The notes below the pieces were generated by a model. The model saw only the letters and a program-made list of their open reading frames with translations, made no database searches and was not told where the DNA came from. From Pseudoalteromonas sp. 3D05 (GTDB lineage Bacteria; Pseudomonadota; Gammaproteobacteria; Enterobacterales; Alteromonadaceae), in assembly GCF_002723455.1 (NCBI RefSeq), contig NZ_PDUS01000005.1:62001-126000 (forward strand): DNA of 64,000 bases, written 5' to 3'. Below are positions 1-64,000 of this stretch, in pieces (position 1 is the stretch's first letter; each line of letters starts with the position of its first letter). The position numbers and the translations under genes are program-made.

Positions 1-95
1 ACATAAATCAAACAAAAACAGTGGTTTACATTTTTGTTTTGTTTTATTTAAAAGTCCTTAACTTATTAACTGATTTGTAACTAGCGAGGTTTGCT

Positions 96-710
96 TTGGC
101 GCATTATTTGCCTATATTATCATCATTTATTTTAGTGTTTAGCTTTTTACCACTACTAAATAAAATCCGCAAAAACCGAAGTGTATCGGGATTATCATTA
201 TTGATGATGACGTTTGGCGTAGCGCAAAGTACGTACTTTATTACCTATAACGTGTATTTTGAGCGTTTTTACATGGTCTTACCCTTTGTCGTAACGGGTG
301 GTTTAAGTGGCCTTATTTTGTATTACTTTGCGCGCTACAATGCCAAGCGTGAGCAGCGGATCCAGTTAGCAGCGATGCTAGGTTTTTCATTGCTTCCTTT
401 TTTATTGCTGTTAAATCCTCAGTTAGAGGCTGCTCAAGTACTTACGTGGCTGACGTTTGTTGGCTTGATCATGAGCTCAGTGCGAGTAATGCCACAAACC
501 TATAAAACACTTCGCAGTGGTGATATTAGCAATTTAAGTGCTCGCTACTTTAGCTTGCAGTTTATAGCGGGCTTATGTGGCTTATTTGCCGAACTTGCCA
601 TGGCGACCCCAAGTACCTCTCACATCTTAACGTTTGTCATGATACTGCTGACGAATGCTGCACAACTTGGCTGTATTCAATATTACAAAATGCGCCCAGT
701 CGCAGCTTAG
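96..710 (+). CDS. PQ-loop repeat (SWEET-like) membrane protein
   Basis: A 204-residue, very hydrophobic protein with about six to seven predicted membrane segments. Two PQ-loop-like repeats are visible: an N-terminal one around residues 18-40 (PLLNKIRKNRSVSGLS) and a clearer one around 131-150 (PQTYKTLRSGDISNLS). PQ-loop/SemiSWEET proteins are membrane transporters of sugars, amino acids or other small solutes, but the substrate cannot be told from sequence. The start is a TTG preceded by GAGG six bases upstream; the first ATG lies 36 codons inside and would remove the first repeat, so TTG is preferred. It stands alone, with a hairpin between it and the next gene. The family call is fairly sure; a specific function is not. 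Confidence 0.75.
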   Translation: MAHYLPILSSFILVFSFLPLLNKIRKNRSVSGLSLLMMTFGVAQSTYFITYNVYFERFYMVLPFVVTGGLSGLILYYFARYNAKREQRIQLAAMLGFSLLPFLLLLNPQLEAAQVLTWLTFVGLIMSSVRVMPQTYKTLRSGDISNLSARYFSLQFIAGLCGLFAELAMATPSTSHILTFVMILLTNAAQLGCIQYYKMRPVAA

Positions 711-744
711 CTTTCTAAAAGTGAAATAATTTTGATGTTCAATT

Positions 745-793
745 AGCTCCGTGTATGGCAACTTATCCTATAAAGGTTTCCATACACTGAGCT
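745..793 (+). terminator. long hairpin between PQ-loop gene and phzF-like gene
   Basis: An inverted repeat (AGCTC-C-GTGTATGG paired with CCATACAC-T-GAGCT, 21-base loop) is followed by only four T residues and then the ATG of the next gene. It could end the PQ-loop transcript weakly. It also buries the region where a ribosome binding site for the phzF-like gene should be, and no good RBS is visible there. Confidence 0.4.
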
Positions 794-797
794 TTTA

Positions 798-1586
798 ATG
801 CAACTAACTATCCATCAAATTGACGCGTTTACTAATGAACTGTTTAAAGGTAACTATGCTGCGGTAATCGATGTTGAAGCGTGGCTCAGTGATGAGTTGA
901 TGCTCAAAATAGGCGCTGAGAATAATGTGTCTGAAACCGCGTTTACATGCAAACAAGCCGATGGAAGCTTTGCAATACGTTGGTTTTCACCGTTAATGGA
1001 AATAGACTTTTGTGGGCATGCAACACTTGCCGCTGCCTATGTGTTGTGCGAACAGCATGATGTGTCACAGGTACGCTTTCAGGCAGCCGCTGTGGGTGAA
1101 TTGATAATAAATAAAAATGCCGATGGCAGTTTTGCCATGACATTTCCAAAGTAAGCGCCAGAGGAGATACAAATTATCCCGCCAGCACTTCTCAAAGACT
1201 TGTCTATACAACCATCTAAGGTGTTGAAAAATAGGCAGGTTTACTTTTCTATCTATGACAGTGAGCAGGATGTATTAAATCTTAAAACAGACTCAGGGTT
1301 ACTTAAAACATTGCATCCATTTGATGTTGTTGCCACTGCGCCAAGCACGCAATATGATTTTGTTTCGCGTTATTTTTGGCCTGCCAACGGTGGTGATGAA
1401 GACTTTGTGACGGGCTCAATTCATACTGGACTTGCGCCTTATTGGGCGCAGCAATTTGCTAGAAACACGCTAAGCGCTTATCAAGCTTCAAGCCGGGGTG
1501 GGCATATGCAATGTGATGTAGGTGATGATGCGGTAACTTTAACAGGGCGAGCTGTACGCTACATGCAAGGCACAATTTATTTATAA
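798..1586 (+). pseudogene. PhzF-family isomerase, interrupted by one in-frame stop codon
   Basis: Reading frame 1 gives 118 residues, TAA at 1152-1154, then continues in the same frame to 1586, for 262 codons in all, the usual length of a PhzF-like protein (diaminopimelate-epimerase fold). Both halves keep family motifs: the catalytic Glu in NVSETAF (residue 46), GHATLAAA near residue 73, and GGDEDFVTGSIH in the second half. No length change is needed to join the halves, so this looks like a single CAA-to-TAA type nonsense change rather than a frameshift. The downstream part has a TTG at 1200 but no convincing RBS. PhzF relatives of this branch mostly have unknown substrates. It overlaps the end of the opposing kinase gene by 10 bp. 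Confidence 0.8.
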
Positions 1587-2830
1587 TTGTTCTTTGTGCC
1601 TTGTGGAAGTTTAATGGTGATTTGCGCGCCATGTTCGGTATTTGCTAACTGTAGCTGGCCGCTGTGCTTTTGCACAATATCATTACATAGCGCTAGACCA
1701 AGTCCGTGACCGGTTTTTTTAGTTGTATATAAAGGCTGGAGCGCGTTGTCTAGATTTGCAAAGCCAGGGCCGTTGTCGGTGAGCAGCAGTATTTGCATAT
1801 TAGCTTGCTGAAAACACCTTAAAGTAATACATGGTGCACTATTAACGGCTTCAAATGTATTTTTAAATAGGTTAATTAATAGCTGCTCAATAAGCAGCTT
1901 ATCAGCAAAGCATTGTGATTCACCGTCAAAGTTAAGGTGAATACTTTGCTCTGCTGCGTTTAGTGTAGCTAAAGTTTTTAAATTAAAGTCGTGTGGTTTT
2001 GCTGCGGGTAATCGACTCAGCTCAGAGTAGGCTTTTATAAACTGTAACAGTGATTCACTGCGTGATTTTACTCGCTCTAATACTTGTCTGGTTTGTTTTT
2101 CATTTAATGTCTCTGCACTTAGCAGTGTATCTGCCATGGATGCCATAGGGGTGATCGAGTTATTTAGCTCATGCGATAATATGCGAATTAAATCAGCTTG
2201 AGATTGGCGTTTAGCATTTTGCAGTTGGTGGCCAATATAGCTGGCTGTGATCACCGTTTGCTTTGCATCACTGAGCGCAATGCGTTGCACTTGCCAATCT
2301 TGATTTAATTGGGCATGGCGGCATTGTGCGTTTTTAACGGTAAAACCGCATTCGGCCATGCTCATACCGCGTAGTAATGGCATTTTAAGTTGTTGATACA
2401 TAGGTTGATTGAAGAAAATAAGCCGCTCTTTTTCATTGAATACGGCGATTGGGTGCGGCCAATGATGAAATAGTCCATCGATCAAATGCGTTGCGTGTGG
2501 CATTGGCTTGTTAAACAGTGTGTCAATTTGTTCGCCGAGCATGGCCCATGGGGAGCGCGAGCCGCTAAAGCCCAAGCTGAGATTACTTTGCCCTTGCTGT
2601 TTTGCATCAATATAGGCTTGCAGTTGAGCGATAGGTGAAAAGTAAGCGTTAAATAACCGATAGATGCACATAATAAGCAGGTAACTTAAGCAAATAGCCA
2701 AGGTGGCAGTCAGCAGTAAGTCTTGGCTTAATTGATAAACCCAGCCAGTACTTGGCACGATAATGGCGCAAAAAATAGTTGCAAATATACTCATCACCTT
2801 GGCTTTATGGCTTATTTTAAAGTTACTCAT
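1577..2830 (-). CDS. NtrB/NtrY-like sensor histidine kinase (operon 1)
   Basis: About 417 residues. Two N-terminal membrane segments (roughly 13-33 and 40-58) are followed by a PAS-like segment (about 120-170), a HisKA-like helix with the phospho-acceptor in LSHELNNSITP (His220) and a HATPase domain with the N box (LFKNTFEAVN), DNGPGF and GHGLGLALC motifs. It should sense a membrane or periplasmic signal and phosphorylate the adjacent NtrC-type regulator. ATG 2830 is chosen because AGGGG stands four bases upstream; a TTG at 2833 is also possible. The start overlaps the end of the regulator gene by 8 bp, which suggests translational coupling. It is the last gene of the exporter operon and has a same-position paralog at 55120-56406. 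Confidence 0.9.
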   Translation of the reverse strand: MSNFKISHKAKVMSIFATIFCAIIVPSTGWVYQLSQDLLLTATLAICLSYLLIMCIYRLFNAYFSPIAQLQAYIDAKQQGQSNLSLGFSGSRSPWAMLGEQIDTLFNKPMPHATHLIDGLFHHWPHPIAVFNEKERLIFFNQPMYQQLKMPLLRGMSMAECGFTVKNAQCRHAQLNQDWQVQRIALSDAKQTVITASYIGHQLQNAKRQSQADLIRILSHELNNSITPMASMADTLLSAETLNEKQTRQVLERVKSRSESLLQFIKAYSELSRLPAAKPHDFNLKTLATLNAAEQSIHLNFDGESQCFADKLLIEQLLINLFKNTFEAVNSAPCITLRCFQQANMQILLLTDNGPGFANLDNALQPLYTTKKTGHGLGLALCNDIVQKHSGQLQLANTEHGAQITIKLPQGTKNNYK

Positions 2831-4142
2831 CAAGCCCCTCTAGTTGATACTTTTCCATCCGTCGGTACAGCGCATTGCGTGAGATACCTAAGCTTTTTGC
2901 CGCGGCTGTAATTTGGTGGTTATGTTGTTTTAGTGCGTCAGTAATACGTTGTTTTTCAAGTTCTTCAAGTGTGAGTTTGGGAATTGATTGGTTTTGATTC
3001 GTTTGGCTATCCAACATTATTTGCGATAACTCGATGATGCTTCCCGTGCACATCAACATGGCGCGTTCTATCACATGGCTCAGTTCACGAATATTACCCG
3101 GCCAACCGTGGCTGCATAACAACTCTTCAACGTTTTGGGATAACGTGCAGGGCGGCTTATTATATTTAGCAGCAAAATGATTAATAAAATGTGTGGCGAG
3201 TGGCAAAATATCGTCTTTTCGTTCACGTAACGCAGGTAGGCGAATAACAAAGGTGTTTAAGCGATAATATAAATCTTGGCGAAATTGCCCATCAGTAATG
3301 GCTTTATAGAGGTCTTGATTGGTTGCGGCGATCAAGCGTACGTTAACTTGTTCACTGGCGTTTGCACCAAGCGGCGTAAATTCACCCGTCTCAAGCACTT
3401 GCAATAATTTAGGCTGTAAATGAACAGGTAAAGTGCCTATTTCATCCATAAATAACGTGCCACTTTTGGCGCGACTAAACGCCCCTATTCGGTCTTGTTT
3501 AGCGTCGGTGAATGCGCCTTTATGATGACCGAATAATTCACTTTCAAATAAAGACTCTGCAATAGCACCCATATTTAGGCTCACAAAGGGGGCTTGGTTG
3601 CGTGTGCTTAATTGGTGTATACGCTTGGCTAGTTGCGATTTCCCTGTGCCATTTTCACCTAAAATTAATAAGTTAGCATCGGTTGGCGCAAGCTGTGTAA
3701 TCAGTGTATCGAGCGACTGCATTGCAAGTGAGCAAGCTATCCAATCACCTTGTGTAGGCGTTGTCGTAATGGGGTTAATGTGATTGGCTATCTGGTTGAG
3801 TAATTTTTCCTTTCGCCATGGTTTTTCAATAAAGTCTTTCGCGCCTTTTTGCAACCCGGTGACTGCCAGTTCAATATTGGCCCAAGCAGTCATTAGCATA
3901 ATGGGAATACCCAAGGGGGTGATTTGTTCGAGTAGTGCAAGGCCTTCTTTACCCGAGGTGGTATCACGGGTGAAGTTCATGTCTAGTAACACCAGCGCAG
4001 GCGTTAACCGACCAAGCAATTGCATGCATTGAGTTGGCCCATCAGCTTCAACCACCCGATAGCCTGCTTGCTCGAGTAGCATCGAGAGTGCAAAGCGAAT
4101 GTCATCGTCGTCATCAACGATTAAAATAGTATGTGGGATCAT
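2823..4142 (-). CDS. NtrC-family sigma54-dependent response regulator (operon 1)
   Basis: Receiver domain (DDDDD acidic cluster and phospho-acceptor Asp54 in VLLDMNF), AAA+ sigma54-interaction domain (Walker A GENGTGKS, Walker B LFMDEIG) and a C-terminal Fis-type helix-turn-helix (ITAAAKSLGISRNALYRRM). The sigma54 contact loop reads GAFTDA rather than the usual GAFTGA. It should activate a sigma54 promoter after phosphorylation by the kinase just downstream. The frame is open up to an ATG at 4172, but that start lies inside a perfect 10-bp-stem hairpin (4151-4174), so I prefer the ATG at 4142, right before the receiver domain; no strong RBS is visible for either. A sigma54-type promoter and palindrome upstream of the first gene of this operon suggest autoregulation. 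Confidence 0.9.
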   Translation of the reverse strand: MIPHTILIVDDDDDIRFALSMLLEQAGYRVVEADGPTQCMQLLGRLTPALVLLDMNFTRDTTSGKEGLALLEQITPLGIPIMLMTAWANIELAVTGLQKGAKDFIEKPWRKEKLLNQIANHINPITTTPTQGDWIACSLAMQSLDTLITQLAPTDANLLILGENGTGKSQLAKRIHQLSTRNQAPFVSLNMGAIAESLFESELFGHHKGAFTDAKQDRIGAFSRAKSGTLFMDEIGTLPVHLQPKLLQVLETGEFTPLGANASEQVNVRLIAATNQDLYKAITDGQFRQDLYYRLNTFVIRLPALRERKDDILPLATHFINHFAAKYNKPPCTLSQNVEELLCSHGWPGNIRELSHVIERAMLMCTGSIIELSQIMLDSQTNQNQSIPKLTLEELEKQRITDALKQHNHQITAAAKSLGISRNALYRRMEKYQLEGLDE

Positions 4143-4150
4143 CGTGGTTT

Positions 4151-4174
4151 TAATGGCAGCGTGTGCTGCCATTA
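4151..4174 (-). other. intercistronic hairpin between permease and regulator genes (operon 1)
   Basis: A perfect 10-bp stem (TAATGGCAGC with GCTGCCATTA) and four-base loop fill the gap between the permease stop codon and the regulator start at 4142. There is no T-run on the minus strand, so it is not a classic terminator; it may protect the exporter mRNA 3' end or lower regulator translation. The paralogous operon has a different hairpin in exactly the same gap (57805-57825). Confidence 0.65.
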
Positions 4175-4184
4175 CCTTAAAAGT

Positions 4185-6680
4185 TTATTGCTCTCTAAGC
4201 GCGCGCATAGGGTCTGCATTAATAATACGCCATACTACCAAAACAATGGCAGAAAAGACGATAGCAATCAATAAACTAGTAAAAATTGTGAGTGCTTGCC
4301 AAGAAAATGCGGGTAATAAAGGAATGGCGCTTTGCAGTGTTAAATAAAGACCACAGGCGAGGGTGATAGCAATAGCTAGCGCACTCAGTAGTAAGCCATT
4401 AAAGCTTTTTAACGTTCGTTTCATGAGGTTTAAGCGGCTTGCCCCGGTTGCCATACGTATAGCAAGTTCAAAGCGTTTTAACTCTGTAAAGCTCATTGCC
4501 ATACCATTACTGCCCACGGCTGCAAGTAGCAAAGTTAAGAGAGACAATGCACTGATAAAATAAAATTGCACGCGTTGCGGCATGACTTGTTCATCCCAGC
4601 GTTCATCAAGTGTGCGTGCATCTACTTCAATAACTTGTGGGTGAGCATATTTAATTGCATGCATAATGGCATGTTTATCAAAGCGTTGCCCTGGCGGCAG
4701 TTGCATAGCAAGCGTGATCCCAAAATTCGGGGCATCATGTGAATAGCTGTAAAGCATGGTCGGATAACCCTGATCTTTAGCCATGATGGTGTAATTATCT
4801 GCGACCACTCCGATAATTTGACGAAGAGAAACTTCTTTACCTATTACCGATTCAATGGTGCCATCGGTGGACAATTGCTTAGCAAAGGTTTCGTTGATTA
4901 ATGCCACGGGCTCTAAATTTTGATATTGCGTTTGGCTCATATTTTGCCCAGCCAGCAAGTTGAGCTTATAGGTCTGTAAATAATCGGGAGCAATGTTAAT
5001 CGTCATATAGGTAAAGCGCTCTCGGGTTTGCTCATCCTCGGTCATATTAATAACAGTGTTAAAGTTAAAAGGTTCGCCTTGGCTTTGTAGTGAGGTGATA
5101 CCAGGCTGCACTTGCAAAACGGCCTGTTCAAGTTGGTTTTTTATTTCAAGCGCACCCTGATAGCGTTGTTTTGTTTTTTGCTCTGTCGCGATAGGATCTT
5201 GTTTTGCTTGTTCCTCAATCTCTGCAGTATTTAACACAGGGTCATCGTTATTTTGTAGGCGTACATTGGCTATTAGCGTATTGCCTGGCTCAAAACCTAA
5301 GTGAATATTTAGCTTATCGTAGGCGGTATTTGCCAGCATAGCGGTGCCCGTTAAAATAACCGCAGCGGAGCTTAACTGTGCAATAAATAACACTTGACTA
5401 AGACGGGTCACTTTACCTGCATTGACACCCTTATTACCGTTATTAAGGTTGCTAATTAGTTGTGTTTGATCAAACTGACGGGTTGATAGAAATGCAAAAA
5501 ATAAATTGATAATCAGCACAATTGCAACCGCAACAGCAATAGTTATTGCATCAATTTGCACCAGTTCAAGCATCGCGATATTACCGCCACTGATGATAGG
5601 TAATAATCTGATCAGCCAAGCGGCACCTAGCAAACCTAATACTGCGGCGAGTAAAAAGGTGCTCAGGTTTTCTAAAAAGCTCATTACTAATAATTTGTTG
5701 CGTGATGCGCCCATACATAACTGTGTGGCAAATTCTTGTTCGCGTTGTTGGTAATGGGCAATAAATAGGTTTAGTAGGTTGAGGCTTGCCATTACGAGTA
5801 AGATGACCACCGTTGCTAATAAAAACAACAGCATGGTTTGCTGATCTTCCATCAGGTTATCGCGATATAAGGTTGCCGTGCTTTCTGGGGCCATGCTCTC
5901 AAACATTTGTTTCATAGGGCCAAGCTGTTCACCTTGGTCAAGATAATACTGCTGCCAAAAACTCTCCATGTCATCGGCCGTAAATGCACGTTCGGTTTGG
6001 CGAAATAGGGGCAGCAGGCTGCCGTTGATAGACATTTGTGTCGGCATTGCTGCTTTTTCGGCTAAATCATAATAACGCCATACTTGCTGAGCATACTTTT
6101 CATCGTTATCGGAATTAAATGATGAAAAGTCACTGACCACTCCGCGAATTTGCAGTGATGTACCCTCTATTTGTAATGTTTGACCTATGGCGTTTACGCT
6201 TTTTTGAAATGCGCTTTGCCATAAGCTTTGTGAGATCCATACCGAGTTTTGTGTATTGACGTTGTTTGGCTGCTCACCTAGTAGTAACGTACCTCCAACT
6301 ACTGGCATAAAGTTATGACTGGCATCGAAGCGTGAGACGGGGTAATTCGTTTCGTTTACAGTTACCGCACTTTCGTCAGCTTGGTATGCAGCAAACTGGC
6401 CATATCCTTTGTATTGCTCAGCTAATAATGCCAAGCGTTTAGCAGTAAACATAGAAACACGCATATCTTCTGAAACCGCCATGGTGCGGTTAATAACATA
6501 CAGGTTTTTTTCGTCTTTTATATCAGGTAAAGGCTTAAATATAAGGTGGCTGCTCATAGCGACAACGGCAAGTACCGCAGCCAATGTTAAGCTTAGTGTA
6601 AGCAAGATGGGCAGTGACAAGCGTGGCAATGTAAATAACCGTAAAACACCGTGGCGCAGTGCGCGAAGATAAAAACTCAT
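4185..6680 (-). CDS. MacB/FtsX-type ABC transporter permease (operon 1)
   Basis: An 831-residue inner-membrane protein with one N-terminal membrane segment, a MacB-type periplasmic domain (about 55-275), an FtsX block of three segments (about 280-420), a second periplasmic domain and a final FtsX block (about 705-825). This doubled architecture is typical of long MacB-like permeases in export systems for peptides, antibiotics or lipoproteins, where the periplasmic part transmits motion rather than forming a pore. The start ATG overlaps the ATPase stop (ATGA), and the adaptor gene is in the same operon, so the three form one MacAB-like tripartite exporter; the outer-membrane partner is not nearby. 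Substrate unknown. Confidence 0.88.
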   Translation of the reverse strand: MSFYLRALRHGVLRLFTLPRLSLPILLTLSLTLAAVLAVVAMSSHLIFKPLPDIKDEKNLYVINRTMAVSEDMRVSMFTAKRLALLAEQYKGYGQFAAYQADESAVTVNETNYPVSRFDASHNFMPVVGGTLLLGEQPNNVNTQNSVWISQSLWQSAFQKSVNAIGQTLQIEGTSLQIRGVVSDFSSFNSDNDEKYAQQVWRYYDLAEKAAMPTQMSINGSLLPLFRQTERAFTADDMESFWQQYYLDQGEQLGPMKQMFESMAPESTATLYRDNLMEDQQTMLLFLLATVVILLVMASLNLLNLFIAHYQQREQEFATQLCMGASRNKLLVMSFLENLSTFLLAAVLGLLGAAWLIRLLPIISGGNIAMLELVQIDAITIAVAVAIVLIINLFFAFLSTRQFDQTQLISNLNNGNKGVNAGKVTRLSQVLFIAQLSSAAVILTGTAMLANTAYDKLNIHLGFEPGNTLIANVRLQNNDDPVLNTAEIEEQAKQDPIATEQKTKQRYQGALEIKNQLEQAVLQVQPGITSLQSQGEPFNFNTVINMTEDEQTRERFTYMTINIAPDYLQTYKLNLLAGQNMSQTQYQNLEPVALINETFAKQLSTDGTIESVIGKEVSLRQIIGVVADNYTIMAKDQGYPTMLYSYSHDAPNFGITLAMQLPPGQRFDKHAIMHAIKYAHPQVIEVDARTLDERWDEQVMPQRVQFYFISALSLLTLLLAAVGSNGMAMSFTELKRFELAIRMATGASRLNLMKRTLKSFNGLLLSALAIAITLACGLYLTLQSAIPLLPAFSWQALTIFTSLLIAIVFSAIVLVVWRIINADPMRALREQ

Positions 6681-7369
6681 GCGACAGCCTCCTGATGCTC
6701 AACCAATACTTTACCATCGAATAAACGAATTTGACGCTGCGCCATTTGGCTATAACGTTCGTCATGCGTCACCATTACAACGGTGGCGCCTTGCTTGTTT
6801 AAATCAAGCAACAGTTGCATGACAGCATCGCCGTTTTGGCTATCTAAGTTACCGGTTGGTTCATCGACTAGCAGTAAATCAGGGTTGCCTACTAAAGCGC
6901 GGGCAATGGCAGCACGTTGCTGTTGCCCACCAGATAACTGATTTGGTTTATGGTCTAAGCGTGCACCCATGTTTACCGCAGCCAGTTGCTTCTCGACTGC
7001 TGCCTTTATAGTACTGCTCAATGCTCCGCGGTGCTCAAGTGGCAGTGCTACATTTTCAAATACAGTTAAGCTATCAATTAAATTGAATGACTGAAATACA
7101 TAGCCAATATGCTTGTTACGTACGCTAGATCGTTGATCGATTTTAAGGCTCTGTGTATCAATATTAGCTAATTGGTAATGACCATCCGTTGGGGTGTCTA
7201 GTAGGCCTAAAATACTGAGTAAGGTAGATTTACCGCAACCTGATGCGCCAGAAATAGCGATGAACTCACCTTTATTTATCGTTAAAGATACATCTTGCAA
7301 GGCATGCGTTTTAACTTGGCCTTTGCTATACACTTTATTGATATTATTAATTGTTACGAGTGCAGTCAT
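6677..7369 (-). CDS. MacB/LolD-type ABC transporter ATPase (operon 1)
   Basis: 230 residues, standard length for a LolD/MacB-type ATPase. Walker A GASGCGKST (residues 41-49), Q-loop in FQSFNL, signature LSGGQQQR, Walker B LLLVDEPTGNLD and switch His in VTHDERY are all intact. It should power the permease encoded just downstream, with which it overlaps by 4 bp (ATGA). The adaptor gene lies 10 bp upstream, and an AAGGAAA RBS precedes the ATG. Related by sequence and position to the ATPase at 60282-61043. Confidence 0.93.
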   Translation of the reverse strand: MTALVTINNINKVYSKGQVKTHALQDVSLTINKGEFIAISGASGCGKSTLLSILGLLDTPTDGHYQLANIDTQSLKIDQRSSVRNKHIGYVFQSFNLIDSLTVFENVALPLEHRGALSSTIKAAVEKQLAAVNMGARLDHKPNQLSGGQQQRAAIARALVGNPDLLLVDEPTGNLDSQNGDAVMQLLLDLNKQGATVVMVTHDERYSQMAQRQIRLFDGKVLVEHQEAVA

Positions 7370-7379
7370 GATATTTTCC

Positions 7380-8636
7380 TTAAAGTTTTGAAGTATCTAA
7401 AGCCAAGTGGCTGTAATTATGCCATTGGCTTAAATCATTTGTGATAATTTTTTCGCCAGCAATGGCCCCCAGGGTAATGATCAGGTCAGTACCCGTTAGC
7501 TCGCCAAAGGTAATTTGCTGCTGGTGTAGTTGTGGTTGGTTAGGAATGTGTTTATAGAGTTGTTGTGCGCCAAGTGGTTTTAGACCGGGTTGTTGGCTTA
7601 CATACAAGGCGTTTTCTTTACGCTCAACAAATACGAGTGCATTAACTGGTTGTGCTGGGCGTAAGCTGCTTGGTAAGGGGCCGCTTAGGTGGACTTCTGC
7701 AACAATAAAGCCGTTTTCAACCACAGAGGCAAGTTGTTCAACGGTCCCTTTTAGCTTGCCTGTGGGGTGTTTTAACTCAACAGCCGCGCCAAGTTGGATA
7801 CGCTCAGCAATGCGTTGTGGGATATTCAGCGTTGCCATTAATTGCGTTTTTGAACCAACGCGCGCCATTGCTTGCCCTTGATTTACCCGCTCCCCAAGTT
7901 CAATATCTAAACGTTGCAGGGTGCCAGCCATTCCTGTGGTGATGGTCAATGCCGCTACTTTACTGCTGACTAAGTCGACTTGTTTTTGTTGCTGCTTTAA
8001 TAAAATTTTTTGTTGCTCAAGCTCTAACTTGTGCATTTCTTTTTGTTTTTCAAAGCGGTAATTTGCAAACTCTAAACGCTTTCTTAGCTGGTTATGTTTA
8101 AGAATAGCGCGTTCTAAATCAATTTTGGCCGCAATGCCTTGATCTGATAGGCGCTGGTTTACATCAACATCTAATTTAGCGCCTTGTATCTGGCTATCTA
8201 TATCAGCGAGTTCGGCTTGGAAGGTGAGTTGCTCGTTTTGTTTTTGAAATTTAAAGGCCGCAAATTCAGAGTTCATGCGTTCAAGCTTTGCTTGTGCTTC
8301 AAATTGTTGCTGTTCTAGATCTGGGTTTGTGAGCTTAGCAATAATTGTGTCGGCTTCAACATCAGCGCCAGCGCGCAGGTAAATTTCACTGACTTGGCCT
8401 GTCGCGGGAGCACTGATCAGGCGCTCATAGCGTGAAGCGTATTGACCATATACGGGTGTCATAATATCGATATCACCTTGCTTAACAGTAACGACATTAA
8501 GCATGTCTGCGTTAAGTTGTGGTGTGGTAGGTTTAATTGTGAAATAGCCTACAAATGTGACAACCACAAGCACTGCCATAATCAGCGTGCGTTTAAATCT
8601 GTTTGGTTTTGTTTTTTGGTCAATATTGATGTTCAT
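7380..8636 (-). CDS. HlyD/MacA-family periplasmic adaptor (operon 1)
   Basis: 418 residues: a short cytoplasmic N-terminus, one membrane anchor (about 17-34), a lipoyl-like half (PVYGQYASRYERLISAPATGQVSEIYLRAGADVEADTIIAKL), a long alpha-helical hairpin rich in Gln, Glu and Lys (about 110-225), the second lipoyl half and a beta-barrel domain. Such adaptors link an inner-membrane ABC permease to an outer-membrane channel. It is the first gene of the minus-strand operon and is preceded by a sigma54-type promoter (8672-8687) and a 16-bp palindrome (8750-8765), so its expression probably depends on the NtrC-like regulator at the operon's end. Confidence 0.88.
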   Translation of the reverse strand: MNINIDQKTKPNRFKRTLIMAVLVVVTFVGYFTIKPTTPQLNADMLNVVTVKQGDIDIMTPVYGQYASRYERLISAPATGQVSEIYLRAGADVEADTIIAKLTNPDLEQQQFEAQAKLERMNSEFAAFKFQKQNEQLTFQAELADIDSQIQGAKLDVDVNQRLSDQGIAAKIDLERAILKHNQLRKRLEFANYRFEKQKEMHKLELEQQKILLKQQQKQVDLVSSKVAALTITTGMAGTLQRLDIELGERVNQGQAMARVGSKTQLMATLNIPQRIAERIQLGAAVELKHPTGKLKGTVEQLASVVENGFIVAEVHLSGPLPSSLRPAQPVNALVFVERKENALYVSQQPGLKPLGAQQLYKHIPNQPQLHQQQITFGELTGTDLIITLGAIAGEKIITNDLSQWHNYSHLALDTSKL

Positions 8637-8671
8637 TATCTACTCATCATTTTGGTTGATACAGTCGATAA

Positions 8672-8687
8672 TGAAAATTTGATGCCA
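8672..8687 (-). promoter_or_regulatory. candidate sigma54 (-24/-12) promoter of operon 1
   Basis: On the minus strand the site reads TGGCATCAAATTTTCA. The -24 TGGCA part is perfect; the -12 part is TTTCA instead of TTGCA, so it is a one-base variant at a position usually conserved. Transcription would start near 8661, about 25 bases before the adaptor ATG. Support comes from the operon encoding its own sigma54 activator and from a better site at the same place in the paralogous operon. Confidence 0.5.
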
Positions 8688-8749
8688 AAATTAAATATGC
8701 TTTAATTTCAGTGTCTTAAGATTTTGTTTCGCTTTTTTAAAAGAAAGGA

Positions 8750-8765
8750 TGTTCGATATCGAACA
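8750..8765. promoter_or_regulatory. perfect 16-bp palindrome, likely activator site of operon 1
   Basis: TGTTCGATATCGAACA is a perfect dyad centred about 97 bp upstream of the predicted start site of operon 1. A degenerate relative (TGTTCGGTTTTGAAAACA, 8772-8789) lies next to it. This is the expected place for the enhancer site of an NtrC-type activator. Binding by the operon's own regulator is inference. Confidence 0.6.
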
Positions 8766-8783
8766 CGGGACTGTTCGGTTTTG

Positions 8784-8816
8784 AAAACAAAAAAAGCCGC
8801 ACTTGAAGTGCGGCTT
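8784..8816 (-). terminator. rho-independent terminator of the metallopeptidase gene
   Basis: On the minus strand, 20 bases past the stop codon of the metallopeptidase gene, a stem AAGCCGCACTT / AGTGCGGCTT is followed by a run of T residues. Stem, tight loop and T-run are all clear. Confidence 0.88.
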
Positions 8817-8835
8817 AATATTATTGCATAGTGTT

Positions 8836-11352
8836 TTATGCTTCGAGCGCTTTGCTGATTAAGCGGTCGATATATTGCTTATGCGCTTTAGTTGCCGTAT
8901 CAGCACCCCATGGGGTACTGCTATCTGCAATTTGTGTTAGCTGATAAAGCGCAGCTGTTCTTGCTAAGTTGTCGTGCTTACTCGCTTTACCCAGACCCGC
9001 AATTGCAATTAGCTGATTTACATATTGAATTTGTAAGTTATGGCTAATTGAGTTTGCTTCTTTAGTATCAACAAAAATACTTGCTGTTAAATCGCCCATA
9101 AACTGATTTAAGCTGTATTCATTGCCGTACAGTGCGGTATCTGAAATACGCTGCATTACAGCTGGATGTAATAGTTGTGCAAGCACAGACTTTTGCATTC
9201 CTAAAATCATTTTATGTGGTTTTGGATCTTCGTTTTTACCGTAATGATTAAAACCACGACGCTGCTGCTGCATATAGTTATACAGTGGCTTCATGCTGCT
9301 TAGTACATCTGGTGCAAATACGTTCTTAGCTAAAATTTGCATCGCTTGCTGCTGACGCTCAAGTGGCACAGGAGTAAATGGTTTTACATCGTCATTACCA
9401 CCAACGACTGCACGTTCGACATACACACCACCGATTTGGCGAGAAATGACGTTAGCTTGCGCTCGGTATTGGCCAAATAGGCTGTTTGCAGAAATAAGTA
9501 GCTGTTGGTGAGATTCACCTTCAACGCGCGCTGTGTCTTTTAATTCAGAGAACAGCTTGTTGATCAGCGCCATTCTGTCTGCGCCGTAAGCCGCTGGGTT
9601 TGATGACATATCACCAATCATTACGCGTGGATCAATGTGACGACCTGGTGCACGCATATCATCGGCATCGTTACCAAAAGCAAGTTCATGCTCTGTTGAG
9701 CGGGCAAGAATCTGCTCTAGGCGTTGTTGCTCGGCAGCATCATCTGCAAGTGCTTGGCTGTAACCAAATTCAATAGCCCAATCATCATATGGACCCGGTT
9801 TAGTTTGGAAAATATCACCTTGTTGCATGCCAATAGGGGCAATATTAGCTGGGGCATAATCCATTACTGAACCTGTGACAATACCTTGTGTTTTGGCTTT
9901 ATCGTGGACTTCTTTTTCATCCCACAAGATAGATGATTTCATATTGTGGTTTAGGCCTAGAGTATGACCAACTTCGTGCAGTACTAACTGTGTTAAACCT
10001 TGGCGTAAGATTTCTTTGTCTTCAATACTTGCGCCTGTTGAAAGACTATTGGCCAACATCATATTTTGTTGAATTTCGTGTCCTAAAGAACAGTTTAATT
10101 CGCCAGTACTTACAGGGTTGTTGCTGTGGCTCATAGTACCTTGAGTAAACAGCGTGTCATAGATCCAACGGTTCTTCATGAATACAAACTCAAGCATGAT
10201 ATCTGAGCCAAGTATTTCACCGGTTAATGGGTTGGCAAGTGCTGGGCCGTAGCCGCCAAATGGAGGTTTAGGCGAAGATGTCCAACGTAGTACGTTGTAG
10301 TTAATATCGCCAGCATCCCAGTCTGCATTATCAGGCTGAATTTTCACTTCGATGGCATTTTTAAAGCCCGCTTTTTCAAATGAGCTGTTCCAAGCCAATG
10401 TGGCTTCTTTAATAGTGTCGCGCCATTCAATTGGCGTAGTGTTCTCAATCCACCAAGTAATTGGTTTAACAGGCTCTGATAGTGCTGCGCTTGGGTCTTT
10501 CTTTTGCAAGTCCCAACGTTTAATTACATCTTGATAAGGGGCCCAATCTGGCGAGGTCATTTGGTCAAACTGATTAGTGAAATAACCAATACGTGCATCG
10601 TCAATACGAGGTTGGTAGTCGTTCTCTGGTAAGGCTACAAATGAATGCTGTACTTTTACTGAGACATTACGCGGGTCACTAACTGCGCTTGAGCCGCGAA
10701 CGCTTGGGTTAGCATTTTCAAATACATAATCAACAACAACATCTAGGTTATTTGCGTATGGGCGCTGTTTAATAATACGTGACTTTTTAGCGCTTAATTT
10801 ACCGACTTTAAAACGCTTTTTAGCATTTTTATCGTTCGGGTTTGGCCATGGCGATACTTTGTGCAGTGCTTCACTTAAAAATAGTTTATCTACCTTAAAG
10901 GCAATTTTTTCTGCTTCGTGTTTTTCAATTTTGATACTGGCAAGTACGGCTTCGCTGATATTGGCATCGGCTGCTTTAGCAATGGCGCTGTTTTCATCAA
11001 ACTGGTAGCGTGGAGTTTTGCTGATAATATCAATACGGTCAAAGTACTTTCTAAACTCAATTAGCTTCGTTTCACGGTACGCACCACGAAAATGCCCTGC
11101 ATCGGTTACACCATCAACAGTATGTGCAAAATATACAAAAGGTGTATCAAGTTGAGACTCATTGATAACCATTAAGTGGTCACCGGTTTTTTCGTCCTGA
11201 TATAAGCTAAAGATACCCGCAAATTCAGTTTTGTCTTTAATTAATTCGGCAATTGTTTTGTCTTTTTTGTCATCTTTTTTGTCTGCAGCTAATGCGTGGC
11301 CGCTGGTCGCTAAAGCTAAACTTAATGCTAGCGTAAGGGTGGTTAATTTCAT
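8836..11352 (-). CDS. secreted zinc-dependent metallopeptidase (DUF5117/DUF5118-like)
   Basis: About 838 residues. The start at 11352 is chosen because it begins a good signal peptide (MKLTTLTLALSLALATSGHALA); the frame stays open 18 codons further up without one. The zinc site HEVGHTLGLNH lies at about residues 457-467, the HExxHxxGxxH pattern of metzincin-like peptidases, followed by a Met in NHNMKSS and SVMDYAP. The rest matches the large bacterial family with flanking DUF5117/DUF5118 regions. The mature N-terminus is very Lys/Asp-rich (ADKKDDKKDKT). Presumably periplasmic or secreted; natural substrate unknown. It is transcribed alone, divergently from the RND operon, with a terminator just downstream. 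Confidence 0.85.
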   Translation of the reverse strand: MKLTTLTLALSLALATSGHALAADKKDDKKDKTIAELIKDKTEFAGIFSLYQDEKTGDHLMVINESQLDTPFVYFAHTVDGVTDAGHFRGAYRETKLIEFRKYFDRIDIISKTPRYQFDENSAIAKAADANISEAVLASIKIEKHEAEKIAFKVDKLFLSEALHKVSPWPNPNDKNAKKRFKVGKLSAKKSRIIKQRPYANNLDVVVDYVFENANPSVRGSSAVSDPRNVSVKVQHSFVALPENDYQPRIDDARIGYFTNQFDQMTSPDWAPYQDVIKRWDLQKKDPSAALSEPVKPITWWIENTTPIEWRDTIKEATLAWNSSFEKAGFKNAIEVKIQPDNADWDAGDINYNVLRWTSSPKPPFGGYGPALANPLTGEILGSDIMLEFVFMKNRWIYDTLFTQGTMSHSNNPVSTGELNCSLGHEIQQNMMLANSLSTGASIEDKEILRQGLTQLVLHEVGHTLGLNHNMKSSILWDEKEVHDKAKTQGIVTGSVMDYAPANIAPIGMQQGDIFQTKPGPYDDWAIEFGYSQALADDAAEQQRLEQILARSTEHELAFGNDADDMRAPGRHIDPRVMIGDMSSNPAAYGADRMALINKLFSELKDTARVEGESHQQLLISANSLFGQYRAQANVISRQIGGVYVERAVVGGNDDVKPFTPVPLERQQQAMQILAKNVFAPDVLSSMKPLYNYMQQQRRGFNHYGKNEDPKPHKMILGMQKSVLAQLLHPAVMQRISDTALYGNEYSLNQFMGDLTASIFVDTKEANSISHNLQIQYVNQLIAIAGLGKASKHDNLARTAALYQLTQIADSSTPWGADTATKAHKQYIDRLISKALEA

Positions 11353-11604
11353 TTTCTGCTCTTTTTGGCTTGTTAAAATCATCTGGATTGTACCGAACTT
11401 AGTCATATAAAAAACACATCTAAGATGAAAGGAAAGTTTTTAGAGTTATCTTCTTGAATTTTATAAATTGTTTTTTTGTATCAAAATATAACAAGCGGCT
11501 AATATAATTAGATGAGTTTTTGTAACAGTTACTTACAAATGTCACGTTAATGTTTCATCTAGCTCTGTTATTATGGTCTCAGTAAAAAATTAAGGAGATT
11601 AATT

Positions 11605-12783
11605 ATGCGAACAACGTTACTTAAAGGGATCCTTCCTTTTGTGATTCTGGGCTTTGGTGTCGCTGGATTCATGGCAATTAATGCCATTGCACAAGAGACA
11701 GAGAGCAAAGAGATAGTAGACACACGCCCTACGGTAGAAGTTGAGCCTGTATCTGCTAATAACCACCAAGTGGTTATTAATAGTTATGGTGAGGTTAAGC
11801 CGCTGGAAAGTACACGTTTATCTGCGCAAGTGTCTGGTGAAGTGGTAAGTTGGCACCCTAATTTTGTTGCCGGTGGTATTGTGGCACGCGGTGAAACCTT
11901 GTTTACCATTGAAAAAGACAATTATGAAGCTGCATTACTACAAGCTGAGGCTGAACTGGCGCAAGCGCAAGCACAATTAATTGAAGAGCAAGCACAGGCT
12001 AAAGTAGCAGAAGATGAAGCGAAGCGTTTTCCAAATAAAGAGCGAACAGCGCTTTTTTTACGTGAACCGCAAGTACTTAGTGCACAAGCATCTGTGAAGT
12101 CAGCTCAAGCACGTTTAAAGCGCGCGCAACGAGATTTAGATAACTGTGAAGTAACTGCACCTTACGATGCATTAGTAGTTAGCCGAGAAATTGGTGTTGG
12201 TCAGTATATCAATATGGGCTCTCAAGTAGCTGAGCTAAATAACATTGAATCAGCAGAAGTTATTATTCCAATTGCAGGCTTTGACAGCGTATTTTTACCA
12301 GAGCGTGTAAAAGGCGTTAAAGCAACAGTGATTAAATCTGGTTTACATGGCTTTAGTCGCGAAGCGCAAATCGACCGCGATTTAGGGATTGTTGACACAG
12401 CAACACGTATGAGTAGCTTGGTTGTTCGCATTAATGACCCATATGGATTAGCTAACAAACACCCAGCGATTAAATTTGGCACGTATGTGCAAGTTAACTT
12501 TGCAGGCGCCATGCTTGAAAATATTTATCGTTTGCCGCAAGAGTTGGTTAACAACCAAACAGTGTGGATTGTGAACGCTGAGCAGCAGCTTGAGGCGCGT
12601 AAAGTAAACGTTGTGCGTGAAGAAGGTGAGTATTTTTACATTAGTGATGGCTTAGAAGCTGACGATAGGCTAGTTGTAACGCTACCAGAGTACCCGCAAA
12701 AAGGGATGGCGGTAAAAATTGCAGGTATGCCTGACGTTAAACAAAATGAGGCACTTCAAAGTGCTGACACAGAAAAGCTTTAA
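11605..12783 (+). CDS. RND efflux periplasmic adaptor subunit
   Basis: 392 residues with an N-terminal membrane anchor or signal (about 8-30, ending near AIAQE), lipoyl halves (INSYGEVKPLESTRLSAQVSGEVV and DNCEVTAPYDALVVSREIGVGQYI), a helical hairpin rich in Ala/Gln/Glu (about 108-175) and a beta-barrel domain. It is a membrane fusion protein of the AcrA/MexA class. A good RBS (AAGGAG, seven bases before ATG) is present. The pump gene follows after 15 bp, so they are co-transcribed. The intergenic region to the divergent metallopeptidase holds a small dyad, GTAACAGTTAC (11522-11532), which might be an operator but is not recognised. Confidence 0.9.
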   Translation: MRTTLLKGILPFVILGFGVAGFMAINAIAQETESKEIVDTRPTVEVEPVSANNHQVVINSYGEVKPLESTRLSAQVSGEVVSWHPNFVAGGIVARGETLFTIEKDNYEAALLQAEAELAQAQAQLIEEQAQAKVAEDEAKRFPNKERTALFLREPQVLSAQASVKSAQARLKRAQRDLDNCEVTAPYDALVVSREIGVGQYINMGSQVAELNNIESAEVIIPIAGFDSVFLPERVKGVKATVIKSGLHGFSREAQIDRDLGIVDTATRMSSLVVRINDPYGLANKHPAIKFGTYVQVNFAGAMLENIYRLPQELVNNQTVWIVNAEQQLEARKVNVVREEGEYFYISDGLEADDRLVVTLPEYPQKGMAVKIAGMPDVKQNEALQSADTEKL

Positions 12784-12798
12784 TAGGGTGACTGCGTT

Positions 12799-15700
12799 AT
12801 GAATAACACTGAACTACCCAGCTCTGAGCAACCACAAGCTGCTCCAAAACACGAAAAGCAAACTGGTATCATAGCCTATTTTGCTAATAACTCAGTTGCA
12901 GCTAACCTGATGATGTTTTTTATTATCATCATGGGTGTTATTAGCTTTTTCACCATGCAACGTCAGATGTTTCCAAACGTTGAAATTAATTACATTTCTA
13001 TTAATGCTAACTACCCAGGGGCATCGCCTCAGGAGATGGAAGAAAGCATTTTAATTAAGATTGAAGAGTCTCTAAAAGACATTACAGAAATAAAGAAAGG
13101 GGTGTACCGCTCATTTCGTAACGGCGGGAGTGCCCAGTTAGAAATTAATACCGACGCTGAATTAAGTGAAGTGCTTGATAAAGTGAAGCTACGCGTTGAC
13201 GGTATTGCGACTTTTCCAGCAGGTATGGAACCGGTCACCATAAGTCAAATTGAGTTTCGCCAAGATGTTATTGGTATGACACTGGTTGCTGATCTGCCGC
13301 TAAGCGAGCTTAAACCGATTGCTAATCGCATTGAAGATGAACTCTTGCAGCTTTCAAACGTATCGCTGGTGGTGAATGATGTGCCACTGGATGAAATTGC
13401 AATCGAAATCGAACCTGACACTTTGCGCCAATACAACCTCACGCTCAATGATGTTTCTGCTGCAATTCGTCGTTACTCTGCAAACTTTTCAGCGGGCCAG
13501 TTAAAAACTGATGCCGGTGTTATTTCTGTTCGCGTTGAGAACCAGTTTTACTCTGGCGAAGAGTTTCGTCAAATCCCTGTAAAAATAGGCAATAATGGAG
13601 CGAAGGTGCTGCTGCAAGATATTGCGGTAATTAAGGACCAGTTTACGGAAGGTGAGCGTTACTTTAAGTTTAACGGTGAGAATGCGGTTTATTTGTCGGT
13701 AAAAGCAACAGAAGATCAAAACATGATTCCTGTTGCAGAATCAGTGAAAGCTTTTATTGAGCAAAAGAATAAAGACCTGCCATTAGGCGTGCGTTTAGTA
13801 CCACTAATGGACATGACTTACTACCTCAATGCCCGTTTAGATATGATGTTGTCGAACCTTTTACAAGGTGCGGTATTAGTGGCAATTATGTTATCCATCT
13901 TCTTACGCTTTAAATTGGCGTTATGGGTAATGATTGGCCTTCCAGTGTGCTTTTTAGGTGCGATGATGATGATGCCGTTGTTTGGTGTCACCATTAATAT
14001 TATTTCATTGTTTGCGTTTATTATGGTGCTAGGGATTGTGGTGGACGACGCCATTGTCATCGGTGAAAGTGCCTATACCGAAATAGAGAAAAAAGGCGGT
14101 GGTGTTGTCAATGTCGTCAATGGTGCTAAACGCGTTGCAACGCCTGCGACATTTGGCGTATTAACAACCATTGCAGTATTCGCTCCCTTCACACTATCAA
14201 GCGGCCCTGAAAGTGCGTTCTTTTATGGAATTGCTGTTATCGTCATTCTGTGTTTAATTTTTAGTTTGATTGAATCAAAACTTATACTACCTGCACATAT
14301 CGCGCATACCCACTTTTCGCCTATTAATCCAAATGGATGGCGTGCCCGTTTTAACAATCGCTTTTTTGGCTTTGTTAATGGACCCTATAAGCGTTTTGTA
14401 AAACGCTGTGTGGAATGGCGTTGGGCAGTATTGTTTTCGTTCATTGCGTTGCTTATTTTGACCTTTGGACTAATTTCATCAAATCAAGTTCGTACGGTGC
14501 CAACACCAAAAGTACCACATGATTTCCCGCAGATTAATTTGGAGATGAATGATAACGCATCTGATATTCAAACCATCAACGCGATCCGTGAAATTGAAGC
14601 CATGGTGCTTGATGTGGATAAGCAAACAGAGCGTGAATTTGGTCAAAAAATAGTGCGTGACTTACTGGTCTTTAACCAAGGTCGTACTGAGGCACAATTA
14701 TTAGCTCCGCTCGTTGAAGAAGACTTACGCCCATACAATGCATTTGAGCTATCACGTCGTTGGCGCGAGGCAATGCCTAATATCGCAGGTGTTAAGTCGT
14801 TGACGATCCAAGATGATGTGAATGGCGGGGGCGGCAATGGTGAGTTTGGTTACTTACTCTTCGGCTCCGATATTGATACTTTAAATGACGCAGGTCGTCG
14901 CTTTATTCAGCTATTGCAACAGCAAGAAGGGTTGTTTGATATTAGTTCAACGATCGATCCTGCAAGCAAAGAAGTACAAATGAGCTTAAAACCTGTTGCA
15001 TATGACTTAGGGTTAGACTTAGCTTCCATTGCCAACCAAGTTGGCGCTAGCTTCTACGGTGGTGAAGCGCAGCGTGTTATTCGTGGTGGCGAAGAAGTAC
15101 GTGTAATGGTGCGTTACCCTAAATTAACACGTGAAGCATTTTCATCACTTAAGCATGCTGTTGTAACGACCCCTCAGGGTAAAGAAGTATTACTCGGTGA
15201 TGTGGTTGAGTTAACTGAAAAACCGGGGATTAGTTATATTCGTCGTGAAGGTGGCTATCGAACGGTTTATGTCTATGGCAGTATCGATGAAGAAGTCATT
15301 GAGCCAGGTGAAGTCGTTAAACAAGTAAAAGACAACTTGCTACCACAACTTAAGGAAGAGTTTCCAAGCGTAAAATCTGAGCTAGGTGGTGCTATCGAGG
15401 AGCAGCAAGCGCAAGCCAACGAACAAATCATGTTTTTTATTGGCGGCATGTTCTTGGTGTATATTTTACTCGCTGTACCGTTAAAGAGTTATTCGCAGCC
15501 ATTAATTGTTATGTCGGTTATTCCGTTTAGCTTAACGGGTGCTATTTGGGGCCATTATTGGTTTGGTTTGGATATCAGTTTAATGTCAGGCTTTGGTTTA
15601 ATCGCTGCCGCTGGGGTTGTGATCAATGACTCGCTGGTAATGACTGACTTTGTTAACCAAGCACGCCGTGGTGGAATAAGCGTGAAAGAAGCGGTTATTG

Positions 15701-15969
15701 AAGCAGGCTGTGCCCGCTTTAGGCCAATACTGCTAACTTCAATTACGACATTTGCCGGTGTTTTACCTATAATGTTTGAAACCAGCTTACAAGCGAAGTT
15801 TGTGATTCCAATGGCTGTTGCACTTGGTTTTGCCGTAATGTTCGCAACGCTGATCACTTTATTATTAGTACCGTGCTTGTACATTATATTAAGTGATATT
15901 CGCGGGTTCTTTCGCGGTATATTTAATAAAATTAAAGGTCTATTTCAGCGTAAAAAACAACTCGCTTAA
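12799..15969 (+). CDS. RND-family efflux pump inner-membrane transporter (HAE1/AcrB class)
   Basis: 1056 residues, normal size for AcrB-like proteins, with 12 predicted membrane segments in the usual 1+5 and 1+5 arrangement separated by two large periplasmic loops. Recognisable pieces are the N-terminal FPNVEINYISINANYPGASPQEME, the TM4 region with GIVVDDAIVIGE (proton-relay Asp pair) and GVVINDSLVMTDFVN in the second half. It should be the proton-driven pump working with the upstream adaptor; no outer-membrane channel gene lies beside it. Substrates might be drugs, detergents or metabolites; nothing in the sequence fixes this. A terminator follows 24 bp after the stop. Confidence 0.93.
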   Translation: MNNTELPSSEQPQAAPKHEKQTGIIAYFANNSVAANLMMFFIIIMGVISFFTMQRQMFPNVEINYISINANYPGASPQEMEESILIKIEESLKDITEIKKGVYRSFRNGGSAQLEINTDAELSEVLDKVKLRVDGIATFPAGMEPVTISQIEFRQDVIGMTLVADLPLSELKPIANRIEDELLQLSNVSLVVNDVPLDEIAIEIEPDTLRQYNLTLNDVSAAIRRYSANFSAGQLKTDAGVISVRVENQFYSGEEFRQIPVKIGNNGAKVLLQDIAVIKDQFTEGERYFKFNGENAVYLSVKATEDQNMIPVAESVKAFIEQKNKDLPLGVRLVPLMDMTYYLNARLDMMLSNLLQGAVLVAIMLSIFLRFKLALWVMIGLPVCFLGAMMMMPLFGVTINIISLFAFIMVLGIVVDDAIVIGESAYTEIEKKGGGVVNVVNGAKRVATPATFGVLTTIAVFAPFTLSSGPESAFFYGIAVIVILCLIFSLIESKLILPAHIAHTHFSPINPNGWRARFNNRFFGFVNGPYKRFVKRCVEWRWAVLFSFIALLILTFGLISSNQVRTVPTPKVPHDFPQINLEMNDNASDIQTINAIREIEAMVLDVDKQTEREFGQKIVRDLLVFNQGRTEAQLLAPLVEEDLRPYNAFELSRRWREAMPNIAGVKSLTIQDDVNGGGGNGEFGYLLFGSDIDTLNDAGRRFIQLLQQQEGLFDISSTIDPASKEVQMSLKPVAYDLGLDLASIANQVGASFYGGEAQRVIRGGEEVRVMVRYPKLTREAFSSLKHAVVTTPQGKEVLLGDVVELTEKPGISYIRREGGYRTVYVYGSIDEEVIEPGEVVKQVKDNLLPQLKEEFPSVKSELGGAIEEQQAQANEQIMFFIGGMFLVYILLAVPLKSYSQPLIVMSVIPFSLTGAIWGHYWFGLDISLMSGFGLIAAAGVVINDSLVMTDFVNQARRGGISVKEAVIEAGCARFRPILLTSITTFAGVLPIMFETSLQAKFVIPMAVALGFAVMFATLITLLLVPCLYIILSDIRGFFRGIFNKIKGLFQRKKQLA

Positions 15970-15992
15970 GTATTCTTGAACAGCAAATAAAT

Positions 15993-16022
15993 AGCCAGTG
16001 CATTTTGTACTGGCTTTTTTTT
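15993..16022 (+). terminator. rho-independent terminator of the RND operon
   Basis: Stem AGCCAGT / ACTGGCT followed by eight T residues, 24 bp after the pump stop codon. Confidence 0.9.
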
Positions 16023-16045
16023 AGTCGGTTTTAAGTGCTAGTTTT

Positions 16046-16230
16046 TATATACCCAAACCACCTCAAAATGCAGAGTAAAGCGCTTCACAGGGCTTAATAT
16101 CAAGGCGTTACTTTGTAAAAATGACAGTCCCGTTTAAAAAGGAACAACGATAAGAGTAAGTGCCTATTAAACGCTCAAAGGCTTGGTTTAATTTCAACTT
16201 GAACTCGTACCTTGAGATGACTTGTATATA
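16046..16230. repeat. MITE-like element with imperfect terminal inverted repeats
   Basis: A 185-bp non-coding block starts with TATATACCCAAACCACCTC and ends with the reverse complement of TATATACAAGTCATCTCAAGG; about two thirds of the terminal bases match over some 25 bp. It sits between the RND terminator and the riboswitch promoter and holds no ORF. The look is that of a miniature inverted-repeat element common in marine gammaproteobacteria, but copies elsewhere in the genome cannot be seen here. Confidence 0.45.
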
Positions 16231-16249
16231 GTTGATTACATTCTTTTGT

Positions 16250-16278
16250 TTGATATTTGTATAGTGGGGCACTATAAT
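16250..16278 (+). promoter_or_regulatory. sigma70 promoter of the c-di-GMP riboswitch
   Basis: TTGATA at 16250-16255, a 17-bp spacer and a perfect TATAAT at 16273-16278. Transcription would begin near 16285, just before the riboswitch fold, which fits exactly. Confidence 0.85.
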
Positions 16279-16284
16279 CCAATT

Positions 16285-16372
16285 GTTTTGGCAAACTAGT
16301 CGAAAGATTAGGACGCAAAGTTTCCGATCTAAGGTTTTAAAACTAAGATAGCGGGGCTGCTACACATAGTTA
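16285..16372 (+). ncRNA. cyclic-di-GMP-I (GEMM) riboswitch
   Basis: Class hallmarks occur in order: GGCAAACUAGUCGAAAGAUUAG (a CUAGUC/GAUUAG helix capped by the GAAA tetraloop), then GGACGCAAAG, UCCG, UAAGG and the 3' segment AUAGCGGGGCUGC that binds the receptor and closes the ligand pocket. In Vibrio and relatives this class controls gbpA, tfoX and adhesion genes. Here it lies about 90 bases ahead of a gbpA-like remnant, so it once tuned a chitin-binding protein to the sessile state. No clear terminator hairpin follows the aptamer, so regulation by translation or mRNA decay is as likely as attenuation. Confidence 0.9.
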
Positions 16373-16463
16373 TTGTCTTATTGTGTACCTGCGTTATTAA
16401 AAAGTATTTCTTTTGCCCTTTAAATGTTAGATAGTACCTATTAAGTGTTATTAAGGTGTCGCT

Positions 16464-17039
16464 TTGTTTATGCATTCGTCATTGACCTGCGGAGAGTGGT
16501 CGACAATAGGTTGCTTAAATCATCATACCCGATTATTTGTGGGTGATATGGTGACGGTAACTTTTTATGACGCGCAAGGAGAGCTAGTCGATTTATCATT
16601 TGATTATAAGATTACCAGCAGTGAGCAAGGTGAGCCGCAGAGCTGGCCGCGATATATAGCGGAACATATCAACATGTATATTCCGCTCGTGGAAGCGGGC
16701 AAAATGACAGAGCATGGTTTGGTTGTTGCTTATCGCTCTAATCAGATTTATGCCCTTAAAGGATCGGGTATTATAAATGCAGAGCTGACCTTTCACTGTA
16801 TAGCTCAATGCGACAACGAGAAAAAAGATGAACCTGCGTATGACTATGTTTACCCAAACAAAAGTTGCGATTATAATGCAGGTGTTAAAGTTTTACAGCC
16901 CAAAACAGGGTTGATCTACAGATGCAAACCTTGGCCATTTGACCAGTTTTGTAAAGTAAAAGAAGAAAGTAACCCGCTTTATGAACCCGGCGTAGGTCAA
17001 AGTTGGGGTTTAGCATGGCAGCAGGTGTCGTGCAATTAA
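16464..17039 (+). pseudogene. 5'-truncated GbpA-like chitin-binding protein
   Basis: 191 codons from a TTG with AAGG seven bases upstream (ATG at 16470 is the alternative). The N-terminal part (about 27-115, VGDMVTVTFYDAQGELVDLSF to VVAYRSNQIYAL) resembles the second domain of GbpA-type N-acetylglucosamine-binding proteins. The C-terminus (about 135-191, YNAGVKVLQPKTGLIYRCKPWPFDQFC ending in VGQSWGLAWQQV) looks like the terminal CBM73/CBM5-type chitin-binding domain. The signal peptide and the AA10 lytic polysaccharide monooxygenase domain expected in front are missing, as is the linker domain, so a deletion has fused the riboswitch leader to the 3' half. Whether the product is made is unknown; without a signal it could not be secreted normally. 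Confidence 0.7.
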
Positions 17040-17072
17040 ACAGTTCCCTCTGATGCTATTTAGCATTTTTAT

Positions 17073-17099
17073 GCCCACTCATTTTGAGTGGGCTTTTTT
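17073..17099 (+). terminator. rho-independent terminator after the gbpA-like remnant
   Basis: Stem GCCCACTC / GAGTGGGC with a five-base loop and a six-T run. It lies inside the open frame that precedes the oligopeptidase gene and therefore argues for the later GTG start of that gene. Confidence 0.92.
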
Positions 17100-17157
17100 A
17101 TGCGTATTTAAAAAATATGGTAAACTGGGCTCAACAAAAACTTTTACTGGCTCAGCT

Positions 17158-19236
17158 GTGTCTCAACAAAATTTATCATTATCTGCCCTTTCTAACGCGC
17201 CGCGTGCGCGCAAGCAACCACACGCTTTAACAACACATAATAAAACACGTATTGATGATTATTATTGGATGCGTGACGATAATAGAGAAAATAGCGAAAT
17301 ATTGGCGCATTTAAAAGCAGAGAATGATTATTGTGACAAGCAGCTTGCGCCAATGAAACCGCTTCAAACACAGTTATTTGAAGAATTAAAAGGGCGAATA
17401 GTAAAAGACGATAACAGTTTTCCGGTTAAAGATGGCCAATTTTGGTATCACGCAGAAGTGCGTGGTGATGATGAGTATGCCCGCCACTATCGCAGCCGCG
17501 ATATTACCATGCAAGATAAGCAAGTCTTACTTGATGTTAATAGCCTTGCACAAGGGATTGAATTTTATGAACTTGGAGAAGTGGCTGTAAGTCCTAATGA
17601 GCAGTTGCTTGCTTATTCAGAAGATACTGAAGGGCGCCGTATTTATGCGATTAAATTTAAATCTATTGATGAAGACGCGTTATTGGATGATGTGTTGGAA
17701 AACACAGAAGGCCAAGTTGTATGGGCAAATGATAACAAGACGGTTTTTTACGTAAAAAAAGATCTCAAAACGCTGCTCGGCTTTCAGGTGTTTCGCCATG
17801 TGCTAGGTACACCACAAGCAGACGATGTATTAGTATACGAAGAACACGACAGTAGCTTTTTTATGGGGCTGGGTAAAAGTCGCGATGAAAGTTTAATTAT
17901 TATTGATTTAGCATCCACAGAAACCAACGACACTTGGGTGCTTGATGCAGACCAACCTCTAGGTGAGTTTAAGCAGTTAATGCCGCGCGAAGAGGGTCAT
18001 GAATTCGATATTGATAAACTCGGCGACACCTTTTATATCGTGAGTAATTGGCAGGCTAAGAACTTTCGCTTGATGACCGCCACTACCGCTACAATATCGG
18101 ATAAAGCATTATGGCAAGAGCACACGGCTCATCGTGACAATGTATTGTTAGAAGGCGTTGAAATCTTTGATGAGTTTTTAGTTCTCACTGAACGAGAACT
18201 GGGGCAAACACGTTTTATTGTTGTAGATAACTTACAACAACGAATGGCGTTAGCGTTTGATGACCCGTGTTATTATGCCGCTATAGCGACTAATCCAGAG
18301 AGTAGCGCTAAAACAGCGCGTATTTATTACTCAAGCTTAACGACACCGGGTTCACTGTATGAAGTTGACTTAAGCAGTGGTGAAAAAACACTTTTAAAAC
18401 AACAGCAAGTTTTGGGTGACTTTAACCCTTCACATTATGGCTCAGAGCGCATAATGGTAGCAGCACGAGACGGTAAAAGTGTGCCTGTTTCGTTAGTGTA
18501 CCGTAAAGACACCTTTGAGAAAGACGGAACGAACCCATTATTTCAATATGGCTATGGCGCCTACGGTATAACAATTGATCCTAGTTTTTCGAGTGCTTCT
18601 TTAAGCTTGTTAGATCGCGGGTTTGTGTACGCAATAGCGCATGTTCGCGGCAGTGAAATGTTGGGTCGTCATTGGTATGAACAAGGCAAAAAGCAGGATA
18701 AGCAAAATAGTTTTAATGATTTTATTGACGTAACAAAAGCGTTAGTTGAACAAGGTTACGGCGCAAAAGATAAGGTATTTGCCTCGGGTGGTAGTGCTGG
18801 TGGCTTATTGATGGGAGCGGTTGTTAACCAAGCGCCAGAACTCTATTTAGGAGTGGGTTGTCATGTACCATTTTTAGATGTGCTAACGACCATGCTTGAT
18901 GAGTCAATCCCACTTACCACAAATGAATACGATGAGTGGGGGAATCCGAATGATCCAGCGTATTACGATCTAATTGCTGACTATTCACCGTATGATAATA
19001 TTAAAGCGCAAGCTTACCCACATATACTAGTCACAACTGGCTTACACGACTCTCAGGTACAATACTGGGAGCCAATGAAGTGGGTGGCGAAAATGCGTGA
19101 ATATAAAACTAACAAAAACGTGTTAATCTTTAAAACAGATATGGATGCAGGCCATGGTGGTGCATCGGGACGATTTAAAAGCTTAGAAGAAAAAGCATTG
19201 GAGATGGCCTTTTTCATAAGCCTTGCTAATTTGTAA
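17158..19236 (+). CDS. ptrB: oligopeptidase B (S9A serine peptidase)
   Basis: 692 residues from GTG 17158; the frame is open another 35 codons upstream, but that stretch contains a terminator and does not resemble the family. N-terminal DDYYWMRDD and a seven-bladed beta-propeller precede the alpha/beta-hydrolase domain. Catalytic residues are intact: Ser546 in ASGGSAGG, Asp631 in GLHDSQVQYWEP and His666 in DAGHGG. Oligopeptidase B cleaves short peptides after Arg and Lys in the cytoplasm. The acidic residues expected to set basic P1 specificity lie in the propeller and catalytic domain but were not individually verified. Single gene; no clear RBS was found for the GTG. Confidence 0.9.
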   Translation: MSQQNLSLSALSNAPRARKQPHALTTHNKTRIDDYYWMRDDNRENSEILAHLKAENDYCDKQLAPMKPLQTQLFEELKGRIVKDDNSFPVKDGQFWYHAEVRGDDEYARHYRSRDITMQDKQVLLDVNSLAQGIEFYELGEVAVSPNEQLLAYSEDTEGRRIYAIKFKSIDEDALLDDVLENTEGQVVWANDNKTVFYVKKDLKTLLGFQVFRHVLGTPQADDVLVYEEHDSSFFMGLGKSRDESLIIIDLASTETNDTWVLDADQPLGEFKQLMPREEGHEFDIDKLGDTFYIVSNWQAKNFRLMTATTATISDKALWQEHTAHRDNVLLEGVEIFDEFLVLTERELGQTRFIVVDNLQQRMALAFDDPCYYAAIATNPESSAKTARIYYSSLTTPGSLYEVDLSSGEKTLLKQQQVLGDFNPSHYGSERIMVAARDGKSVPVSLVYRKDTFEKDGTNPLFQYGYGAYGITIDPSFSSASLSLLDRGFVYAIAHVRGSEMLGRHWYEQGKKQDKQNSFNDFIDVTKALVEQGYGAKDKVFASGGSAGGLLMGAVVNQAPELYLGVGCHVPFLDVLTTMLDESIPLTTNEYDEWGNPNDPAYYDLIADYSPYDNIKAQAYPHILVTTGLHDSQVQYWEPMKWVAKMREYKTNKNVLIFKTDMDAGHGGASGRFKSLEEKALEMAFFISLANL

Positions 19237-19264
19237 ACATAAAGCAGTTTACTGAGGTTCTCAC

Positions 19265-19663
19265 ATGTTTAAACCACATGGCAGTTGGCAATACACTATT
19301 GAGGCCCCTGTTATCTACATTAAGATTTCAGGGTGCTTTAATCGCGAAGGTGTTTTAGGGTTTGTTAAAGACGTGCAGACTGCGATTTCTGCATTGCCAG
19401 TCGGTACAATTGAACAAGCCGTTATTCATTTAGCTGAATTTGAGCTGGCAACAGCAGATAGTTTAACAATAGCCAGAGAGTACTTCCGTGGTGTTAAAGA
19501 GCGCGGTTATAAGCAGGTAGATTATATTAGCACCAGTGCGATTGCTAAAAGTATTTTAGAAAGCGTGTGGAGTGGTAGTGGAATGAATATTAATTTTTAT
19601 TCTACTGCGCATAACTACCTAGCAGACTATCCAGATAGGGTATATGTAAAAAACTGGCTGTGA
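19265..19663 (+). CDS. small protein of unknown function, STAS-like
   Basis: 132 residues, no signal peptide or membrane segment. The pattern of strands and helices (VIYIKISGCFNREGVLGFVKDVQ, then AVIHLAEFELATADSLTIAREY, then YKQVDYISTSAIAKSILESVW) resembles STAS/SpoIIAA-type folds, which act as protein-interaction switches. No catalytic motif is visible. It is 28 bp downstream of the oligopeptidase gene with a GAGG RBS, so co-transcription is possible, and it converges on the LytTR gene. Fold assignment is tentative. Confidence 0.7.
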   Translation: MFKPHGSWQYTIEAPVIYIKISGCFNREGVLGFVKDVQTAISALPVGTIEQAVIHLAEFELATADSLTIAREYFRGVKERGYKQVDYISTSAIAKSILESVWSGSGMNINFYSTAHNYLADYPDRVYVKNWL

Positions 19664-19672
19664 TTAAACCGA

Positions 19673-20410
19673 TTACAATATAGCCGATAAACTGTTTTTG
19701 TAGCGCCTAGATAAGTTTAATTGCACGCCATTTTTTAGTTTTAGTTTATAGTCCCCACTGTCTGTCACAGCCAGCTCTGATATAACCGTTTGTTTTACCA
19801 GTGTTGAGCGGTGAACTCTGATGAACCCCGCGGGTGCAAGTTGCTGTTCAATGTTTTTCATTGTTACACGGTGTAATACGCTTGCTCCTTGTTGCCAAAA
19901 ATGCAGCTCGACATAATTGCCTGCGCCATTAATCCAAATAATATCATCTATTTCTATTAGCCTTACTTTACCAATATCTTTCACAATTAGATGTGAGTGA
20001 GTTAATGATTTTGTCATTGGGTGCGCTTGCTCCATTGCACTGGCTAAAGGGCATAAATGGATAAGTTTATCAAAGCACTTATTCAACCGTGAAATTGGGC
20101 TTCGTGTTGTTATAAAATCAATAGCCCCCACTTCAAAAGCTAACGTCGCAAGGTTTGGATCGTCAGCAATAATTACCAATTTAGCATTTTTACTCAGATC
20201 AATAAGTTGGAACAGTAAATTTTGTTGTGGAGCTTCGCTCAGTTGCAACAATATGACATTAAATTGGCTTGTATCGAGCTTGGTTAATTGATCTAAAGTT
20301 GCGGAGGTATGGGAATCAAAGTGTCGGTTACTAGCAAGCTGTATACTGAGCAATGTATTGAATTGTTCATCGTTAACGAGTGTTAAGGCATTAAAAAAAG
20401 CAGTAAACAT
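19673..20410 (-). CDS. LytTR-type regulator with a degenerate receiver domain
   Basis: 245 residues. The C-terminal half (about 140-245, SHLIVKDIGKVRLIEIDDIIWINGAGNYVELH through RVHRSTLVKQTVISEL) is a clear LytTR DNA-binding domain. The N-terminal half has receiver-like secondary structure, but where the phospho-acceptor Asp should stand the sequence reads NVILLQLSEAP with Gln, and the acidic pair of strand 1 is also absent. It therefore is unlikely to work by phosphorylation. It is divergent from the TonB-dependent receptor gene with a shared 235-bp region, so it may control that receptor; this is inference. GAGG eight bases before the ATG supports the start. Confidence 0.82.
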   Translation of the reverse strand: MFTAFFNALTLVNDEQFNTLLSIQLASNRHFDSHTSATLDQLTKLDTSQFNVILLQLSEAPQQNLLFQLIDLSKNAKLVIIADDPNLATLAFEVGAIDFITTRSPISRLNKCFDKLIHLCPLASAMEQAHPMTKSLTHSHLIVKDIGKVRLIEIDDIIWINGAGNYVELHFWQQGASVLHRVTMKNIEQQLAPAGFIRVHRSTLVKQTVISELAVTDSGDYKLKLKNGVQLNLSRRYKNSLSAIL

Positions 20411-20645
20411 TTGGAAACCTCATCATGTGTATATATTAGAAGACCCTGTCTGTCCCAATTTATTTCACAATGAGTTTAAATTGTTAATTTTTCACTCGTA
20501 TATTTATTTAGTCACATAGAACCCGCCTGTTATACCGCCATGAATGCAAGTAAAAGAACAGCGATAGAGTCTAAGAATATATTTCCCTAACGTGGCCACT
20601 TAGTAACATTTTCGTTACTTACAGTCATTCTTCAGGGGAATACAT

Positions 20646-23510
20646 ATGAAAATAACAACAGGCAATCAAGTGGTAAGGTTTAAACGATCCTCAATAGCAT
20701 TAGCCATGGGGGGGGCATTATTGAGTGGTTTTTCATTGCAAGCGAGCGCAGCTGATGCCACAAGCGCTGAAAAAGTAGAGCGGATTGAAGTCACTGGCTC
20801 GCGTATTAAACGGGCTGATATAGAAGGTGCATCACCAGTAACCTCAATTGGACGCTTAGCGATTGAGTCGTCAGGTGTGCAAAACATTGGTGAATTATTA
20901 CAAACTGTTGCTCAGGCTGATTTGTCCGGGTTAACGCAATTGACAAATAACACCAACGGTAACGATGGATCGCAAACAATATCACTGCGAAACTTAGGCG
21001 ATAACCGAACGCTAGTTTTGGTTGATGGTCGCCGGTTTTTAGCATTAGGAGGTGGTCAGGTTGATATTTCTCAAATCCCAATCGCCATTGTTGAACGCGT
21101 TGATATTTTAGCGGATGGCGCGTCTGCCGTTTACGGTACCGATGCAATTGCCGGGGTGGTAAATATTATTACTAAAGATGGCTTTGAAGGGGTAAGCTTA
21201 GACGCAAGTATTGGTGCTAACTTTGAAGGTGACGGTGAATATAAACAAGCAGGGCTTTCTATTGGCACAATTAAAGGGGATACCTCACTTTTTTTAAATA
21301 TTTCTAAATCTGAAGAAAAAGAAATCGGCGCCGGAGACAGGGAAATATCAAAATACCCGGTTGCTTATGTTCCGCAACGGTTTGGTAGTGCATTTGGTCT
21401 TTACGGCATTTTTGGCACATCAGATGGGCTTGTTTCTTTGGATCCTACGAAAGAAGGCAGCGGTGATCGCACAGCCGATGACTTTGAACCCTTTGGTACA
21501 AAACATCGCTATAACTTTGCTCCAACTAATTACTTAAAAACGCCTTCGGATAGGTTTAATGTTTTTGCAAAAGTAAATCATGAATTCGATGATTCACTCA
21601 GTGCCTTTATTGACTTCACTTATAATCAACGAAAATCAGTCACACAAATTGCAGCAGTACCATTAACCGCTGGTTTTTCTGGTCCACAGTGGGAAATCCC
21701 TTACAGCAAAGACAATATTTATAACCCCTTTGGTGAAGACCTTACTTCATTTGGCTTTAGAACATTGCCCATAGGTCCTCGCACCAGCATTCAAGATTAT
21801 GATACATACTTCATAACAGGTGGATTAGAAGGCGATTTTGAAATTGCAGATAGAATATTGTTGTGGGATATCTCCATGTCGAGAGGTGACTCTAGCCGCA
21901 GCGTTAAAGGTGAAAACTATGTCAATCTTCAAAACTTAAGAAATGCAGTGGGTCCCTCGTTTATGGCTGACGGCGTGGCGCAGTGTGGCACCGCTGAAAA
22001 TACCATTGCAGGCTGTGTACCACTTAACTTGTTTAATGGCGAAACGGGTTTTACTGATGAAATGGCGAACTACATTGGCTATGAATTAAATGATCAAGTG
22101 AACACGGGCGCAACTAACTTTGCCGCTAATATCAGTGGTGAAATATTTGAATTACCCGCAGGATGGGTCGGGTTTGCGGCCGGCATTGAAAAACGCACCA
22201 ACACCTTTTCTGACAGCCCTGACGCCTTAATCGCGGCAGGTTTAAGCTCAAGTAACTTTAGAGAGCCTACTAACGGAAAACAAACAGCGGAAGAAGCTTA
22301 TTTTGAATTTGCAGTGCCAGTACTTTCTGACTTACCGGGTATTCAACAGCTCGATATTAGTTTGGCTGGGCGTGTTTCTGATTTTGAAAACAGTGGTTTT
22401 GTCGGGGTTGATCCTGTTACTTCAAAATTTGATAACGAAAGCTTTAAACTCGGCTTTACATGGCGAATCTATGACGATTTAATGCTTCGCGGTAATTATT
22501 CAGATACCTTCAGAGCGCCTTCAGTTAATAATTTATTTGCCGGCGGCGGTGAAGGATTTCCATCGACTCAAGATCCATGTAACACAACACAATTTAGTTT
22601 ACAGTCAGCAGATACACAGTCACGTTGTTTAGCCGATAATGTACCCAATGGTGGGTCGATACAACCGACAGGGCAGTTACGCTCGTTAAATGGCGGTAAC
22701 CCAACTCTTGAGCCAGAAGAGGGCAACACTAAAACATTTGGTTTTGTGTATAACCCAAGTTGGTTAGACGGGTTTGATATGACGGTTGATTACTACAGAA
22801 TTGAGCTACAAGAAGCGCTGTCTTCGATCTCTGCTGCGGGCATGCTTAATCGTTGTTACGTTCAAGGAGAAGATGAGTTTTGTGGATTTATTGAGCGTCG
22901 TGAAGACGGTCGCATCGCCACAGTTAGAACCTCGCAATTTAACTTAGCGCAACTACAAGTTGAAGGGTATGATTTTAACGCAAACTACCGTTTCGATACG
23001 CATGAAATGGGTAGTTTTGCATTTCGTTTGAATGGCTCATACACCGACAAATATCGCTCAGCAGGGAGTGAGGAAAGTATTAATGATGCCGACAACCAAG
23101 TCGCGGCAATTGACAGTGATATTTTACGCTGGCGTGGCACGTTTAATACAACATGGACTTACGATGATTTATCGGTAACCTGGGGTATGCGTTATACGAG
23201 TGATATTACCGAGTCTTGCTCTATTCCAGATAGCTTTGTTGACGATGGCTTAGCAACACGAGAGCTGTGTAATCAACGAGATCACACCAGTGAAGATAAC
23301 CCAAATGGCTTAAATCGCATAGGGAGTGTGATCTATCATGATTTATCTGCAAGTTATACGTTACCTTGGCAAGCCAGTGTTCGTTTAGGAATGCGCAATG
23401 TATTTCAAAAAGAGCCGCCTATTGCATTAAATCCATTTGCGAACTCATTTTACTCTGTGCATGATATTCCTGGTGGAACATGGTTCCTTAATTACAAGCA
23501 AGACTTTTAA
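20646..23510 (+). CDS. TonB-dependent outer-membrane receptor
   Basis: 954 residues with a signal peptide ending near SLQASA, a TonB-box-like stretch (VERIEVTGSRI), a plug domain (about 55-175, with RNLGDNRTLVLVDGRR and ERVDILADGASAVYGTDAIAGVVNIITK) and a 22-strand barrel ending in the aromatic FLNYKQDF. It belongs to the large plug-type receptors abundant in Alteromonadales, which take up peptides, oligosaccharides or iron chelates. A cysteine pattern in outer loops (for example around CGTAENTIAGC and CNTTQF) suggests disulfides. Substrate is unknown. Gene stands alone with its own terminator; a good AGGGGAA RBS precedes the ATG. Confidence 0.93.
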   Translation: MKITTGNQVVRFKRSSIALAMGGALLSGFSLQASAADATSAEKVERIEVTGSRIKRADIEGASPVTSIGRLAIESSGVQNIGELLQTVAQADLSGLTQLTNNTNGNDGSQTISLRNLGDNRTLVLVDGRRFLALGGGQVDISQIPIAIVERVDILADGASAVYGTDAIAGVVNIITKDGFEGVSLDASIGANFEGDGEYKQAGLSIGTIKGDTSLFLNISKSEEKEIGAGDREISKYPVAYVPQRFGSAFGLYGIFGTSDGLVSLDPTKEGSGDRTADDFEPFGTKHRYNFAPTNYLKTPSDRFNVFAKVNHEFDDSLSAFIDFTYNQRKSVTQIAAVPLTAGFSGPQWEIPYSKDNIYNPFGEDLTSFGFRTLPIGPRTSIQDYDTYFITGGLEGDFEIADRILLWDISMSRGDSSRSVKGENYVNLQNLRNAVGPSFMADGVAQCGTAENTIAGCVPLNLFNGETGFTDEMANYIGYELNDQVNTGATNFAANISGEIFELPAGWVGFAAGIEKRTNTFSDSPDALIAAGLSSSNFREPTNGKQTAEEAYFEFAVPVLSDLPGIQQLDISLAGRVSDFENSGFVGVDPVTSKFDNESFKLGFTWRIYDDLMLRGNYSDTFRAPSVNNLFAGGGEGFPSTQDPCNTTQFSLQSADTQSRCLADNVPNGGSIQPTGQLRSLNGGNPTLEPEEGNTKTFGFVYNPSWLDGFDMTVDYYRIELQEALSSISAAGMLNRCYVQGEDEFCGFIERREDGRIATVRTSQFNLAQLQVEGYDFNANYRFDTHEMGSFAFRLNGSYTDKYRSAGSEESINDADNQVAAIDSDILRWRGTFNTTWTYDDLSVTWGMRYTSDITESCSIPDSFVDDGLATRELCNQRDHTSEDNPNGLNRIGSVIYHDLSASYTLPWQASVRLGMRNVFQKEPPIALNPFANSFYSVHDIPGGTWFLNYKQDF

Positions 23511-23545
23511 TTGAAAAGATCAAAAGAGCGTTAATAGCGTATAAA

Positions 23546-23575
23546 AAATGCCAGTTAATCAGTTTGCTGGCATTT
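23546..23575 (+). terminator. terminator of the TonB receptor gene
   Basis: Stem AAATGCCAG / CTGGCATTT with a 12-base loop followed by T residues, 36 bp after the stop codon. Confidence 0.75.
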
Positions 23576-23641
23576 TTATTTGGATAGTAAATAAAGTGGC
23601 AAATAAGTAACCGTAAATCTAGATGAGCCGCTTAAACCTAA

Positions 23642-23671
23642 AACAACGCCGCTGGTAACAGTGGCGTTGTT
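23642..23671 (-). terminator. strong hairpin downstream of dps
   Basis: A 13-bp stem (AACAACGCCGCTG / CAGTGGCGTTGTT, one G-T pair) with loop GTAA. On the minus strand it is followed by TTTTAGGTTT, so it can end the dps transcript. Confidence 0.6.
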
Positions 23672-23731
23672 GTTTGTTAGGCAAGCGGTAGTATGTAAAA
23701 CGAATCGATTATTTAACGATTTATCCCTACT

Positions 23732-23753
23732 AAAGCCCTCTAAGGAGGGCTTT
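23732..23753 (-). terminator. second hairpin just after dps
   Basis: A 9-bp stem AAAGCCCTC / GAGGGCTTT with a four-base loop lies 18 bp past the dps stop codon. No long T-run follows on either strand, so it may act together with the hairpin at 23642-23671. Confidence 0.5.
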
Positions 23754-23770
23754 CTCAAGCCTAACTATTT

Positions 23771-24244
23771 CTAATCTAAATACGCTTTTAACATCCAAAC
23801 AAGCTTTTCTTGTTCAGTGATATAGTCGCCCATTAATGAGGCCGTACCTTCATCTTGTGCATCACCTGCTTTTGCTAAAATATCGCGTTGCATTTTTATC
23901 AGGGTGCTGTAACCGCCCAGCAAATTCTCTACTGCTGTTACACCGTCACTGATACCTTTAGCTTCCTTAATCTCGCTGATCTTTAAATAATCAGAGAACG
24001 CATGCAGTGGTGCACCGTCAAGCGTTAAAATACGCTCTGCAATTTCATCCACTTTTAAAAGTAGTAAGTTGTAGATCTCTTCAAATTTAAGGTGTAACTC
24101 AAAGAAGTTACGGCCTTTAATGTTCCAGTGAAACCCACGAGCGTTCATATATTGAATTTGGTAGCTGCTCAGCAGTACGTTGAGTGATTTCACGATATCT
24201 TCACTTTCTGCACTGTTAAGACCAATTGCATTTACCTGTGACAT
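23771..24244 (-). CDS. dps: Dps-family ferritin-like DNA-protection protein
   Basis: 157 residues, normal size. The ferroxidase site of the dodecamer interface is readable: GFHWNIKG (His), then FFELHLKFEEIYN and LKVDEIAERILTLDG (Asp/Glu). Dps oxidises ferrous iron with hydrogen peroxide, stores it and shields DNA. The N-terminus is short and not Lys-rich, so direct DNA binding may be weak. A near-perfect AGGAGA RBS precedes the ATG. Upstream are a plausible sigma70 promoter and a perfect OxyR core motif, consistent with peroxide induction known for dps in many proteobacteria. Confidence 0.92.
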   Translation of the reverse strand: MSQVNAIGLNSAESEDIVKSLNVLLSSYQIQYMNARGFHWNIKGRNFFELHLKFEEIYNLLLLKVDEIAERILTLDGAPLHAFSDYLKISEIKEAKGISDGVTAVENLLGGYSTLIKMQRDILAKAGDAQDEGTASLMGDYITEQEKLVWMLKAYLD

Positions 24245-24293
24245 GATCTCTCCTTAAATGGATAATTAACGTATTCGCTGTTGTTAAGACAGA

Positions 24294-24358
24294 GTATTAG
24301 TCATTTTTAGCAATCTGTAAAATGGCTAAAACCAATCATATTGATAGTTTAAACCTAT
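24294..24358 (-). promoter_or_regulatory. OxyR-type site and sigma70 promoter of dps
   Basis: ATAGTTTAAACCTAT (24344-24358) matches the OxyR core ATAGnTnnnAnCTAT at every fixed base. On the minus strand TTTACA (24321-24316), a 16-bp spacer and TAATAC (24299-24294) make a reasonable promoter, with the OxyR site 22 bp upstream of -35, a normal activating position. OxyR itself is not encoded here. Confidence 0.65.
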
Positions 24359-24503
24359 CAAAAGAAAACTTTAAGCGTTCTAACTAGACATGGGAGCGAT
24401 TTAGATAAAAACGACCCCAAAATAGCTAAAACATAAAATTAGATTAAAATAATATGATCTAAAACAAACTTACTAAGGGCCAATGAGCATGTGGAACTTG
24501 AAT

Positions 24504-24544
24504 TTGATTTAGGTCAAAAACTGAGTTTTTAGTGGGCGCATAAT
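24504..24544 (+). promoter_or_regulatory. FNR/Anr-type site and -10 element of a small membrane protein gene
   Basis: TTGATTTAGGTCAA (24504-24517) differs from the FNR consensus TTGATnnnnATCAA at one base. A CATAAT -10 element (24539-24544) predicts a start near 24551, placing the dyad centre at about -41, the classic class II FNR position. Confidence 0.6.
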
Positions 24545-24574
24545 CAACCTAGTTAAACAATTAGGAGATGATTC

Positions 24575-24784
24575 ATGCAGGCTAAAACACAAAAAGAAAG
24601 CAAAATGGAATTAGTGGTGATAGGTATTGCGTTGATTGCATTTGTTGTAGGGTTGGTAGGGCACTTAGCAGGTGCAAGCTTCGCAAACTTTGATACTTTT
24701 GGTTATATTGCAGCACCGACGCCCTTAATTTTGGCAATCATTGCATTTATTGCTTACAAAGTGGCTGCTAGTGCAGAAGATTAA
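24575..24784 (+). CDS. small two-segment membrane protein
   Basis: 69 residues: a short polar N-terminus (MQAKTQKESK), two hydrophobic helices (about 12-30 and 45-64) with Gly-rich first helix (GLVGHLAGAS), and an acidic tail. RBS GGAG is seven bases before ATG 24575; an inner ATG at 24605 has none. No family recognised. The FNR-type site at class II spacing suggests induction when oxygen falls, perhaps alongside a respiratory function, but no respiratory gene adjoins. The stop overlaps the converging hydrolase gene by 4 bp. Confidence 0.75.
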   Translation: MQAKTQKESKMELVVIGIALIAFVVGLVGHLAGASFANFDTFGYIAAPTPLILAIIAFIAYKVAASAED

Positions 24785-25377
24785 ACAAGCAACCCAACAA
24801 TGTAGTTCATTACCTGGCGTGAGTAGATCATAGCGGTATGACTTAAGTGAAACACTTTATGCTCTGCCATGCCATTTAATTTGGTTTCATCTAACAAGAC
24901 GGTACCATCAGACTGACTGCCTTTTGCTATTAATGGCATTAAGCCCAAGGGTAAATCACCTGCTATACTGTAAAGTTTAGCTTTAAAAGGCCACTCCCCA
25001 TTTTTAGACAGCAGAAACTCTACGCTGTTTTTCAAAAATACTTCAAATCCCTTTTGCTGCATTTGATGCGCGATATGGCTGCCTTTATGTGGCGTGCCTA
25101 ATGTAATCACTTTCGTAACATTTTCACTTTGTGAAGAGTGCGCTTCAAGGTAAGCCCTTGCGACTAACCCCCCCATAGAGTGGCACACCAGCGCAGTTTC
25201 TTTATCACTAATAAAAGCATCTATTTGATTAAAAATAGTTTCACGATCTGGAGTAAGCGTATTATAGGATAAGTTCAGTATACTCAACCCTTCTTTCTCA
25301 AGGCGAGAACACAGTGGGCGCATAACAAAGCCAGACATATATAAGCCATGTAACACTACTACTTGTTGAATTGCCAT
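24781..25377 (-). CDS. alpha/beta-hydrolase, lipase/PGAP1-like
   Basis: 198 residues. HGLYMSG forms the oxyanion-hole strand, CHSMGG (Ser near residue 68) is the nucleophile elbow, TLGTPHKGSHIA follows as in triacylglycerol lipase-like and PGAP1-like proteins, DGTVLLDE carries a candidate Asp and FHLSHTAMI a candidate His. No signal peptide, so it acts in the cytoplasm or at the membrane face. Substrate likely an ester or acyl group; not determined. It lies 28 bp downstream of yaeQ on the same strand and has an AGAGGG RBS, so they are probably co-transcribed. Confidence 0.82.
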   Translation of the reverse strand: MAIQQVVVLHGLYMSGFVMRPLCSRLEKEGLSILNLSYNTLTPDRETIFNQIDAFISDKETALVCHSMGGLVARAYLEAHSSQSENVTKVITLGTPHKGSHIAHQMQQKGFEVFLKNSVEFLLSKNGEWPFKAKLYSIAGDLPLGLMPLIAKGSQSDGTVLLDETKLNGMAEHKVFHLSHTAMIYSRQVMNYIVGLLV

Positions 25378-25405
25378 ACGCCCTCTTAATTTATGTAATC
25401 TATCA

Positions 25406-25942
25406 CTACATTAATTGTACTGGTTTTACTTCAATGTTAACTGAATCAGAGCTCACCCACACATCACCATCTTGAATCGTGATTGTTAGCGATATATTGC
25501 GATCCACTAATGCTGCAAGAGCTTGTGTTGCTTCAAAGTCTAAACTATAAATGCTCAAGTTTTTAAAATCATACAACTTAGGTTGATGCTTTTGCCACCA
25601 AATAGCTTGATTATTTTCACCGTAAGTATACAGCACCACCTTTTTCGCTTTATTACAGGCTTTTTTCAGGCGCTTTTCATCTGGAAGGCCAAGCTCAATC
25701 CACAGCTCAATCTCATCGCTGTAGTTTTTGTGCCACACTTCTGGCTCATCGTCAGCCGACAACCCCTTGGTAAACTCAAGGCCATCACATGCATTAAGGG
25801 CATAAGCAAGTAAACGAACCATCAAGCGTTGGTCATTTTCAGATGGGTGCTGCGCCAAAGTTAAATTGAAATCTTGGTAAAGATGGCGATCCATATCGCT
25901 TAGCGATAATTGCGCCTTAATAATGGTAGATTTAAGAGCCAT
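25406..25942 (-). CDS. yaeQ: YaeQ family protein
   Basis: 178 residues, full length. It matches YaeQ across its length: MALKSTIIKAQLSLSDMDRHLYQDFNLTLAQHPSE, then LGLPDEKRLKKACNKAKKVVLYTYG and IYSLDFEATQALAAL. YaeQ has a PD-(D/E)XK nuclease-like fold without proven activity; older claims linked it to RfaH suppression. In the ancestral arrangement it was divergent from rbgA, with the native rbgA start 91 bp away. That neighbour has been displaced by the island. Confidence 0.9.
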   Translation of the reverse strand: MALKSTIIKAQLSLSDMDRHLYQDFNLTLAQHPSENDQRLMVRLLAYALNACDGLEFTKGLSADDEPEVWHKNYSDEIELWIELGLPDEKRLKKACNKAKKVVLYTYGENNQAIWWQKHQPKLYDFKNLSIYSLDFEATQALAALVDRNISLTITIQDGDVWVSSDSVNIEVKPVQLM

Positions 25943-26033
25943 AACAGTTTATTTGAAAAAATTTTCGCCAGTATAGCGCAATTAACCGCTGAGCCAGTTA
26001 AAATAGCGCTAATTTATACGTAGGAGTTTAAAA

Positions 26034-26069
26034 ATGGCTATCCAGTGGTTCCCTGGGCGCTTGGATTAA
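26034..26069 (+). pseudogene. stranded 5' end of native rbgA/ylqF
   Basis: ATG GCT ATC CAG TGG TTC CCT GGG (MAIQWFPG) preceded by TAGGAG at proper spacing is the conserved N-terminus of RbgA/YlqF GTPases. After the 16-bp repeat it runs into island sequence and stops (RLD-stop). It marks the left junction and shows the original RBS and promoter stayed here when the element inserted. Confidence 0.92.
26043..26058 (+). repeat. attL core (16-bp direct repeat)
   Basis: CAGTGGTTCCCTGGGC, identical to 50004-50019; codes for QWFPG within rbgA codons 4-9. Confidence 0.93.
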
Positions 26070-26174
26070 CTTCCGCGCCGCTCCGTAGAGATAATAAAAT
26101 CCCATTTAAAACATAGTTTTGACCTGTTTTTATTCCGTATTTGTCCAGTCTAATCTTGTTGCTTCTACTATTTT

Positions 26175-26195
26175 TAGTACCCACGTTAGTACCCA
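26175..26195 (+). repeat. integrase arm-type direct repeats, left end
   Basis: TAGTACCCA occurs at 26175 and again at 26187 (12-bp period). The same pair with the same spacing and orientation is found near the right end (49930-49950), as expected for integrase or excisionase arm sites. Confidence 0.7.
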
Positions 26196-26246
26196 TGAGA
26201 TTGTATTTTATATATACTAGTCTTAATCATCATTGTGGAGCTTATT

Positions 26247-27452
26247 ATGGCTAGGCCTGTAGTACGTCTAACGGATAAAAAGATAAAGTCAATTACTAGT
26301 ACAGGCAAAGAGCAAACGCTTTCTGACGGTGGCGGCCTTCAACTGCGTGTTTTACCTAGCGGTACTAAATCTTGGCAATTTAAGTTTAAAGACCCAATAA
26401 GTGATAAATTTAATAAATTACCTTTAGGGCTTTATCCTGCACTATCGCTTGCTAACGCACGTACTAAAGCTATTGAGTACCAAGAAATATTGGCGCAAGG
26501 TATTAATCCAAAGGCACATGAACTCGCTAAAAAACAGGCAGAGAGCCGTAAAGCTGCAAATACTTTTTTAGCTGCCGCAGAACTTTGGTTTGAACGAAAA
26601 AAGCCAACTGTTACGCCTCATCACGCAGCTAGGGAGTGGCGAACACTTGAGATGTATATTTTCCCAAAGTTGCAAGACACACCTTTAGAAAGCATTACAG
26701 CGATTGATACTATTGAAATTCTCAGGCCACTTGAGACTGACGGTAAACACTCCACAATCAAACGTATTTGCCAAAGCTTAAACCAGATCATGGATTACTC
26801 AGTAAATCATGGCTTTATCAATGCCAATCCACTAGCAAAAATCATAAAAGTATTTACTAAAAATACAGTAGAGCATATGGCAACGATTAGACCTGAAGAG
26901 CTACCTGATTTTTTAACCGCTCTGAATGGCTCGCAAACCATCCAGAACAAAACAAAGCTTTTAATTTTGTGGCAACTGCACACTATTACTCGCTCAAAAG
27001 AAGCCGCAGGTACTAAGTGGGCCGATATTAATGTTGAAGATGCTGTATGGATGATTCCAGCTGAAGAAATGAAACGCAGAAGAGCGCACCGAGTACCTTT
27101 AACGTCTGCTACTTTGGCAATACTTGAGCAAATGAAACCACTCAGCGGTCACCATGAATATGTATTCCCGAGTGAGCGTAATGAAAAGAGCCATGCAAGT
27201 ACCTATACGGTGAATGCAGCGATTAAACGTAGCTTGGGTTACAAAGATAAACTGGTAGCACATGGCTTGCGCTCAGTTGCTTCTACAGCGCTTCATGAAA
27301 AAGGTTACGATAGCCTTTTAGTTGAAGCCTGCTTAGCTCATGCAGATGAAAATGAAACAAGAGCGGCATATAACCGCTCAGACTATTTAGAGCAACGTAG
27401 GTCTATTATGCGCTGGTGGAGTGAGTTTATTGAGCAAGCCAATTTAAAGTAA
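26247..27452 (+). CDS. P4-family tyrosine integrase
   Basis: 401 residues from ATG 26247, which has GGAG six bases upstream (a GTG 12 bases earlier lacks one). N-terminal DUF4102-type arm-binding domain (LTDKKIKSI, TLSDGGGLQLRVLPSGTKSWQFKF, LGLYPALSLANAR), a core-binding SAM-like domain (about 95-190) and the catalytic domain with Arg in HTITRSKEAAG, HGLRSVAST (HxxR), CLAHAD (His) and the Tyr in RAAYNRSDYLEQRR. P4-type integrases usually use tRNA genes; here the target is a protein gene. The 176-bp stretch between attL and this gene carries the arm repeats and probably its promoter. Confidence 0.93.
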   Translation: MARPVVRLTDKKIKSITSTGKEQTLSDGGGLQLRVLPSGTKSWQFKFKDPISDKFNKLPLGLYPALSLANARTKAIEYQEILAQGINPKAHELAKKQAESRKAANTFLAAAELWFERKKPTVTPHHAAREWRTLEMYIFPKLQDTPLESITAIDTIEILRPLETDGKHSTIKRICQSLNQIMDYSVNHGFINANPLAKIIKVFTKNTVEHMATIRPEELPDFLTALNGSQTIQNKTKLLILWQLHTITRSKEAAGTKWADINVEDAVWMIPAEEMKRRRAHRVPLTSATLAILEQMKPLSGHHEYVFPSERNEKSHASTYTVNAAIKRSLGYKDKLVAHGLRSVASTALHEKGYDSLLVEACLAHADENETRAAYNRSDYLEQRRSIMRWWSEFIEQANLK

Positions 27453-27458
27453 TAAAAC

Positions 27459-28394
27459 CTAATCAAGCATTGCTTCGACTATTTCATTGAGGGCTTTTTT
27501 TTCAGAGACGCTATGTTCTTTCATGTATTTTAACAAAAGCTTGTGGTTATTCTTTGTTAGTATGCTTAGCGATTGCGATTTTGTTCTAATTTCTCTTTGT
27601 TTATAAGCATTCGTTAATTTGGAAATAAGCTCTTTTTTTGTTGGAGTTTTCTCTTGAGGTTTAGTTACAATTGGGTCAAGGTCACCTATAAAATCTTTAT
27701 TTAGTGTATTTGCATTATGGTGGAGCAAATCCCAATTAGCTATAATTGCGATTATACTATGAAATAAATCTTCATTAGATAAAGGTTTTAAAAAATTTAA
27801 GCTCGTGAGTTTATCTGTCAAATAACCCCAAACCCATATGCAATCATCATCAGCTTTATCTGTGAGCCATTCTAAACTTGGCTTGCTTGTAAGGAATTGG
27901 TGATAGGAGTGTTTCATGTTTTTTATATAATTGCGCTTGCATTGCTTTGTTGTTTTAAATGAGTCGAATTTTTCAACTAACAAAGGATATATCTCTTCAA
28001 AAGTATAAACAGCCTCTTTAGCTAGCGGGTTTTCTGGCTTGTAATGAACTTCTTTTATTGGATTTTGGTGAATGTAAACCCAAGCCCAAAAAAGCTGTTG
28101 CTTATTCTTCTCTGAAATCCAAGATAAATCAGATTCTTCAATTGTTATATCTTCATAACAAGAGAGTATGCGGGTCATCTCATCTACTGCGCTTGGAAAA
28201 ACAGACATCAACTCCATTGAATCCAAATAAGCGCAGTGTTCTTTTATAATTGTAAAGGCTTCAAACTTATTTTTTGGCTGTTTGTGCCGACTTGGAGTAT
28301 CTTCCATAATCTTCTTTACTGACCACATTAAAGCTCTCTGATCAGAACTCAATAAGTTTAGAATCAGTGTCCAGTGTTCCCTTAAATTATCCAT
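27459..28394 (-). CDS. unknown island protein with ribbon-helix-helix-like C-terminus
   Basis: 311 residues, soluble, rich in Lys, Trp and Glu; no family recognised. The last 45 residues (KSQSLSILTKNNHKLLLKYM then HSVSEKKALNEIVEAMLD) read as one strand and two helices, the pattern of a ribbon-helix-helix DNA-binding domain. The larger N-terminal part is helical with repeated Trp-rich motifs (WAWVYIHQNP, CIWVWGYLTDKL). It converges on the integrase gene with only 6 bp between stops, so it may regulate island genes, or be cargo. A clear RBS was not seen. Confidence is good that it is a gene, low for function. Confidence 0.7.
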   Translation of the reverse strand: MDNLREHWTLILNLLSSDQRALMWSVKKIMEDTPSRHKQPKNKFEAFTIIKEHCAYLDSMELMSVFPSAVDEMTRILSCYEDITIEESDLSWISEKNKQQLFWAWVYIHQNPIKEVHYKPENPLAKEAVYTFEEIYPLLVEKFDSFKTTKQCKRNYIKNMKHSYHQFLTSKPSLEWLTDKADDDCIWVWGYLTDKLTSLNFLKPLSNEDLFHSIIAIIANWDLLHHNANTLNKDFIGDLDPIVTKPQEKTPTKKELISKLTNAYKQREIRTKSQSLSILTKNNHKLLLKYMKEHSVSEKKALNEIVEAMLD

Positions 28395-28820
28395 TGAATT
28401 TCAATATGTATTATTCATTTATTAATTTGACTATCAGTCTATCATACATATTTTACCTGTCATATAGCTCCTGTTTTTTGTCATTCACTCATTTTAAAAG
28501 CGTCATTTTTATTTGTTTTTAGTGTCAACTCTATATATTTAATATGTCATAAATGCATATAATAAATTTTTTATTTGTATTAAAAAATCAAGGCTTTACT
28601 TGTTATAACTTCAGAGTAACTTTAAATTTGTAAAGCAATTGCTTAGTAATGCGTTAATGAAGTTAATCTCCATAAACTGAGCTGGTTTATTATCGCCAAT
28701 TCTCGGTTTGGTAATATTTATTAGAGTTACTAGTAACGAAGCTATTGTCACAACAAATACCAATTAAAAAACTACGACTCATGCACCTGATATGAACCAA
28801 TACATAACAGGAGAAAGTTA
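28395..28820. other. AT-rich intergenic region in the island
   Basis: 426 bp without a credible ORF. It must hold the divergent promoters of the unknown gene (minus) and the YagK-like gene (plus). A perfect 12-bp palindrome GTTACTAGTAAC (28726-28737) lies 84 bp before the latter and could be an operator. It also could contain an origin, given the replication-like gene downstream, but no iteron array is visible. Confidence 0.5.
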
Positions 28821-29477
28821 ATGAATAATCCAGCACAATACCCAGTAACTACCAACCCTACCTACAAGCAATATCAAACACTCGCCAGAGACAATCAGCC
28901 CTTAGTTATTCCCTACTTAGATGCAATTGAAAAGGTAATAAATGCTGCATGCGCTGAGCATAAAAGAACGTTTGCAGTGAGAATTGATTTAAGACTACCT
29001 GCTTATTCAAATACGATTAATTTAGATGGCAACAAAGTGTGTACTCGGTTTGTTGCCTCCCTTGATGCGCAGATTAAAGCTGATACAAAACGTAAAGCTC
29101 GTGTGGGTAAAACTCCACATTCATGCAATATTAGGCATATTTGGGCTAGGGAGCAGAACACTGCTCACCACCAGCATTATCATTGTGTGCTGTTTTTCAA
29201 TAAGGATAGGTATCACTGTACTGGAAAGATTAGTTTTGAGAGTGATAATCTGTTTACTCGAATAGTTAAGGCCTGGGCGAGTGCGTTGAGCTTACCGTTG
29301 GATGAAACGATGCAATTAGTACATTTACCAAATAATGCACACTACTATCTTGATGGCAACAAGCCGAAATTTGTTGAAGACTATCATGCTCTGTATTATC
29401 GACTGAGTTACCTCGCAAAGCTTAATACGAAACAATATGGTTCAGGGCAGCGTTGTTTTGGTTATAGTCAGAGGTAA
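28821..29477 (+). CDS. inovirus Gp2 / YagK-YfjJ family protein
   Basis: 218 residues. The pattern FAVRIDLRLPA near residue 50, IRHIWAREQNTAHHQHYHCVLFFNKDRYH near 105-135 and a C-terminal YRLSYLAKL matches the YagK/YfjJ C-terminal domain family found in P4-like islands and filamentous phages. The HYHCVLFFN segment with paired His resembles the HUH motif of rolling-circle replication initiators, so a replication role is plausible; a catalytic Tyr was not identified. AGGAGA RBS six bases before ATG. Single gene followed by a hairpin terminator. Confidence 0.78.
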   Translation: MNNPAQYPVTTNPTYKQYQTLARDNQPLVIPYLDAIEKVINAACAEHKRTFAVRIDLRLPAYSNTINLDGNKVCTRFVASLDAQIKADTKRKARVGKTPHSCNIRHIWAREQNTAHHQHYHCVLFFNKDRYHCTGKISFESDNLFTRIVKAWASALSLPLDETMQLVHLPNNAHYYLDGNKPKFVEDYHALYYRLSYLAKLNTKQYGSGQRCFGYSQR

Positions 29478-29576
29478 TATTTTAATTAAGACCTGTACTT
29501 CTCAATATTTGTTCTAACGTCCTTTTGAGACCTTCAACTAGCTAAATAAGCTTAAACCCTTAGTATATAAGGGATG

Positions 29577-29613
29577 GCAAGTTCCCAAAATACCATTATG
29601 GGAACTTGCTTTT
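29577..29613 (+). terminator. hairpin terminator after the YagK-like gene
   Basis: Stem GCAAGTTCCC / GGGAACTTGC (10 bp, 13-base loop) followed by TTTT. Confidence 0.7.
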
Positions 29614-29693
29614 AGCTTAGAAATATATTTACATGATTTTAAATGCTTAGTTTAGTGTATATTTTTAATAATTATAATTTAAAAGGGGTGTTC

Positions 29694-29870
29694 ATGTTTG
29701 ACTGGATAAGGGTGATGTTTGGGCATCTTAAGTTGCTATGGGGGAAAGTGCCTAGCGATGATAAAGATAAAATCATTGATAGCGTTGTAGATGCTGCAGC
29801 TGAAATTTTTAAGCAATTTTACCGTGCGTCTAAGGCTGAAAGTCCAGATGCGGAGAAGAGTAATGGCTAA
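29694..29870 (+). CDS. small acidic island protein
   Basis: 58 residues from ATG 29694 with AAGGGG RBS; the frame extends upstream to 29643 without an RBS. Sequence begins MFDWIRVMFGHLKLLWGKV, an amphipathic aromatic helix that could touch the membrane, then a charged helix (DDKDKIIDSVVDAAAEIFKQFYRA). No family recognised. It overlaps the next gene by 8 bp, so the two are translated together. Confidence 0.6.
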   Translation: MFDWIRVMFGHLKLLWGKVPSDDKDKIIDSVVDAAAEIFKQFYRASKAESPDAEKSNG

Positions 29871-30171
29871 ATTAATTTCGTTAACAGATTTAAAAACATT
29901 TATGCTTTCTGCTCGAGAAAATCATTTAGTTCCAATTAAAAAAACATCAAGTACTGTAGAGGCTAAAATAATTACTGGTAGAACACTTACTGGCAACAAG
30001 GCAAAAATACTTTCAGAGCAGTTGGTTTCTCTTACTAATAGCCCTGAAGTACTTAAAGAGGTCAGTGTTATTTTGGGGACGCCGAGAGTTGGTGAAACAG
30101 AAGAGCAATTTGTTGCTCGTGGAAAAGAAGTCTTACGAGCGGTATTAAAGTCGAAAACTATTTCTGTCTAG
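29863..30171 (+). CDS. small basic island protein, coupled to the previous gene
   Basis: 102 residues from ATG 29863, with GGAGA before it and an 8-bp overlap with the upstream gene. It is basic and helical (MAKLISLTDLKTFMLSARE, LSEQLVSLTNSPEVLKEVSVILG, EEQFVARGKEVLRAVLKSK) with no recognised motif. Pair layout (58 and 102 residues, overlapping) resembles toxin-antitoxin or regulator modules, but nothing in the sequence proves this. Confidence 0.6.
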   Translation: MAKLISLTDLKTFMLSARENHLVPIKKTSSTVEAKIITGRTLTGNKAKILSEQLVSLTNSPEVLKEVSVILGTPRVGETEEQFVARGKEVLRAVLKSKTISV

Positions 30172-30195
30172 TTTTCCATTCTTTAACAATAAATA

Positions 30196-30220
30196 GGGCG
30201 CACTTTAAAGTGCGCCCTTT
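30196..30220. terminator. bidirectional terminator
   Basis: Perfect palindrome GGGCGCACTTT/AAAGTGCGCCC followed by TTT, placed between two converging genes and useable by both. Confidence 0.78.
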
Positions 30221-30225
30221 ATACT

Positions 30226-30465
30226 TTAATCAAACAAACTAGCAATGCCAGCAACTATCCCACCAGCTACCGCCAAAGGGATTGTAACAGGCGCAGATGC
30301 GACACCTGCACCAATTACTATTGCACCGGATGTAAGCGCTCCAGCGGCTGCACCGGAGCCTATAGCCACGGCTGTTCTGCTTACACTAGAATCACTACTG
30401 CCAGTTATCTGTTTAGATAGTTCATTACCAACTAAGCCGCACGAAACGGCTTTATCTAAAGACAT
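30226..30465 (-). CDS. glycine-zipper-like small membrane protein
   Basis: 79 residues with AAGGAAGG five bases before the ATG. Residues 37-78 are almost entirely Gly, Ala, Val and Ile with regular small-residue spacing (AIGSGAAAGALTSGAIVIGAG, then PLAVAGGIVAGIASLF), as in glycine-zipper membrane peptides, holins and some two-peptide bacteriocins. The N-terminal 35 residues are polar. It could be a membrane-acting effector or a harmless membrane protein; no immunity gene is recognised. Confidence 0.6.
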   Translation of the reverse strand: MSLDKAVSCGLVGNELSKQITGSSDSSVSRTAVAIGSGAAAGALTSGAIVIGAGVASAPVTIPLAVAGGIVAGIASLFD

Positions 30466-30519
30466 AATGCCTTCCTTTTAGTTAAAGTAAAACAAGCGCC
30501 AGAATGACGCTACTAAGGG

Positions 30520-31080
30520 TTATAGCTCTAGTTCTTCAAAGTCTTTATCTATTTCCTCCTGTGTTATGCCTATATAACGAAGTGTTGTTGCTTCGGAGCT
30601 ATGGCGAAGCATTTTCATTACTCGGGCGATGTCGTGGGTTTTCTGATACAAGTGATAGCCACGTGTTTTACGCATTGAGTGAGTACCTAAATGAATATTT
30701 AGTTCTTCACCAACGAGCGCAAATGCTTTTGTAACCGCTCTACGTGATAGCGGTTTAGGTTTTGAATTGATCGCTTGTTGATTTCGGTATGATTGAAATA
30801 AGTAGATGTGCTGTGGATGAGTAAGCTTAATTTCGTTGATTAAGGTAAGCGCCTTATCATTTAGCTTTATTTCAGCTAGTTTCGAGGTCTTTGACTCATA
30901 AATAATTAACCTATCGTTATTTATGTCAGTGAACTTCACTGCAAGTAAGTCAGATATTCTAAGCGCGAGGTTTAAGCCAATGTTCCATATTTGGCTCATT
31001 TGCCTTGAGCAACGCTTTTCTAGCAAATAACTAACAAGTCTTACTGTATCAAGATCTTTAACCGCTTGTACTTCAGCCAT
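30520..31080 (-). CDS. catalytic-domain-only tyrosine recombinase
   Basis: 186 residues containing only the catalytic half of a tyrosine recombinase: Arg41 in LALRISDLL, the beta-hairpin Lys region (YESKTSKLAEIKL), HSMRKTRG (HxxR), LRHSS (His) and the nucleophile in TLRYIG. Such short recombinases occur on plasmids and islands and may resolve dimers or invert DNA. Together with DUF2787 and RadC it forms a minus-strand trio with gaps of 10 and 12 bp. It is distinct from the P4-type integrase at the island's end, so the element has two recombinases. Confidence 0.85.
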   Translation of the reverse strand: MAEVQAVKDLDTVRLVSYLLEKRCSRQMSQIWNIGLNLALRISDLLAVKFTDINNDRLIIYESKTSKLAEIKLNDKALTLINEIKLTHPQHIYLFQSYRNQQAINSKPKPLSRRAVTKAFALVGEELNIHLGTHSMRKTRGYHLYQKTHDIARVMKMLRHSSEATTLRYIGITQEEIDKDFEELEL

Positions 31081-31090
31081 TACTAACTCC

Positions 31091-31510
31091 TTACTCAGTC
31101 GTAATTGTTACCTGATAACAACCAGTGTTGTAGTATTCAACAAAGTTTGAAATGAACAAGGCTAACAACTCTTTACCTTCCCTAGCATTTAACCAACCAG
31201 CTAAGAAGTGATAAACCTGTTTAATGCTAAAGCACACATCAATTTCTTTTATCAGTTCAGGGGTATAACGTCCCTGATACGAAAAGTCAGTAATATAAAC
31301 AAGCTGCCAGCAGGTGGCCTGCTTTTCTAACCTAACCTCTACAGGGTGAAAGCCTCCAGCTTCAGGGCTGTAATCTGGATCTCTAAAGTTAAGCGTAATC
31401 GCCTTAGCTCCGCCTACAGAATTACCTCTATTCGCAATAGCACTTACAATCACACCAATAAAAGAGTCAGGCACTTTAAAGCCTGATATTTGTTCTATTT
31501 TTAACGCCAT
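31091..31510 (-). CDS. DUF2787 family protein
   Basis: 139 residues, matching the DUF2787 pattern of marine gammaproteobacterial islands: FKVPDSFIGVIVSAI, ITLNFRDPDYSPEAGGFHPVEVRLE, WQLVYITDFSYQG and a C-terminal YQVTITTE. Function unknown; the family is seen almost always beside RadC and mobile-element genes, as here. AAGGAGATAA RBS is present. Confidence 0.82.
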   Translation of the reverse strand: MALKIEQISGFKVPDSFIGVIVSAIANRGNSVGGAKAITLNFRDPDYSPEAGGFHPVEVRLEKQATCWQLVYITDFSYQGRYTPELIKEIDVCFSIKQVYHFLAGWLNAREGKELLALFISNFVEYYNTGCYQVTITTE

Positions 31511-31522
31511 ATTTATCTCCTT

Positions 31523-31996
31523 TTAAATTAAGCCATGCTCAGCGAATGAATACGTGTTCTCGCCAATGATGATGTGATCAAGCACAGATACATCAATTAG
31601 GTTAAGTGCCTGCTGTAATTTGGTAGTAATAAGCTTGTCTGCTTGAGAAGGCGTAGTAACGCCTGAAGGGTGGTTATGCGCCAATATAACGGATGCAGCA
31701 TTAAGCTCCAGCACCTCTTTAACAACTTCTCTAGGGTAAACGCTGGCAGCGTTAATAGTGCCTCTAAATAGCTCTTTAAACTCCAGTATGCGGTTCTGAC
31801 TATCTAAAAACAGTACGGCAAATACTTCATGCTCATGTATCGCGAGTTTGTGTTTTAAGTATTCTTCGCAATCATTAGGGCTATTTAAAACGCCATCACG
31901 AAACTGTTTTTTAGCGATGATATACGCGGCGGCTTCTAGTATCTGCTCATCATTTACGGGGTGTTTAAATTCATAAAACGACTGTTTACCTTGCAT
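31523..31996 (-). CDS. RadC-like JAB/MPN domain protein
   Basis: 157 residues, corresponding to the JAB half of RadC without the N-terminal helix-hairpin-helix region. The metal site reads Glu57, then HNHPSGVTTPSQAD (His107, His109, Asp120). Such short RadC proteins are typical of genomic islands; the original DNA-repair link is doubtful and JAB proteins are more often peptidases. First gene of a minus-strand trio, divergent from alpA. Confidence 0.9.
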   Translation of the reverse strand: MQGKQSFYEFKHPVNDEQILEAAAYIIAKKQFRDGVLNSPNDCEEYLKHKLAIHEHEVFAVLFLDSQNRILEFKELFRGTINAASVYPREVVKEVLELNAASVILAHNHPSGVTTPSQADKLITTKLQQALNLIDVSVLDHIIIGENTYSFAEHGLI

Positions 31997-32087
31997 TGTA
32001 AATTCCTCTTAAGTGGTTCATGCAAGTTAGTGATGTATATGTTTAAGTTTTTTGTTTGAGGGCATAAAAAAATACTGATTCAGGAAA

Positions 32088-32105
32088 GGTTATGAACTAA
32101 TAACC
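32088..32105. promoter_or_regulatory. inverted repeat in the radC-alpA divergent region
   Basis: GGTTAT-GAACTA-ATAACC, perfect 6-bp arms, directly ahead of the alpA RBS. Candidate operator, perhaps for AlpA itself. Confidence 0.4.
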
Positions 32106-32120
32106 AACCGGAGAAATTCC

Positions 32121-32303
32121 ATGCGTTTAATCAAATTAAAAGAAGTAATCGAAAAAACATCACTTGGTCGTTCAACAATTTATGAGTTTATGACTAAAGG
32201 CACATTTCCAAAGCAAGTATCGCTAGGTGCTAAGTCAGTAGCTTGGTTAGAGTCAGAAGTTGATGATTGGATAATGGACAGAATAGGGGAAAGGGACGTT
32301 TAG
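32121..32303 (+). CDS. AlpA-type excisionase/regulator
   Basis: 60 residues, a MerR-like winged helix: MRLIKLKEVIEKTSLGRSTIYEFMTKGTFPKQVSLGAKSVAWLESEVDDWI. AlpA proteins activate integrase expression or assist excision in P4-type islands. CGGAGAAA RBS precedes the ATG. It is short of a partner nearby; the integrase is 5 kb to the left. Confidence 0.9.
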   Translation: MRLIKLKEVIEKTSLGRSTIYEFMTKGTFPKQVSLGAKSVAWLESEVDDWIMDRIGERDV

Positions 32304-32444
32304 TGGCTAATAGAGACTATATGGTTAATTTATTATTTGCTCGTAGGTAGAATTGATATTAAAGCTAATATTTAATCTTTCTTTTTGGTATATTGAAGGG
32401 ATAAGGTGTAACAACAATTTAGAGTAAAAATAAGGGAGTATCAA

Positions 32445-35400
32445 ATGCTCAAAACGGTTAAACAAGCATGTCGTTTTAATCCTGTCATTCAGGATTACAG
32501 AATGAGCCAAGGAATAGAGAACTTGGCTGACCTCATCACCGACGCAGGTGACGGAGGAGATTTCTTTTCAAGAAACTTTGTCACACACGGTATGGAGCAG
32601 CTATTCCGTGAAGGCATGCTAAGGTTATCTGGTAAGTCTGATCAAGCTGTTTTCGAACTAACCCAAGCAATGGGTGGTGGTAAAACACATATGATGATCG
32701 CCTTAGGATTGCTCGCAAAGCATGCTCACTTGCGACCTAGTGTTTTACCAGCAGACCTCAATAACCGTTTAGATTTTGGTAACGCTCGGATTGCTGCATT
32801 TAATGGGCGTAATAACCCTGATAATTATATCTGGGGTGAAATAGCCACTCAGCTAGGTGCTGAAGACGAAATCAAAGATTATTGGGTTAACGGCCCCAAG
32901 GCAGTTGATCAACAAAAGTGGAAAGATATTATCGGTGATACACCAACGCTGATAATGATCGATGAGTTACCGCCATACTTAGATAATGCCAGCACCCAGG
33001 TTTATGGCTCTGGTACGCTTGCAAATATGGTTGTATATAGCTTAAGTACGTTAATGAGTGCAGCTTTAGAGTTACCAAACTGCTGTATCGTCATGGCTAA
33101 CCTCTCAGGTAGTTATAAAGCCCAAACTAAGGCATTAGGCGACTCAATTTCAAACCTCCAGCAAGAAACTCGACGCCAATCGATGACCATTACTCCAGTT
33201 CAGATGGCTGGTAATGAGATTTATGAAATTCTTAAAAAGCGTCTTGTTGATGAAATGCCAGATGATCAAGTTATTAATGAAATAGCTGAAGAGTATGCTC
33301 AACAAATTAAAAAAGCTGAAGCTGGTGGTTACATTATTGCTTCAAGTATTGAACAAATTGCAGAGCAGGTGCGTGAAACTTACCCGTTCCATCCTTCTTT
33401 TAAACACCTTGTTGCACTTTTTAAAGAGAATGAAGGCTTTCGTCAAACTCGTGGGTTAATGCAGTTTACTGCCCGTTTACTTAAAAGTGTCGATCAGCGT
33501 AAAACCGATGATGTGTTTTTAATCGGTACCCAGCACCTAGATTTAAACGATGAGCAAGTTAAGGATGAAATCGAAAGAATTGCACCAAAACTCGTACCTG
33601 CGATAACTCGAGACATCGCTGATAAAGGTGACGCAATTGCTGAAACTGTAGATGCAGAACAAAGTAATGATGCTGCTACTCAGTTGATGACGCTATTACT
33701 GGTATCATCTTTGTCTCGTGCAGTAGGTGGTCGTATTGGTTTATCTGAAAGTGAAATTATTGAGTTCTTGGCTGCCCCTAATAGAAAAGCCGATGAGTTT
33801 CTAGATGCGATAAAAAACCTGCGTGAACATGCATGGTACCTGCACCGTGAAGACCAACGTTTTTTCATTAAAGAAACAGAGAATTTATCCCGTCAGATTG
33901 AGCGCAATGCCAAAGAAATTCCTCAGCCGAAAATAGATACTGCTTTAATTAATCGCTTAAAAGGGATATTGCAGCCAAACAAGCGTAATGCTTATCAGGA
34001 AGTGCAAATATTACCACGCATGGATGAGTTAAAATTAACTGGTCCACGTGTATTGATCGTCATAAAGCCAGATGGAAAAGTACCGCCTAGCAAGTTGATA
34101 AATTTTTTCGAGTTTCAACAAGAAAAAAATAACTTATTGGTACTAACAGGCCAAGATAGTTTAATGGCTGAAGCGGTTGAAGAGCGCCTGCGCGAGCTTT
34201 ATGCCATAGAACAAATTAATCAACGCCTAAAGGCTGGCGATACCTTGTACGAAGAAGCGCGAGACCGACTTGAAGAGGCTGAAGGTCGTTTTACTAAGGC
34301 ACTATCAGCTGCATACAACACCATTTTATTCCCAGGTATAGACGAAATAGACGGTTCAGAGCGTTTACTAAAAGTCACTATCGACAATGGCTTGAAAGTA
34401 GGTGAAGGTGATCAATCAGCTGAAGCGCAGATTGAAAAATTAATGGCAGATCCTCGCGCAAATTATAAGTTAGCCGCAGAGCTAAAGGACAAATTTAGTG
34501 AATTCTTTGCCTTGGCAGAATATGAATTATGGCCATCGGGCGCAAACAACCGACGTACTCCATGGAAAGATGTTGTAAGTAAAGCCAAGTGTAATCCTGG
34601 TTGGCCGTGGATGCCTGGTAGTAGTGGCATGGATACGCTTAAAACTGAAGCATTAAAACAAGGTCGCTGGCGCTTGGGTGAAGATGGCTATATTGAAAAA
34701 GGTCCATTCCCTAAAGAAAAAACCAGCGTTAATGTTTCTTTGCTTAGTACTAATCCAGACACTGGAGAATCACATCTCAGTCTAACACCGCGCAATGCTG
34801 GTGAAAGCCCTGTGATTTATTATTCAACTAAACCTGAAGTAACAGAAGCTGACGCACAAGTCGAAGATTTAGAAAGTTTCAGCTCAACGCAAGGCACATT
34901 GTATTTTTCAGTAAAAGATCCAAGTGGCAAATATGAAGTAGGTCCTATAACGCGTTGGTTGGCTGATTTAAAAATTCGCCATCAAGTAGAGCCGCTAGCA
35001 GACAAACGTAAGATCACCTTGCAATGCACCCCAAGTGCGCAAATGTTTTACACCTTAGATGGCTCCAATCCAAAAGACGGTAAAGCTTATGATGCGCCGT
35101 TTGAAATTGGCACTGACGCTGCCCGCTTGCTCGTTTATGCAAAATCAGGTGAAGCCAACAAAACAGCAGATTTTTCAATACCGCATAGTGGTGACAAAAC
35201 TGTACAAGTAGATGATACCAAGCCTGCACGGTTAAACAGTACTAAACGAGTGCCGCTTGATAGCACAGACAAAGTATTTGGAGTTATCAATCGTTTTCGA
35301 GATCAAACGTCAACCAAATTTAAAGGCGTTAGAATAGAGATTGGAGAAGGCGAAAATACCGTAGGTATTCGATTTGGTGAGCGTCAGGTTACTGCCGCCA

Positions 35401-35570
35401 TGATAGAAAACACTATTAACAGTTTACGCGATGTACTAAAGGAAGCGGATGCTCAGGTTACTATCTCAGTTAAAGACGGTATTGAGTTTGAAAACGGCTT
35501 TGAAGCTAAAGAATTCGCAAAATTAGTGGGTATTGAATTGAAACCTGGCGACGTCTCTCAAGATGAATAA
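32445..35570 (+). CDS. DUF499 ATPase of a predicted anti-phage cassette
   Basis: 1041 residues. P-loop ELTQAMGGGKTHMM (residues 71-84, Lys80) and Walker B TLIMIDELPP (about 169-177) mark the DUF499 AAA-like ATPase. The middle is helical and charged. Near residue 860-910 the segment LQCTPSAQMFYTLDGSN to SGEANKTADF resembles the small beta-sandwich at the C-terminus of chitobiase-like enzymes, likely a protein-binding module. GGGAG RBS seven bases before ATG. First gene of a plus-strand set DUF499-DUF3780-DUF1156-PLD/helicase; such sets were noted in defence-island surveys and members carry 'anti-phage-associated' names in some pipelines, as I recall. Mechanism unproven. Confidence 0.85.
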   Translation: MLKTVKQACRFNPVIQDYRMSQGIENLADLITDAGDGGDFFSRNFVTHGMEQLFREGMLRLSGKSDQAVFELTQAMGGGKTHMMIALGLLAKHAHLRPSVLPADLNNRLDFGNARIAAFNGRNNPDNYIWGEIATQLGAEDEIKDYWVNGPKAVDQQKWKDIIGDTPTLIMIDELPPYLDNASTQVYGSGTLANMVVYSLSTLMSAALELPNCCIVMANLSGSYKAQTKALGDSISNLQQETRRQSMTITPVQMAGNEIYEILKKRLVDEMPDDQVINEIAEEYAQQIKKAEAGGYIIASSIEQIAEQVRETYPFHPSFKHLVALFKENEGFRQTRGLMQFTARLLKSVDQRKTDDVFLIGTQHLDLNDEQVKDEIERIAPKLVPAITRDIADKGDAIAETVDAEQSNDAATQLMTLLLVSSLSRAVGGRIGLSESEIIEFLAAPNRKADEFLDAIKNLREHAWYLHREDQRFFIKETENLSRQIERNAKEIPQPKIDTALINRLKGILQPNKRNAYQEVQILPRMDELKLTGPRVLIVIKPDGKVPPSKLINFFEFQQEKNNLLVLTGQDSLMAEAVEERLRELYAIEQINQRLKAGDTLYEEARDRLEEAEGRFTKALSAAYNTILFPGIDEIDGSERLLKVTIDNGLKVGEGDQSAEAQIEKLMADPRANYKLAAELKDKFSEFFALAEYELWPSGANNRRTPWKDVVSKAKCNPGWPWMPGSSGMDTLKTEALKQGRWRLGEDGYIEKGPFPKEKTSVNVSLLSTNPDTGESHLSLTPRNAGESPVIYYSTKPEVTEADAQVEDLESFSSTQGTLYFSVKDPSGKYEVGPITRWLADLKIRHQVEPLADKRKITLQCTPSAQMFYTLDGSNPKDGKAYDAPFEIGTDAARLLVYAKSGEANKTADFSIPHSGDKTVQVDDTKPARLNSTKRVPLDSTDKVFGVINRFRDQTSTKFKGVRIEIGEGENTVGIRFGERQVTAAMIENTINSLRDVLKEADAQVTISVKDGIEFENGFEAKEFAKLVGIELKPGDVSQDE

Positions 35571-35620
35571 AAAATTGAGGGTATACAACCGATAATGATG
35601 ACACTAGAGAGGATAAAATA

Positions 35621-36700
35621 ATGGCAAAGGCGAAAACATCCACAGAACAAGCGGCGGCTAAACATCCAACGCTGGGCTTTGGTGTGCCTGCATCGAGTGA
35701 TCCCCATCACTTTAAGGTCATTATTCCTAAAGCCAATAGCGGCAAAATTGAAATTCGTGAACATCTTGGACTACAAGCACAAAGCGAAGAATTGTCCGTA
35801 ATTGATCGCGTTATTCTCGATCGCCCTTGTTGGTCGGCAATTCGTGCTGAAGTTCAGCGTGCTTTCAATGCGCGCTTGAAAAGCTACGGCTTAAAAACCA
35901 GCTCTTGGCAAGTAGGTGAAAACTTTGTTGACCGCTTACTAGGCAAAGAACTTTGTGTACTAGCTTGGGCTGTCGAGGGCATGGATATTGATAATATCCC
36001 TGTAGCAATACGAAACTGGCTGGCACTTCAGCCTGAAGAGCGCTGGTGGCTATTTGGCATGACGGCCATGAGTACCGGCGGTATTGAAGATCGTGATGTC
36101 GGCTGGCGCATTGCTTTGCGTCATGCTCTTGGTGATATTGTACAAACAGAACAAGCGGAACGCAGCCAAACATCCAATACTACTGCTAGCGTTTTATTGA
36201 AGTCGGCAGGTACAAAACCGCAGCCATCCAATGATGAAAGCACAGAGTTACCGACAACTAATGACGTAAAAGAATCGTCACCTGGTTATGAAGTTTCAGT
36301 GACTGAGGATGACACCAATTCATTGCCATTCGATGAATCAACTCATCAAATTCTATCCACTGAAAATGACTTGTTTTTGTTTGAAGCAAAGCAGGCTAAA
36401 GCCGCTGGGCATCCTATAGGTGAAATGAGTAAACCGGAATTTTTGGTGACAAAAGGCTCTACTGCCAATATTGCACAAGCTAAATCACTACGCCCAGCTA
36501 TTCGAGAGCTTCGTCAAAAGCTTGTAGATGATGGCGTGTTTGTAAAAGACGGCGATATTTATTCATTTACCTGCGAATACCAATTTAAAAGTCCAAGTGC
36601 AGCAGCTTGTGTGATAGCAGGCAACCCACGCAGTGGTATGGATGCATGGCGAGACTTAAAAGGCCGCAGCCTTAAAGAACTTGGTTTTGGCAAGAAGTAA
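35621..36700 (+). CDS. DUF3780 protein of the predicted anti-phage cassette
   Basis: 359 residues. The N-terminal 190 (HPTLGFGVPASSDPHHFKVIIPK through RWWLFGMTAMSTGG and DVGWRIALRHALGDI) match DUF3780, known only from this gene set. Residues 200-255 are a low-complexity acidic linker; the C-terminal part ends in ACVIAGNPRSGMDAWRDLKGRSLKEL, which resembles the DUF4357-type domain seen in restriction-related proteins. Starts with RBS AGAGGA, 50 bp after the DUF499 gene. Role unknown; a specificity or adaptor function is a guess. Confidence 0.82.
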   Translation: MAKAKTSTEQAAAKHPTLGFGVPASSDPHHFKVIIPKANSGKIEIREHLGLQAQSEELSVIDRVILDRPCWSAIRAEVQRAFNARLKSYGLKTSSWQVGENFVDRLLGKELCVLAWAVEGMDIDNIPVAIRNWLALQPEERWWLFGMTAMSTGGIEDRDVGWRIALRHALGDIVQTEQAERSQTSNTTASVLLKSAGTKPQPSNDESTELPTTNDVKESSPGYEVSVTEDDTNSLPFDESTHQILSTENDLFLFEAKQAKAAGHPIGEMSKPEFLVTKGSTANIAQAKSLRPAIRELRQKLVDDGVFVKDGDIYSFTCEYQFKSPSAAACVIAGNPRSGMDAWRDLKGRSLKELGFGKK

Positions 36701-36827
36701 TAACGAATATTTTGCTTTAAAGTAGAACGCTACTTCGAGGCCTAAAAACGATACCTAATACAATACAGAGCGATGCATTTCATCAGTTAATTTACTCATG
36801 TTCGCGCTGTTTGGAGATGAAAATTAC

Positions 36828-39800
36828 ATGACACAATTAACACCCTTTGCACTAAAAGATGCTCCAGCACTTATCGAGGCTGTGTTTCCTGCACAAAAAG
36901 TATCAACGGAAGCACAAAGAGAAAGAAAAGCAGGACCTGCTCAAACATTACCTTCTATTGGTTCATATTGGAAAGGTCGTAAGCCCTTGATTTTGGTTAG
37001 AGCTATTGTGCTTGGCAGTTTACTTCCTCAAACAAACGACAAAGAAAAAGATTTAGAAGTCTTTGAAATGCTAATGGCATTTGACTCTTTGAGTTTAGCG
37101 AAACGTGTTTATATTCAAAATTCATTAAAACCAATAGATTTTACAAACTCAATAAACTTAGATAATCCTTGGGATTACTTTCTGCATAGTATTAAGCCTG
37201 AAGATGATAAGTTTACAGAGGTTTCCGAATTAACTTTTCCATGTGATATCACCTCTAAAGGATTGAAGATTCGCTGGCGCAGAGATATCACTGAGTGTGA
37301 AAAGTTAAATTTAATTATGCAATATCTTAACAATATTGGTGATTATGAGACAAAATCCTTATTGTCAAAACGACCAGAGGAAGTTGATCAAAACTGGTTG
37401 TATGAACATATTTGGAAACATGTAAATTTGCATTACGCACATCTAGGTATTAATGCAAATTCAATTGATCAACTAACTGAACAGTTAGGGATTTTAAGAT
37501 ATGGTTCTCGACCTAAAGTCGGTGATGCATTCAGTGGCGGAGGCTCAATTCCTTTTGAGGCAGCTAGATTAGGGTGCGATGTTAATGCTTCAGACTTAAA
37601 CCCAATAGCTTGTATGTTAACTTGGGGGGCAATTAATATCGTTGGGGAGAGTACTGAAAAACGAAAGCAAATTGCCAGTGAACAGAGAGAATTACTCGAT
37701 AAACTTGACCAACACATCACAGAACTAAAAATTGAGCATGATGAAAAAGGTAACCGAGCAAAAGCTTACCTATATTGTCTAGAAACAAAATGCCCTGAAA
37801 CTGGGTGGTTAGTTCCTATGGCTTCAAGTTGGGCAATATCTAAAATGAGAAACATTATAGGTAGATTGACCCCAAATCATGATCTTAAGCGCTTCGATAT
37901 TGAGGTAGTAACAGGTGTTTCAAGAGAAGAAATGAAGCAGGCCGAATCAGGAACTGTTCAAGATGGGCATCTTGTATACGAACTTAATGGTAAAACGTAT
38001 CGTACACCAATAAAAACAATTCGTGGTGATTACACAGACGAAAATGGAAATAATACTAATAGATTGCGTAAGTGGAATAAAGCTGATTTCAAACCAGCTC
38101 AAGATGATATTTTCCAAGAAAGATTGTACGCGGTTCAATGGATAACCAACGATACTTTAGGAAAGTCGAGAGAAGAAACATTTTTCTCTACGGTATCACC
38201 TAGAGACTTGGAGAGAGAGAAACTAGTCGAACAGTTGGTTGAAAGAAATATTATAAATTGGCAAGAACAAGGTTTCATACCCGACATGGCAATTGAGGCC
38301 GGAGATAAAACCGATGAACCAATTAGAACCAGAGGTTGGTCATACTGGCATCATCTCTATAATTCTAGACAAATACTATACTTTGCTTTACTAGGCGAAA
38401 TGAGTAGTAAACCTGAGACTGCTATCGGTTTAGCTAATTGTTTGGATTTTAATTCAAAATTATGTGGATGGGGAACGAGTACTAAATGGGATGGTGGTCC
38501 GGTCCATGTCTTTACTAATCAAGCACTAAATACACAGTACAATTTCGGGCAATATTCTAACTATGTTTTGACTGAAAATATTTTTTTCAAGACGTTCCCA
38601 GAAAAAGAGCGCAGCTTTTCAAAAAAACCAATAATTAATATTGAAACTTGTAGTGCTGAAAATATTGTTCAGAAAAGTGATATCTGGGTAACCGATCCAC
38701 CTTATGCTGATGCGGTAAATTATCATGAAATTACAGAATACTTTATAGCTTGGTTACGAAAAAATCCTCCAAAAGAATTTGCAAACTGGGTTTGGGACTC
38801 AAGACGAGCTTTAGCGGTAAAAGGTTCTGGTGATGATTTCCGAAAAGGCATGGTCAATGCCTATAAAGCAATGGCTGACCACATGCCAGATAACGGTATG
38901 CAGTGCGTAATGTTTACCCACCAAGATACTGGTGTTTGGTCTGACATGATCGGCATATTCTGGGCTGCGGGTTTACAAGTGGTTGGAGCTTGGTATATCG
39001 CTACAGAAACCACATCGGAATTAAAAAAAGGTGGCTACGTTCAAGGCACTGTTATTTTGATGCTACGTAAACGACCAGCGGGCGAAAATGCGGGCTTTAA
39101 ACAGCGGTTATTGCCTGCTGTGCGTGCAGAGGTAAAGCGTCAAATCGAAAATATGATGCACTTGAATGACGAGATAAAAGACAAAATGGGTGAGCCAGTA
39201 TTTAACGATTCCGACTTACAAATGGCCGGTTATGCTGCTGCTTTAAAAGTATTAACCGCATATACCCATATTGGTGGCGAGGATGTCACAGCATTTGCAT
39301 TAAAACCTCGCACTAAAGGCGAAGTAACCGTTGTAGATGAAATTGTGCAACAGGCTGCTGAAGCTGCCAATAGCTTATTAGTGCCAGAAGGATTGACTAC
39401 AGATACCTGGCAAAAACTCAGTGGTATTCAGCGCTTTTACTTGCGCATGATGGATATTGAAACAACTGGCGCCGCTAAGTTAGATAATTATCAAAACTTT
39501 GCCAAAGCGTTTCGGGTGGAAGACTATTCAAGAGTAATGGGGAGTATGGCGGCCAACAAAGCACAGCTAAAACGTATTCCTGAATTTGCTTCTCGTGACC
39601 TTACTGAAAGTAACGAAATAGGTTCAACTTGGCTTGGGCATTTGATTATAGGTTTACAGCAATTATTAGCAGAAGTTGATCCGCAAGTGGTGATTAGTCA
39701 ATTTCAAGCAGACCTTCCAGATTTTATGGAGATACGCGTGTTATTGCTTGATGTACTGACCTTCATTGAAAATAAAGCGCCTGAAAAAGCGACCCGTGAT

Positions 39801-39854
39801 GCTGCGGAGGTATTAGGTGCACGTTTACGTAATATGCGTGCAATAGGGAACTAG
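36828..39854 (+). CDS. DUF1156-type adenine-specific DNA methyltransferase
   Basis: About 1008 residues from ATG 36828 (GGAG upstream; the earlier ATG at 36798 lacks an RBS). The N-terminus ALIEAVFPAQKVSTEAQRERKAG is the DUF1156 signature. The SAM pocket FSGGGSIPFEAARLGCDVNASDLNPIA lies near 235-260 and the catalytic DPPY at 623-626, an unusually wide separation filled by a long insertion, normal for this family. Order suggests a beta- or gamma-type N6-adenine methylase. It would mark host DNA while the helicase and ATPase act on unmarked DNA, if the set works like a restriction-modification or BREX-like system; that is inference. Confidence 0.88.
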   Translation: MTQLTPFALKDAPALIEAVFPAQKVSTEAQRERKAGPAQTLPSIGSYWKGRKPLILVRAIVLGSLLPQTNDKEKDLEVFEMLMAFDSLSLAKRVYIQNSLKPIDFTNSINLDNPWDYFLHSIKPEDDKFTEVSELTFPCDITSKGLKIRWRRDITECEKLNLIMQYLNNIGDYETKSLLSKRPEEVDQNWLYEHIWKHVNLHYAHLGINANSIDQLTEQLGILRYGSRPKVGDAFSGGGSIPFEAARLGCDVNASDLNPIACMLTWGAINIVGESTEKRKQIASEQRELLDKLDQHITELKIEHDEKGNRAKAYLYCLETKCPETGWLVPMASSWAISKMRNIIGRLTPNHDLKRFDIEVVTGVSREEMKQAESGTVQDGHLVYELNGKTYRTPIKTIRGDYTDENGNNTNRLRKWNKADFKPAQDDIFQERLYAVQWITNDTLGKSREETFFSTVSPRDLEREKLVEQLVERNIINWQEQGFIPDMAIEAGDKTDEPIRTRGWSYWHHLYNSRQILYFALLGEMSSKPETAIGLANCLDFNSKLCGWGTSTKWDGGPVHVFTNQALNTQYNFGQYSNYVLTENIFFKTFPEKERSFSKKPIINIETCSAENIVQKSDIWVTDPPYADAVNYHEITEYFIAWLRKNPPKEFANWVWDSRRALAVKGSGDDFRKGMVNAYKAMADHMPDNGMQCVMFTHQDTGVWSDMIGIFWAAGLQVVGAWYIATETTSELKKGGYVQGTVILMLRKRPAGENAGFKQRLLPAVRAEVKRQIENMMHLNDEIKDKMGEPVFNDSDLQMAGYAAALKVLTAYTHIGGEDVTAFALKPRTKGEVTVVDEIVQQAAEAANSLLVPEGLTTDTWQKLSGIQRFYLRMMDIETTGAAKLDNYQNFAKAFRVEDYSRVMGSMAANKAQLKRIPEFASRDLTESNEIGSTWLGHLIIGLQQLLAEVDPQVVISQFQADLPDFMEIRVLLLDVLTFIENKAPEKATRDAAEVLGARLRNMRAIGN

Positions 39855-39911
39855 GAGTTTATTTTTAAATTCAAGTAATTAAAAATCCATGGAATAAGGT
39901 TAAGTAAAACA

Positions 39912-42659
39912 ATGACAATCAGAAGGTTTTCTTCACGTACTCATAAGCTAGACAGTAGTTTTTTACTGGAGCATTTAAAAGGTGCCCGCAGCTATAAACG
40001 TATAGCGGGCTACTTTACTAGCTCGTTATTTGAAGTTGCTCATGAGTTAATTGAGGCTATTCCTGAAGTCAAAATTGTCTGTAATGTCGATATTCACCCC
40101 GATGACCTCAAAGTTGCTCAATTACGTGAATCAAAAATGATTGGTCGCTGGAACGAGCAAGATATAGAAACTGAAGCATTGTTAAACCGTGATCGCTACA
40201 GAAGACTTGACAGCTTTCTGGCTAAACATGGTCAGGTCATTCGCGTTGCGCCAGATAGTATTTGTGGTTTTTTACACGGTAAAGCCGGTGTTATTGAATG
40301 CGCAGATGGGCGTAAGCTCGGCTTTATGGGCTCTATGAATGAAACCAGTAGTGGCTGGCAACGGCATTATGAAATTCTGTGGGAAGATGATTCGCCGGAA
40401 GGTGTCGCTTGGATAGAAGAGGAATTCGAGTTTTTATGGAATGCCGCTCGTCAACTGCCTGATGCGGTTATTCGAGAAGTCAAGCGCAGAGGATATCGTC
40501 GAGAAATTGATTTTGAAGATATTGACGATGATGATGTAGCGCCAGCGGCACTCATTGAGTCGCCACTGTACCGACAAGGGTTTTCATTACAACCTTGGCA
40601 GCAGGGCTTTGTCAGTGAATGTATTCGCCATTATCATAATCATGGCATTGTTCGCCTATTAATAGCCGATGAAGTCGGCTTAGGTAAAACGTTGTCTATG
40701 GGGACTGCTGCACTCAGCTTATGCTTACTTAGCGACAAAGAACATAAAAAAAGAAAACCCGTTATTATTTTTTGCCCAGCTACCTTATGTGAGCAATGGC
40801 AGACAGAAATGATTGATAAATTGGGTATTCCTTGTGCTCGCTGGCATACACAAAAGAAAGCCTGGCTAGACCCTGAAGGCCGGATAATTTCACCATCCGG
40901 CCAACAGTTCATTGCCAAATGCCCATTGCGAATTGGTATCGTTTCAACAGGCTTAATGATGCAAAGTTCTCCAGAAAAGGAATATTTGCTTGGTATGCGT
41001 TTTGGTCTATCTATTTTAGATGAAGCACATAAAGCCAGAAGTAAGCAAGGATTTGGCAAAGACGCAGGTGAACATAATAACTTGCTTGCCTTCATGCGAG
41101 ACATTGCGGCTCGTTCTGATCATGTTCTTCTTGGTACGGCTACACCAATACAAACCCGCCCAGAAGACCTATGGGACCTTATGGGTATATTGCACCAAGG
41201 TAGTGGTAACTTTGTTCTAGGTAATGATTTTGCTAACTGGCATTGGCCCGAAAAAGTGTTACCGATACTTTCAGGTGAGCAGCGAGTAACTGAGCCTAGT
41301 TTTGCTTGGGAGTTATTACGCTCACCATTACCTGACGTTGATTCTTCAAACGAACAGCATTCTAGAAAATTATTTCGATCGATCAGAGAAGACCTAGATC
41401 TTTTGAATAACAAAAAGTGGGATATTAGAAATCCACTAACTGATTTATCAGATGACTCAAGGGACTACCTTGAAGATGAGTTAGAGCGAGATATAGCTGG
41501 CGCAAGTTTTTTTCAAAGAGAGAACCCCTTTATTCGTCATATCGTTTTACGTAAACGAGTCACACTGGAAGATGCAAAATTATTACCCCGCATTGGTGTA
41601 GACGTTCATCCTCAGAGGAGCTTGTCGAAAGACGAGCATACCTTCACAAGTTTATTCGAAGGGAAAGCACTTAGAACAAGCGAAGATTTTCAACAAGCTT
41701 ATGCGGAAGCGCGTAATTTTGGTAAAGCACTAGCTCAAAGCGGAAAAGGCAGTGGCTTTATGAAAAACCTTATGGAGCAACGAATTTGTTCCAGTATTGT
41801 AGCGGGCCTTAATACCGCCAAAATGCTTTTAGAAGGAAGAACAGTCCAAGAAGAAAGCGATGAACAGCTAATTGAAATAAAAGTTGATAAAAACTCAGAT
41901 GAGATTGCCGTTCTTGAGCGTATGATCGCTCGTTTAGAAAAAATAAAAGTAGACCCTAAACTTGAAGCCATCATCCATTATCTTGAAAAAGAGCAGTGGC
42001 TTAAGCATGGAGTAATTATCTTTAGCCAATATTACGACACTGCTAGATGGGTGGCAGACTCATTAGCTGCTCGTTACCCTGATCAACCTGTGGGTTTATA
42101 CGCAGGCGCTGGCCGCAGTAGGCTTTACCAAAAAGGGGATAGCGTTAATATTGAACGTGAAACCTTAAAACGCATGGTTGCAGAACATCAATTAGAAATT
42201 ATGGTAGCCACTGACGCTGCCTGTGAAGGTTTGAACCTACAAACACTAGGCACGTTAATGAATATCGACCTGCCTTGGAACCCAACAAAACTTGAACAAA
42301 GAATTGGTCGCATCAAGCGTTTTGGTCAGGTACGCGATAAAGTCGATATGCTTAATTTAGTCAATGAGAAAACCGTTGATGAGAAAGTTTACGATAAGTT
42401 ATCTGAGCGTATGCAAGATCGCTACAACTTGTTTGGTTCACTTCCCGACACTATCAAAGATGAATGGATTGCAGATATAGAAACCATGGGCGAAAAAATG
42501 GATGAGTACATCAACGCCCAGAAACAGGCCAATGGATTTGACCTGCGCTACACCTCAACGATGGAACCTTCAGAAAAAGATTGGCGAGATTGTTCAGATG
42601 TTTTATCTCGTCGAGATTTTAGTGAGTTGATGACATCAGGGTGGAGTGATACGAAATGA
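39912..42659 (+). CDS. phospholipase D-like / SNF2 helicase fusion of the predicted anti-phage cassette
   Basis: 915 residues. N-terminal PLD-like domain with FLHGKAGV (His122) and GSMNETSSGW (about 141-150), a single HxK...N site that may be a nuclease when dimeric. Then a SNF2-type helicase: LIADEVGLGKT (Lys259), DEAH (370-373), LLGTATPIQ, and a helicase C part with IIFSQYYDTARW, ATDAACEGLNLQ and QRIGRIKRFGQ near 796. PLD-helicase proteins occur in DISARM and related defences and are candidate effectors that translocate on and cut DNA. It starts 57 bp after the methylase gene and ends the set. Confidence 0.88.
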   Translation: MTIRRFSSRTHKLDSSFLLEHLKGARSYKRIAGYFTSSLFEVAHELIEAIPEVKIVCNVDIHPDDLKVAQLRESKMIGRWNEQDIETEALLNRDRYRRLDSFLAKHGQVIRVAPDSICGFLHGKAGVIECADGRKLGFMGSMNETSSGWQRHYEILWEDDSPEGVAWIEEEFEFLWNAARQLPDAVIREVKRRGYRREIDFEDIDDDDVAPAALIESPLYRQGFSLQPWQQGFVSECIRHYHNHGIVRLLIADEVGLGKTLSMGTAALSLCLLSDKEHKKRKPVIIFCPATLCEQWQTEMIDKLGIPCARWHTQKKAWLDPEGRIISPSGQQFIAKCPLRIGIVSTGLMMQSSPEKEYLLGMRFGLSILDEAHKARSKQGFGKDAGEHNNLLAFMRDIAARSDHVLLGTATPIQTRPEDLWDLMGILHQGSGNFVLGNDFANWHWPEKVLPILSGEQRVTEPSFAWELLRSPLPDVDSSNEQHSRKLFRSIREDLDLLNNKKWDIRNPLTDLSDDSRDYLEDELERDIAGASFFQRENPFIRHIVLRKRVTLEDAKLLPRIGVDVHPQRSLSKDEHTFTSLFEGKALRTSEDFQQAYAEARNFGKALAQSGKGSGFMKNLMEQRICSSIVAGLNTAKMLLEGRTVQEESDEQLIEIKVDKNSDEIAVLERMIARLEKIKVDPKLEAIIHYLEKEQWLKHGVIIFSQYYDTARWVADSLAARYPDQPVGLYAGAGRSRLYQKGDSVNIERETLKRMVAEHQLEIMVATDAACEGLNLQTLGTLMNIDLPWNPTKLEQRIGRIKRFGQVRDKVDMLNLVNEKTVDEKVYDKLSERMQDRYNLFGSLPDTIKDEWIADIETMGEKMDEYINAQKQANGFDLRYTSTMEPSEKDWRDCSDVLSRRDFSELMTSGWSDTK

Positions 42660-42912
42660 CTAGTAATTCGTGTTTGCGCTTTTAAACACTAATTATTGAT
42701 TTAGAGTATTGTAAGTCAATTAACGTAATTATAAGTGCTGTTCTTAAGTTAAAATTAAAAAGAGTGGTTAGCGAGGCGTTTGAAAATCGGTCTGCAGTTG
42801 TCAATCAACGCTATATTTTGGGGATATATGAGGTGTAGTAAAAGTATATGTATGAAGATTGGGCCTCATTCATACAACATTTTCCCGATTGAATATTTAA
42901 CAAGGAAGTAGT

Positions 42913-43491
42913 ATGAACTATAAAAAAAGAATTGAAGATGCTGTAATTAAAACCAGAGAGTTAAAGTTGGTAATGACCTCTAACCCAATTCCCTTTAGCG
43001 AAAAAATTAGTGAAGATAAAAAACAAGAAATCTTAACTCACTGTTTCGAAGTCCTACAATTCCATGGATTTAACTCGTCAGAGGACTTGGCAAGCAAATG
43101 TACCGATGTACATCTAATGCTTCAGTATTTTTTAAAGACAAACTTGAATATAACTACCTATATCACAATCGGAGATCGATATTGGCATGATTATATTTAT
43201 TGTGAAATGTCGTATGAAAGCATAGAAAAAGAACTAAAAAATCCACAGGTGAATGAGCCAATAAAAGCACATGTCTGGCTAACGTTAACAGATGGAACAA
43301 TACTTGATTGTACTGGAGAAGCGCATGCTGATTTAATATTTAATCGAGGTGACTTTCCACTGCATGAGTGTTTACACTTATCTGCTCCAAATGAAAAAGA
43401 AGATCCAATTGAGGGCTATTATAGGCCTTACTTGATAGGGACTGACTTCCTGGAAAAGACTGGTGTGTGCCAGATAATAATACCGTCTTAG
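42913..43491 (+). CDS. unknown protein, transglutaminase/papain-like fold suspected
   Basis: 192 residues, no signal peptide. A Cys at the start of a helix (SKCTDVHLMLQYFLKTNLNITTYITIGD, Cys63), a His heading a strand (KAHVWLTLTDGTILDCT, His120) and Asp127 or Asp132 give the Cys-His-Asp order of transglutaminase-like and deamidase proteins. No family name recognised. It stands 253 bp after the defence set with its own AAGGAAG RBS and its own terminator, so it is a separate unit. It might be an extra defence component, an effector or a modifying enzyme; the fold call needs structural prediction. Confidence 0.6.
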   Translation: MNYKKRIEDAVIKTRELKLVMTSNPIPFSEKISEDKKQEILTHCFEVLQFHGFNSSEDLASKCTDVHLMLQYFLKTNLNITTYITIGDRYWHDYIYCEMSYESIEKELKNPQVNEPIKAHVWLTLTDGTILDCTGEAHADLIFNRGDFPLHECLHLSAPNEKEDPIEGYYRPYLIGTDFLEKTGVCQIIIPS

Positions 43492-43535
43492 GATAGCGCT
43501 ATAAGCTAAGTTTTATAATGATGAAGTTTTACTAG

Positions 43536-43558
43536 CCATTGTTTATACAATGGTTTTT
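43536..43558 (+). terminator. rho-independent terminator after the transglutaminase-like gene
   Basis: Stem CCATTGT / ACAATGG, loop TTAT, then five T residues. The rest of the 302-bp gap (43492-43793) is AT-rich and shows no ORF; it must hold the promoter of the lipoprotein gene. Confidence 0.85.
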
Positions 43559-43793
43559 ATGGTGAGCTTTTAATTTGTATCTAAGCTTTAGCGCTGATAA
43601 ATCCTAGCTAAAACTCTTTTTAATGTCTTCCCTATAATATCAACAAAGCCTGGTCTTCCCAGCCTTTATTTGACAATTTAAATTCTAACTAAATTGCAAC
43701 TTTGATGTATTTAATGTTCTTTCAATGTATATTTAATGTGTTTTTTATTTTTGGACTTTGTCTGCCACTTAATTAAATTTATTAGGATCTTCT

Positions 43794-46700
43794 ATGAATG
43801 GACCTCGATTTAACTTTAGGGTATTAGTTAGTAGTTGTTATATTTTAGGTTTAACAGCATGTGGTGGTGGGTCTGAAAAAAATGATACACCCGTTCCAGT
43901 CCCTGTTCCAACTCCTGTCTTGGCTGAATCTATTTATTCTGATGATGTTATTGAGCGTTTAGGCTTAGATCCTTACGTATCAGACACAGATGGAGACGGT
44001 CTTAAAGACGACTATGAGATAACATATGCTAATGAATATATGTCTCCTAGTATCGCAGATGCAGATGAAAACGGTATATCCGATGCAAGTGAAGATAATG
44101 ACAACGATGGCTTAACAAATCTCCAGGAACAAGCGCTAGCAACTTCGCCTTTTTTACATGATTCAGACTTTGATGGTTTATCAGACGACAAAGAAGTTAC
44201 GGTAGGGACCGATCCACTCAATAGCGACAGCGACAAAGATGGTCTACTAGATGGAGATGAAGTTCTACTTGGTTTAGATCCATCTAAAGCCGATTCTGAT
44301 GGTGATGGAATAGGTGATTTGGATGATTCTCAAGAGTTAACATTCGTTAGCAGTGATTCAGTAACGTTAAAAACAGATGCAACTCCAAGCTTTAAAAAAC
44401 ACTTTAGTGTAACTGTAAATCAGACCTTTAATGATAACGAACTAAAAAATACTCCGGTTTCTTATCAGCTAGATATTATAGACTTACCGGTTGATTTCAT
44501 CGAACCGATATCTTTAACATTAAATACACAAAATGAATCAGGAAGTGGAGAGGTATTTTATTATAATAACTCGCTAGGCTTACAGCCTGTTCCAAAATCT
44601 ATGATCGATAGCTTAGTGGATGGTTCGGTAACTGTAAAAGCCACCGCTCAAGAATTGGTAGCACTGCAATCTAAAGATGCAACGGCTGCAACTCAGAAAC
44701 TCTCATCAGATAACAATTCAAGCCAGTTAGATGTAGCGACTACCTCTAATAGCATTATAAGCTCAATTATGTTTTTTGTTGTAAGTGCTGATAAGAGTAA
44801 AGCTATATATGACCGCTTTTTTACAAACCAAAATGTACCACCAAGTATTGAATTTAATTTCTCTGGGTCATCTGGTCATCGTGCTATTAATTTAGGTCTT
44901 AGCCCAATATTTACTAATGGATCTCATATAGAAAGCTCAGGCTTATTGATTAATGAGGGGGGAAGTGTTGCTTTCTCACCTCTTACGTCGACTAATACAT
45001 ATAGCCTTACTTTATATTTTGATCGGATAGATAAAGAAGGCGTTTTGCTATCACAAGAAAATACAGAAAACTTAGGTTATTACAATTATATATTTATTGA
45101 TCAACCCTCAAATAAACCCACAGCGGTAACGCTTGTAAAAAAAGAAAATGAATTTTCGGTATACCTTAACGGTAAGCTTTATCAAGAAAGGGAAGCGTCA
45201 GGGGATATAGCTCAATATTCAACGTTGATGCCAATAACAATTGGTAAACCACTGGTAAATTGCGACCCTGATAACGACACTTCATCATGTGCAAATAACA
45301 AACAATTAGAAGGTGTGTTACTTGGGTTAGAGTTTTATGAGCAAGCGCTTTCGCTCGCAGAAGTACGTAAAACAGTCCGCAGAAAATACGAATCTTATAT
45401 GTCTGATACAGATTCAGATTCAGATACATTATCGAATGTTGATGAACTATTGGGTTTTGTTATTTATGGTTCATCAAAAATAATCCAAACGAACTATCTA
45501 GAAGCAGATACTGATTTTGACTCTCTAAATGACAATGAAGAATTGCAAAGGTATCTGAACATAGGCTCTAATGCTTTACCCTCATTAAAAGCTCATGGGT
45601 CCCAAAGTGCGAGCATACAAAATAGCTCTTCTTATACTATTAATTACTGTGAAGGGGCCTTTATATCAAATTCCTATCAACAATGCAGAATCTATTTAAA
45701 AACATATGCAAATATTTCAGATCCTTTAATCGTAGATACAGACCGTGATGGTATATCGGATGCAGATGAATACTTTTTAGGTACTAACTCTTACTACTAT
45801 GATTCAGATCTTGATGGGTTACCAGATCGTTTTGAGCTTTATTTAGAGACAGACCCTTCCGATCCAGATACAGATGGGGACGGGTTATTAGATGGAATGG
45901 AATATTACTTATCTGGTGAGGCAACTCTTCCTTTATTAGATAAAAATGTAGACTTTGGATTAGATCCTACTTCAGCTAATAATATCAATACTTACGAAGG
46001 TATTGAAGAGATTAAACTGGTAATTAGTTATTTGATCAACAAAGAAGATGAAGGCTTTTTTGATTCACTGCATAAAGATATAGCATTGGGTTTATATCAA
46101 GCCCAGTTAGAAAAGATTGAACAACTTGGCATGAATAACTCTACTATACATAATCATTTTCTTGATGGGGATAGAGTTCATGAATTTAGATACGTAGAAA
46201 TCAACAATTATAACGAGCAGTCAGCCCTCTACAGGAAGGCTAAAAGTTTGAAAGAGCTTTATAACGATTACAAGCTAACACAAATAGAGTATGGAATACG
46301 AAAAGGCACAGGCTTTGAGGCTAAAAACTCTTACCAAGCTATAGGGCAAGTTACAGGTATGTTTGTTGCATTTGTTCCTTTTGCAGATATACCCGCAACG
46401 GCAAGGGATATAACAGCTAATGTCCTTTATGGTCGCTTTAATGACGCTTTAATCGATATCGTTTCTTTAGTCCCTGCGGGCGATGCGGTTAAAATTTATG
46501 ACAAGGTCGTTCCTCTTGCTAGAAGGTTCGGAAATAATAAACAATTCTCAAATGTAGTTGTAAATTTACTTTTTAAATACGCATCAAGGTTTTCTAATAA
46601 ACAAAAAATTACAATCATGGCTGCTTTATTAGGCGCTGATGTATTAAATTCTTTGATGTATGAAGGAGCTGGGAGCTCTGAAAGCAAGAACAATTCATCA

Positions 46701-48842
46701 GTCAGTGATTTAAATTTATTGCTCAATAGAGCAGATGTTACAGCCATACCACTAAGGCTAACTATTGATGAAGTTATAGCTATTGCAAAAGGAGTTGATG
46801 TAGCAAAGCTAAAGAACATGCTTGATGATAACAGTATTGAAGTGGAAAAAGCTCCATCGTCTACGTCTGAATTCGGGGCTTTCAATGGTGTGTTTCATAA
46901 ATCACTCGATACTGAACATTGGAAAAATGCACAGAATTTTGTTGAGCACTACTTAAGAGAAACTTATGGTGTGGTTGCCAAACAAGAAGTGACAATGACT
47001 CCACCTAAAGACAGGAAGTATCTCGGTAGCTCTGAAGCTAGTGAGGATATGAATAAAAGAAGGGATGATATTCTAGTAGAGAAAAGCCCTGTCTATCTAA
47101 ATCGCGATGGCTCTAAGTCAATAGATGTTGAAACTCATGAAGTCAAAGCCGGACCAATGAGCTATTCAAAAGAAATCAGAAAGGAAATTGAGAAGGACTG
47201 TTTACGCCTAAACGCCAAGGGCCGCTCTGACCAATTCACTATGAAAGACAAGACAGACAAACCTATTTATGCAAACGTCCAAAGTGTTACTTGGCACTTT
47301 ACAGCAAGTGGTAAAACATCAAAAAAAGTTGTTTTAGGTGCGAGCAAGCGATTGTTAGAAGCATTACAGTGTAAAAAGTATGGTGGCAACGCCATAAAAA
47401 TAAAAGCTTATTTGCCTAACCCTGGAGCTGCAGTTAATAGTATTTCTGGTGAAAATATAAAGTTAGCGACATTTGTTGCCAATGTAGATGATTTAGAAGC
47501 TGCAAAGGTGTCTGGTGCTTACGGTGAAGCTACAAGCACTTTCGTTAATACGCCTATCAAACTTGATATCAGTTTTGGCTATCGTGAGTTAACAGACAGC
47601 GATGGCGATGGATATGATGATATCGTTGATGCATTTCCTAACGACAGTCGTTATCATTTAGATAGTGATAATGATGGTATGGCTGATACGTGGGAAGTGC
47701 TCTACGGCCTAGACCCCAATGATGCCACTGATAAAGATTTAGACCCCGATAATGATGAGCTATCTAATTTAACTGAGTTTGAGTTAACACTTGAACTAGG
47801 TATTGCTTATTCAGGCTACGACCCTACAAGATCTTCACCTCAGGTTCCTGAATCATTATCGATAAATATAAAAGTGGGCGATACATATCAACTGCCTTTA
47901 GCTCCACTTACGCAATGGTCAGGAAAGGGTGACTCCTTAGAAATTAAGCTACTAATAGACACTATAGATGATGGACTGCGTGCGACCGGCGCAGATATAG
48001 TCAATCACTTTGGTATGAAAGTAGAGGAGGATGTAGCTGAAGGAGCAGTGCTGGAGCTTACTTACTTCGTTCAGGTGCAAACTGGTGAGGTATCTAAGGT
48101 TGGAGTTATATCTGTAAGCACAGAACAAGAATCTAGCCTCACAATTAAACTCAATGACACGGGCATAACGTGGTGCGCAGATGGCAGTAACAACAACCTT
48201 GACTGCCCAGTCACCGGTTACGAAGGACAAGACGCCGAGCACGGCCGTGATGCAGAGGCTAAAGCTGGGACCTTGGAAAAAGTCGGTGGCGGTAATGCTG
48301 GGTTTGACTTTACCAAGCTGGATGCTAACGGCAATGACTTACCAGAATCGGCAAGTGCCTGGTCGTGCGTGCGCGATAACCACACAGGGTTAATATGGGA
48401 AGTAAAAACCGATGATGGCGGCCTGCACGATAAAAACGACCTTTATAACTGGTATAACCCTGATAGCAACACCAATGGTGGAAATCCAGGCTATCAAAAT
48501 GACGATGGCAATATTTGCTATGGCTATGATGCCAATAACGAAGCTAGTTACTGCAATACCCACGCGTATGTTGAGCGGGTGAATACACAACGCTTATGTG
48601 GTGCCAACGATTGGCGTATGCCTACAAGATTAGAGTTAATGGGTATTGTGAACAATGGCACTAAAGGTCCAGCGATTGACGCGCAGTACTTTTCGCAAAC
48701 TCGGTCAGATTGGTTTTGGTCGTCGTCGCCCAATGCCTTCAATGGCATTTACGCATGGCGCGTCTCTTTCTTCGTTGGCTATGTTGGTATCACCGATAAT
48801 GACTACAGCCACCATGTGCGGTTGGTGAGAACCAGAGAGTGA
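43794..48842 (+). CDS. 1682-residue lipoprotein: calcium-repeat, LamG-like, nuclease-like and DUF1566 domains
   Basis: Lipobox LTACGGG puts the lipidated Cys at residue 23. A Pro/Val linker and acidic DxDxDG repeats (about 60-180, again near 645-730 and 1280-1340) form thrombospondin type-3-like calcium stalks. Residues about 350-545 resemble a LamG/concanavalin domain. At about 850-910, ADIPATARDITANVLYGRFNDALIDIVSLVPAGDA is like the pre-toxin segments of polymorphic toxins. Residues 1080-1200 hold RRDDILV and THEVKAG (Asp1091/1092, Glu1116, Lys1118), a PD-(D/E)XK-like pattern. The C-terminus (about 1550-1682) is a DUF1566 domain ending in AWRVSFFVGYVG and VRLVRTRE, with a DGR-like variable tract. 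Presumably an outer-membrane surface protein for adhesion or competition. Confidence 0.75.
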   Translation: MNGPRFNFRVLVSSCYILGLTACGGGSEKNDTPVPVPVPTPVLAESIYSDDVIERLGLDPYVSDTDGDGLKDDYEITYANEYMSPSIADADENGISDASEDNDNDGLTNLQEQALATSPFLHDSDFDGLSDDKEVTVGTDPLNSDSDKDGLLDGDEVLLGLDPSKADSDGDGIGDLDDSQELTFVSSDSVTLKTDATPSFKKHFSVTVNQTFNDNELKNTPVSYQLDIIDLPVDFIEPISLTLNTQNESGSGEVFYYNNSLGLQPVPKSMIDSLVDGSVTVKATAQELVALQSKDATAATQKLSSDNNSSQLDVATTSNSIISSIMFFVVSADKSKAIYDRFFTNQNVPPSIEFNFSGSSGHRAINLGLSPIFTNGSHIESSGLLINEGGSVAFSPLTSTNTYSLTLYFDRIDKEGVLLSQENTENLGYYNYIFIDQPSNKPTAVTLVKKENEFSVYLNGKLYQEREASGDIAQYSTLMPITIGKPLVNCDPDNDTSSCANNKQLEGVLLGLEFYEQALSLAEVRKTVRRKYESYMSDTDSDSDTLSNVDELLGFVIYGSSKIIQTNYLEADTDFDSLNDNEELQRYLNIGSNALPSLKAHGSQSASIQNSSSYTINYCEGAFISNSYQQCRIYLKTYANISDPLIVDTDRDGISDADEYFLGTNSYYYDSDLDGLPDRFELYLETDPSDPDTDGDGLLDGMEYYLSGEATLPLLDKNVDFGLDPTSANNINTYEGIEEIKLVISYLINKEDEGFFDSLHKDIALGLYQAQLEKIEQLGMNNSTIHNHFLDGDRVHEFRYVEINNYNEQSALYRKAKSLKELYNDYKLTQIEYGIRKGTGFEAKNSYQAIGQVTGMFVAFVPFADIPATARDITANVLYGRFNDALIDIVSLVPAGDAVKIYDKVVPLARRFGNNKQFSNVVVNLLFKYASRFSNKQKITIMAALLGADVLNSLMYEGAGSSESKNNSSVSDLNLLLNRADVTAIPLRLTIDEVIAIAKGVDVAKLKNMLDDNSIEVEKAPSSTSEFGAFNGVFHKSLDTEHWKNAQNFVEHYLRETYGVVAKQEVTMTPPKDRKYLGSSEASEDMNKRRDDILVEKSPVYLNRDGSKSIDVETHEVKAGPMSYSKEIRKEIEKDCLRLNAKGRSDQFTMKDKTDKPIYANVQSVTWHFTASGKTSKKVVLGASKRLLEALQCKKYGGNAIKIKAYLPNPGAAVNSISGENIKLATFVANVDDLEAAKVSGAYGEATSTFVNTPIKLDISFGYRELTDSDGDGYDDIVDAFPNDSRYHLDSDNDGMADTWEVLYGLDPNDATDKDLDPDNDELSNLTEFELTLELGIAYSGYDPTRSSPQVPESLSINIKVGDTYQLPLAPLTQWSGKGDSLEIKLLIDTIDDGLRATGADIVNHFGMKVEEDVAEGAVLELTYFVQVQTGEVSKVGVISVSTEQESSLTIKLNDTGITWCADGSNNNLDCPVTGYEGQDAEHGRDAEAKAGTLEKVGGGNAGFDFTKLDANGNDLPESASAWSCVRDNHTGLIWEVKTDDGGLHDKNDLYNWYNPDSNTNGGNPGYQNDDGNICYGYDANNEASYCNTHAYVERVNTQRLCGANDWRMPTRLELMGIVNNGTKGPAIDAQYFSQTRSDWFWSSSPNAFNGIYAWRVSFFVGYVGITDNDYSHHVRLVRTRE
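48732..48815 (+). other. DGR-like variable region 1 (NNY codon tract)
   Basis: From 48759 to 48815 nineteen consecutive codons end in C or T; the seven codons 48732-48752 do too, interrupted only by the fixed GCA TGG. The flanking codons GTG CGG TTG GTG AGA (VRLVR) do not. This is the pattern left when AAY codons of a template repeat are randomised at adenines to NNY. Confidence 0.6.
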
Positions 48843-48985
48843 TCTGATAAATTCTCCATATATCCGTTTATCAAGCTTATATGGCTCGCAGGCGTTGTAA
48901 ATGGGGTAAAGCACAGTCATTTTTTTATACTAGTATGATAGTAAAAGCGGCATATTTACAGTTAATACACCACAGGAGCTCAACT

Positions 48986-49540
48986 ATGCAGATTCAATTT
49001 AAAACTTTACTAATCCTTTTTGTGTTACTGAGCTTTAGCCCGCACATTTTAGCCAATGGAAGTTGCAATAACGAAAATACGGCCATTCCCTTTAGTACGT
49101 CCAGTAGTGATTTTACCATCCATGATAACGGCACGGTCACACATAGTGTTACGGGCTTGATGTGGATGCGGTGTATTATTGGGCAAACATGGCAAAATGA
49201 AAGCTGTATAGGTGTTCCAAGTGTGTTTACTTGGCAGCAAGCATTGACTCAAAGCGGCACTAATTATGCGGAGTACAGTGATTGGCGACTACCGAATAAA
49301 AATGAGCTGGCCTCTATTGTAGAGCAGCGTTGTTATAACCCGAGTATAAATGAGGCTATTTTCCCAGATACACCAGGTAGCAGGTTCTGGTCGACGACGC
49401 CCAATACCACTCGGTCGTCTTCGCCCTATACCAACTATGGTAGTCTCGCTTGGGGTGTCAATTTCGGTTATGGCTATGTAGGCAACGATACTGAGGCTAA
49501 TGGTTATGGTTTTGTACGGTTGGTTCGAGCCAGGCAGTAA
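48986..49540 (+). CDS. secreted DUF1566 (Lcl C-terminal-like) protein
   Basis: 184 residues from ATG 48986, which has CAGGAG upstream and begins a signal peptide (MQIQFKTLLILFVLLSFSPHILANG); the longer frame from 48881 has neither. The mature protein is one DUF1566 domain: HSVTGLMWMRC, WRLPNKNELASIVEQRCYNP, RFWSTTPN and a terminal VRLVRARQ. Four to five Cys suggest disulfides. It is a small paralog of the C-terminal domain of the preceding lipoprotein and shares its variable-tract layout. DUF1566 domains have a C-type-lectin-like fold and are frequent targets of diversity-generating retroelements. Ligand unknown. Confidence 0.85.
   Translation: MQIQFKTLLILFVLLSFSPHILANGSCNNENTAIPFSTSSSDFTIHDNGTVTHSVTGLMWMRCIIGQTWQNESCIGVPSVFTWQQALTQSGTNYAEYSDWRLPNKNELASIVEQRCYNPSINEAIFPDTPGSRFWSTTPNTTRSSSPYTNYGSLAWGVNFGYGYVGNDTEANGYGFVRLVRARQ
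49424..49516 (+). other. DGR-like variable region 2 (NNY-rich tract)
   Basis: Of 31 codons before VRLVR, all end in C or T except TGG, GTA, GAG and GTA at conserved positions. The protein line GYVGNDTEANGYGFVRLVR has the spacing of known DUF1566 variable regions (GNVNNNNKNNNNYVRLVR-like). Confidence 0.55.
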
Positions 49541-49985
49541 TTTTGATTTTTGGTAGCAGATTTTACATCGCGTTCGATAATAAACATCGAGGTGGTTGTA
49601 GATCTTTTAACTTTCTGTGGTTTTATGTTTAGTGATTCACCTTTAAAGGAAGGTTTAATCCATTATATTTACTCTTATAAATGCACATCTAAAGGTGAGG
49701 TTAAGTATCATTCTACGGCCCGTAAATCTTTAAGTGAGGAATTCTTAGTTAAAATGTAAAATGCGTTACATGAAGGCTTTGGGCTTGGCCCTAAAAGTTG
49801 CCTGCAAGTAAAAGCGTATTAAGAGATTTTCTGTTAGTTATTCACTACTACAAGCACCTGCAATAATTGTTAGTTATGTAGTAAACTCCCTCCATAAACG
49901 AAAAGTACAAAAGCATAGTTTTACTTTTAGTACCCATATTAGTACCCATAGGCTGCGGCCTTTAATTAAAGGTCTTGTAAATCAA
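49541..49985. other. right-end region of the island, no convincing gene
   Basis: 445 bp. One open frame (49550-49759, 69 codons) has no RBS and no recognisable similarity, so I do not call it. The arm-type repeats lie at its right end. No template repeat or reverse transcriptase piece was found here. Confidence 0.55.
49930..49950 (+). repeat. integrase arm-type direct repeats, right end
   Basis: TAGTACCCA at 49930 and 49942, same 12-bp period and orientation as the left-end pair. Confidence 0.7.
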
Positions 49986-50939
49986 ATGAGTAGAGCAGGA
50001 ATACAGTGGTTCCCTGGGCATATGAATAAAGCCCGAAATGAAATTAAAGAAATCATGCCACAGATGGATGTGATCATTGAAGTGCTTGATGCGCGCATTC
50101 CTTACAGTAGTGAAAACCCGATGGTGACGAGCCTGCGTGAAGGCAAGCCGGTCATTAAAATTTTAAATAAAGCGGATTTAGCTGACCCTAAAATGACGCA
50201 AGCGTGGAAAGATTACTTTGAGCAAGAAAGTGGTGTAAAAGCCATTGCGTTTGGTAATGATAAAGCGGGGCAAGTGCATACGATTAATGAGCTATGTAAA
50301 AAGCTCGTGCCGCATAAGGTGGGCGCTGATAAGCAGATTAAAGCCATGATCATGGGTATTCCCAATGTAGGCAAGTCTACACTTATTAATACCTTAGCAG
50401 GTCGTATAGTGGCAAAAACAGGTAATGAGCCTGCCGTCACTAAAGCGCAGCAACGTATTAAGCTTGAAGATGGCATTATGCTTTATGACACACCGGGTAT
50501 GTTATGGCCAAAAGTTGAAAATGAAAACTCAGGTTACCGATTGGGTGCAACAGGCGCTATTCGTGATACCGCAATTGACTACGAAGAAGTGGCCAGCTAC
50601 ACCGCTGAATATTTATTGCTTGCCTACCCTGAGCTTTTAAAAGCGCGTTATAAAATTGATGAATTACCACAAAGTGATTGGGAATTTGTTGAAATGGCGG
50701 GCAAAAAGCGTGGCTGTATTCGCGGTGGAAACCAAATCGATACGTATAAAATGTCAGAAATTCTAATTAATGAATTACGAGACGGTATCATTGGCCGTAT
50801 TACCATGGAAACACCTGCCATGCGTGAAGAAGAAGAAAAAATGGTTGCTGAGTTACGCGCTGCCGCTGAAGCAAAAAAAGCAGCAAAAGAAGAAGAGAAA
50901 AAGCAACGTCGTGCACGAGCGCGTAAAAATCGTCGCTAG
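49986..50939 (+). CDS. rbgA: ribosome biogenesis GTPase RbgA/YlqF with island-supplied start
   Basis: 317 residues, circularly permuted GTPase: G4 NKAD (about 57-60), G1 GIPNVGKST (about 123-131), G3 DTPG (about 170), then the helical RNA-binding part and a basic tail (KKQRRARARKNRR). RbgA-like GTPases act in large-subunit assembly. The first six residues (MSRAGI) come from the island and replace native MA-I, so the protein is restored with a slightly changed N-terminus. The island-side RBS (AAAGG, 12 bases before ATG) looks weaker than the native TAGGAG left behind at 26.03 kb, so expression now depends on island sequence. Confidence 0.93.
   Translation: MSRAGIQWFPGHMNKARNEIKEIMPQMDVIIEVLDARIPYSSENPMVTSLREGKPVIKILNKADLADPKMTQAWKDYFEQESGVKAIAFGNDKAGQVHTINELCKKLVPHKVGADKQIKAMIMGIPNVGKSTLINTLAGRIVAKTGNEPAVTKAQQRIKLEDGIMLYDTPGMLWPKVENENSGYRLGATGAIRDTAIDYEEVASYTAEYLLLAYPELLKARYKIDELPQSDWEFVEMAGKKRGCIRGGNQIDTYKMSEILINELRDGIIGRITMETPAMREEEEKMVAELRAAAEAKKAAKEEEKKQRRARARKNRR
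50004..50019 (+). repeat. attR core (16-bp direct repeat)
   Basis: CAGTGGTTCCCTGGGC, identical to attL at 26043-26058, inside rbgA codons 7-12 of the hybrid gene. Confidence 0.93.
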
Positions 50940-50977
50940 TTGTTTTTACACGGGTTAGCTCACTAAATAACAGCCAT

Positions 50978-51002
50978 AAAAAAAGCCCGAAAGGGCTTTT
51001 TT
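50978..51002. terminator. bidirectional terminator between rbgA and small RNA copy 1
   Basis: Seven A, stem AGCCC-GAAA-GGGCT, then six T. It serves rbgA on the plus strand and the small RNA on the minus strand. Confidence 0.92.
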
Positions 51003-51198
51003 AGTGTCATATCAACCGTCACCGATATGAGCAATGTAGCAAGTAAATATAGTAGGGCGATTATCTGTTATTAACATCAAGGGGCGTTGCAATTAATAAC
51101 AGGTAATCATCACTTTAGCGTGGGCTACACGTTGTTTCAGGGTCGAGAAACAAATTCAGTTTATTCCTTACAAGCCGTCGTACTTTACCGTCTTGTTG
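50978..51198 (-). ncRNA. candidate Fur-regulated small RNA, copy 1
   Basis: About 220 nt from a predicted start near 51198 to the terminator. Contains a long hairpin (51059-51108) displaying a C-rich loop (minus strand GCAACGCCCCUUGAU), a smaller hairpin CAUAUC/GAUAUG before the terminator, and a 5' block with GACCCUGAAACAACGUGUAGCCCACG conserved in both copies. No ORF with RBS. A tandem, Fur-repressed pair recalls PrrF1/PrrF2 or RyhB in function, though no sequence similarity to them was recognised. The C-rich loop could pair with Shine-Dalgarno regions of iron-protein mRNAs; this is inference. Confidence 0.72.
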
Positions 51199-51260
51199 AT
51201 ATTGATTATCAATTAGATTAATTCGTGTGTCAATAGTTTATTGAAAATAATTCTCATTTA
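51197..51260 (-). promoter_or_regulatory. promoter and Fur-like boxes of small RNA copy 1
   Basis: Minus strand TTGACA (51233-51228), 17-bp spacer, GATAAT (51210-51205). TGATATTGATTATCA (51197-51211) overlaps -10 and matches the 7-1-7 Fur box TGATAATnATTATCA except at two bases. A second box TGAAAATAATTCTCA (51242-51256) lies just above -35. Confidence 0.78.
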
Positions 51261-51281
51261 CTTTGCCTGGATTTCAGGCAT

Positions 51282-51501
51282 AAAAAAAGCCCGTTAGGGC
51301 TTTTTTAGTATCATATCTACCGTCACCGATATGAGCAATGTAGCAAGTAAAATAGTAGGGCGGTTACCCGATATTAATATCAAGGGGCGTTGCATTAATA
51401 ACAGGTAACCATCGCTTTAACGTGGGCTACACGTTGTTTCAGGGTCGAGAAACAAAAGTCAGTTTATTCAGTACAAGTCGTCGTGCTTTATCGTCTTGTT
51501 G
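51282..51501 (-). ncRNA. candidate Fur-regulated small RNA, copy 2
   Basis: About 220 nt from near 51501 to the terminator AGCCC-GTTA-GGGCT with T-run at 51282-51306. Same plan as copy 1: 5' conserved block, hairpin 51362-51410 with the same C-rich loop, CAUAUC/GAUAUG hairpin, terminator. In the long stem one pair changes from A-U in copy 1 to G-C here, and a C-A mismatch becomes C-G, so the fold is kept while sequence drifts; one U-U mismatch is new. Confidence 0.72.
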
Positions 51502-51563
51502 ATATTGATTATCAGTTAGATTTAACCAGCTGTCAACACTCATTTGAAAATAATTCTCATTTA
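51500..51563 (-). promoter_or_regulatory. promoter and Fur-like boxes of small RNA copy 2
   Basis: Minus strand TTGACA (51536-51531), 17-bp spacer, GATAAT (51513-51508), with Fur-like boxes at 51500-51514 and 51545-51559, placed exactly as in copy 1. Confidence 0.78.
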
Positions 51564-51603
51564 GTTTTTGTTTTATTTAAAGGTACATATAAAACAGTTG
51601 TTT

Positions 51604-51630
51604 AGCACTAAAGTTAGTGCTGATTTTTTT
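51604..51630 (+). terminator. terminator-like hairpin in the leader of the hybrid kinase gene
   Basis: Stem AGCACTA / TAGTGCT, loop AAGT, then GATTTTTTT, 48 bp before the kinase ATG and on the same strand. No gene upstream needs it, so it may be a leader attenuator or end a short plus-strand RNA. Confidence 0.6.
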
Positions 51631-51678
51631 GTCTAAAACACCTATGCTGGTTAAATAATAATTAGAATAGTCGGTTTT

Positions 51679-54600
51679 ATGTTTACTATTTGGTCGATAA
51701 GTTTGCTTGCCGTGGTGTATTTAGCCATTTTATTTGCGGTTGCTGGGTGGGCTGACAAGCGTAAAGTTTTACCGTTTAAAGGTTTAACATACGGGCTTTC
51801 GCTAGGTGTTTACTGCACGTCTTGGGCATTTTTTGGTACGACAGCACAAGCTGCAAATAATGGCTGGTGGTTGGCGCCTACTTATGCGGGAACCATTTTG
51901 TTATTTATATTTGGTTGGCAAATTTACTGCCGCATTGCCCACATTTGTCGTCAGCAAAAGCTAACATCAATGGCTGATTTTATTGCCACGCGTTATGGCC
52001 AATCTTCTAGTTTATCGGGGTTGATTTCACTTATTTCAGTGATTGCGATTGTACCGTATATCTCTTTACAATTAAGCGCTACGGCGCAAAGTATTAACCT
52101 GTTAACAGCACAGACTGCCTCACAAAATCCTCAAGTGTGGGCGGACAGCACGTTTTATATTACGTTACTATTAGCGCTATTTGCTATTTTATTTGGTGCC
52201 CGGCGCTTAAAGCCCAGTGAACATAACCCCGGGTTAATTGCCAGTATCGCATTTGAATCTGTGGTTAAGTTGTTGGCATTTATTGTGGTGGGTTTGTATG
52301 TGTGTTTTGCACTATTTGACAGCCCTATGGACTTATTTAATAAAGCCACCGAACTGAATATAGATAAACAAGTGGTAGCGACTCAAAGCCCAACTTATGT
52401 CTACGTTGCACATACCGTATTAGGGGTATTGGCGACGCTGTGTTTACCACGGCAATTTCATATGAGTTTTATTGAAAATAATAACAATAAGGAGCTTGCC
52501 ACCGCCCGTTGGTTGTTCCCCATTTATTTACTTTTGATCAACCTGTTTATACTGCCTATTGCTTATGCGGGGCTTATTTATTTTCAAGGCAGTGATGTCG
52601 GTTACGATACATTTGTTCTGGCATTACCCATGTCGGCAGACAATCCGTTTATCGCACTATTAGCATTTTTGGGAGGCTTCTCCGCGGCAACCAGTATGGT
52701 AATTGTGTCGGCTATTGTGTTGTCGGTGATGATCACCAATGACTTTATAAACCAGTTTATTTTGCGCCGATCCCAATTGAATTCAGGTAGCAGAGGCTTA
52801 AATAAGAACAACTTATTGCATGCACGAAAAATTGTTATCGTGCTGATATTACTGCTTAGTTACTTTACGCATCGAATATTAGGTGAAACAAATACGCTTG
52901 CGAATGTTGGTTTGATGTCGTTTACCCTTGTTGCGCAGTTTGCCCCTGCAATGGTGATTGGCCTATGGTGGCGACAAGCCTCTTGCAAAGGGGCGCAATT
53001 AGGAATTTTAAGTGGTTTTATTATTTGGGGTTATACCCTGCTATTACCGAGCCTAGCAGGTGGTTTAGGGAGTGATAATGGCTGGTTAATTAATGGTCCA
53101 TGGCAGATTGCATGGCTCGCACCGACTGATTTATTTTCCCTTGAGCTGGAAAGTATAAGCCAGGCATTATTACTTTCATTAGGCGCTAATTGTCTCGTCT
53201 ATTTTCTGGTGCCGCTATTTAGCCAAGCCACATTAGCTGAGCGTTTACAGAGCAATAAATTTATTACTCAAGCAACGGACTCTCGTGTTAACGCAGCGCT
53301 TCAGCCGCTAAGTTACAATGATTTAAGCGCTCTGCTGCAACGTTTTGCAGAGAAAGAAGCCAGCCAAATATTGGTCAATGACTATTTCCCTATCGATAAA
53401 AGTAAGTGGAAACAGCCAGCTAATGTTGAATTAGAGCTACTCATTGAACGTGAAATGTCAGCGGTCATTGGCGGGGCGTCGGCAAGGCTTATTTTAGATG
53501 TGGCGAAAAACGAACAGCGCCAACCGCTAGAGCAAGTGGCGGAGTTCGTTGACGAAGCCACACAAGTTCTAAAGTTTAATCGTGACTTATTGCAATCCAC
53601 CATCGAAAATATTCAGCAAGGCATTAGCGTGGTTGACAGTGAACTACGTTTAGTCGCCTGGAATCAGGGCTATAAGCAGATGTTTGCCTACCCAGAAGAT
53701 GCGCTTTTTATAGGTCGTCCAGTGGCTGATATGATTCGTTTTAATGCAGAGCGAGGATTGTTTAGCACTGACGATATAGACACCGAAGTTGATAAGCGTT
53801 TGGCATACATTAAACAGGGCAGCGCGTATAAATATCAGCGCTCACACAGTGACGGTCGGGTATTTGAAATGCAAGGCAACCCTTTACCAGGCGGTGGTTT
53901 TGTTACCACTTACACGGATATATCTGAATTTGTTAAACAGCAAAAAGCACTAACACAAGCTAATGTGAGCCTAGAGGAAAAAGTAGCGGCGCGCACGACT
54001 GCGTTAACGCAAGCAAATCATGAACTATCACAAGCCAAACAAGTCGCAGAGCAAGCCACGGTGAGCAAAACGCGTTTTTTTGCTGCTGCTAGTCACGATT
54101 TACTGCAACCTTTTAATGCAGCCAGCTTATTTTGCTCATTGATGAATGAAAAAGCGCAAGACACAGAACTTAAAGATCTTGCCTTAAATATCAAAAATTC
54201 ATTATCCAGTGCAGAAGAGCTGCTATCGAGTATTTTAGAGCTCACCAAGCTTGATTCTGGTGCATTTAAAGTGCAAGTCAGTGAGTTTTTGGCAAGTAGT
54301 CTAATTGAGCCGCTGCGTAATGATTATGCGGCTCTTGCCAAAGAGAAAGGGCTCGGCTTTGTTATTGAAACCTGCGATGTGCGTTTGATAACAGACAAAG
54401 CATTATTAAGGCGCGTGTTACGTAACTTACTAAGTAATGCAATTCGCTATACAGAGCAAGGTGAAGTGCGATTGAAGATGCAACAGCAAGATGGACATGT
54501 TTCGTTTATTGTAGAAGACACGGGAATTGGCATTGCCACAGCCGACCAACAAAAAATTTATCAAGAGTTTAAACAGTTAGGTGCCAAGCACAATGCAGAA

Positions 54601-55128
54601 GGTTTAGGGCTAGGCTTAGCAATTACTAAGCGAATTTGTGATTTGCTGACTATTCCGTTGGTGATGGGATCTGAGCTTGGCAAAGGCACGCAATTTACAT
54701 TAACCCTGCCTTGTAAAGAGAACTATAACAAAAGCACTACTCAACCCCATGAGCATAACCAAGAGACAGAATTGGGCCGTCTACGTATTTGGCTGATAGA
54801 TAACGATAGCAATGTGCTTGAAGCGCTCAAACAATTACTTGAAAACTGGGGCTGTGCAATTGCCACCGCCACTAACTTAACCGAGCTTGAGCAATTGAAA
54901 GTGGCTCACGATTTACCGCAACTACTCATAGTTGATTATCAACTAGATGACGGTGTGACTGGACTTGACGTTATTGAGCAAGCAGGTCTTGAAACACTGC
55001 CGGCTATAGTCAACACAGCGAATCATGATGAGGGTATTCGAGAGCGGGTGCTAGATGCAGGCTACCCGCTGCTCTATAAACCACTTAAAGCACCCGCCTT
55101 AAAACGGATGATAAAACGGCTAACATAA
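51679..55128 (+). CDS. SSS transporter-fused hybrid sensor kinase (CbrA/NahK-like)
   Basis: 1149 residues: 12-13 membrane segments of a sodium/solute symporter domain (about 1-520, CTSWAFFGTTAQAANNGWW and the GGFSAATSMVIVSAIVLSVM core), a linker, a PAS domain (about 650-750, GISVVDSELRLVAWNQGY), a coiled coil (about 760-795), HisKA with His806 in AAASHDLLQPF, HATPase (about 900-1020) and a C-terminal receiver with Asp1086 in LLIVDYQLDD. Proteins of this kind include CbrA, which links histidine transport to carbon/nitrogen control, and NahK-like kinases. The signal may be a transported amino acid or similar solute. No output regulator adjoins; its tail overlaps the opposing kinase gene by 9 bp. 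Confidence 0.9.
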   Translation: MFTIWSISLLAVVYLAILFAVAGWADKRKVLPFKGLTYGLSLGVYCTSWAFFGTTAQAANNGWWLAPTYAGTILLFIFGWQIYCRIAHICRQQKLTSMADFIATRYGQSSSLSGLISLISVIAIVPYISLQLSATAQSINLLTAQTASQNPQVWADSTFYITLLLALFAILFGARRLKPSEHNPGLIASIAFESVVKLLAFIVVGLYVCFALFDSPMDLFNKATELNIDKQVVATQSPTYVYVAHTVLGVLATLCLPRQFHMSFIENNNNKELATARWLFPIYLLLINLFILPIAYAGLIYFQGSDVGYDTFVLALPMSADNPFIALLAFLGGFSAATSMVIVSAIVLSVMITNDFINQFILRRSQLNSGSRGLNKNNLLHARKIVIVLILLLSYFTHRILGETNTLANVGLMSFTLVAQFAPAMVIGLWWRQASCKGAQLGILSGFIIWGYTLLLPSLAGGLGSDNGWLINGPWQIAWLAPTDLFSLELESISQALLLSLGANCLVYFLVPLFSQATLAERLQSNKFITQATDSRVNAALQPLSYNDLSALLQRFAEKEASQILVNDYFPIDKSKWKQPANVELELLIEREMSAVIGGASARLILDVAKNEQRQPLEQVAEFVDEATQVLKFNRDLLQSTIENIQQGISVVDSELRLVAWNQGYKQMFAYPEDALFIGRPVADMIRFNAERGLFSTDDIDTEVDKRLAYIKQGSAYKYQRSHSDGRVFEMQGNPLPGGGFVTTYTDISEFVKQQKALTQANVSLEEKVAARTTALTQANHELSQAKQVAEQATVSKTRFFAAASHDLLQPFNAASLFCSLMNEKAQDTELKDLALNIKNSLSSAEELLSSILELTKLDSGAFKVQVSEFLASSLIEPLRNDYAALAKEKGLGFVIETCDVRLITDKALLRRVLRNLLSNAIRYTEQGEVRLKMQQQDGHVSFIVEDTGIGIATADQQKIYQEFKQLGAKHNAEGLGLGLAITKRICDLLTIPLVMGSELGKGTQFTLTLPCKENYNKSTTQPHEHNQETELGRLRIWLIDNDSNVLEALKQLLENWGCAIATATNLTELEQLKVAHDLPQLLIVDYQLDDGVTGLDVIEQAGLETLPAIVNTANHDEGIRERVLDAGYPLLYKPLKAPALKRMIKRLT

Positions 55129-56406
55129 TTGCAAGGACACGAATACTTGGGTTCCCGATTTATTTTGTCGGGCGTTAACACTCAGCTCGCCCCCTTGGTT
55201 GCGTATCAATTCGCGACTGATCACCAAACCGATTCCTGCGCCTTGTGCTTTGGTTGAGTAAAAGGGCACAAAGAGGTTATCAGGGTTGGCAATACCCGTG
55301 CCGCTGTCAGTCAGTTCGATCACAACGTTATCGTTTTGCTGTTGCCAGTTAAGTGTGGGAGGCGTGTTACCGCCCGCTTCAAAGGCATTTTTTATCAGGT
55401 TGATAAGTGCTTGCTCAAGCTGGCCTAAATCGGCTGTAAAATTAACTGGCTGAGAAGGGTGAATTTCGAGCTCAGGGAATATTGCCTGTAGTCGTAAGTT
55501 CACTTGCTCGTTATTGATTTGCTGTTTATTTGGGGTGGGGAGTTTTGAAAATGCACTGTAGCTACTTACAAAATCAAGCAAATGTTGGGCGCGTTTTTCA
55601 ATCACTTGCAGCATATCTTGGGCAAGGTCTGGGCTCGGGGTTATTTGCCCTTGCTGTTTCATGGTTTGTAATGATTGGCTCATCGAGTAAATTGGCGTTA
55701 AGGAGTTACGTACCTCATGGTTGAGCACGCGAATTAAGCGCTGCCAAATGTCTTGTTCATTTGCGCGTAGCTGTTGTTCGATTGAAAATAGGGTAAGCAG
55801 TTCGTAGTTTCGCCCTGTGCGCCAAAATGTTTGTGCTGATACGATAAAGCGGCGTTTAAAACGAGACTCTTTCTTTATTTGCCAACTACCGTTGTTATAA
55901 ACCAACCCTAAATCGGCGCTACTTAACCCTTCAACATTAGGTGTTGTTAAGGTGTTTAAAAATGCTTTATTGGTAAAGTAAACTTGCCTGTGAGGGTCTA
56001 AAATAACAATAGGTAAATCAAGCATGCTGGCAAACTCAAACACGAACTCTTCGGTTTGCATATAATGGCGTTTACTTTGCGCTATTTTGTCACTGAGCTT
56101 GGTAAAGTCATTTTTAAGGTTGGCGACTCGCCCGATTTGGTACTGCGCTAAATGCCAACTATTACTCTCGTTGTTAGCCAGTGCATCGAGCTGTGTTCCA
56201 AAGCGTTCGATAACATCAAGGGTTAGCTTGTAGCTTTTGACAACTGCAAACAGGCTTACTGCAACAATGGGGAGTATAATACTAATGCTTGCAAACCAAT
56301 CGAGCCCCCACGTTATTACAAGCAAAATACACAGCAATAATACAATAAACATCACTAAGGCGGCATAACGCATTAGGCGTTGTTCGAGCGATTGAGTGCG
56401 GGCCAT
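55120..56406 (-). CDS. NtrB/NtrY-like sensor histidine kinase (operon 2)
   Basis: 428 residues from ATG 56406, sharing its A with the regulator's TGA stop (TGATG), so translation is coupled; a TTG at 56409 is possible. Two membrane segments (about 14-36 and 39-58), a PAS-like region (130-170), phospho-acceptor His230 in VLNHEVRNSLTPI, N box LINLIKNAFEAG, and GAGIGLVISRELI. Paralog of the kinase at 1577-2830 in order and architecture. The partner regulator is encoded directly upstream. Confidence 0.9.
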   Translation of the reverse strand: MARTQSLEQRLMRYAALVMFIVLLLCILLVITWGLDWFASISIILPIVAVSLFAVVKSYKLTLDVIERFGTQLDALANNESNSWHLAQYQIGRVANLKNDFTKLSDKIAQSKRHYMQTEEFVFEFASMLDLPIVILDPHRQVYFTNKAFLNTLTTPNVEGLSSADLGLVYNNGSWQIKKESRFKRRFIVSAQTFWRTGRNYELLTLFSIEQQLRANEQDIWQRLIRVLNHEVRNSLTPIYSMSQSLQTMKQQGQITPSPDLAQDMLQVIEKRAQHLLDFVSSYSAFSKLPTPNKQQINNEQVNLRLQAIFPELEIHPSQPVNFTADLGQLEQALINLIKNAFEAGGNTPPTLNWQQQNDNVVIELTDSGTGIANPDNLFVPFYSTKAQGAGIGLVISRELIRNQGGELSVNARQNKSGTQVFVSLQLC

Positions 56407-57782
56407 CAAAAGTCTGCTTCTTTTAAATCAAGCTGGTGTTTATCGATTCGTCTGTAAATCGCTGATTTACTCAAGCCTAAAAACTCACCTGCGGCCACAA
56501 CATTACCATTAAATTGCGCCAATGCTTTTTGAATCATCTGTTTTTCAAGTTCTTCCAGAGGCAGCAGGGGTAATGATTCACTCGTTGCGGTGTTGCTTGC
56601 ATCACTACTGGGTTGTTCAAGAATTAAATCACTGGCGTCAATATTGTCGTTATCGCTCATGATTACGGCACGTTCAATACAATGGCTAAGTTCTCGCACA
56701 TTGCCCGGCCACGTGTAGTTTGTGAGCGCCTTGGTCGCAGAGGCTGACAGTGACATGCCTTCACGTTGGTATTTTTTACTGTGCGTTGCAAGTAAATGAT
56801 GGGCTAATTCTATAATGTCTTCAGGGCGCTCACGTAGTGGCGGAATATGTAGTTCAATGGTGTTGAGCCTGAACAATAAATCGCGACGAAACTCACCCGC
56901 CTCAATGGCTTTAGCAAGCTCTGCGTTAGTGGCTGCAATGATCCGTACGTCTGCTGTTTGGGTTTGGCTTGAGCCTAATACTTCAAACTCTTGGCTTTCT
57001 AGTACGCGCAGCATTTTACTTTGTAGCTCAAGGGGGAGTGTGGCTATTTCATCTAAAAATAAGGTGCCGCCATTGGCTATTTCAAAGCGACCTAAACGGT
57101 CTTCTTTGGCGTCGGTAAAGGCGCCTTTTTTGTGACCAAATAATTCGCTTTCAAATAAAGAGGGCGCAATCGCGCCAATATTTACGCTCACATAGCGTTG
57201 CTCGCAGCGGTTAGAGTGTTGGTGAATATAGTTTGCTAGTAGGCTTTTACCGGTGCCATTTTCTCCGGTGATTAAAATACTGGCATCGGTTTTTGCGGCG
57301 CGGTTAGCACGTGTTAGTAATTGTTGCATCACCGCTGAATTGGCGATGTAATCAGTATTTTTTGGTAAGTTCAGTGCTTTTAAACAAGCATTATCGTGAT
57401 TGCTTTTTTTCAGCGTTAGTTGCTGTTGTACAACGCTTGTTAGACGCAGGTTATTCCAAGGTTTCTCAACAAAATCAGCAGCGCCTAATTGCATCGCTTT
57501 TACCGCGACATCTACACTCGCCCATGCGGTCATTACGATAACAGGAATGGTTGAGCCAAGTGATTGCAGTTGCTTTAAAAATCGCAACCCTTCTTCACCG
57601 GAAGTGGTATCGAGGCGAAAGTTCATATCGAGCAAAATAAGGCTAATTGCATTGCTGTTTATAATATCAAGAGCTTGCTCAGGGCCTTGTGCTTCAATAC
57701 ATTGCAAGCCAAGTTGGTTTAAGGCGACGATGGCTGCCATGCGAACATCGGCTTGGTCATCAATTACTAAAATTGGGTCCAT
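56406..57782 (-). CDS. NtrC-family sigma54-dependent response regulator (operon 2)
   Basis: 458 residues from ATG 57782, directly before MDPILVIDDQADVR; the open frame extends 17 codons further but crosses a hairpin and does not resemble the family. Receiver Asp52 in LILLDMNF, AAA+ domain with GENGTGKS, LFLDEIA, and again GAFTDA in place of GAFTGA, then Fis-type helix-turn-helix (VVAAGEFLGLSKSAIYRRI). The upstream inverted repeat near the sigma54 promoter of this operon (62425-62458) is its likely target. The helix-turn-helix differs from the operon 1 regulator, matching the different palindromes. Confidence 0.9.
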   Translation of the reverse strand: MDPILVIDDQADVRMAAIVALNQLGLQCIEAQGPEQALDIINSNAISLILLDMNFRLDTTSGEEGLRFLKQLQSLGSTIPVIVMTAWASVDVAVKAMQLGAADFVEKPWNNLRLTSVVQQQLTLKKSNHDNACLKALNLPKNTDYIANSAVMQQLLTRANRAAKTDASILITGENGTGKSLLANYIHQHSNRCEQRYVSVNIGAIAPSLFESELFGHKKGAFTDAKEDRLGRFEIANGGTLFLDEIATLPLELQSKMLRVLESQEFEVLGSSQTQTADVRIIAATNAELAKAIEAGEFRRDLLFRLNTIELHIPPLRERPEDIIELAHHLLATHSKKYQREGMSLSASATKALTNYTWPGNVRELSHCIERAVIMSDNDNIDASDLILEQPSSDASNTATSESLPLLPLEELEKQMIQKALAQFNGNVVAAGEFLGLSKSAIYRRIDKHQLDLKEADF

Positions 57783-57804
57783 TTTATATGTATAGTCCTG
57801 TCGT

Positions 57805-57825
57805 GGTGGCCCTGTTTGGGCCACC
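57805..57825 (-). other. intercistronic hairpin between permease and regulator genes (operon 2)
   Basis: Perfect 8-bp stem GGTGGCCC / GGGCCACC with a five-base loop, GC-rich amid AT-rich sequence, no T-run on the minus strand. Same gap as the hairpin 4151-4174 of operon 1 but unrelated in sequence. Confidence 0.68.
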
Positions 57826-57835
57826 CTTATCATTA

Positions 57836-60280
57836 TTATTCGTTACGAAGTGCGGCCATGGGTTTGGCTTTAATTAACAGCAATAGTGGCCTAAAGCAGG
57901 CGAACATTGCAATAATCAACGTGATAAACCACGCCATTAATTGTAAACGCACGTCTAAAATTAACCATGAGACAAGCTGTTCTTGCAAGACAAAGTAACC
58001 TGCTATTACGATAATAAGTGCCACGGTAAAGCCAATTAACACTGGGATGATCGCCTCTTTACTCATAAGTTTAAATAAACGTGCCTTTTTAGCTCCCAGT
58101 GCCATGCGAATGCCAAACTCATAACGACGCAGGCCTAGGTTGTAGCTCAAGACCCCAAATATTCCAATTGCCGCTAATAGCAAAGTGAATAGTGCCAAGG
58201 TACTGCACAGAACAACAGTTAAACGGCTCATGTAGAGTAGGCCATCATATTCTTGCTGTAAGTCTTTAAATTGCCATAACGTTAAATGGCTATTGGCTTC
58301 TCTGAGTAGGCTTAATATTTTTTCACTATTGAGTGTGGCACCAGCGTCCATTTTAATCGTAAACATGTAGCTCCATGGTGTCGCTGGCCACCACATGTGC
58401 CGACCAAACGATTCATCATAGTACTTAGGGTGATTAAAATCTTCGGTTACCCCGACAATCTCAAACATTTTATCTTCTAAGCCTTGGTAACTTTTACCGA
58501 TAATATTTGTGTATTCTTGATCGGGTAATAACCAATTCGCAACACTGATAGACACCAATAGCTCATTTGTTTCCCCGCGCATAGCTTGTTCACTGAAAGT
58601 GCGGCCAGCGAGTATCTTGGTGTTTACTAAATCAAAATACTCAGGCCCGACCCATTGGCTTGGGAAGAAGATAGAGCTTTTTCCTTCAACATCGGTCAGC
58701 GTGTTGGCATTTTGCCTTGGCGTTACAGGGCTGTGGCCGATAGCCACATCTTTGATTCCGTCGCTATTTTTTAGTACTTTTTGATATTGCTTAAGTTGTT
58801 CATAGCGCTCAGGGAGTGTTGCATTATTATTGGCTTGAAAAAGTTGGGCAAAGTATAGGTTTTCTGTATCGCTGCCGAGTGGGCGGTTAATGGTTTCAAG
58901 AGATTTGCTTACAATCATCACTGAAAAGCTCACTAATAAAGCAGCTACAAACATTTGGCTACCGATCAGTATGCGCACGGTGCGACCTGAGACCTGTGAT
59001 ACACCGCCTTTACCGCTACTTTGCATTTGGCCACTGAGGGTTTTGTAGTTAATTAAGCGAGCTGTAATAATTGAAAATACATAAGCCAAGGCAATACAGA
59101 TAGCAATGGCAATGAGCACCAAGCTGGTGTCGACGGCTAAGCTATTTACTAGCGGTAAACGGCCTTCGGCTAACACTTTAAACAGCCTAATGCCCCAGAC
59201 TGACAAAAACAGCGCAATGCTGACAGAGATCGTCATCAATATAAGCGACTGCAATAGAATACTATTAAATAACGTTTTACGCTTTGCGCCCAGTACAGCT
59301 TGCAGTACTAATGTTTTGTGTTGCGCCAAGGCACGAGAAAAAAACAACGTGCTCACGTTAAGTACAGCAATAATAAATAAGCCTAAGGCACCGGCAAGCA
59401 TCATTAAACTCAGTTGATCATTATTACCCAGTTCAACCTCGCGATAGGGTGTAACAACAGGGTTTACATCAGTAATACCGCCATTATCAAGCCACTCAGA
59501 TTTAATGGTATCAATTTGGGCTTTTAAATCGGTTTTGACTTGCTCGTTTGTGACGCCGGGCTTTAATACTGCTATTAACTTGAGATTTCTAAAGGTGTTG
59601 GTCCACGGGCTTTGCCAGTCATCATTATGGAAAAAACGACGGTCAGCACTCATTGGTAGCCACACGTCAACCAGGCCCGTTTTAATCATGTATGACGGAC
59701 TAAATTCTTCCGACACGACAGCCTTTATGGTGTAGCTTATACTGCCGAGAGTTTGTAGTGATGTGCCAATTACATCAGGGTCACTGTTTAAGTGCTCGCG
59801 CCAAAATCGTTCTGAAATAACCACACTGTCATCAACCTGCTCTAGTGTGTCACCGCTACTAAAAGGCTGCCCGAGGATAAATTCTGTATTGAGTAGCTCA
59901 AAATATTCGCCACTGACATATAAAATATCTTCTTTGGGCTCCCCTGCAATATTTTTAAAAATCATTTCATTGGCATTGATAATAAATGCATTTTCAAAAG
60001 ATTTATTGTTCTTAAACCAGTGCACCATGGATTGATAACTTTGAAAGCCAGCCGCATCATAATCATCATAAGTGAGGCTTTGTTCGACCACCACCATGCG
60101 GCTTTCATCAAATACATCGAGCGGTTTTAAAAAGTAGCTATTGACTAAACTTAGTACGACAAATAATGCCGCTAAAGTCAGTGCGAGTGTTGAGACAACG
60201 GCGGTGACAAACCCCGGTGCATTCATCAGTGATGCCCATGCTAAGCGCAGTTGGCTACGCGTTTTTGTTAAACGGCTCAT
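57836..60280 (-). CDS. MacB/FtsX-type ABC transporter permease (operon 2)
   Basis: 814 residues with the same doubled plan as the operon 1 permease: N-terminal membrane segment (about 22-47), periplasmic domain (about 60-275), FtsX block (about 280-410), second periplasmic domain and a C-terminal FtsX block (about 690-800, FGVLSYNLGLRRYEFGIRMALGAKK). Start follows the ATPase stop by one base, with GAGGTGG as RBS. Long FtsX permeases of this sort often export peptides or lipids. Substrate unknown. Confidence 0.88.
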   Translation of the reverse strand: MSRLTKTRSQLRLAWASLMNAPGFVTAVVSTLALTLAALFVVLSLVNSYFLKPLDVFDESRMVVVEQSLTYDDYDAAGFQSYQSMVHWFKNNKSFENAFIINANEMIFKNIAGEPKEDILYVSGEYFELLNTEFILGQPFSSGDTLEQVDDSVVISERFWREHLNSDPDVIGTSLQTLGSISYTIKAVVSEEFSPSYMIKTGLVDVWLPMSADRRFFHNDDWQSPWTNTFRNLKLIAVLKPGVTNEQVKTDLKAQIDTIKSEWLDNGGITDVNPVVTPYREVELGNNDQLSLMMLAGALGLFIIAVLNVSTLFFSRALAQHKTLVLQAVLGAKRKTLFNSILLQSLILMTISVSIALFLSVWGIRLFKVLAEGRLPLVNSLAVDTSLVLIAIAICIALAYVFSIITARLINYKTLSGQMQSSGKGGVSQVSGRTVRILIGSQMFVAALLVSFSVMIVSKSLETINRPLGSDTENLYFAQLFQANNNATLPERYEQLKQYQKVLKNSDGIKDVAIGHSPVTPRQNANTLTDVEGKSSIFFPSQWVGPEYFDLVNTKILAGRTFSEQAMRGETNELLVSISVANWLLPDQEYTNIIGKSYQGLEDKMFEIVGVTEDFNHPKYYDESFGRHMWWPATPWSYMFTIKMDAGATLNSEKILSLLREANSHLTLWQFKDLQQEYDGLLYMSRLTVVLCSTLALFTLLLAAIGIFGVLSYNLGLRRYEFGIRMALGAKKARLFKLMSKEAIIPVLIGFTVALIIVIAGYFVLQEQLVSWLILDVRLQLMAWFITLIIAMFACFRPLLLLIKAKPMAALRNE

Positions 60281-60281
60281 G

Positions 60282-61043
60282 CTACACCACCTCTGCAGTA
60301 TCAGTGGTTTCGCTTGTTAGAGCATCATTGCTAAGCGTGTCATTTTGGCGTGCATGCGAGTAAGAGACAATTTCGCCATCGAGTAGTTTTAGCTGAGTTT
60401 TTGCCCGCCCAGCGTAGCGTAAGTCATGGGTTACCATACAAATGGTGGTGCCTTTTTGATTAAGTGCATCAAGTAAGTCCATCACTGCATCGCCGTTTTT
60501 AGAGTCAAGGTTACCTGTTGGCTCATCGACCAATAAAATACTGGGCTTTCCGGCAAGGGCGCGAGCAATAGCAATACGCTGTTGTTGACCACCTGAGAGC
60601 TGGTTGGGCTTATGTTGCGCGCGGTGACCCATTTCAACTTCATCAAGGGCATGTTTTACTGCACTTTGAATGTCAGCTTGGCTCATCGCAGGCTCACGAT
60701 AAGTCAGCGGCAGGGCGACGTTATCAAATACTGATAGCTCATCGATTAAATTAAACGACTGAAAAATAAAGCCAATGTGTAAATTGCGTAGCTCGGCTTG
60801 TTGGTCCATATCAAGGGTTTTGGTATCGACGTTTTTAATGGCATATTGGCCGCCTGTTGGGCTATCAAGCAAACCTAATAACGACAGCAAGGTCGATTTC
60901 CCGCAGCCTGAAGGGCCGCTAATACAAATATAATCACCTTCATGAATAGTCAGGTCGATATCTTTTAAAGCATAGGTTTCAACATTTTGGCTGCGATAAA
61001 CCTTGGCGATGTTCTTTAATGAGATAAGCGTATTGTTGTTCAT
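60282..61043 (-). CDS. MacB/LolD-type ABC transporter ATPase (operon 2)
   Basis: 253 residues from ATG 61043, which overlaps the adaptor stop as ATGA and has AGGAAAG upstream; the frame is open 14 codons further into the adaptor gene. Walker A GPSGCGKST, LSGGQQQRIAIARAL, LLVDEPTGNLD and switch VTHDLRY are intact. The C-terminal 25 residues (SYSHARQNDTLSNDALTSETTDTAEVV) are a polar tail not found in the operon 1 protein. Confidence 0.93.
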   Translation of the reverse strand: MNNNTLISLKNIAKVYRSQNVETYALKDIDLTIHEGDYICISGPSGCGKSTLLSLLGLLDSPTGGQYAIKNVDTKTLDMDQQAELRNLHIGFIFQSFNLIDELSVFDNVALPLTYREPAMSQADIQSAVKHALDEVEMGHRAQHKPNQLSGGQQQRIAIARALAGKPSILLVDEPTGNLDSKNGDAVMDLLDALNQKGTTICMVTHDLRYAGRAKTQLKLLDGEIVSYSHARQNDTLSNDALTSETTDTAEVV

Positions 61044-62317
61044 AAACTTTCCTGTTCGATTTTTATAGTTGCCAAATGCTGCCATTTAGAAAGGTCTGAA
61101 ATGATCAGCTGTTCGCCCACCTTGGCGCCATTTAAAAGTTGAATTTTATTATCACTGAGTGTACCAAATTCAATATCTATCGGGGCGGCTAAATGAGTGT
61201 TGGGGTTAAGTTTAAAAAGCATCGCTTTTGAGTGAGCTTTTGCTTTTTGCGGTAATTTAATGGTCAGTGCATTAGCTATTACATTGCTTATAACATGGCC
61301 TTCTATGCTTAAGTCAGGGCGTGCATTGGCAGGTAATTCACCAATAAGGTCGAGCTCAATCATGACACGGCCATCACTAACAATGGGGTCAATTCGGGTC
61401 ACTTTAGCTGCCACTTCACCTTGCTTTGAATTGCTAAAGGTATTAACGCGGGCATCCATATTGAGTGCGATCTTTTCAGCGTCACTTTGTTTAATACTGA
61501 GCTCTGCTTTGAGTGCGTTGTCAGAGCCCACCACCGCTAAGCGGGTTCCGGGTGTGAGGTTTTGACCCAGCTCTACATTGAGCTCTTGCAGCATGCCATC
61601 TATGCCCGCAGTGATTTGTAGGTCGTCAAAAGCTTGTTGCTGTACTTGATAATTTAATTCAAATTGGCGCAATAACTCTTGTTGCACTTTGCTGCGTTGT
61701 AGGTGCATTTGCGCAAGTTGTGCGAGGCGCTTTTTCTCAATCTCTACACGCTGCTTAAGTTGTTTTACGGTGAGTAAGCTGCGTTTGTAATCTAAACTCG
61801 ATACGATACCTTGTTCGATTAATTGACTCTCTGCTTCGCTTCTAAGCTGAGCGCTTTCAAGCTCACTTTGCAAAATAGTTAGGTTAGCTTCGCGCTCTAG
61901 TAGCTGACTCTTTTGATTGATTTGTTGTTCACTAGCGCTGGCCTTTTGCCTTGCAAGCTCCAGTCTTGCGACTGATAAACGCTGGGCTTGCAGTGGATTA
62001 ACAAGGCTTAAAATAACGGTGTCTTTTTTGACTTGGGTACCTGGGTAAACGTGAATTGCTTCAACCATTGCGACATCTGTGTTGGTTAAGTAGCGCTGAT
62101 ATTTTGATTTTAATCGACCAAAGCCTTTCACTTTTACAACAAAATCAGCTTGTGTCACGCTGGCTATTTGCAGTTGTTTGGCTGGCAATGATGTTGGGGC
62201 AAGCCACAACTTAATAAGCCAAATAACCAGTGTGATGCTAATGAGTAAAGCGCCAATAATCAGTTTTTTACGCTGATTTGGTTTTTTACTCGGCTTTAAG
62301 GTGCTATCTAAATCCAT
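61040..62317 (-). CDS. HlyD/MacA-family periplasmic adaptor (operon 2)
   Basis: 425 residues. Membrane anchor about 19-40, lipoyl half with VKVKGFGRLKSKYQRYLTN, long coiled hairpin (about 120-230), second lipoyl half (DDLQITAGIDGMLQELNVELGQNLTPG) and beta-barrel. First gene of operon 2; a sigma54 promoter ends about 38 bases before its ATG. Same position and plan as the adaptor at 7380-8636. Confidence 0.88.
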   Translation of the reverse strand: MDLDSTLKPSKKPNQRKKLIIGALLISITLVIWLIKLWLAPTSLPAKQLQIASVTQADFVVKVKGFGRLKSKYQRYLTNTDVAMVEAIHVYPGTQVKKDTVILSLVNPLQAQRLSVARLELARQKASASEQQINQKSQLLEREANLTILQSELESAQLRSEAESQLIEQGIVSSLDYKRSLLTVKQLKQRVEIEKKRLAQLAQMHLQRSKVQQELLRQFELNYQVQQQAFDDLQITAGIDGMLQELNVELGQNLTPGTRLAVVGSDNALKAELSIKQSDAEKIALNMDARVNTFSNSKQGEVAAKVTRIDPIVSDGRVMIELDLIGELPANARPDLSIEGHVISNVIANALTIKLPQKAKAHSKAMLFKLNPNTHLAAPIDIEFGTLSDNKIQLLNGAKVGEQLIISDLSKWQHLATIKIEQESL

Positions 62318-62355
62318 GGCTTGTGTTTCATTATATTCTAATTAATAAACACAGT

Positions 62356-62371
62356 AGCGAGGAGTGTGCCA
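62356..62371 (-). promoter_or_regulatory. sigma54 (-24/-12) promoter of operon 2
   Basis: Minus strand TGGCACACTCCTCGCT: TGGCAC, the obligatory GG-N10-GC spacing, and a -12 TCGCT with one base off TTGCT. Start site expected near 62346, 29 bases before the adaptor ATG. Confidence 0.75.
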
Positions 62372-62424
62372 ATTTTTAAACTATTGAATTTTATTGTTTT
62401 TTGTTTTGTTTTAAATAAAGTATT

Positions 62425-62458
62425 TCCCACTTTTGGGAGAGTGAAATCAAAAGTGGGA
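62425..62458. promoter_or_regulatory. inverted repeat, likely activator site of operon 2
   Basis: TCCCACTTTTG and CAAAAGTGGGA, perfect 11-bp arms around 12 bases, centred near -96 from the predicted sigma54 start. It could also act as a weak terminator of the serine hydrolase gene, but no T-run follows. Confidence 0.62.
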
Positions 62459-62475
62459 CGAGAGCAGTGGTAAGC

Positions 62476-63960
62476 TTATTGATTAAGCTTGGCTAATTTA
62501 ATCAATTGCTTTTGCGCATATGCGTTATCAGGTTTGAGCTTAAGCACATGCTTATAGTTTGCAATGGCGTGTTGATAGTCCCCAAGGTGCCAATAGGCTT
62601 CAGCTAAGCTATCAAATGTGTTGTAACTTTGTGGGAACAAATGCGTATTAAGTTTAAAAATAGCCAAGGCTTCATGTAGTTTTTCTTGGCTAATCAGTGA
62701 GTAGCCACACAGATTAAGATTGTTTTCATCAAACTGGAAATGTTGCTTTTGGCTTAAGGTGCGCGCAGCTTCAATGGCATTTTCATAGCCTTGGGCTTCA
62801 AGAGTTTGCCACAATAATTTTATGTTTTTAGTTAAACCAAAGCCGTTCTCGCGTTTCATTTGCGGGATATAAAACCCGGCAATTTCATCTGCAAACTGTG
62901 AAGGAAGTGCGCCAGCAAGGTTGGTTAAAATAACGATAGACATATTATCTTCAGGGTAAACAAATATACCGGCTCTATTTCCTCCAACGGCCGCGATTGC
63001 TGGGTGTTCTTCACGTCCCATGACTGGCCAACCTAAGCTATAACCATTTAGGAGTCTGTTAAACCCTTGCGTATTACCATTATTTAATCGAGCTGGAGTC
63101 CACATTTGACGTACGCTATCATCATTGATCAATTTGTTAGTTTGCAATGCAATTAACCAGTTTGCTATTTCAGTGGCCGTTGATGCCATACCTGCTGCTG
63201 TTTGTAGCATAGGAGAAAAAGTAGCTGCTCTTAAGTTTATAAGGGTAGTGCCTTGGTTTTCATAGCGCCTTGCTGAATGCTTAACGACGTGATTAAGATT
63301 GTTAAAACCGGCGTCAATGGTTCTATTCATTTGAACCCGCTGCAACTGATTTTTTATGATAAACTGCTGAAATGGCATGCCTGATAGCTTATTAATTAGC
63401 TGACCAATGATAATATAATTAGTTTGGTTGTATTTAAAACGGCTGCCTTTTTCAAACTCTACAGGTAATAATTGCACTTTTTGCCACGCATCTTTTGGCG
63501 CAAGATCAGCGATTAAGTTACCTACATCGTCTTTCAAAATAGCCGGTAAACCAGAAGTGTGGCTCATCAATTGTTTAATCGTTACGCTATGCCACTGCTT
63601 AGGTAGCTCAGGTAAATATGTAGCAATAGGCGCATCAAGGGTGAGTTTTTTCTGCTCAACTAATTGCATTAGGGCAACGCCAACAAAGGCCTTAGTGACT
63701 GAATTAATAGAAAATAAAGTGTCTGAGTCTACCGCGATATCATCTTCTATATTGGCGTGCCCATAATGAGCTGTTTTTATTATTTTATTATCTTTGACAA
63801 TGGCCAGTTGTAAGCCGGGAATATTGCGCTTATGCATAAGTGTTTGCATCCACTGATCAAGCTCATCCGCATTGACGCTAAAAGCACTTAAAATAACGGT
63901 GAAAAAAGCAATAATGCGTAGTATTCGGTTTTTACCCAGTGATTTGCTCGCTGTATACAC
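62476..63960 (-). CDS. serine hydrolase (beta-lactamase/S12 family) with C-terminal TPR
   Basis: 494 residues from GTG 63960 (AAGGA seven bases upstream). Signal peptide ends near FSVNA. The S12 nucleophile motif is SVTK (Ser87-Lys90); the second motif reads FKYNQTNYIIIG, so the usual YxN is Y-N-Q; LMSHTSGLP is also typical. Residues about 400-494 hold tetratricopeptide-type helices (NTFDSLAEAYWHLGDYQHAIANYKHVLKLKPDNAYAQ). Such periplasmic proteins hydrolyse peptides or esters; many are not true beta-lactamases. It precedes operon 2 on the same strand with its own start and is not part of it. Confidence 0.87.
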   Translation of the reverse strand: MYTASKSLGKNRILRIIAFFTVILSAFSVNADELDQWMQTLMHKRNIPGLQLAIVKDNKIIKTAHYGHANIEDDIAVDSDTLFSINSVTKAFVGVALMQLVEQKKLTLDAPIATYLPELPKQWHSVTIKQLMSHTSGLPAILKDDVGNLIADLAPKDAWQKVQLLPVEFEKGSRFKYNQTNYIIIGQLINKLSGMPFQQFIIKNQLQRVQMNRTIDAGFNNLNHVVKHSARRYENQGTTLINLRAATFSPMLQTAAGMASTATEIANWLIALQTNKLINDDSVRQMWTPARLNNGNTQGFNRLLNGYSLGWPVMGREEHPAIAAVGGNRAGIFVYPEDNMSIVILTNLAGALPSQFADEIAGFYIPQMKRENGFGLTKNIKLLWQTLEAQGYENAIEAARTLSQKQHFQFDENNLNLCGYSLISQEKLHEALAIFKLNTHLFPQSYNTFDSLAEAYWHLGDYQHAIANYKHVLKLKPDNAYAQKQLIKLAKLNQ

Positions 63961-64000
63961 GTGATCGTCCTTAGTGTTTATTTGATTAGTGCATGAGATA

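Follow-up and report, generated by a model that had tools for sequence, protein, structure and literature searches.

Two tandem genes on the minus strand of the window (the whole 64,000-nt stretch of Pseudoalteromonas DNA that was analysed) very probably encode a Fur-repressed, trans-acting, iron-sparing antisense sRNA of about 220 nt, which would work in the manner of RyhB and PrrF. The sequence itself displays the structure of the genes, their conservation, a structured RNA with compensatory changes and a conserved complementarity to candidate targets. Both units are located between rbgA and a hybrid sensor kinase gene, and the locus comprises the following features.

51679..55128, plus strand: gene for a hybrid sensor histidine kinase with a NahK/ErcS-like C-terminal half, divergent neighbour (NF041832)
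51545..51559, no strand assigned: Fur-type box of copy 1, upstream of its -35 element, TGAAAATAATTCTCA, 12/14
51508..51536, minus strand: promoter of copy 1, TTGACA-N17-GATAAT, conserved in relatives
51500..51514, no strand assigned: Fur-type box of copy 1, overlying its -10 element, TGATATTGATTATCA, 13/14 to the 7-1-7 consensus
51282..51501, minus strand: predicted sRNA gene copy 1 (upstream), about 220 nt from the predicted start to the end of the T run (alignment A2, fold)
51311..51351, minus strand: near-invariant 41-nt core of copy 1, made up of a linear seed and a hairpin (alignment A1, covariance model R1)
51343..51350, minus strand: copy 1 linear seed, UUACUUGC, with complementarity to the region of the sdhC start
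51318..51327, minus strand: hairpin-loop seed GGUGACGGUA of copy 1, which together with the next base is complementary to sodB codons 5-8 and partly to the acnB leader
51283..51306, minus strand: intrinsic terminator of copy 1 (24-nt repeat arm, fold)
51242..51256, no strand assigned: Fur-type box of copy 2, upstream of its -35 element, TGAAAATAATTCTCA, 12/14
51205..51233, minus strand: promoter of copy 2, TTGACA-N17-GATAAT, conserved in relatives
51197..51211, no strand assigned: Fur-type box of copy 2, overlying its -10 element, TGATATTGATTATCA, 13/14
50978..51198, minus strand: predicted sRNA gene copy 2 (downstream) (alignment A2, fold)
51007..51047, minus strand: 41-nt near-invariant core of copy 2 (A1, R1)
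51014..51023, minus strand: hairpin-loop seed GGUGACGGUU of copy 2, with a different last loop base
50979..51002, minus strand: intrinsic terminator of copy 2 (24-nt repeat arm, fold)
49986..50939, plus strand: rbgA/ylqF, convergent neighbour (TIGR03596, 351 bits)

Four pairs of direct repeats were observed across 50971-51567, with a spacing of 302-304 bp and an identity of 83-95%. The pair of tandem units described in the earlier note is present, and the unit length of 280 bp given there is replaced by a period of about 303 bp. The systematic ORF listing, made at a length of at least 60 aa, contains no frame overlapping 50978-51563. The sensor kinase scores 353 bits against NF041832, under the cut-off of 400 for that model, and a terminator-like hairpin lies on the plus strand at window positions 51602-51623, between the upstream Fur box and the kinase gene. 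On the other side, upstream of rbgA, the window encodes a predicted protein of 1682 aa with many D-x-D-x-D-G motifs (43794-48842) and a 219-aa neighbour (48881-49540) that by eye resembles the C-terminal part of the larger protein.

The minus-strand promoter, the paired Fur-like boxes and the strong terminator that the earlier note had proposed for each unit were all recovered. A scan of 2 kb gave six promoter-like matches, a total equal to chance (shuffle mean 5.3), and the top two are the TTGACA-N17-GATAAT elements at 51536-51508 and 51233-51205, each matching 11 of 12 consensus positions. One Fur-type box covers each -10 element and a second is located upstream of each -35 element. Scored against TGATAATNATTATCA, which we take to be the 7-1-7 Fur consensus, these four boxes occupy ranks 1-4 in the whole 64-kb window, and first-order Markov simulations (n=20) gave a mean of 0.45 sites scoring at least 12 per 64 kb and none scoring at least 13. 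About 220 nt from each promoter, a 24-nt repeat arm folds on itself to form a GC stem flanked by A and T runs. A simple terminator scan listed neither of these sites; the T run is probably taken up into the stem and so escapes it. The copy 2 terminator is symmetrical and may therefore also end rbgA transcription.

The 3´ part of the RNA is dominated by a 41-nt core, UUUACUUGCUACAUUGCUCAUAUCGGUGACGGU(A/U)GAUAUGA, in which a linear stretch is followed by a 7-bp hairpin with a 10-nt loop. The full RNA folds with a stability well beyond that of dinucleotide shuffles (z -3.99 for copy 1 and z -4.01 for copy 2; 0/200 shuffles each). In alignment A1, which took 53 of the 74 distinct core-terminator sequences, five of the seven core-hairpin pairs are invariant, and the loop-closing C-G pair changes to U-A in four sequences and to U-G in three (n=53). 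Pairing is kept in 99.7% of cells, with four double-changed cells compared with 0.5 in shuffles. These two figures carry most of the support for the core hairpin, because its single double-changed pair was also reached by 221 of 500 shuffles. The full-length alignment A2 holds 22 of the 23 rbgA-locus copies (loci L001-L017 and L019), including copy 1 (L001:1813-2032) and copy 2 (L001:1509-1729); one copy with a long insertion was dropped, and copies from more distant genomes (L018, L020, L045-L060) were excluded. Its consensus contains a long central hairpin with an invariant apex, CAACGCCCCUUG. Changes on both sides occur in 11 of 56 pairs (7.4 in shuffles, equalled by 2 of 500), and double-sided cells number 46, compared with 15.2 in shuffles and 6-11 with slid partners. 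Counts of further pair types are less telling (35 versus 32.5 in shuffles, with 46 of 500 as high). The full-length RNA thus shows compensatory base changes. In the consensus fold, GCUACAU of the linear seed is moreover paired with a GUGUAGC-like stretch upstream, so that the seed may need opening before use; with five of the seven pairs invariant, this pairing is putative.

The 5´ domain is unlike between the rbgA locus and a second locus described below, although by eye CTCGACCC recurs in 21 of 23 rbgA-locus copies and 14 of 23 second-locus copies. In the rbgA-locus copies this domain carries conserved C-rich loops, the apical CAACGCCCCUUG and CUCGACCC, which may be additional seeds directed at ribosome-binding sites. 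In the third copy in the genome, an 18-codon ATG frame falls in the 5´ part (L021:4869-4925); several related copies retain ACCGACCTCAGTGCC without the ATG, so the stretch is more likely an RNA element than a frame.

The third copy was found by DNA similarity of the core plus terminator on another contig of the same genome (C19; L021, ~4846-5070), where a TTGACC-N17-AATAAT promoter is accompanied by Fur-like boxes. This second locus is on the smaller contig in relatives assembled in two or three contigs, which we infer to be the second chromosome. DNA similarity revealed relatives in genomes of the same genus, often with several copies in a row. The earlier note had made its case depend on conservation of the promoter and boxes in relatives, and both are retained: a TTGANN-N17-RATAAT promoter is present in 87 of 90 copies (60 loci read), and both boxes score at least 10/14 in 82 of the 87 promoter-bearing copies, compared with 42 of 5000 random windows. 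One second-locus sequence, L026, has no recognisable promoter and was excluded from the second-locus alignment. Two second-locus copies, L035:2013-2080 (G022) and L036:2001-2068 (G021), keep the promoter and hairpin with the linear seed replaced by UAGCCUACAUCUUCAUUUUU, which suggests that they act through the loop only.

Covariance model R1, built from A1 to represent the core plus terminator, has matches with E-values of at most 1e-5 in 107 of the 108 Pseudoalteromonas genomes. The 289 matches are distributed as one in 11 genomes, two in 38, three in 33, four in 22 and five in 3; the only genome of the 108 without a match, G016, belongs to the same genus. A covariance-model search across the order, an idea also taken from the earlier note, was run on 295 genomes drawn evenly, and only two matched, both Pseudoalteromonas and one of them the genome of the window. 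Among the matches listed for the exact 19-nt core in named genomes (80 of 118 stretches), 79 are from Pseudoalteromonas and one is from a Bacteroidales MAG; the latter apparently lies within coding sequence without the sRNA hairpin and was taken as chance. Judged by these searches, the RNA forms a lineage-specific family whose members number one to five per genome, and at this sampling the rest of the order has no match.

Candidate targets were sought in five classes chosen in advance, sodB, sdhC, acnB, fumarase and ferritin, which are the classic iron-sparing targets from work on RyhB and PrrF. In sodB, CTACCGTCAC occupies codons 5-8 in all 11 Fe-sodB genes fetched (16 same-genus genomes searched) and could pair over 10 nt with the loop of the A variant, GUGACGGUA(G). 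The word is absent from the six second-type sod genes examined, which were taken as manganese-type. No stretch of wholly invariant codons in sodB is longer than that of codons 3-8; 78 invariant residues have at least four synonymous codons, nine of these use a single codon throughout, and four of the nine are codons 5-8. Codon freezing near the start codon could have other causes. The loops of copy 2 and the third copy end in GGUU, which leaves 8 nt of complementarity to the sodB coding site, and 9 of 11 sodB leaders offer this loop type a second 8-nt match, UAUCAACC, upstream of that site.

The linear seed is complementary to GCAAGTAA, which lies at -10 before the GTG start of sdhC in 10/10 Pseudoalteromonas genomes searched and is absent in the two outside genomes with a located start (in a third, the start was not found). 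For acnB, CGTCACC occurs at about -21 in all seven Pseudoalteromonas genomes with an ordinary acnB and is absent in the three outside genomes examined, of five outside loci. Three of ten genomes, including that of the window, have only a divergent acnB and no ordinary one. All three carry CAAGTAAA, complementary to the linear seed, at -25 to -27 of this gene, and the word is absent before the divergent acnB in two genomes that have both AcnB types. The proposal in the earlier note of an iron-sparing RNA thereby gains support from conserved predicted pairing with sodB, sdhC and acnB. Fumarase and ferritin were dropped as targets: fumarase has loop-complementary words in only 3/7 genomes, with none in the genome of the window, and 14 genes of the ferritin family gave isolated matches (one of 9 nt and one of 8 nt) and no consistent site. 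The complement of the whole 19-nt core, with up to three mismatches, matched only the three sRNA genes in their own genome, which indicates that no target pairs across all 19 nt.

Background starts for the controls were those of ORFs of at least 200 aa, with the start chosen by rule. Duplex free energy over the 41-nt core was not discriminating and was rejected as a target score. Of 296 background starts, 13 and 21 equalled or exceeded two sodB sequences in duplex strength and 13 and 57 did so for two acnB sequences; for nine sdhC sequences, only part of which stand out, the counts were 1, 1, 4, 6, 7, 9, 15, 16 and 48. The scores that replaced it, a change made after the outcome of the energy score was known, were the longest complementary word and then the complementary word shared by every sequence of a gene. 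The longest match to the core reached at least 7 nt in 37 of 292 background starts, at least 8 nt in 11, at least 9 nt in two and 10 nt in none; a 7-nt match such as that in acnB is thus not rare over the whole core. Between -30 and +30 of 296 background starts, neither CTACCGTCAC nor CGTCACC was found and GCAAGTAA was found once. The joint test required the same word in six sequences per gene (6/11 sodB, 6/10 sdhC and 6/7 acnB). The conserved word lengths of 10 (sodB), 8 (sdhC) and 7 (acnB) were jointly reached by 0 of 4000 dinucleotide-shuffled cores, and singly by 1, 58 and 85 of 4000, respectively.

From these features we infer Fur binding, an iron response, the use of Hfq and the repression of targets. 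With plentiful iron, Fe-Fur on both boxes would block the promoter, as the boxes imply. When iron is short, the RNA would be made and would end at its terminator. The linear seed UUACUUGC could then cover the translation start of sdhC, and the hairpin loop GUGACGGUA(G) could cover codons 5-8 of sodB and the acnB leader beside the ribosome-binding site. Translation and stability of the iron-enzyme mRNAs would fall, probably with the help of Hfq, and iron would be spared. A tentative and somewhat doubtful extension of this scheme is a genus-specific family in which the linear and loop seeds serve different enzymes, target sites switch seed when acnB is replaced, and second-locus copies are specialising. 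It is drawn from the loop site on the ordinary acnB, the linear-seed site on the sole divergent acnB and the two second-locus copies that lack the linear seed.

A true but strongly diverged RyhB orthologue, descended from the same ancestor with a drifted seed and a moved locus, is quite possible, if short of probable, and would be compatible with the function proposed here. It is favoured by ACATTGCTCAYAT, which agrees with the RyhB core at 12 of 13 bases and, like that core, lies immediately ahead of the 3´ end; few Markov-shuffled copies equal this score (46/5000 for the whole RNA and 25/5000 for the core). RyhB is also widespread in the order, where the Rfam model RF00057 finds it in 109 of 295 genomes at E 0.001 (79 above the cut-off), and it is tandem in two other families. 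The same model, however, finds nothing in the genome of the window or in the other Pseudoalteromonas genome of the order draw, it has no match around the genes even when E is allowed to reach 5, and the canonical RyhB core CATTGCTCACATTGC has 0 matches in the window's own genome. The 15-nt RyhB core occurs in just 3 of 246 genomes of the same family, all three by eye without a Fur promoter and terminator, and was rejected there as RyhB. The locus, moreover, adjoins rbgA, whereas the tandem RyhB of family f2 adjoins polA. Escape from the model has a precedent, since according to Yang et al. (2010; PMC2964681) the RyhB of Shewanella was likewise missed by both BLAST and the Rfam model.

It is unlikely that the RNA is a Fur-controlled sRNA with its main role elsewhere, for example in siderophore production, motility or the envelope, and that the sodB, sdhC and acnB matches are minor or accidental. 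Such a role draws on the fact that only the five preselected classes stand behind the target evidence and on the further conserved C-rich loops of the 5´ domain; the joint complementarity to three classic iron-sparing targets and the freeze of synonymous sites in sodB exactly at the pairing site argue against it. A duplicated intergenic regulatory element or mobile repeat with Fur-like AT-rich sequence, and no RNA gene at all, is highly improbable. Tandem repeats in an intergenic gap and AT-rich boxes would be expected of such an element, but the compensatory changes, the promoter-to-terminator order, the retention throughout the genus and the seed conservation already largely refute it. An iron-sparing antisense sRNA remains the preferred explanation.

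Pseudoalteromonas is a widespread marine genus that inhabits iron-scarce environments. With a near-invariant core in 107 of 108 genomes and predicted sites in sodB, sdhC and acnB, its post-transcriptional iron response becomes directly testable, and the one to five copies at two kinds of locus offer naturally graded material in which to study why duplication of iron sRNAs occurs. The RNA is unnamed in Rfam, and at the level of titles and abstract openings it is undescribed in the literature searched on iron sRNAs, RyhB and PrrF in Pseudoalteromonas, Alteromonas, Shewanella and Colwellia. RNA-seq of P. fuliginea predicted hundreds of sRNAs (PMC11882849), and the RNA may already be among them without a name. 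As in the Shewanella case reported by Yang et al. (PMC2964681), RyhB-type regulators can escape standard models.

The sequence was not one recognised in the earlier note. A scan of 50000-53000 with all Rfam models at E up to 5 gave four sub-threshold matches, neither RyhB nor PrrF among them. The best, AaHKsRNA82 (51234-51311; E 0.0078, 34 bits where the cut-off is 51.4), covers the terminator region and was rejected as terminator noise. FsrA of Bacillus is an iron-sparing sRNA with C-rich loops, and the Pseudoalteromonas RNA would share with it and with other C-rich-loop sRNAs an iron-sparing role, by analogy, and C-rich loops that could cover ribosome-binding sites; the sequence comparison with these RNAs extends to the all-Rfam scan.

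PrrF1 and PrrF2 of Pseudomonas (presumably RF00444 in Rfam) target sodB, sdh and aconitase among others, and PrrH is a haem-responsive read-through RNA that spans both genes. The resemblance to this pair noted earlier holds for the tandem duplicated units with Fur boxes and predicted Fur control. The likeness to RyhB is equal, and part of the seed resembles that of RyhB. In contrast to the PrrF pair, a third copy is dispersed, and the Rfam scan gives no sign of likeness to PrrF in sequence. The tandem arrangement of the PrrF genes in Pseudomonas is cited by Yang et al. (PMC2964681).

Tandem canonical RyhB was found in two other families of the order, f2 (L081-L083) and f16 (L084 and L096), with weak Rfam scores of about 32-45 bits; one of these genomes has three copies, each about 364 bp from the next. 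These genes resemble the Pseudoalteromonas pair in their tandem layout and Fur-box-like promoters within the same order; unlike that pair, they retain the canonical CATTGCTCACATTGC core, and the f2 locus adjoins polA. Family f2 looks Shewanella-like from this polA-side locus, as we take Shewanella ryhB to lie near polA, and f16 is, at a guess, Colwellia-like. A tandem RyhB is also reported for S. amazonensis by Yang et al. (PMC2964681).

Compared with RyhB (RF00057) itself, the RNA has the core word ACATTGCTCA in common, a seed region close to the 3´ terminator, a promoter Fur box by sequence match and the 10-nt complementarity of its A-loop variant to sodB mRNA. It differs in its core, TTGCT-ACATTGCTCATAT instead of CATTGCTCACATTGCTTCC, in a second seed placed in a hairpin loop, in its length of about 220 nt, in its up to five copies and in its neighbours rbgA and the sensor kinase gene, a site not shared with Vibrio or Shewanella. 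Yang et al. (2010; PMC2964681) name an upstream Fur site and sodB mRNA complementarity as the only persistent features of RyhB, and by this loose definition the Pseudoalteromonas RNA, with its predicted Fur site, qualifies as a RyhB. The same paper describes the Shewanella TCA cycle as independent of RyhB, so control of sdhC and acnB is not to be assumed by analogy. The Pseudoalteromonas RNA would thus work like RyhB and PrrF as a member of neither family, with a distant homology to RyhB possible though unproven, and its putative Fur sites and conserved complementarity to iron-enzyme mRNAs place it in the class of Fur-repressed iron-sparing sRNAs.
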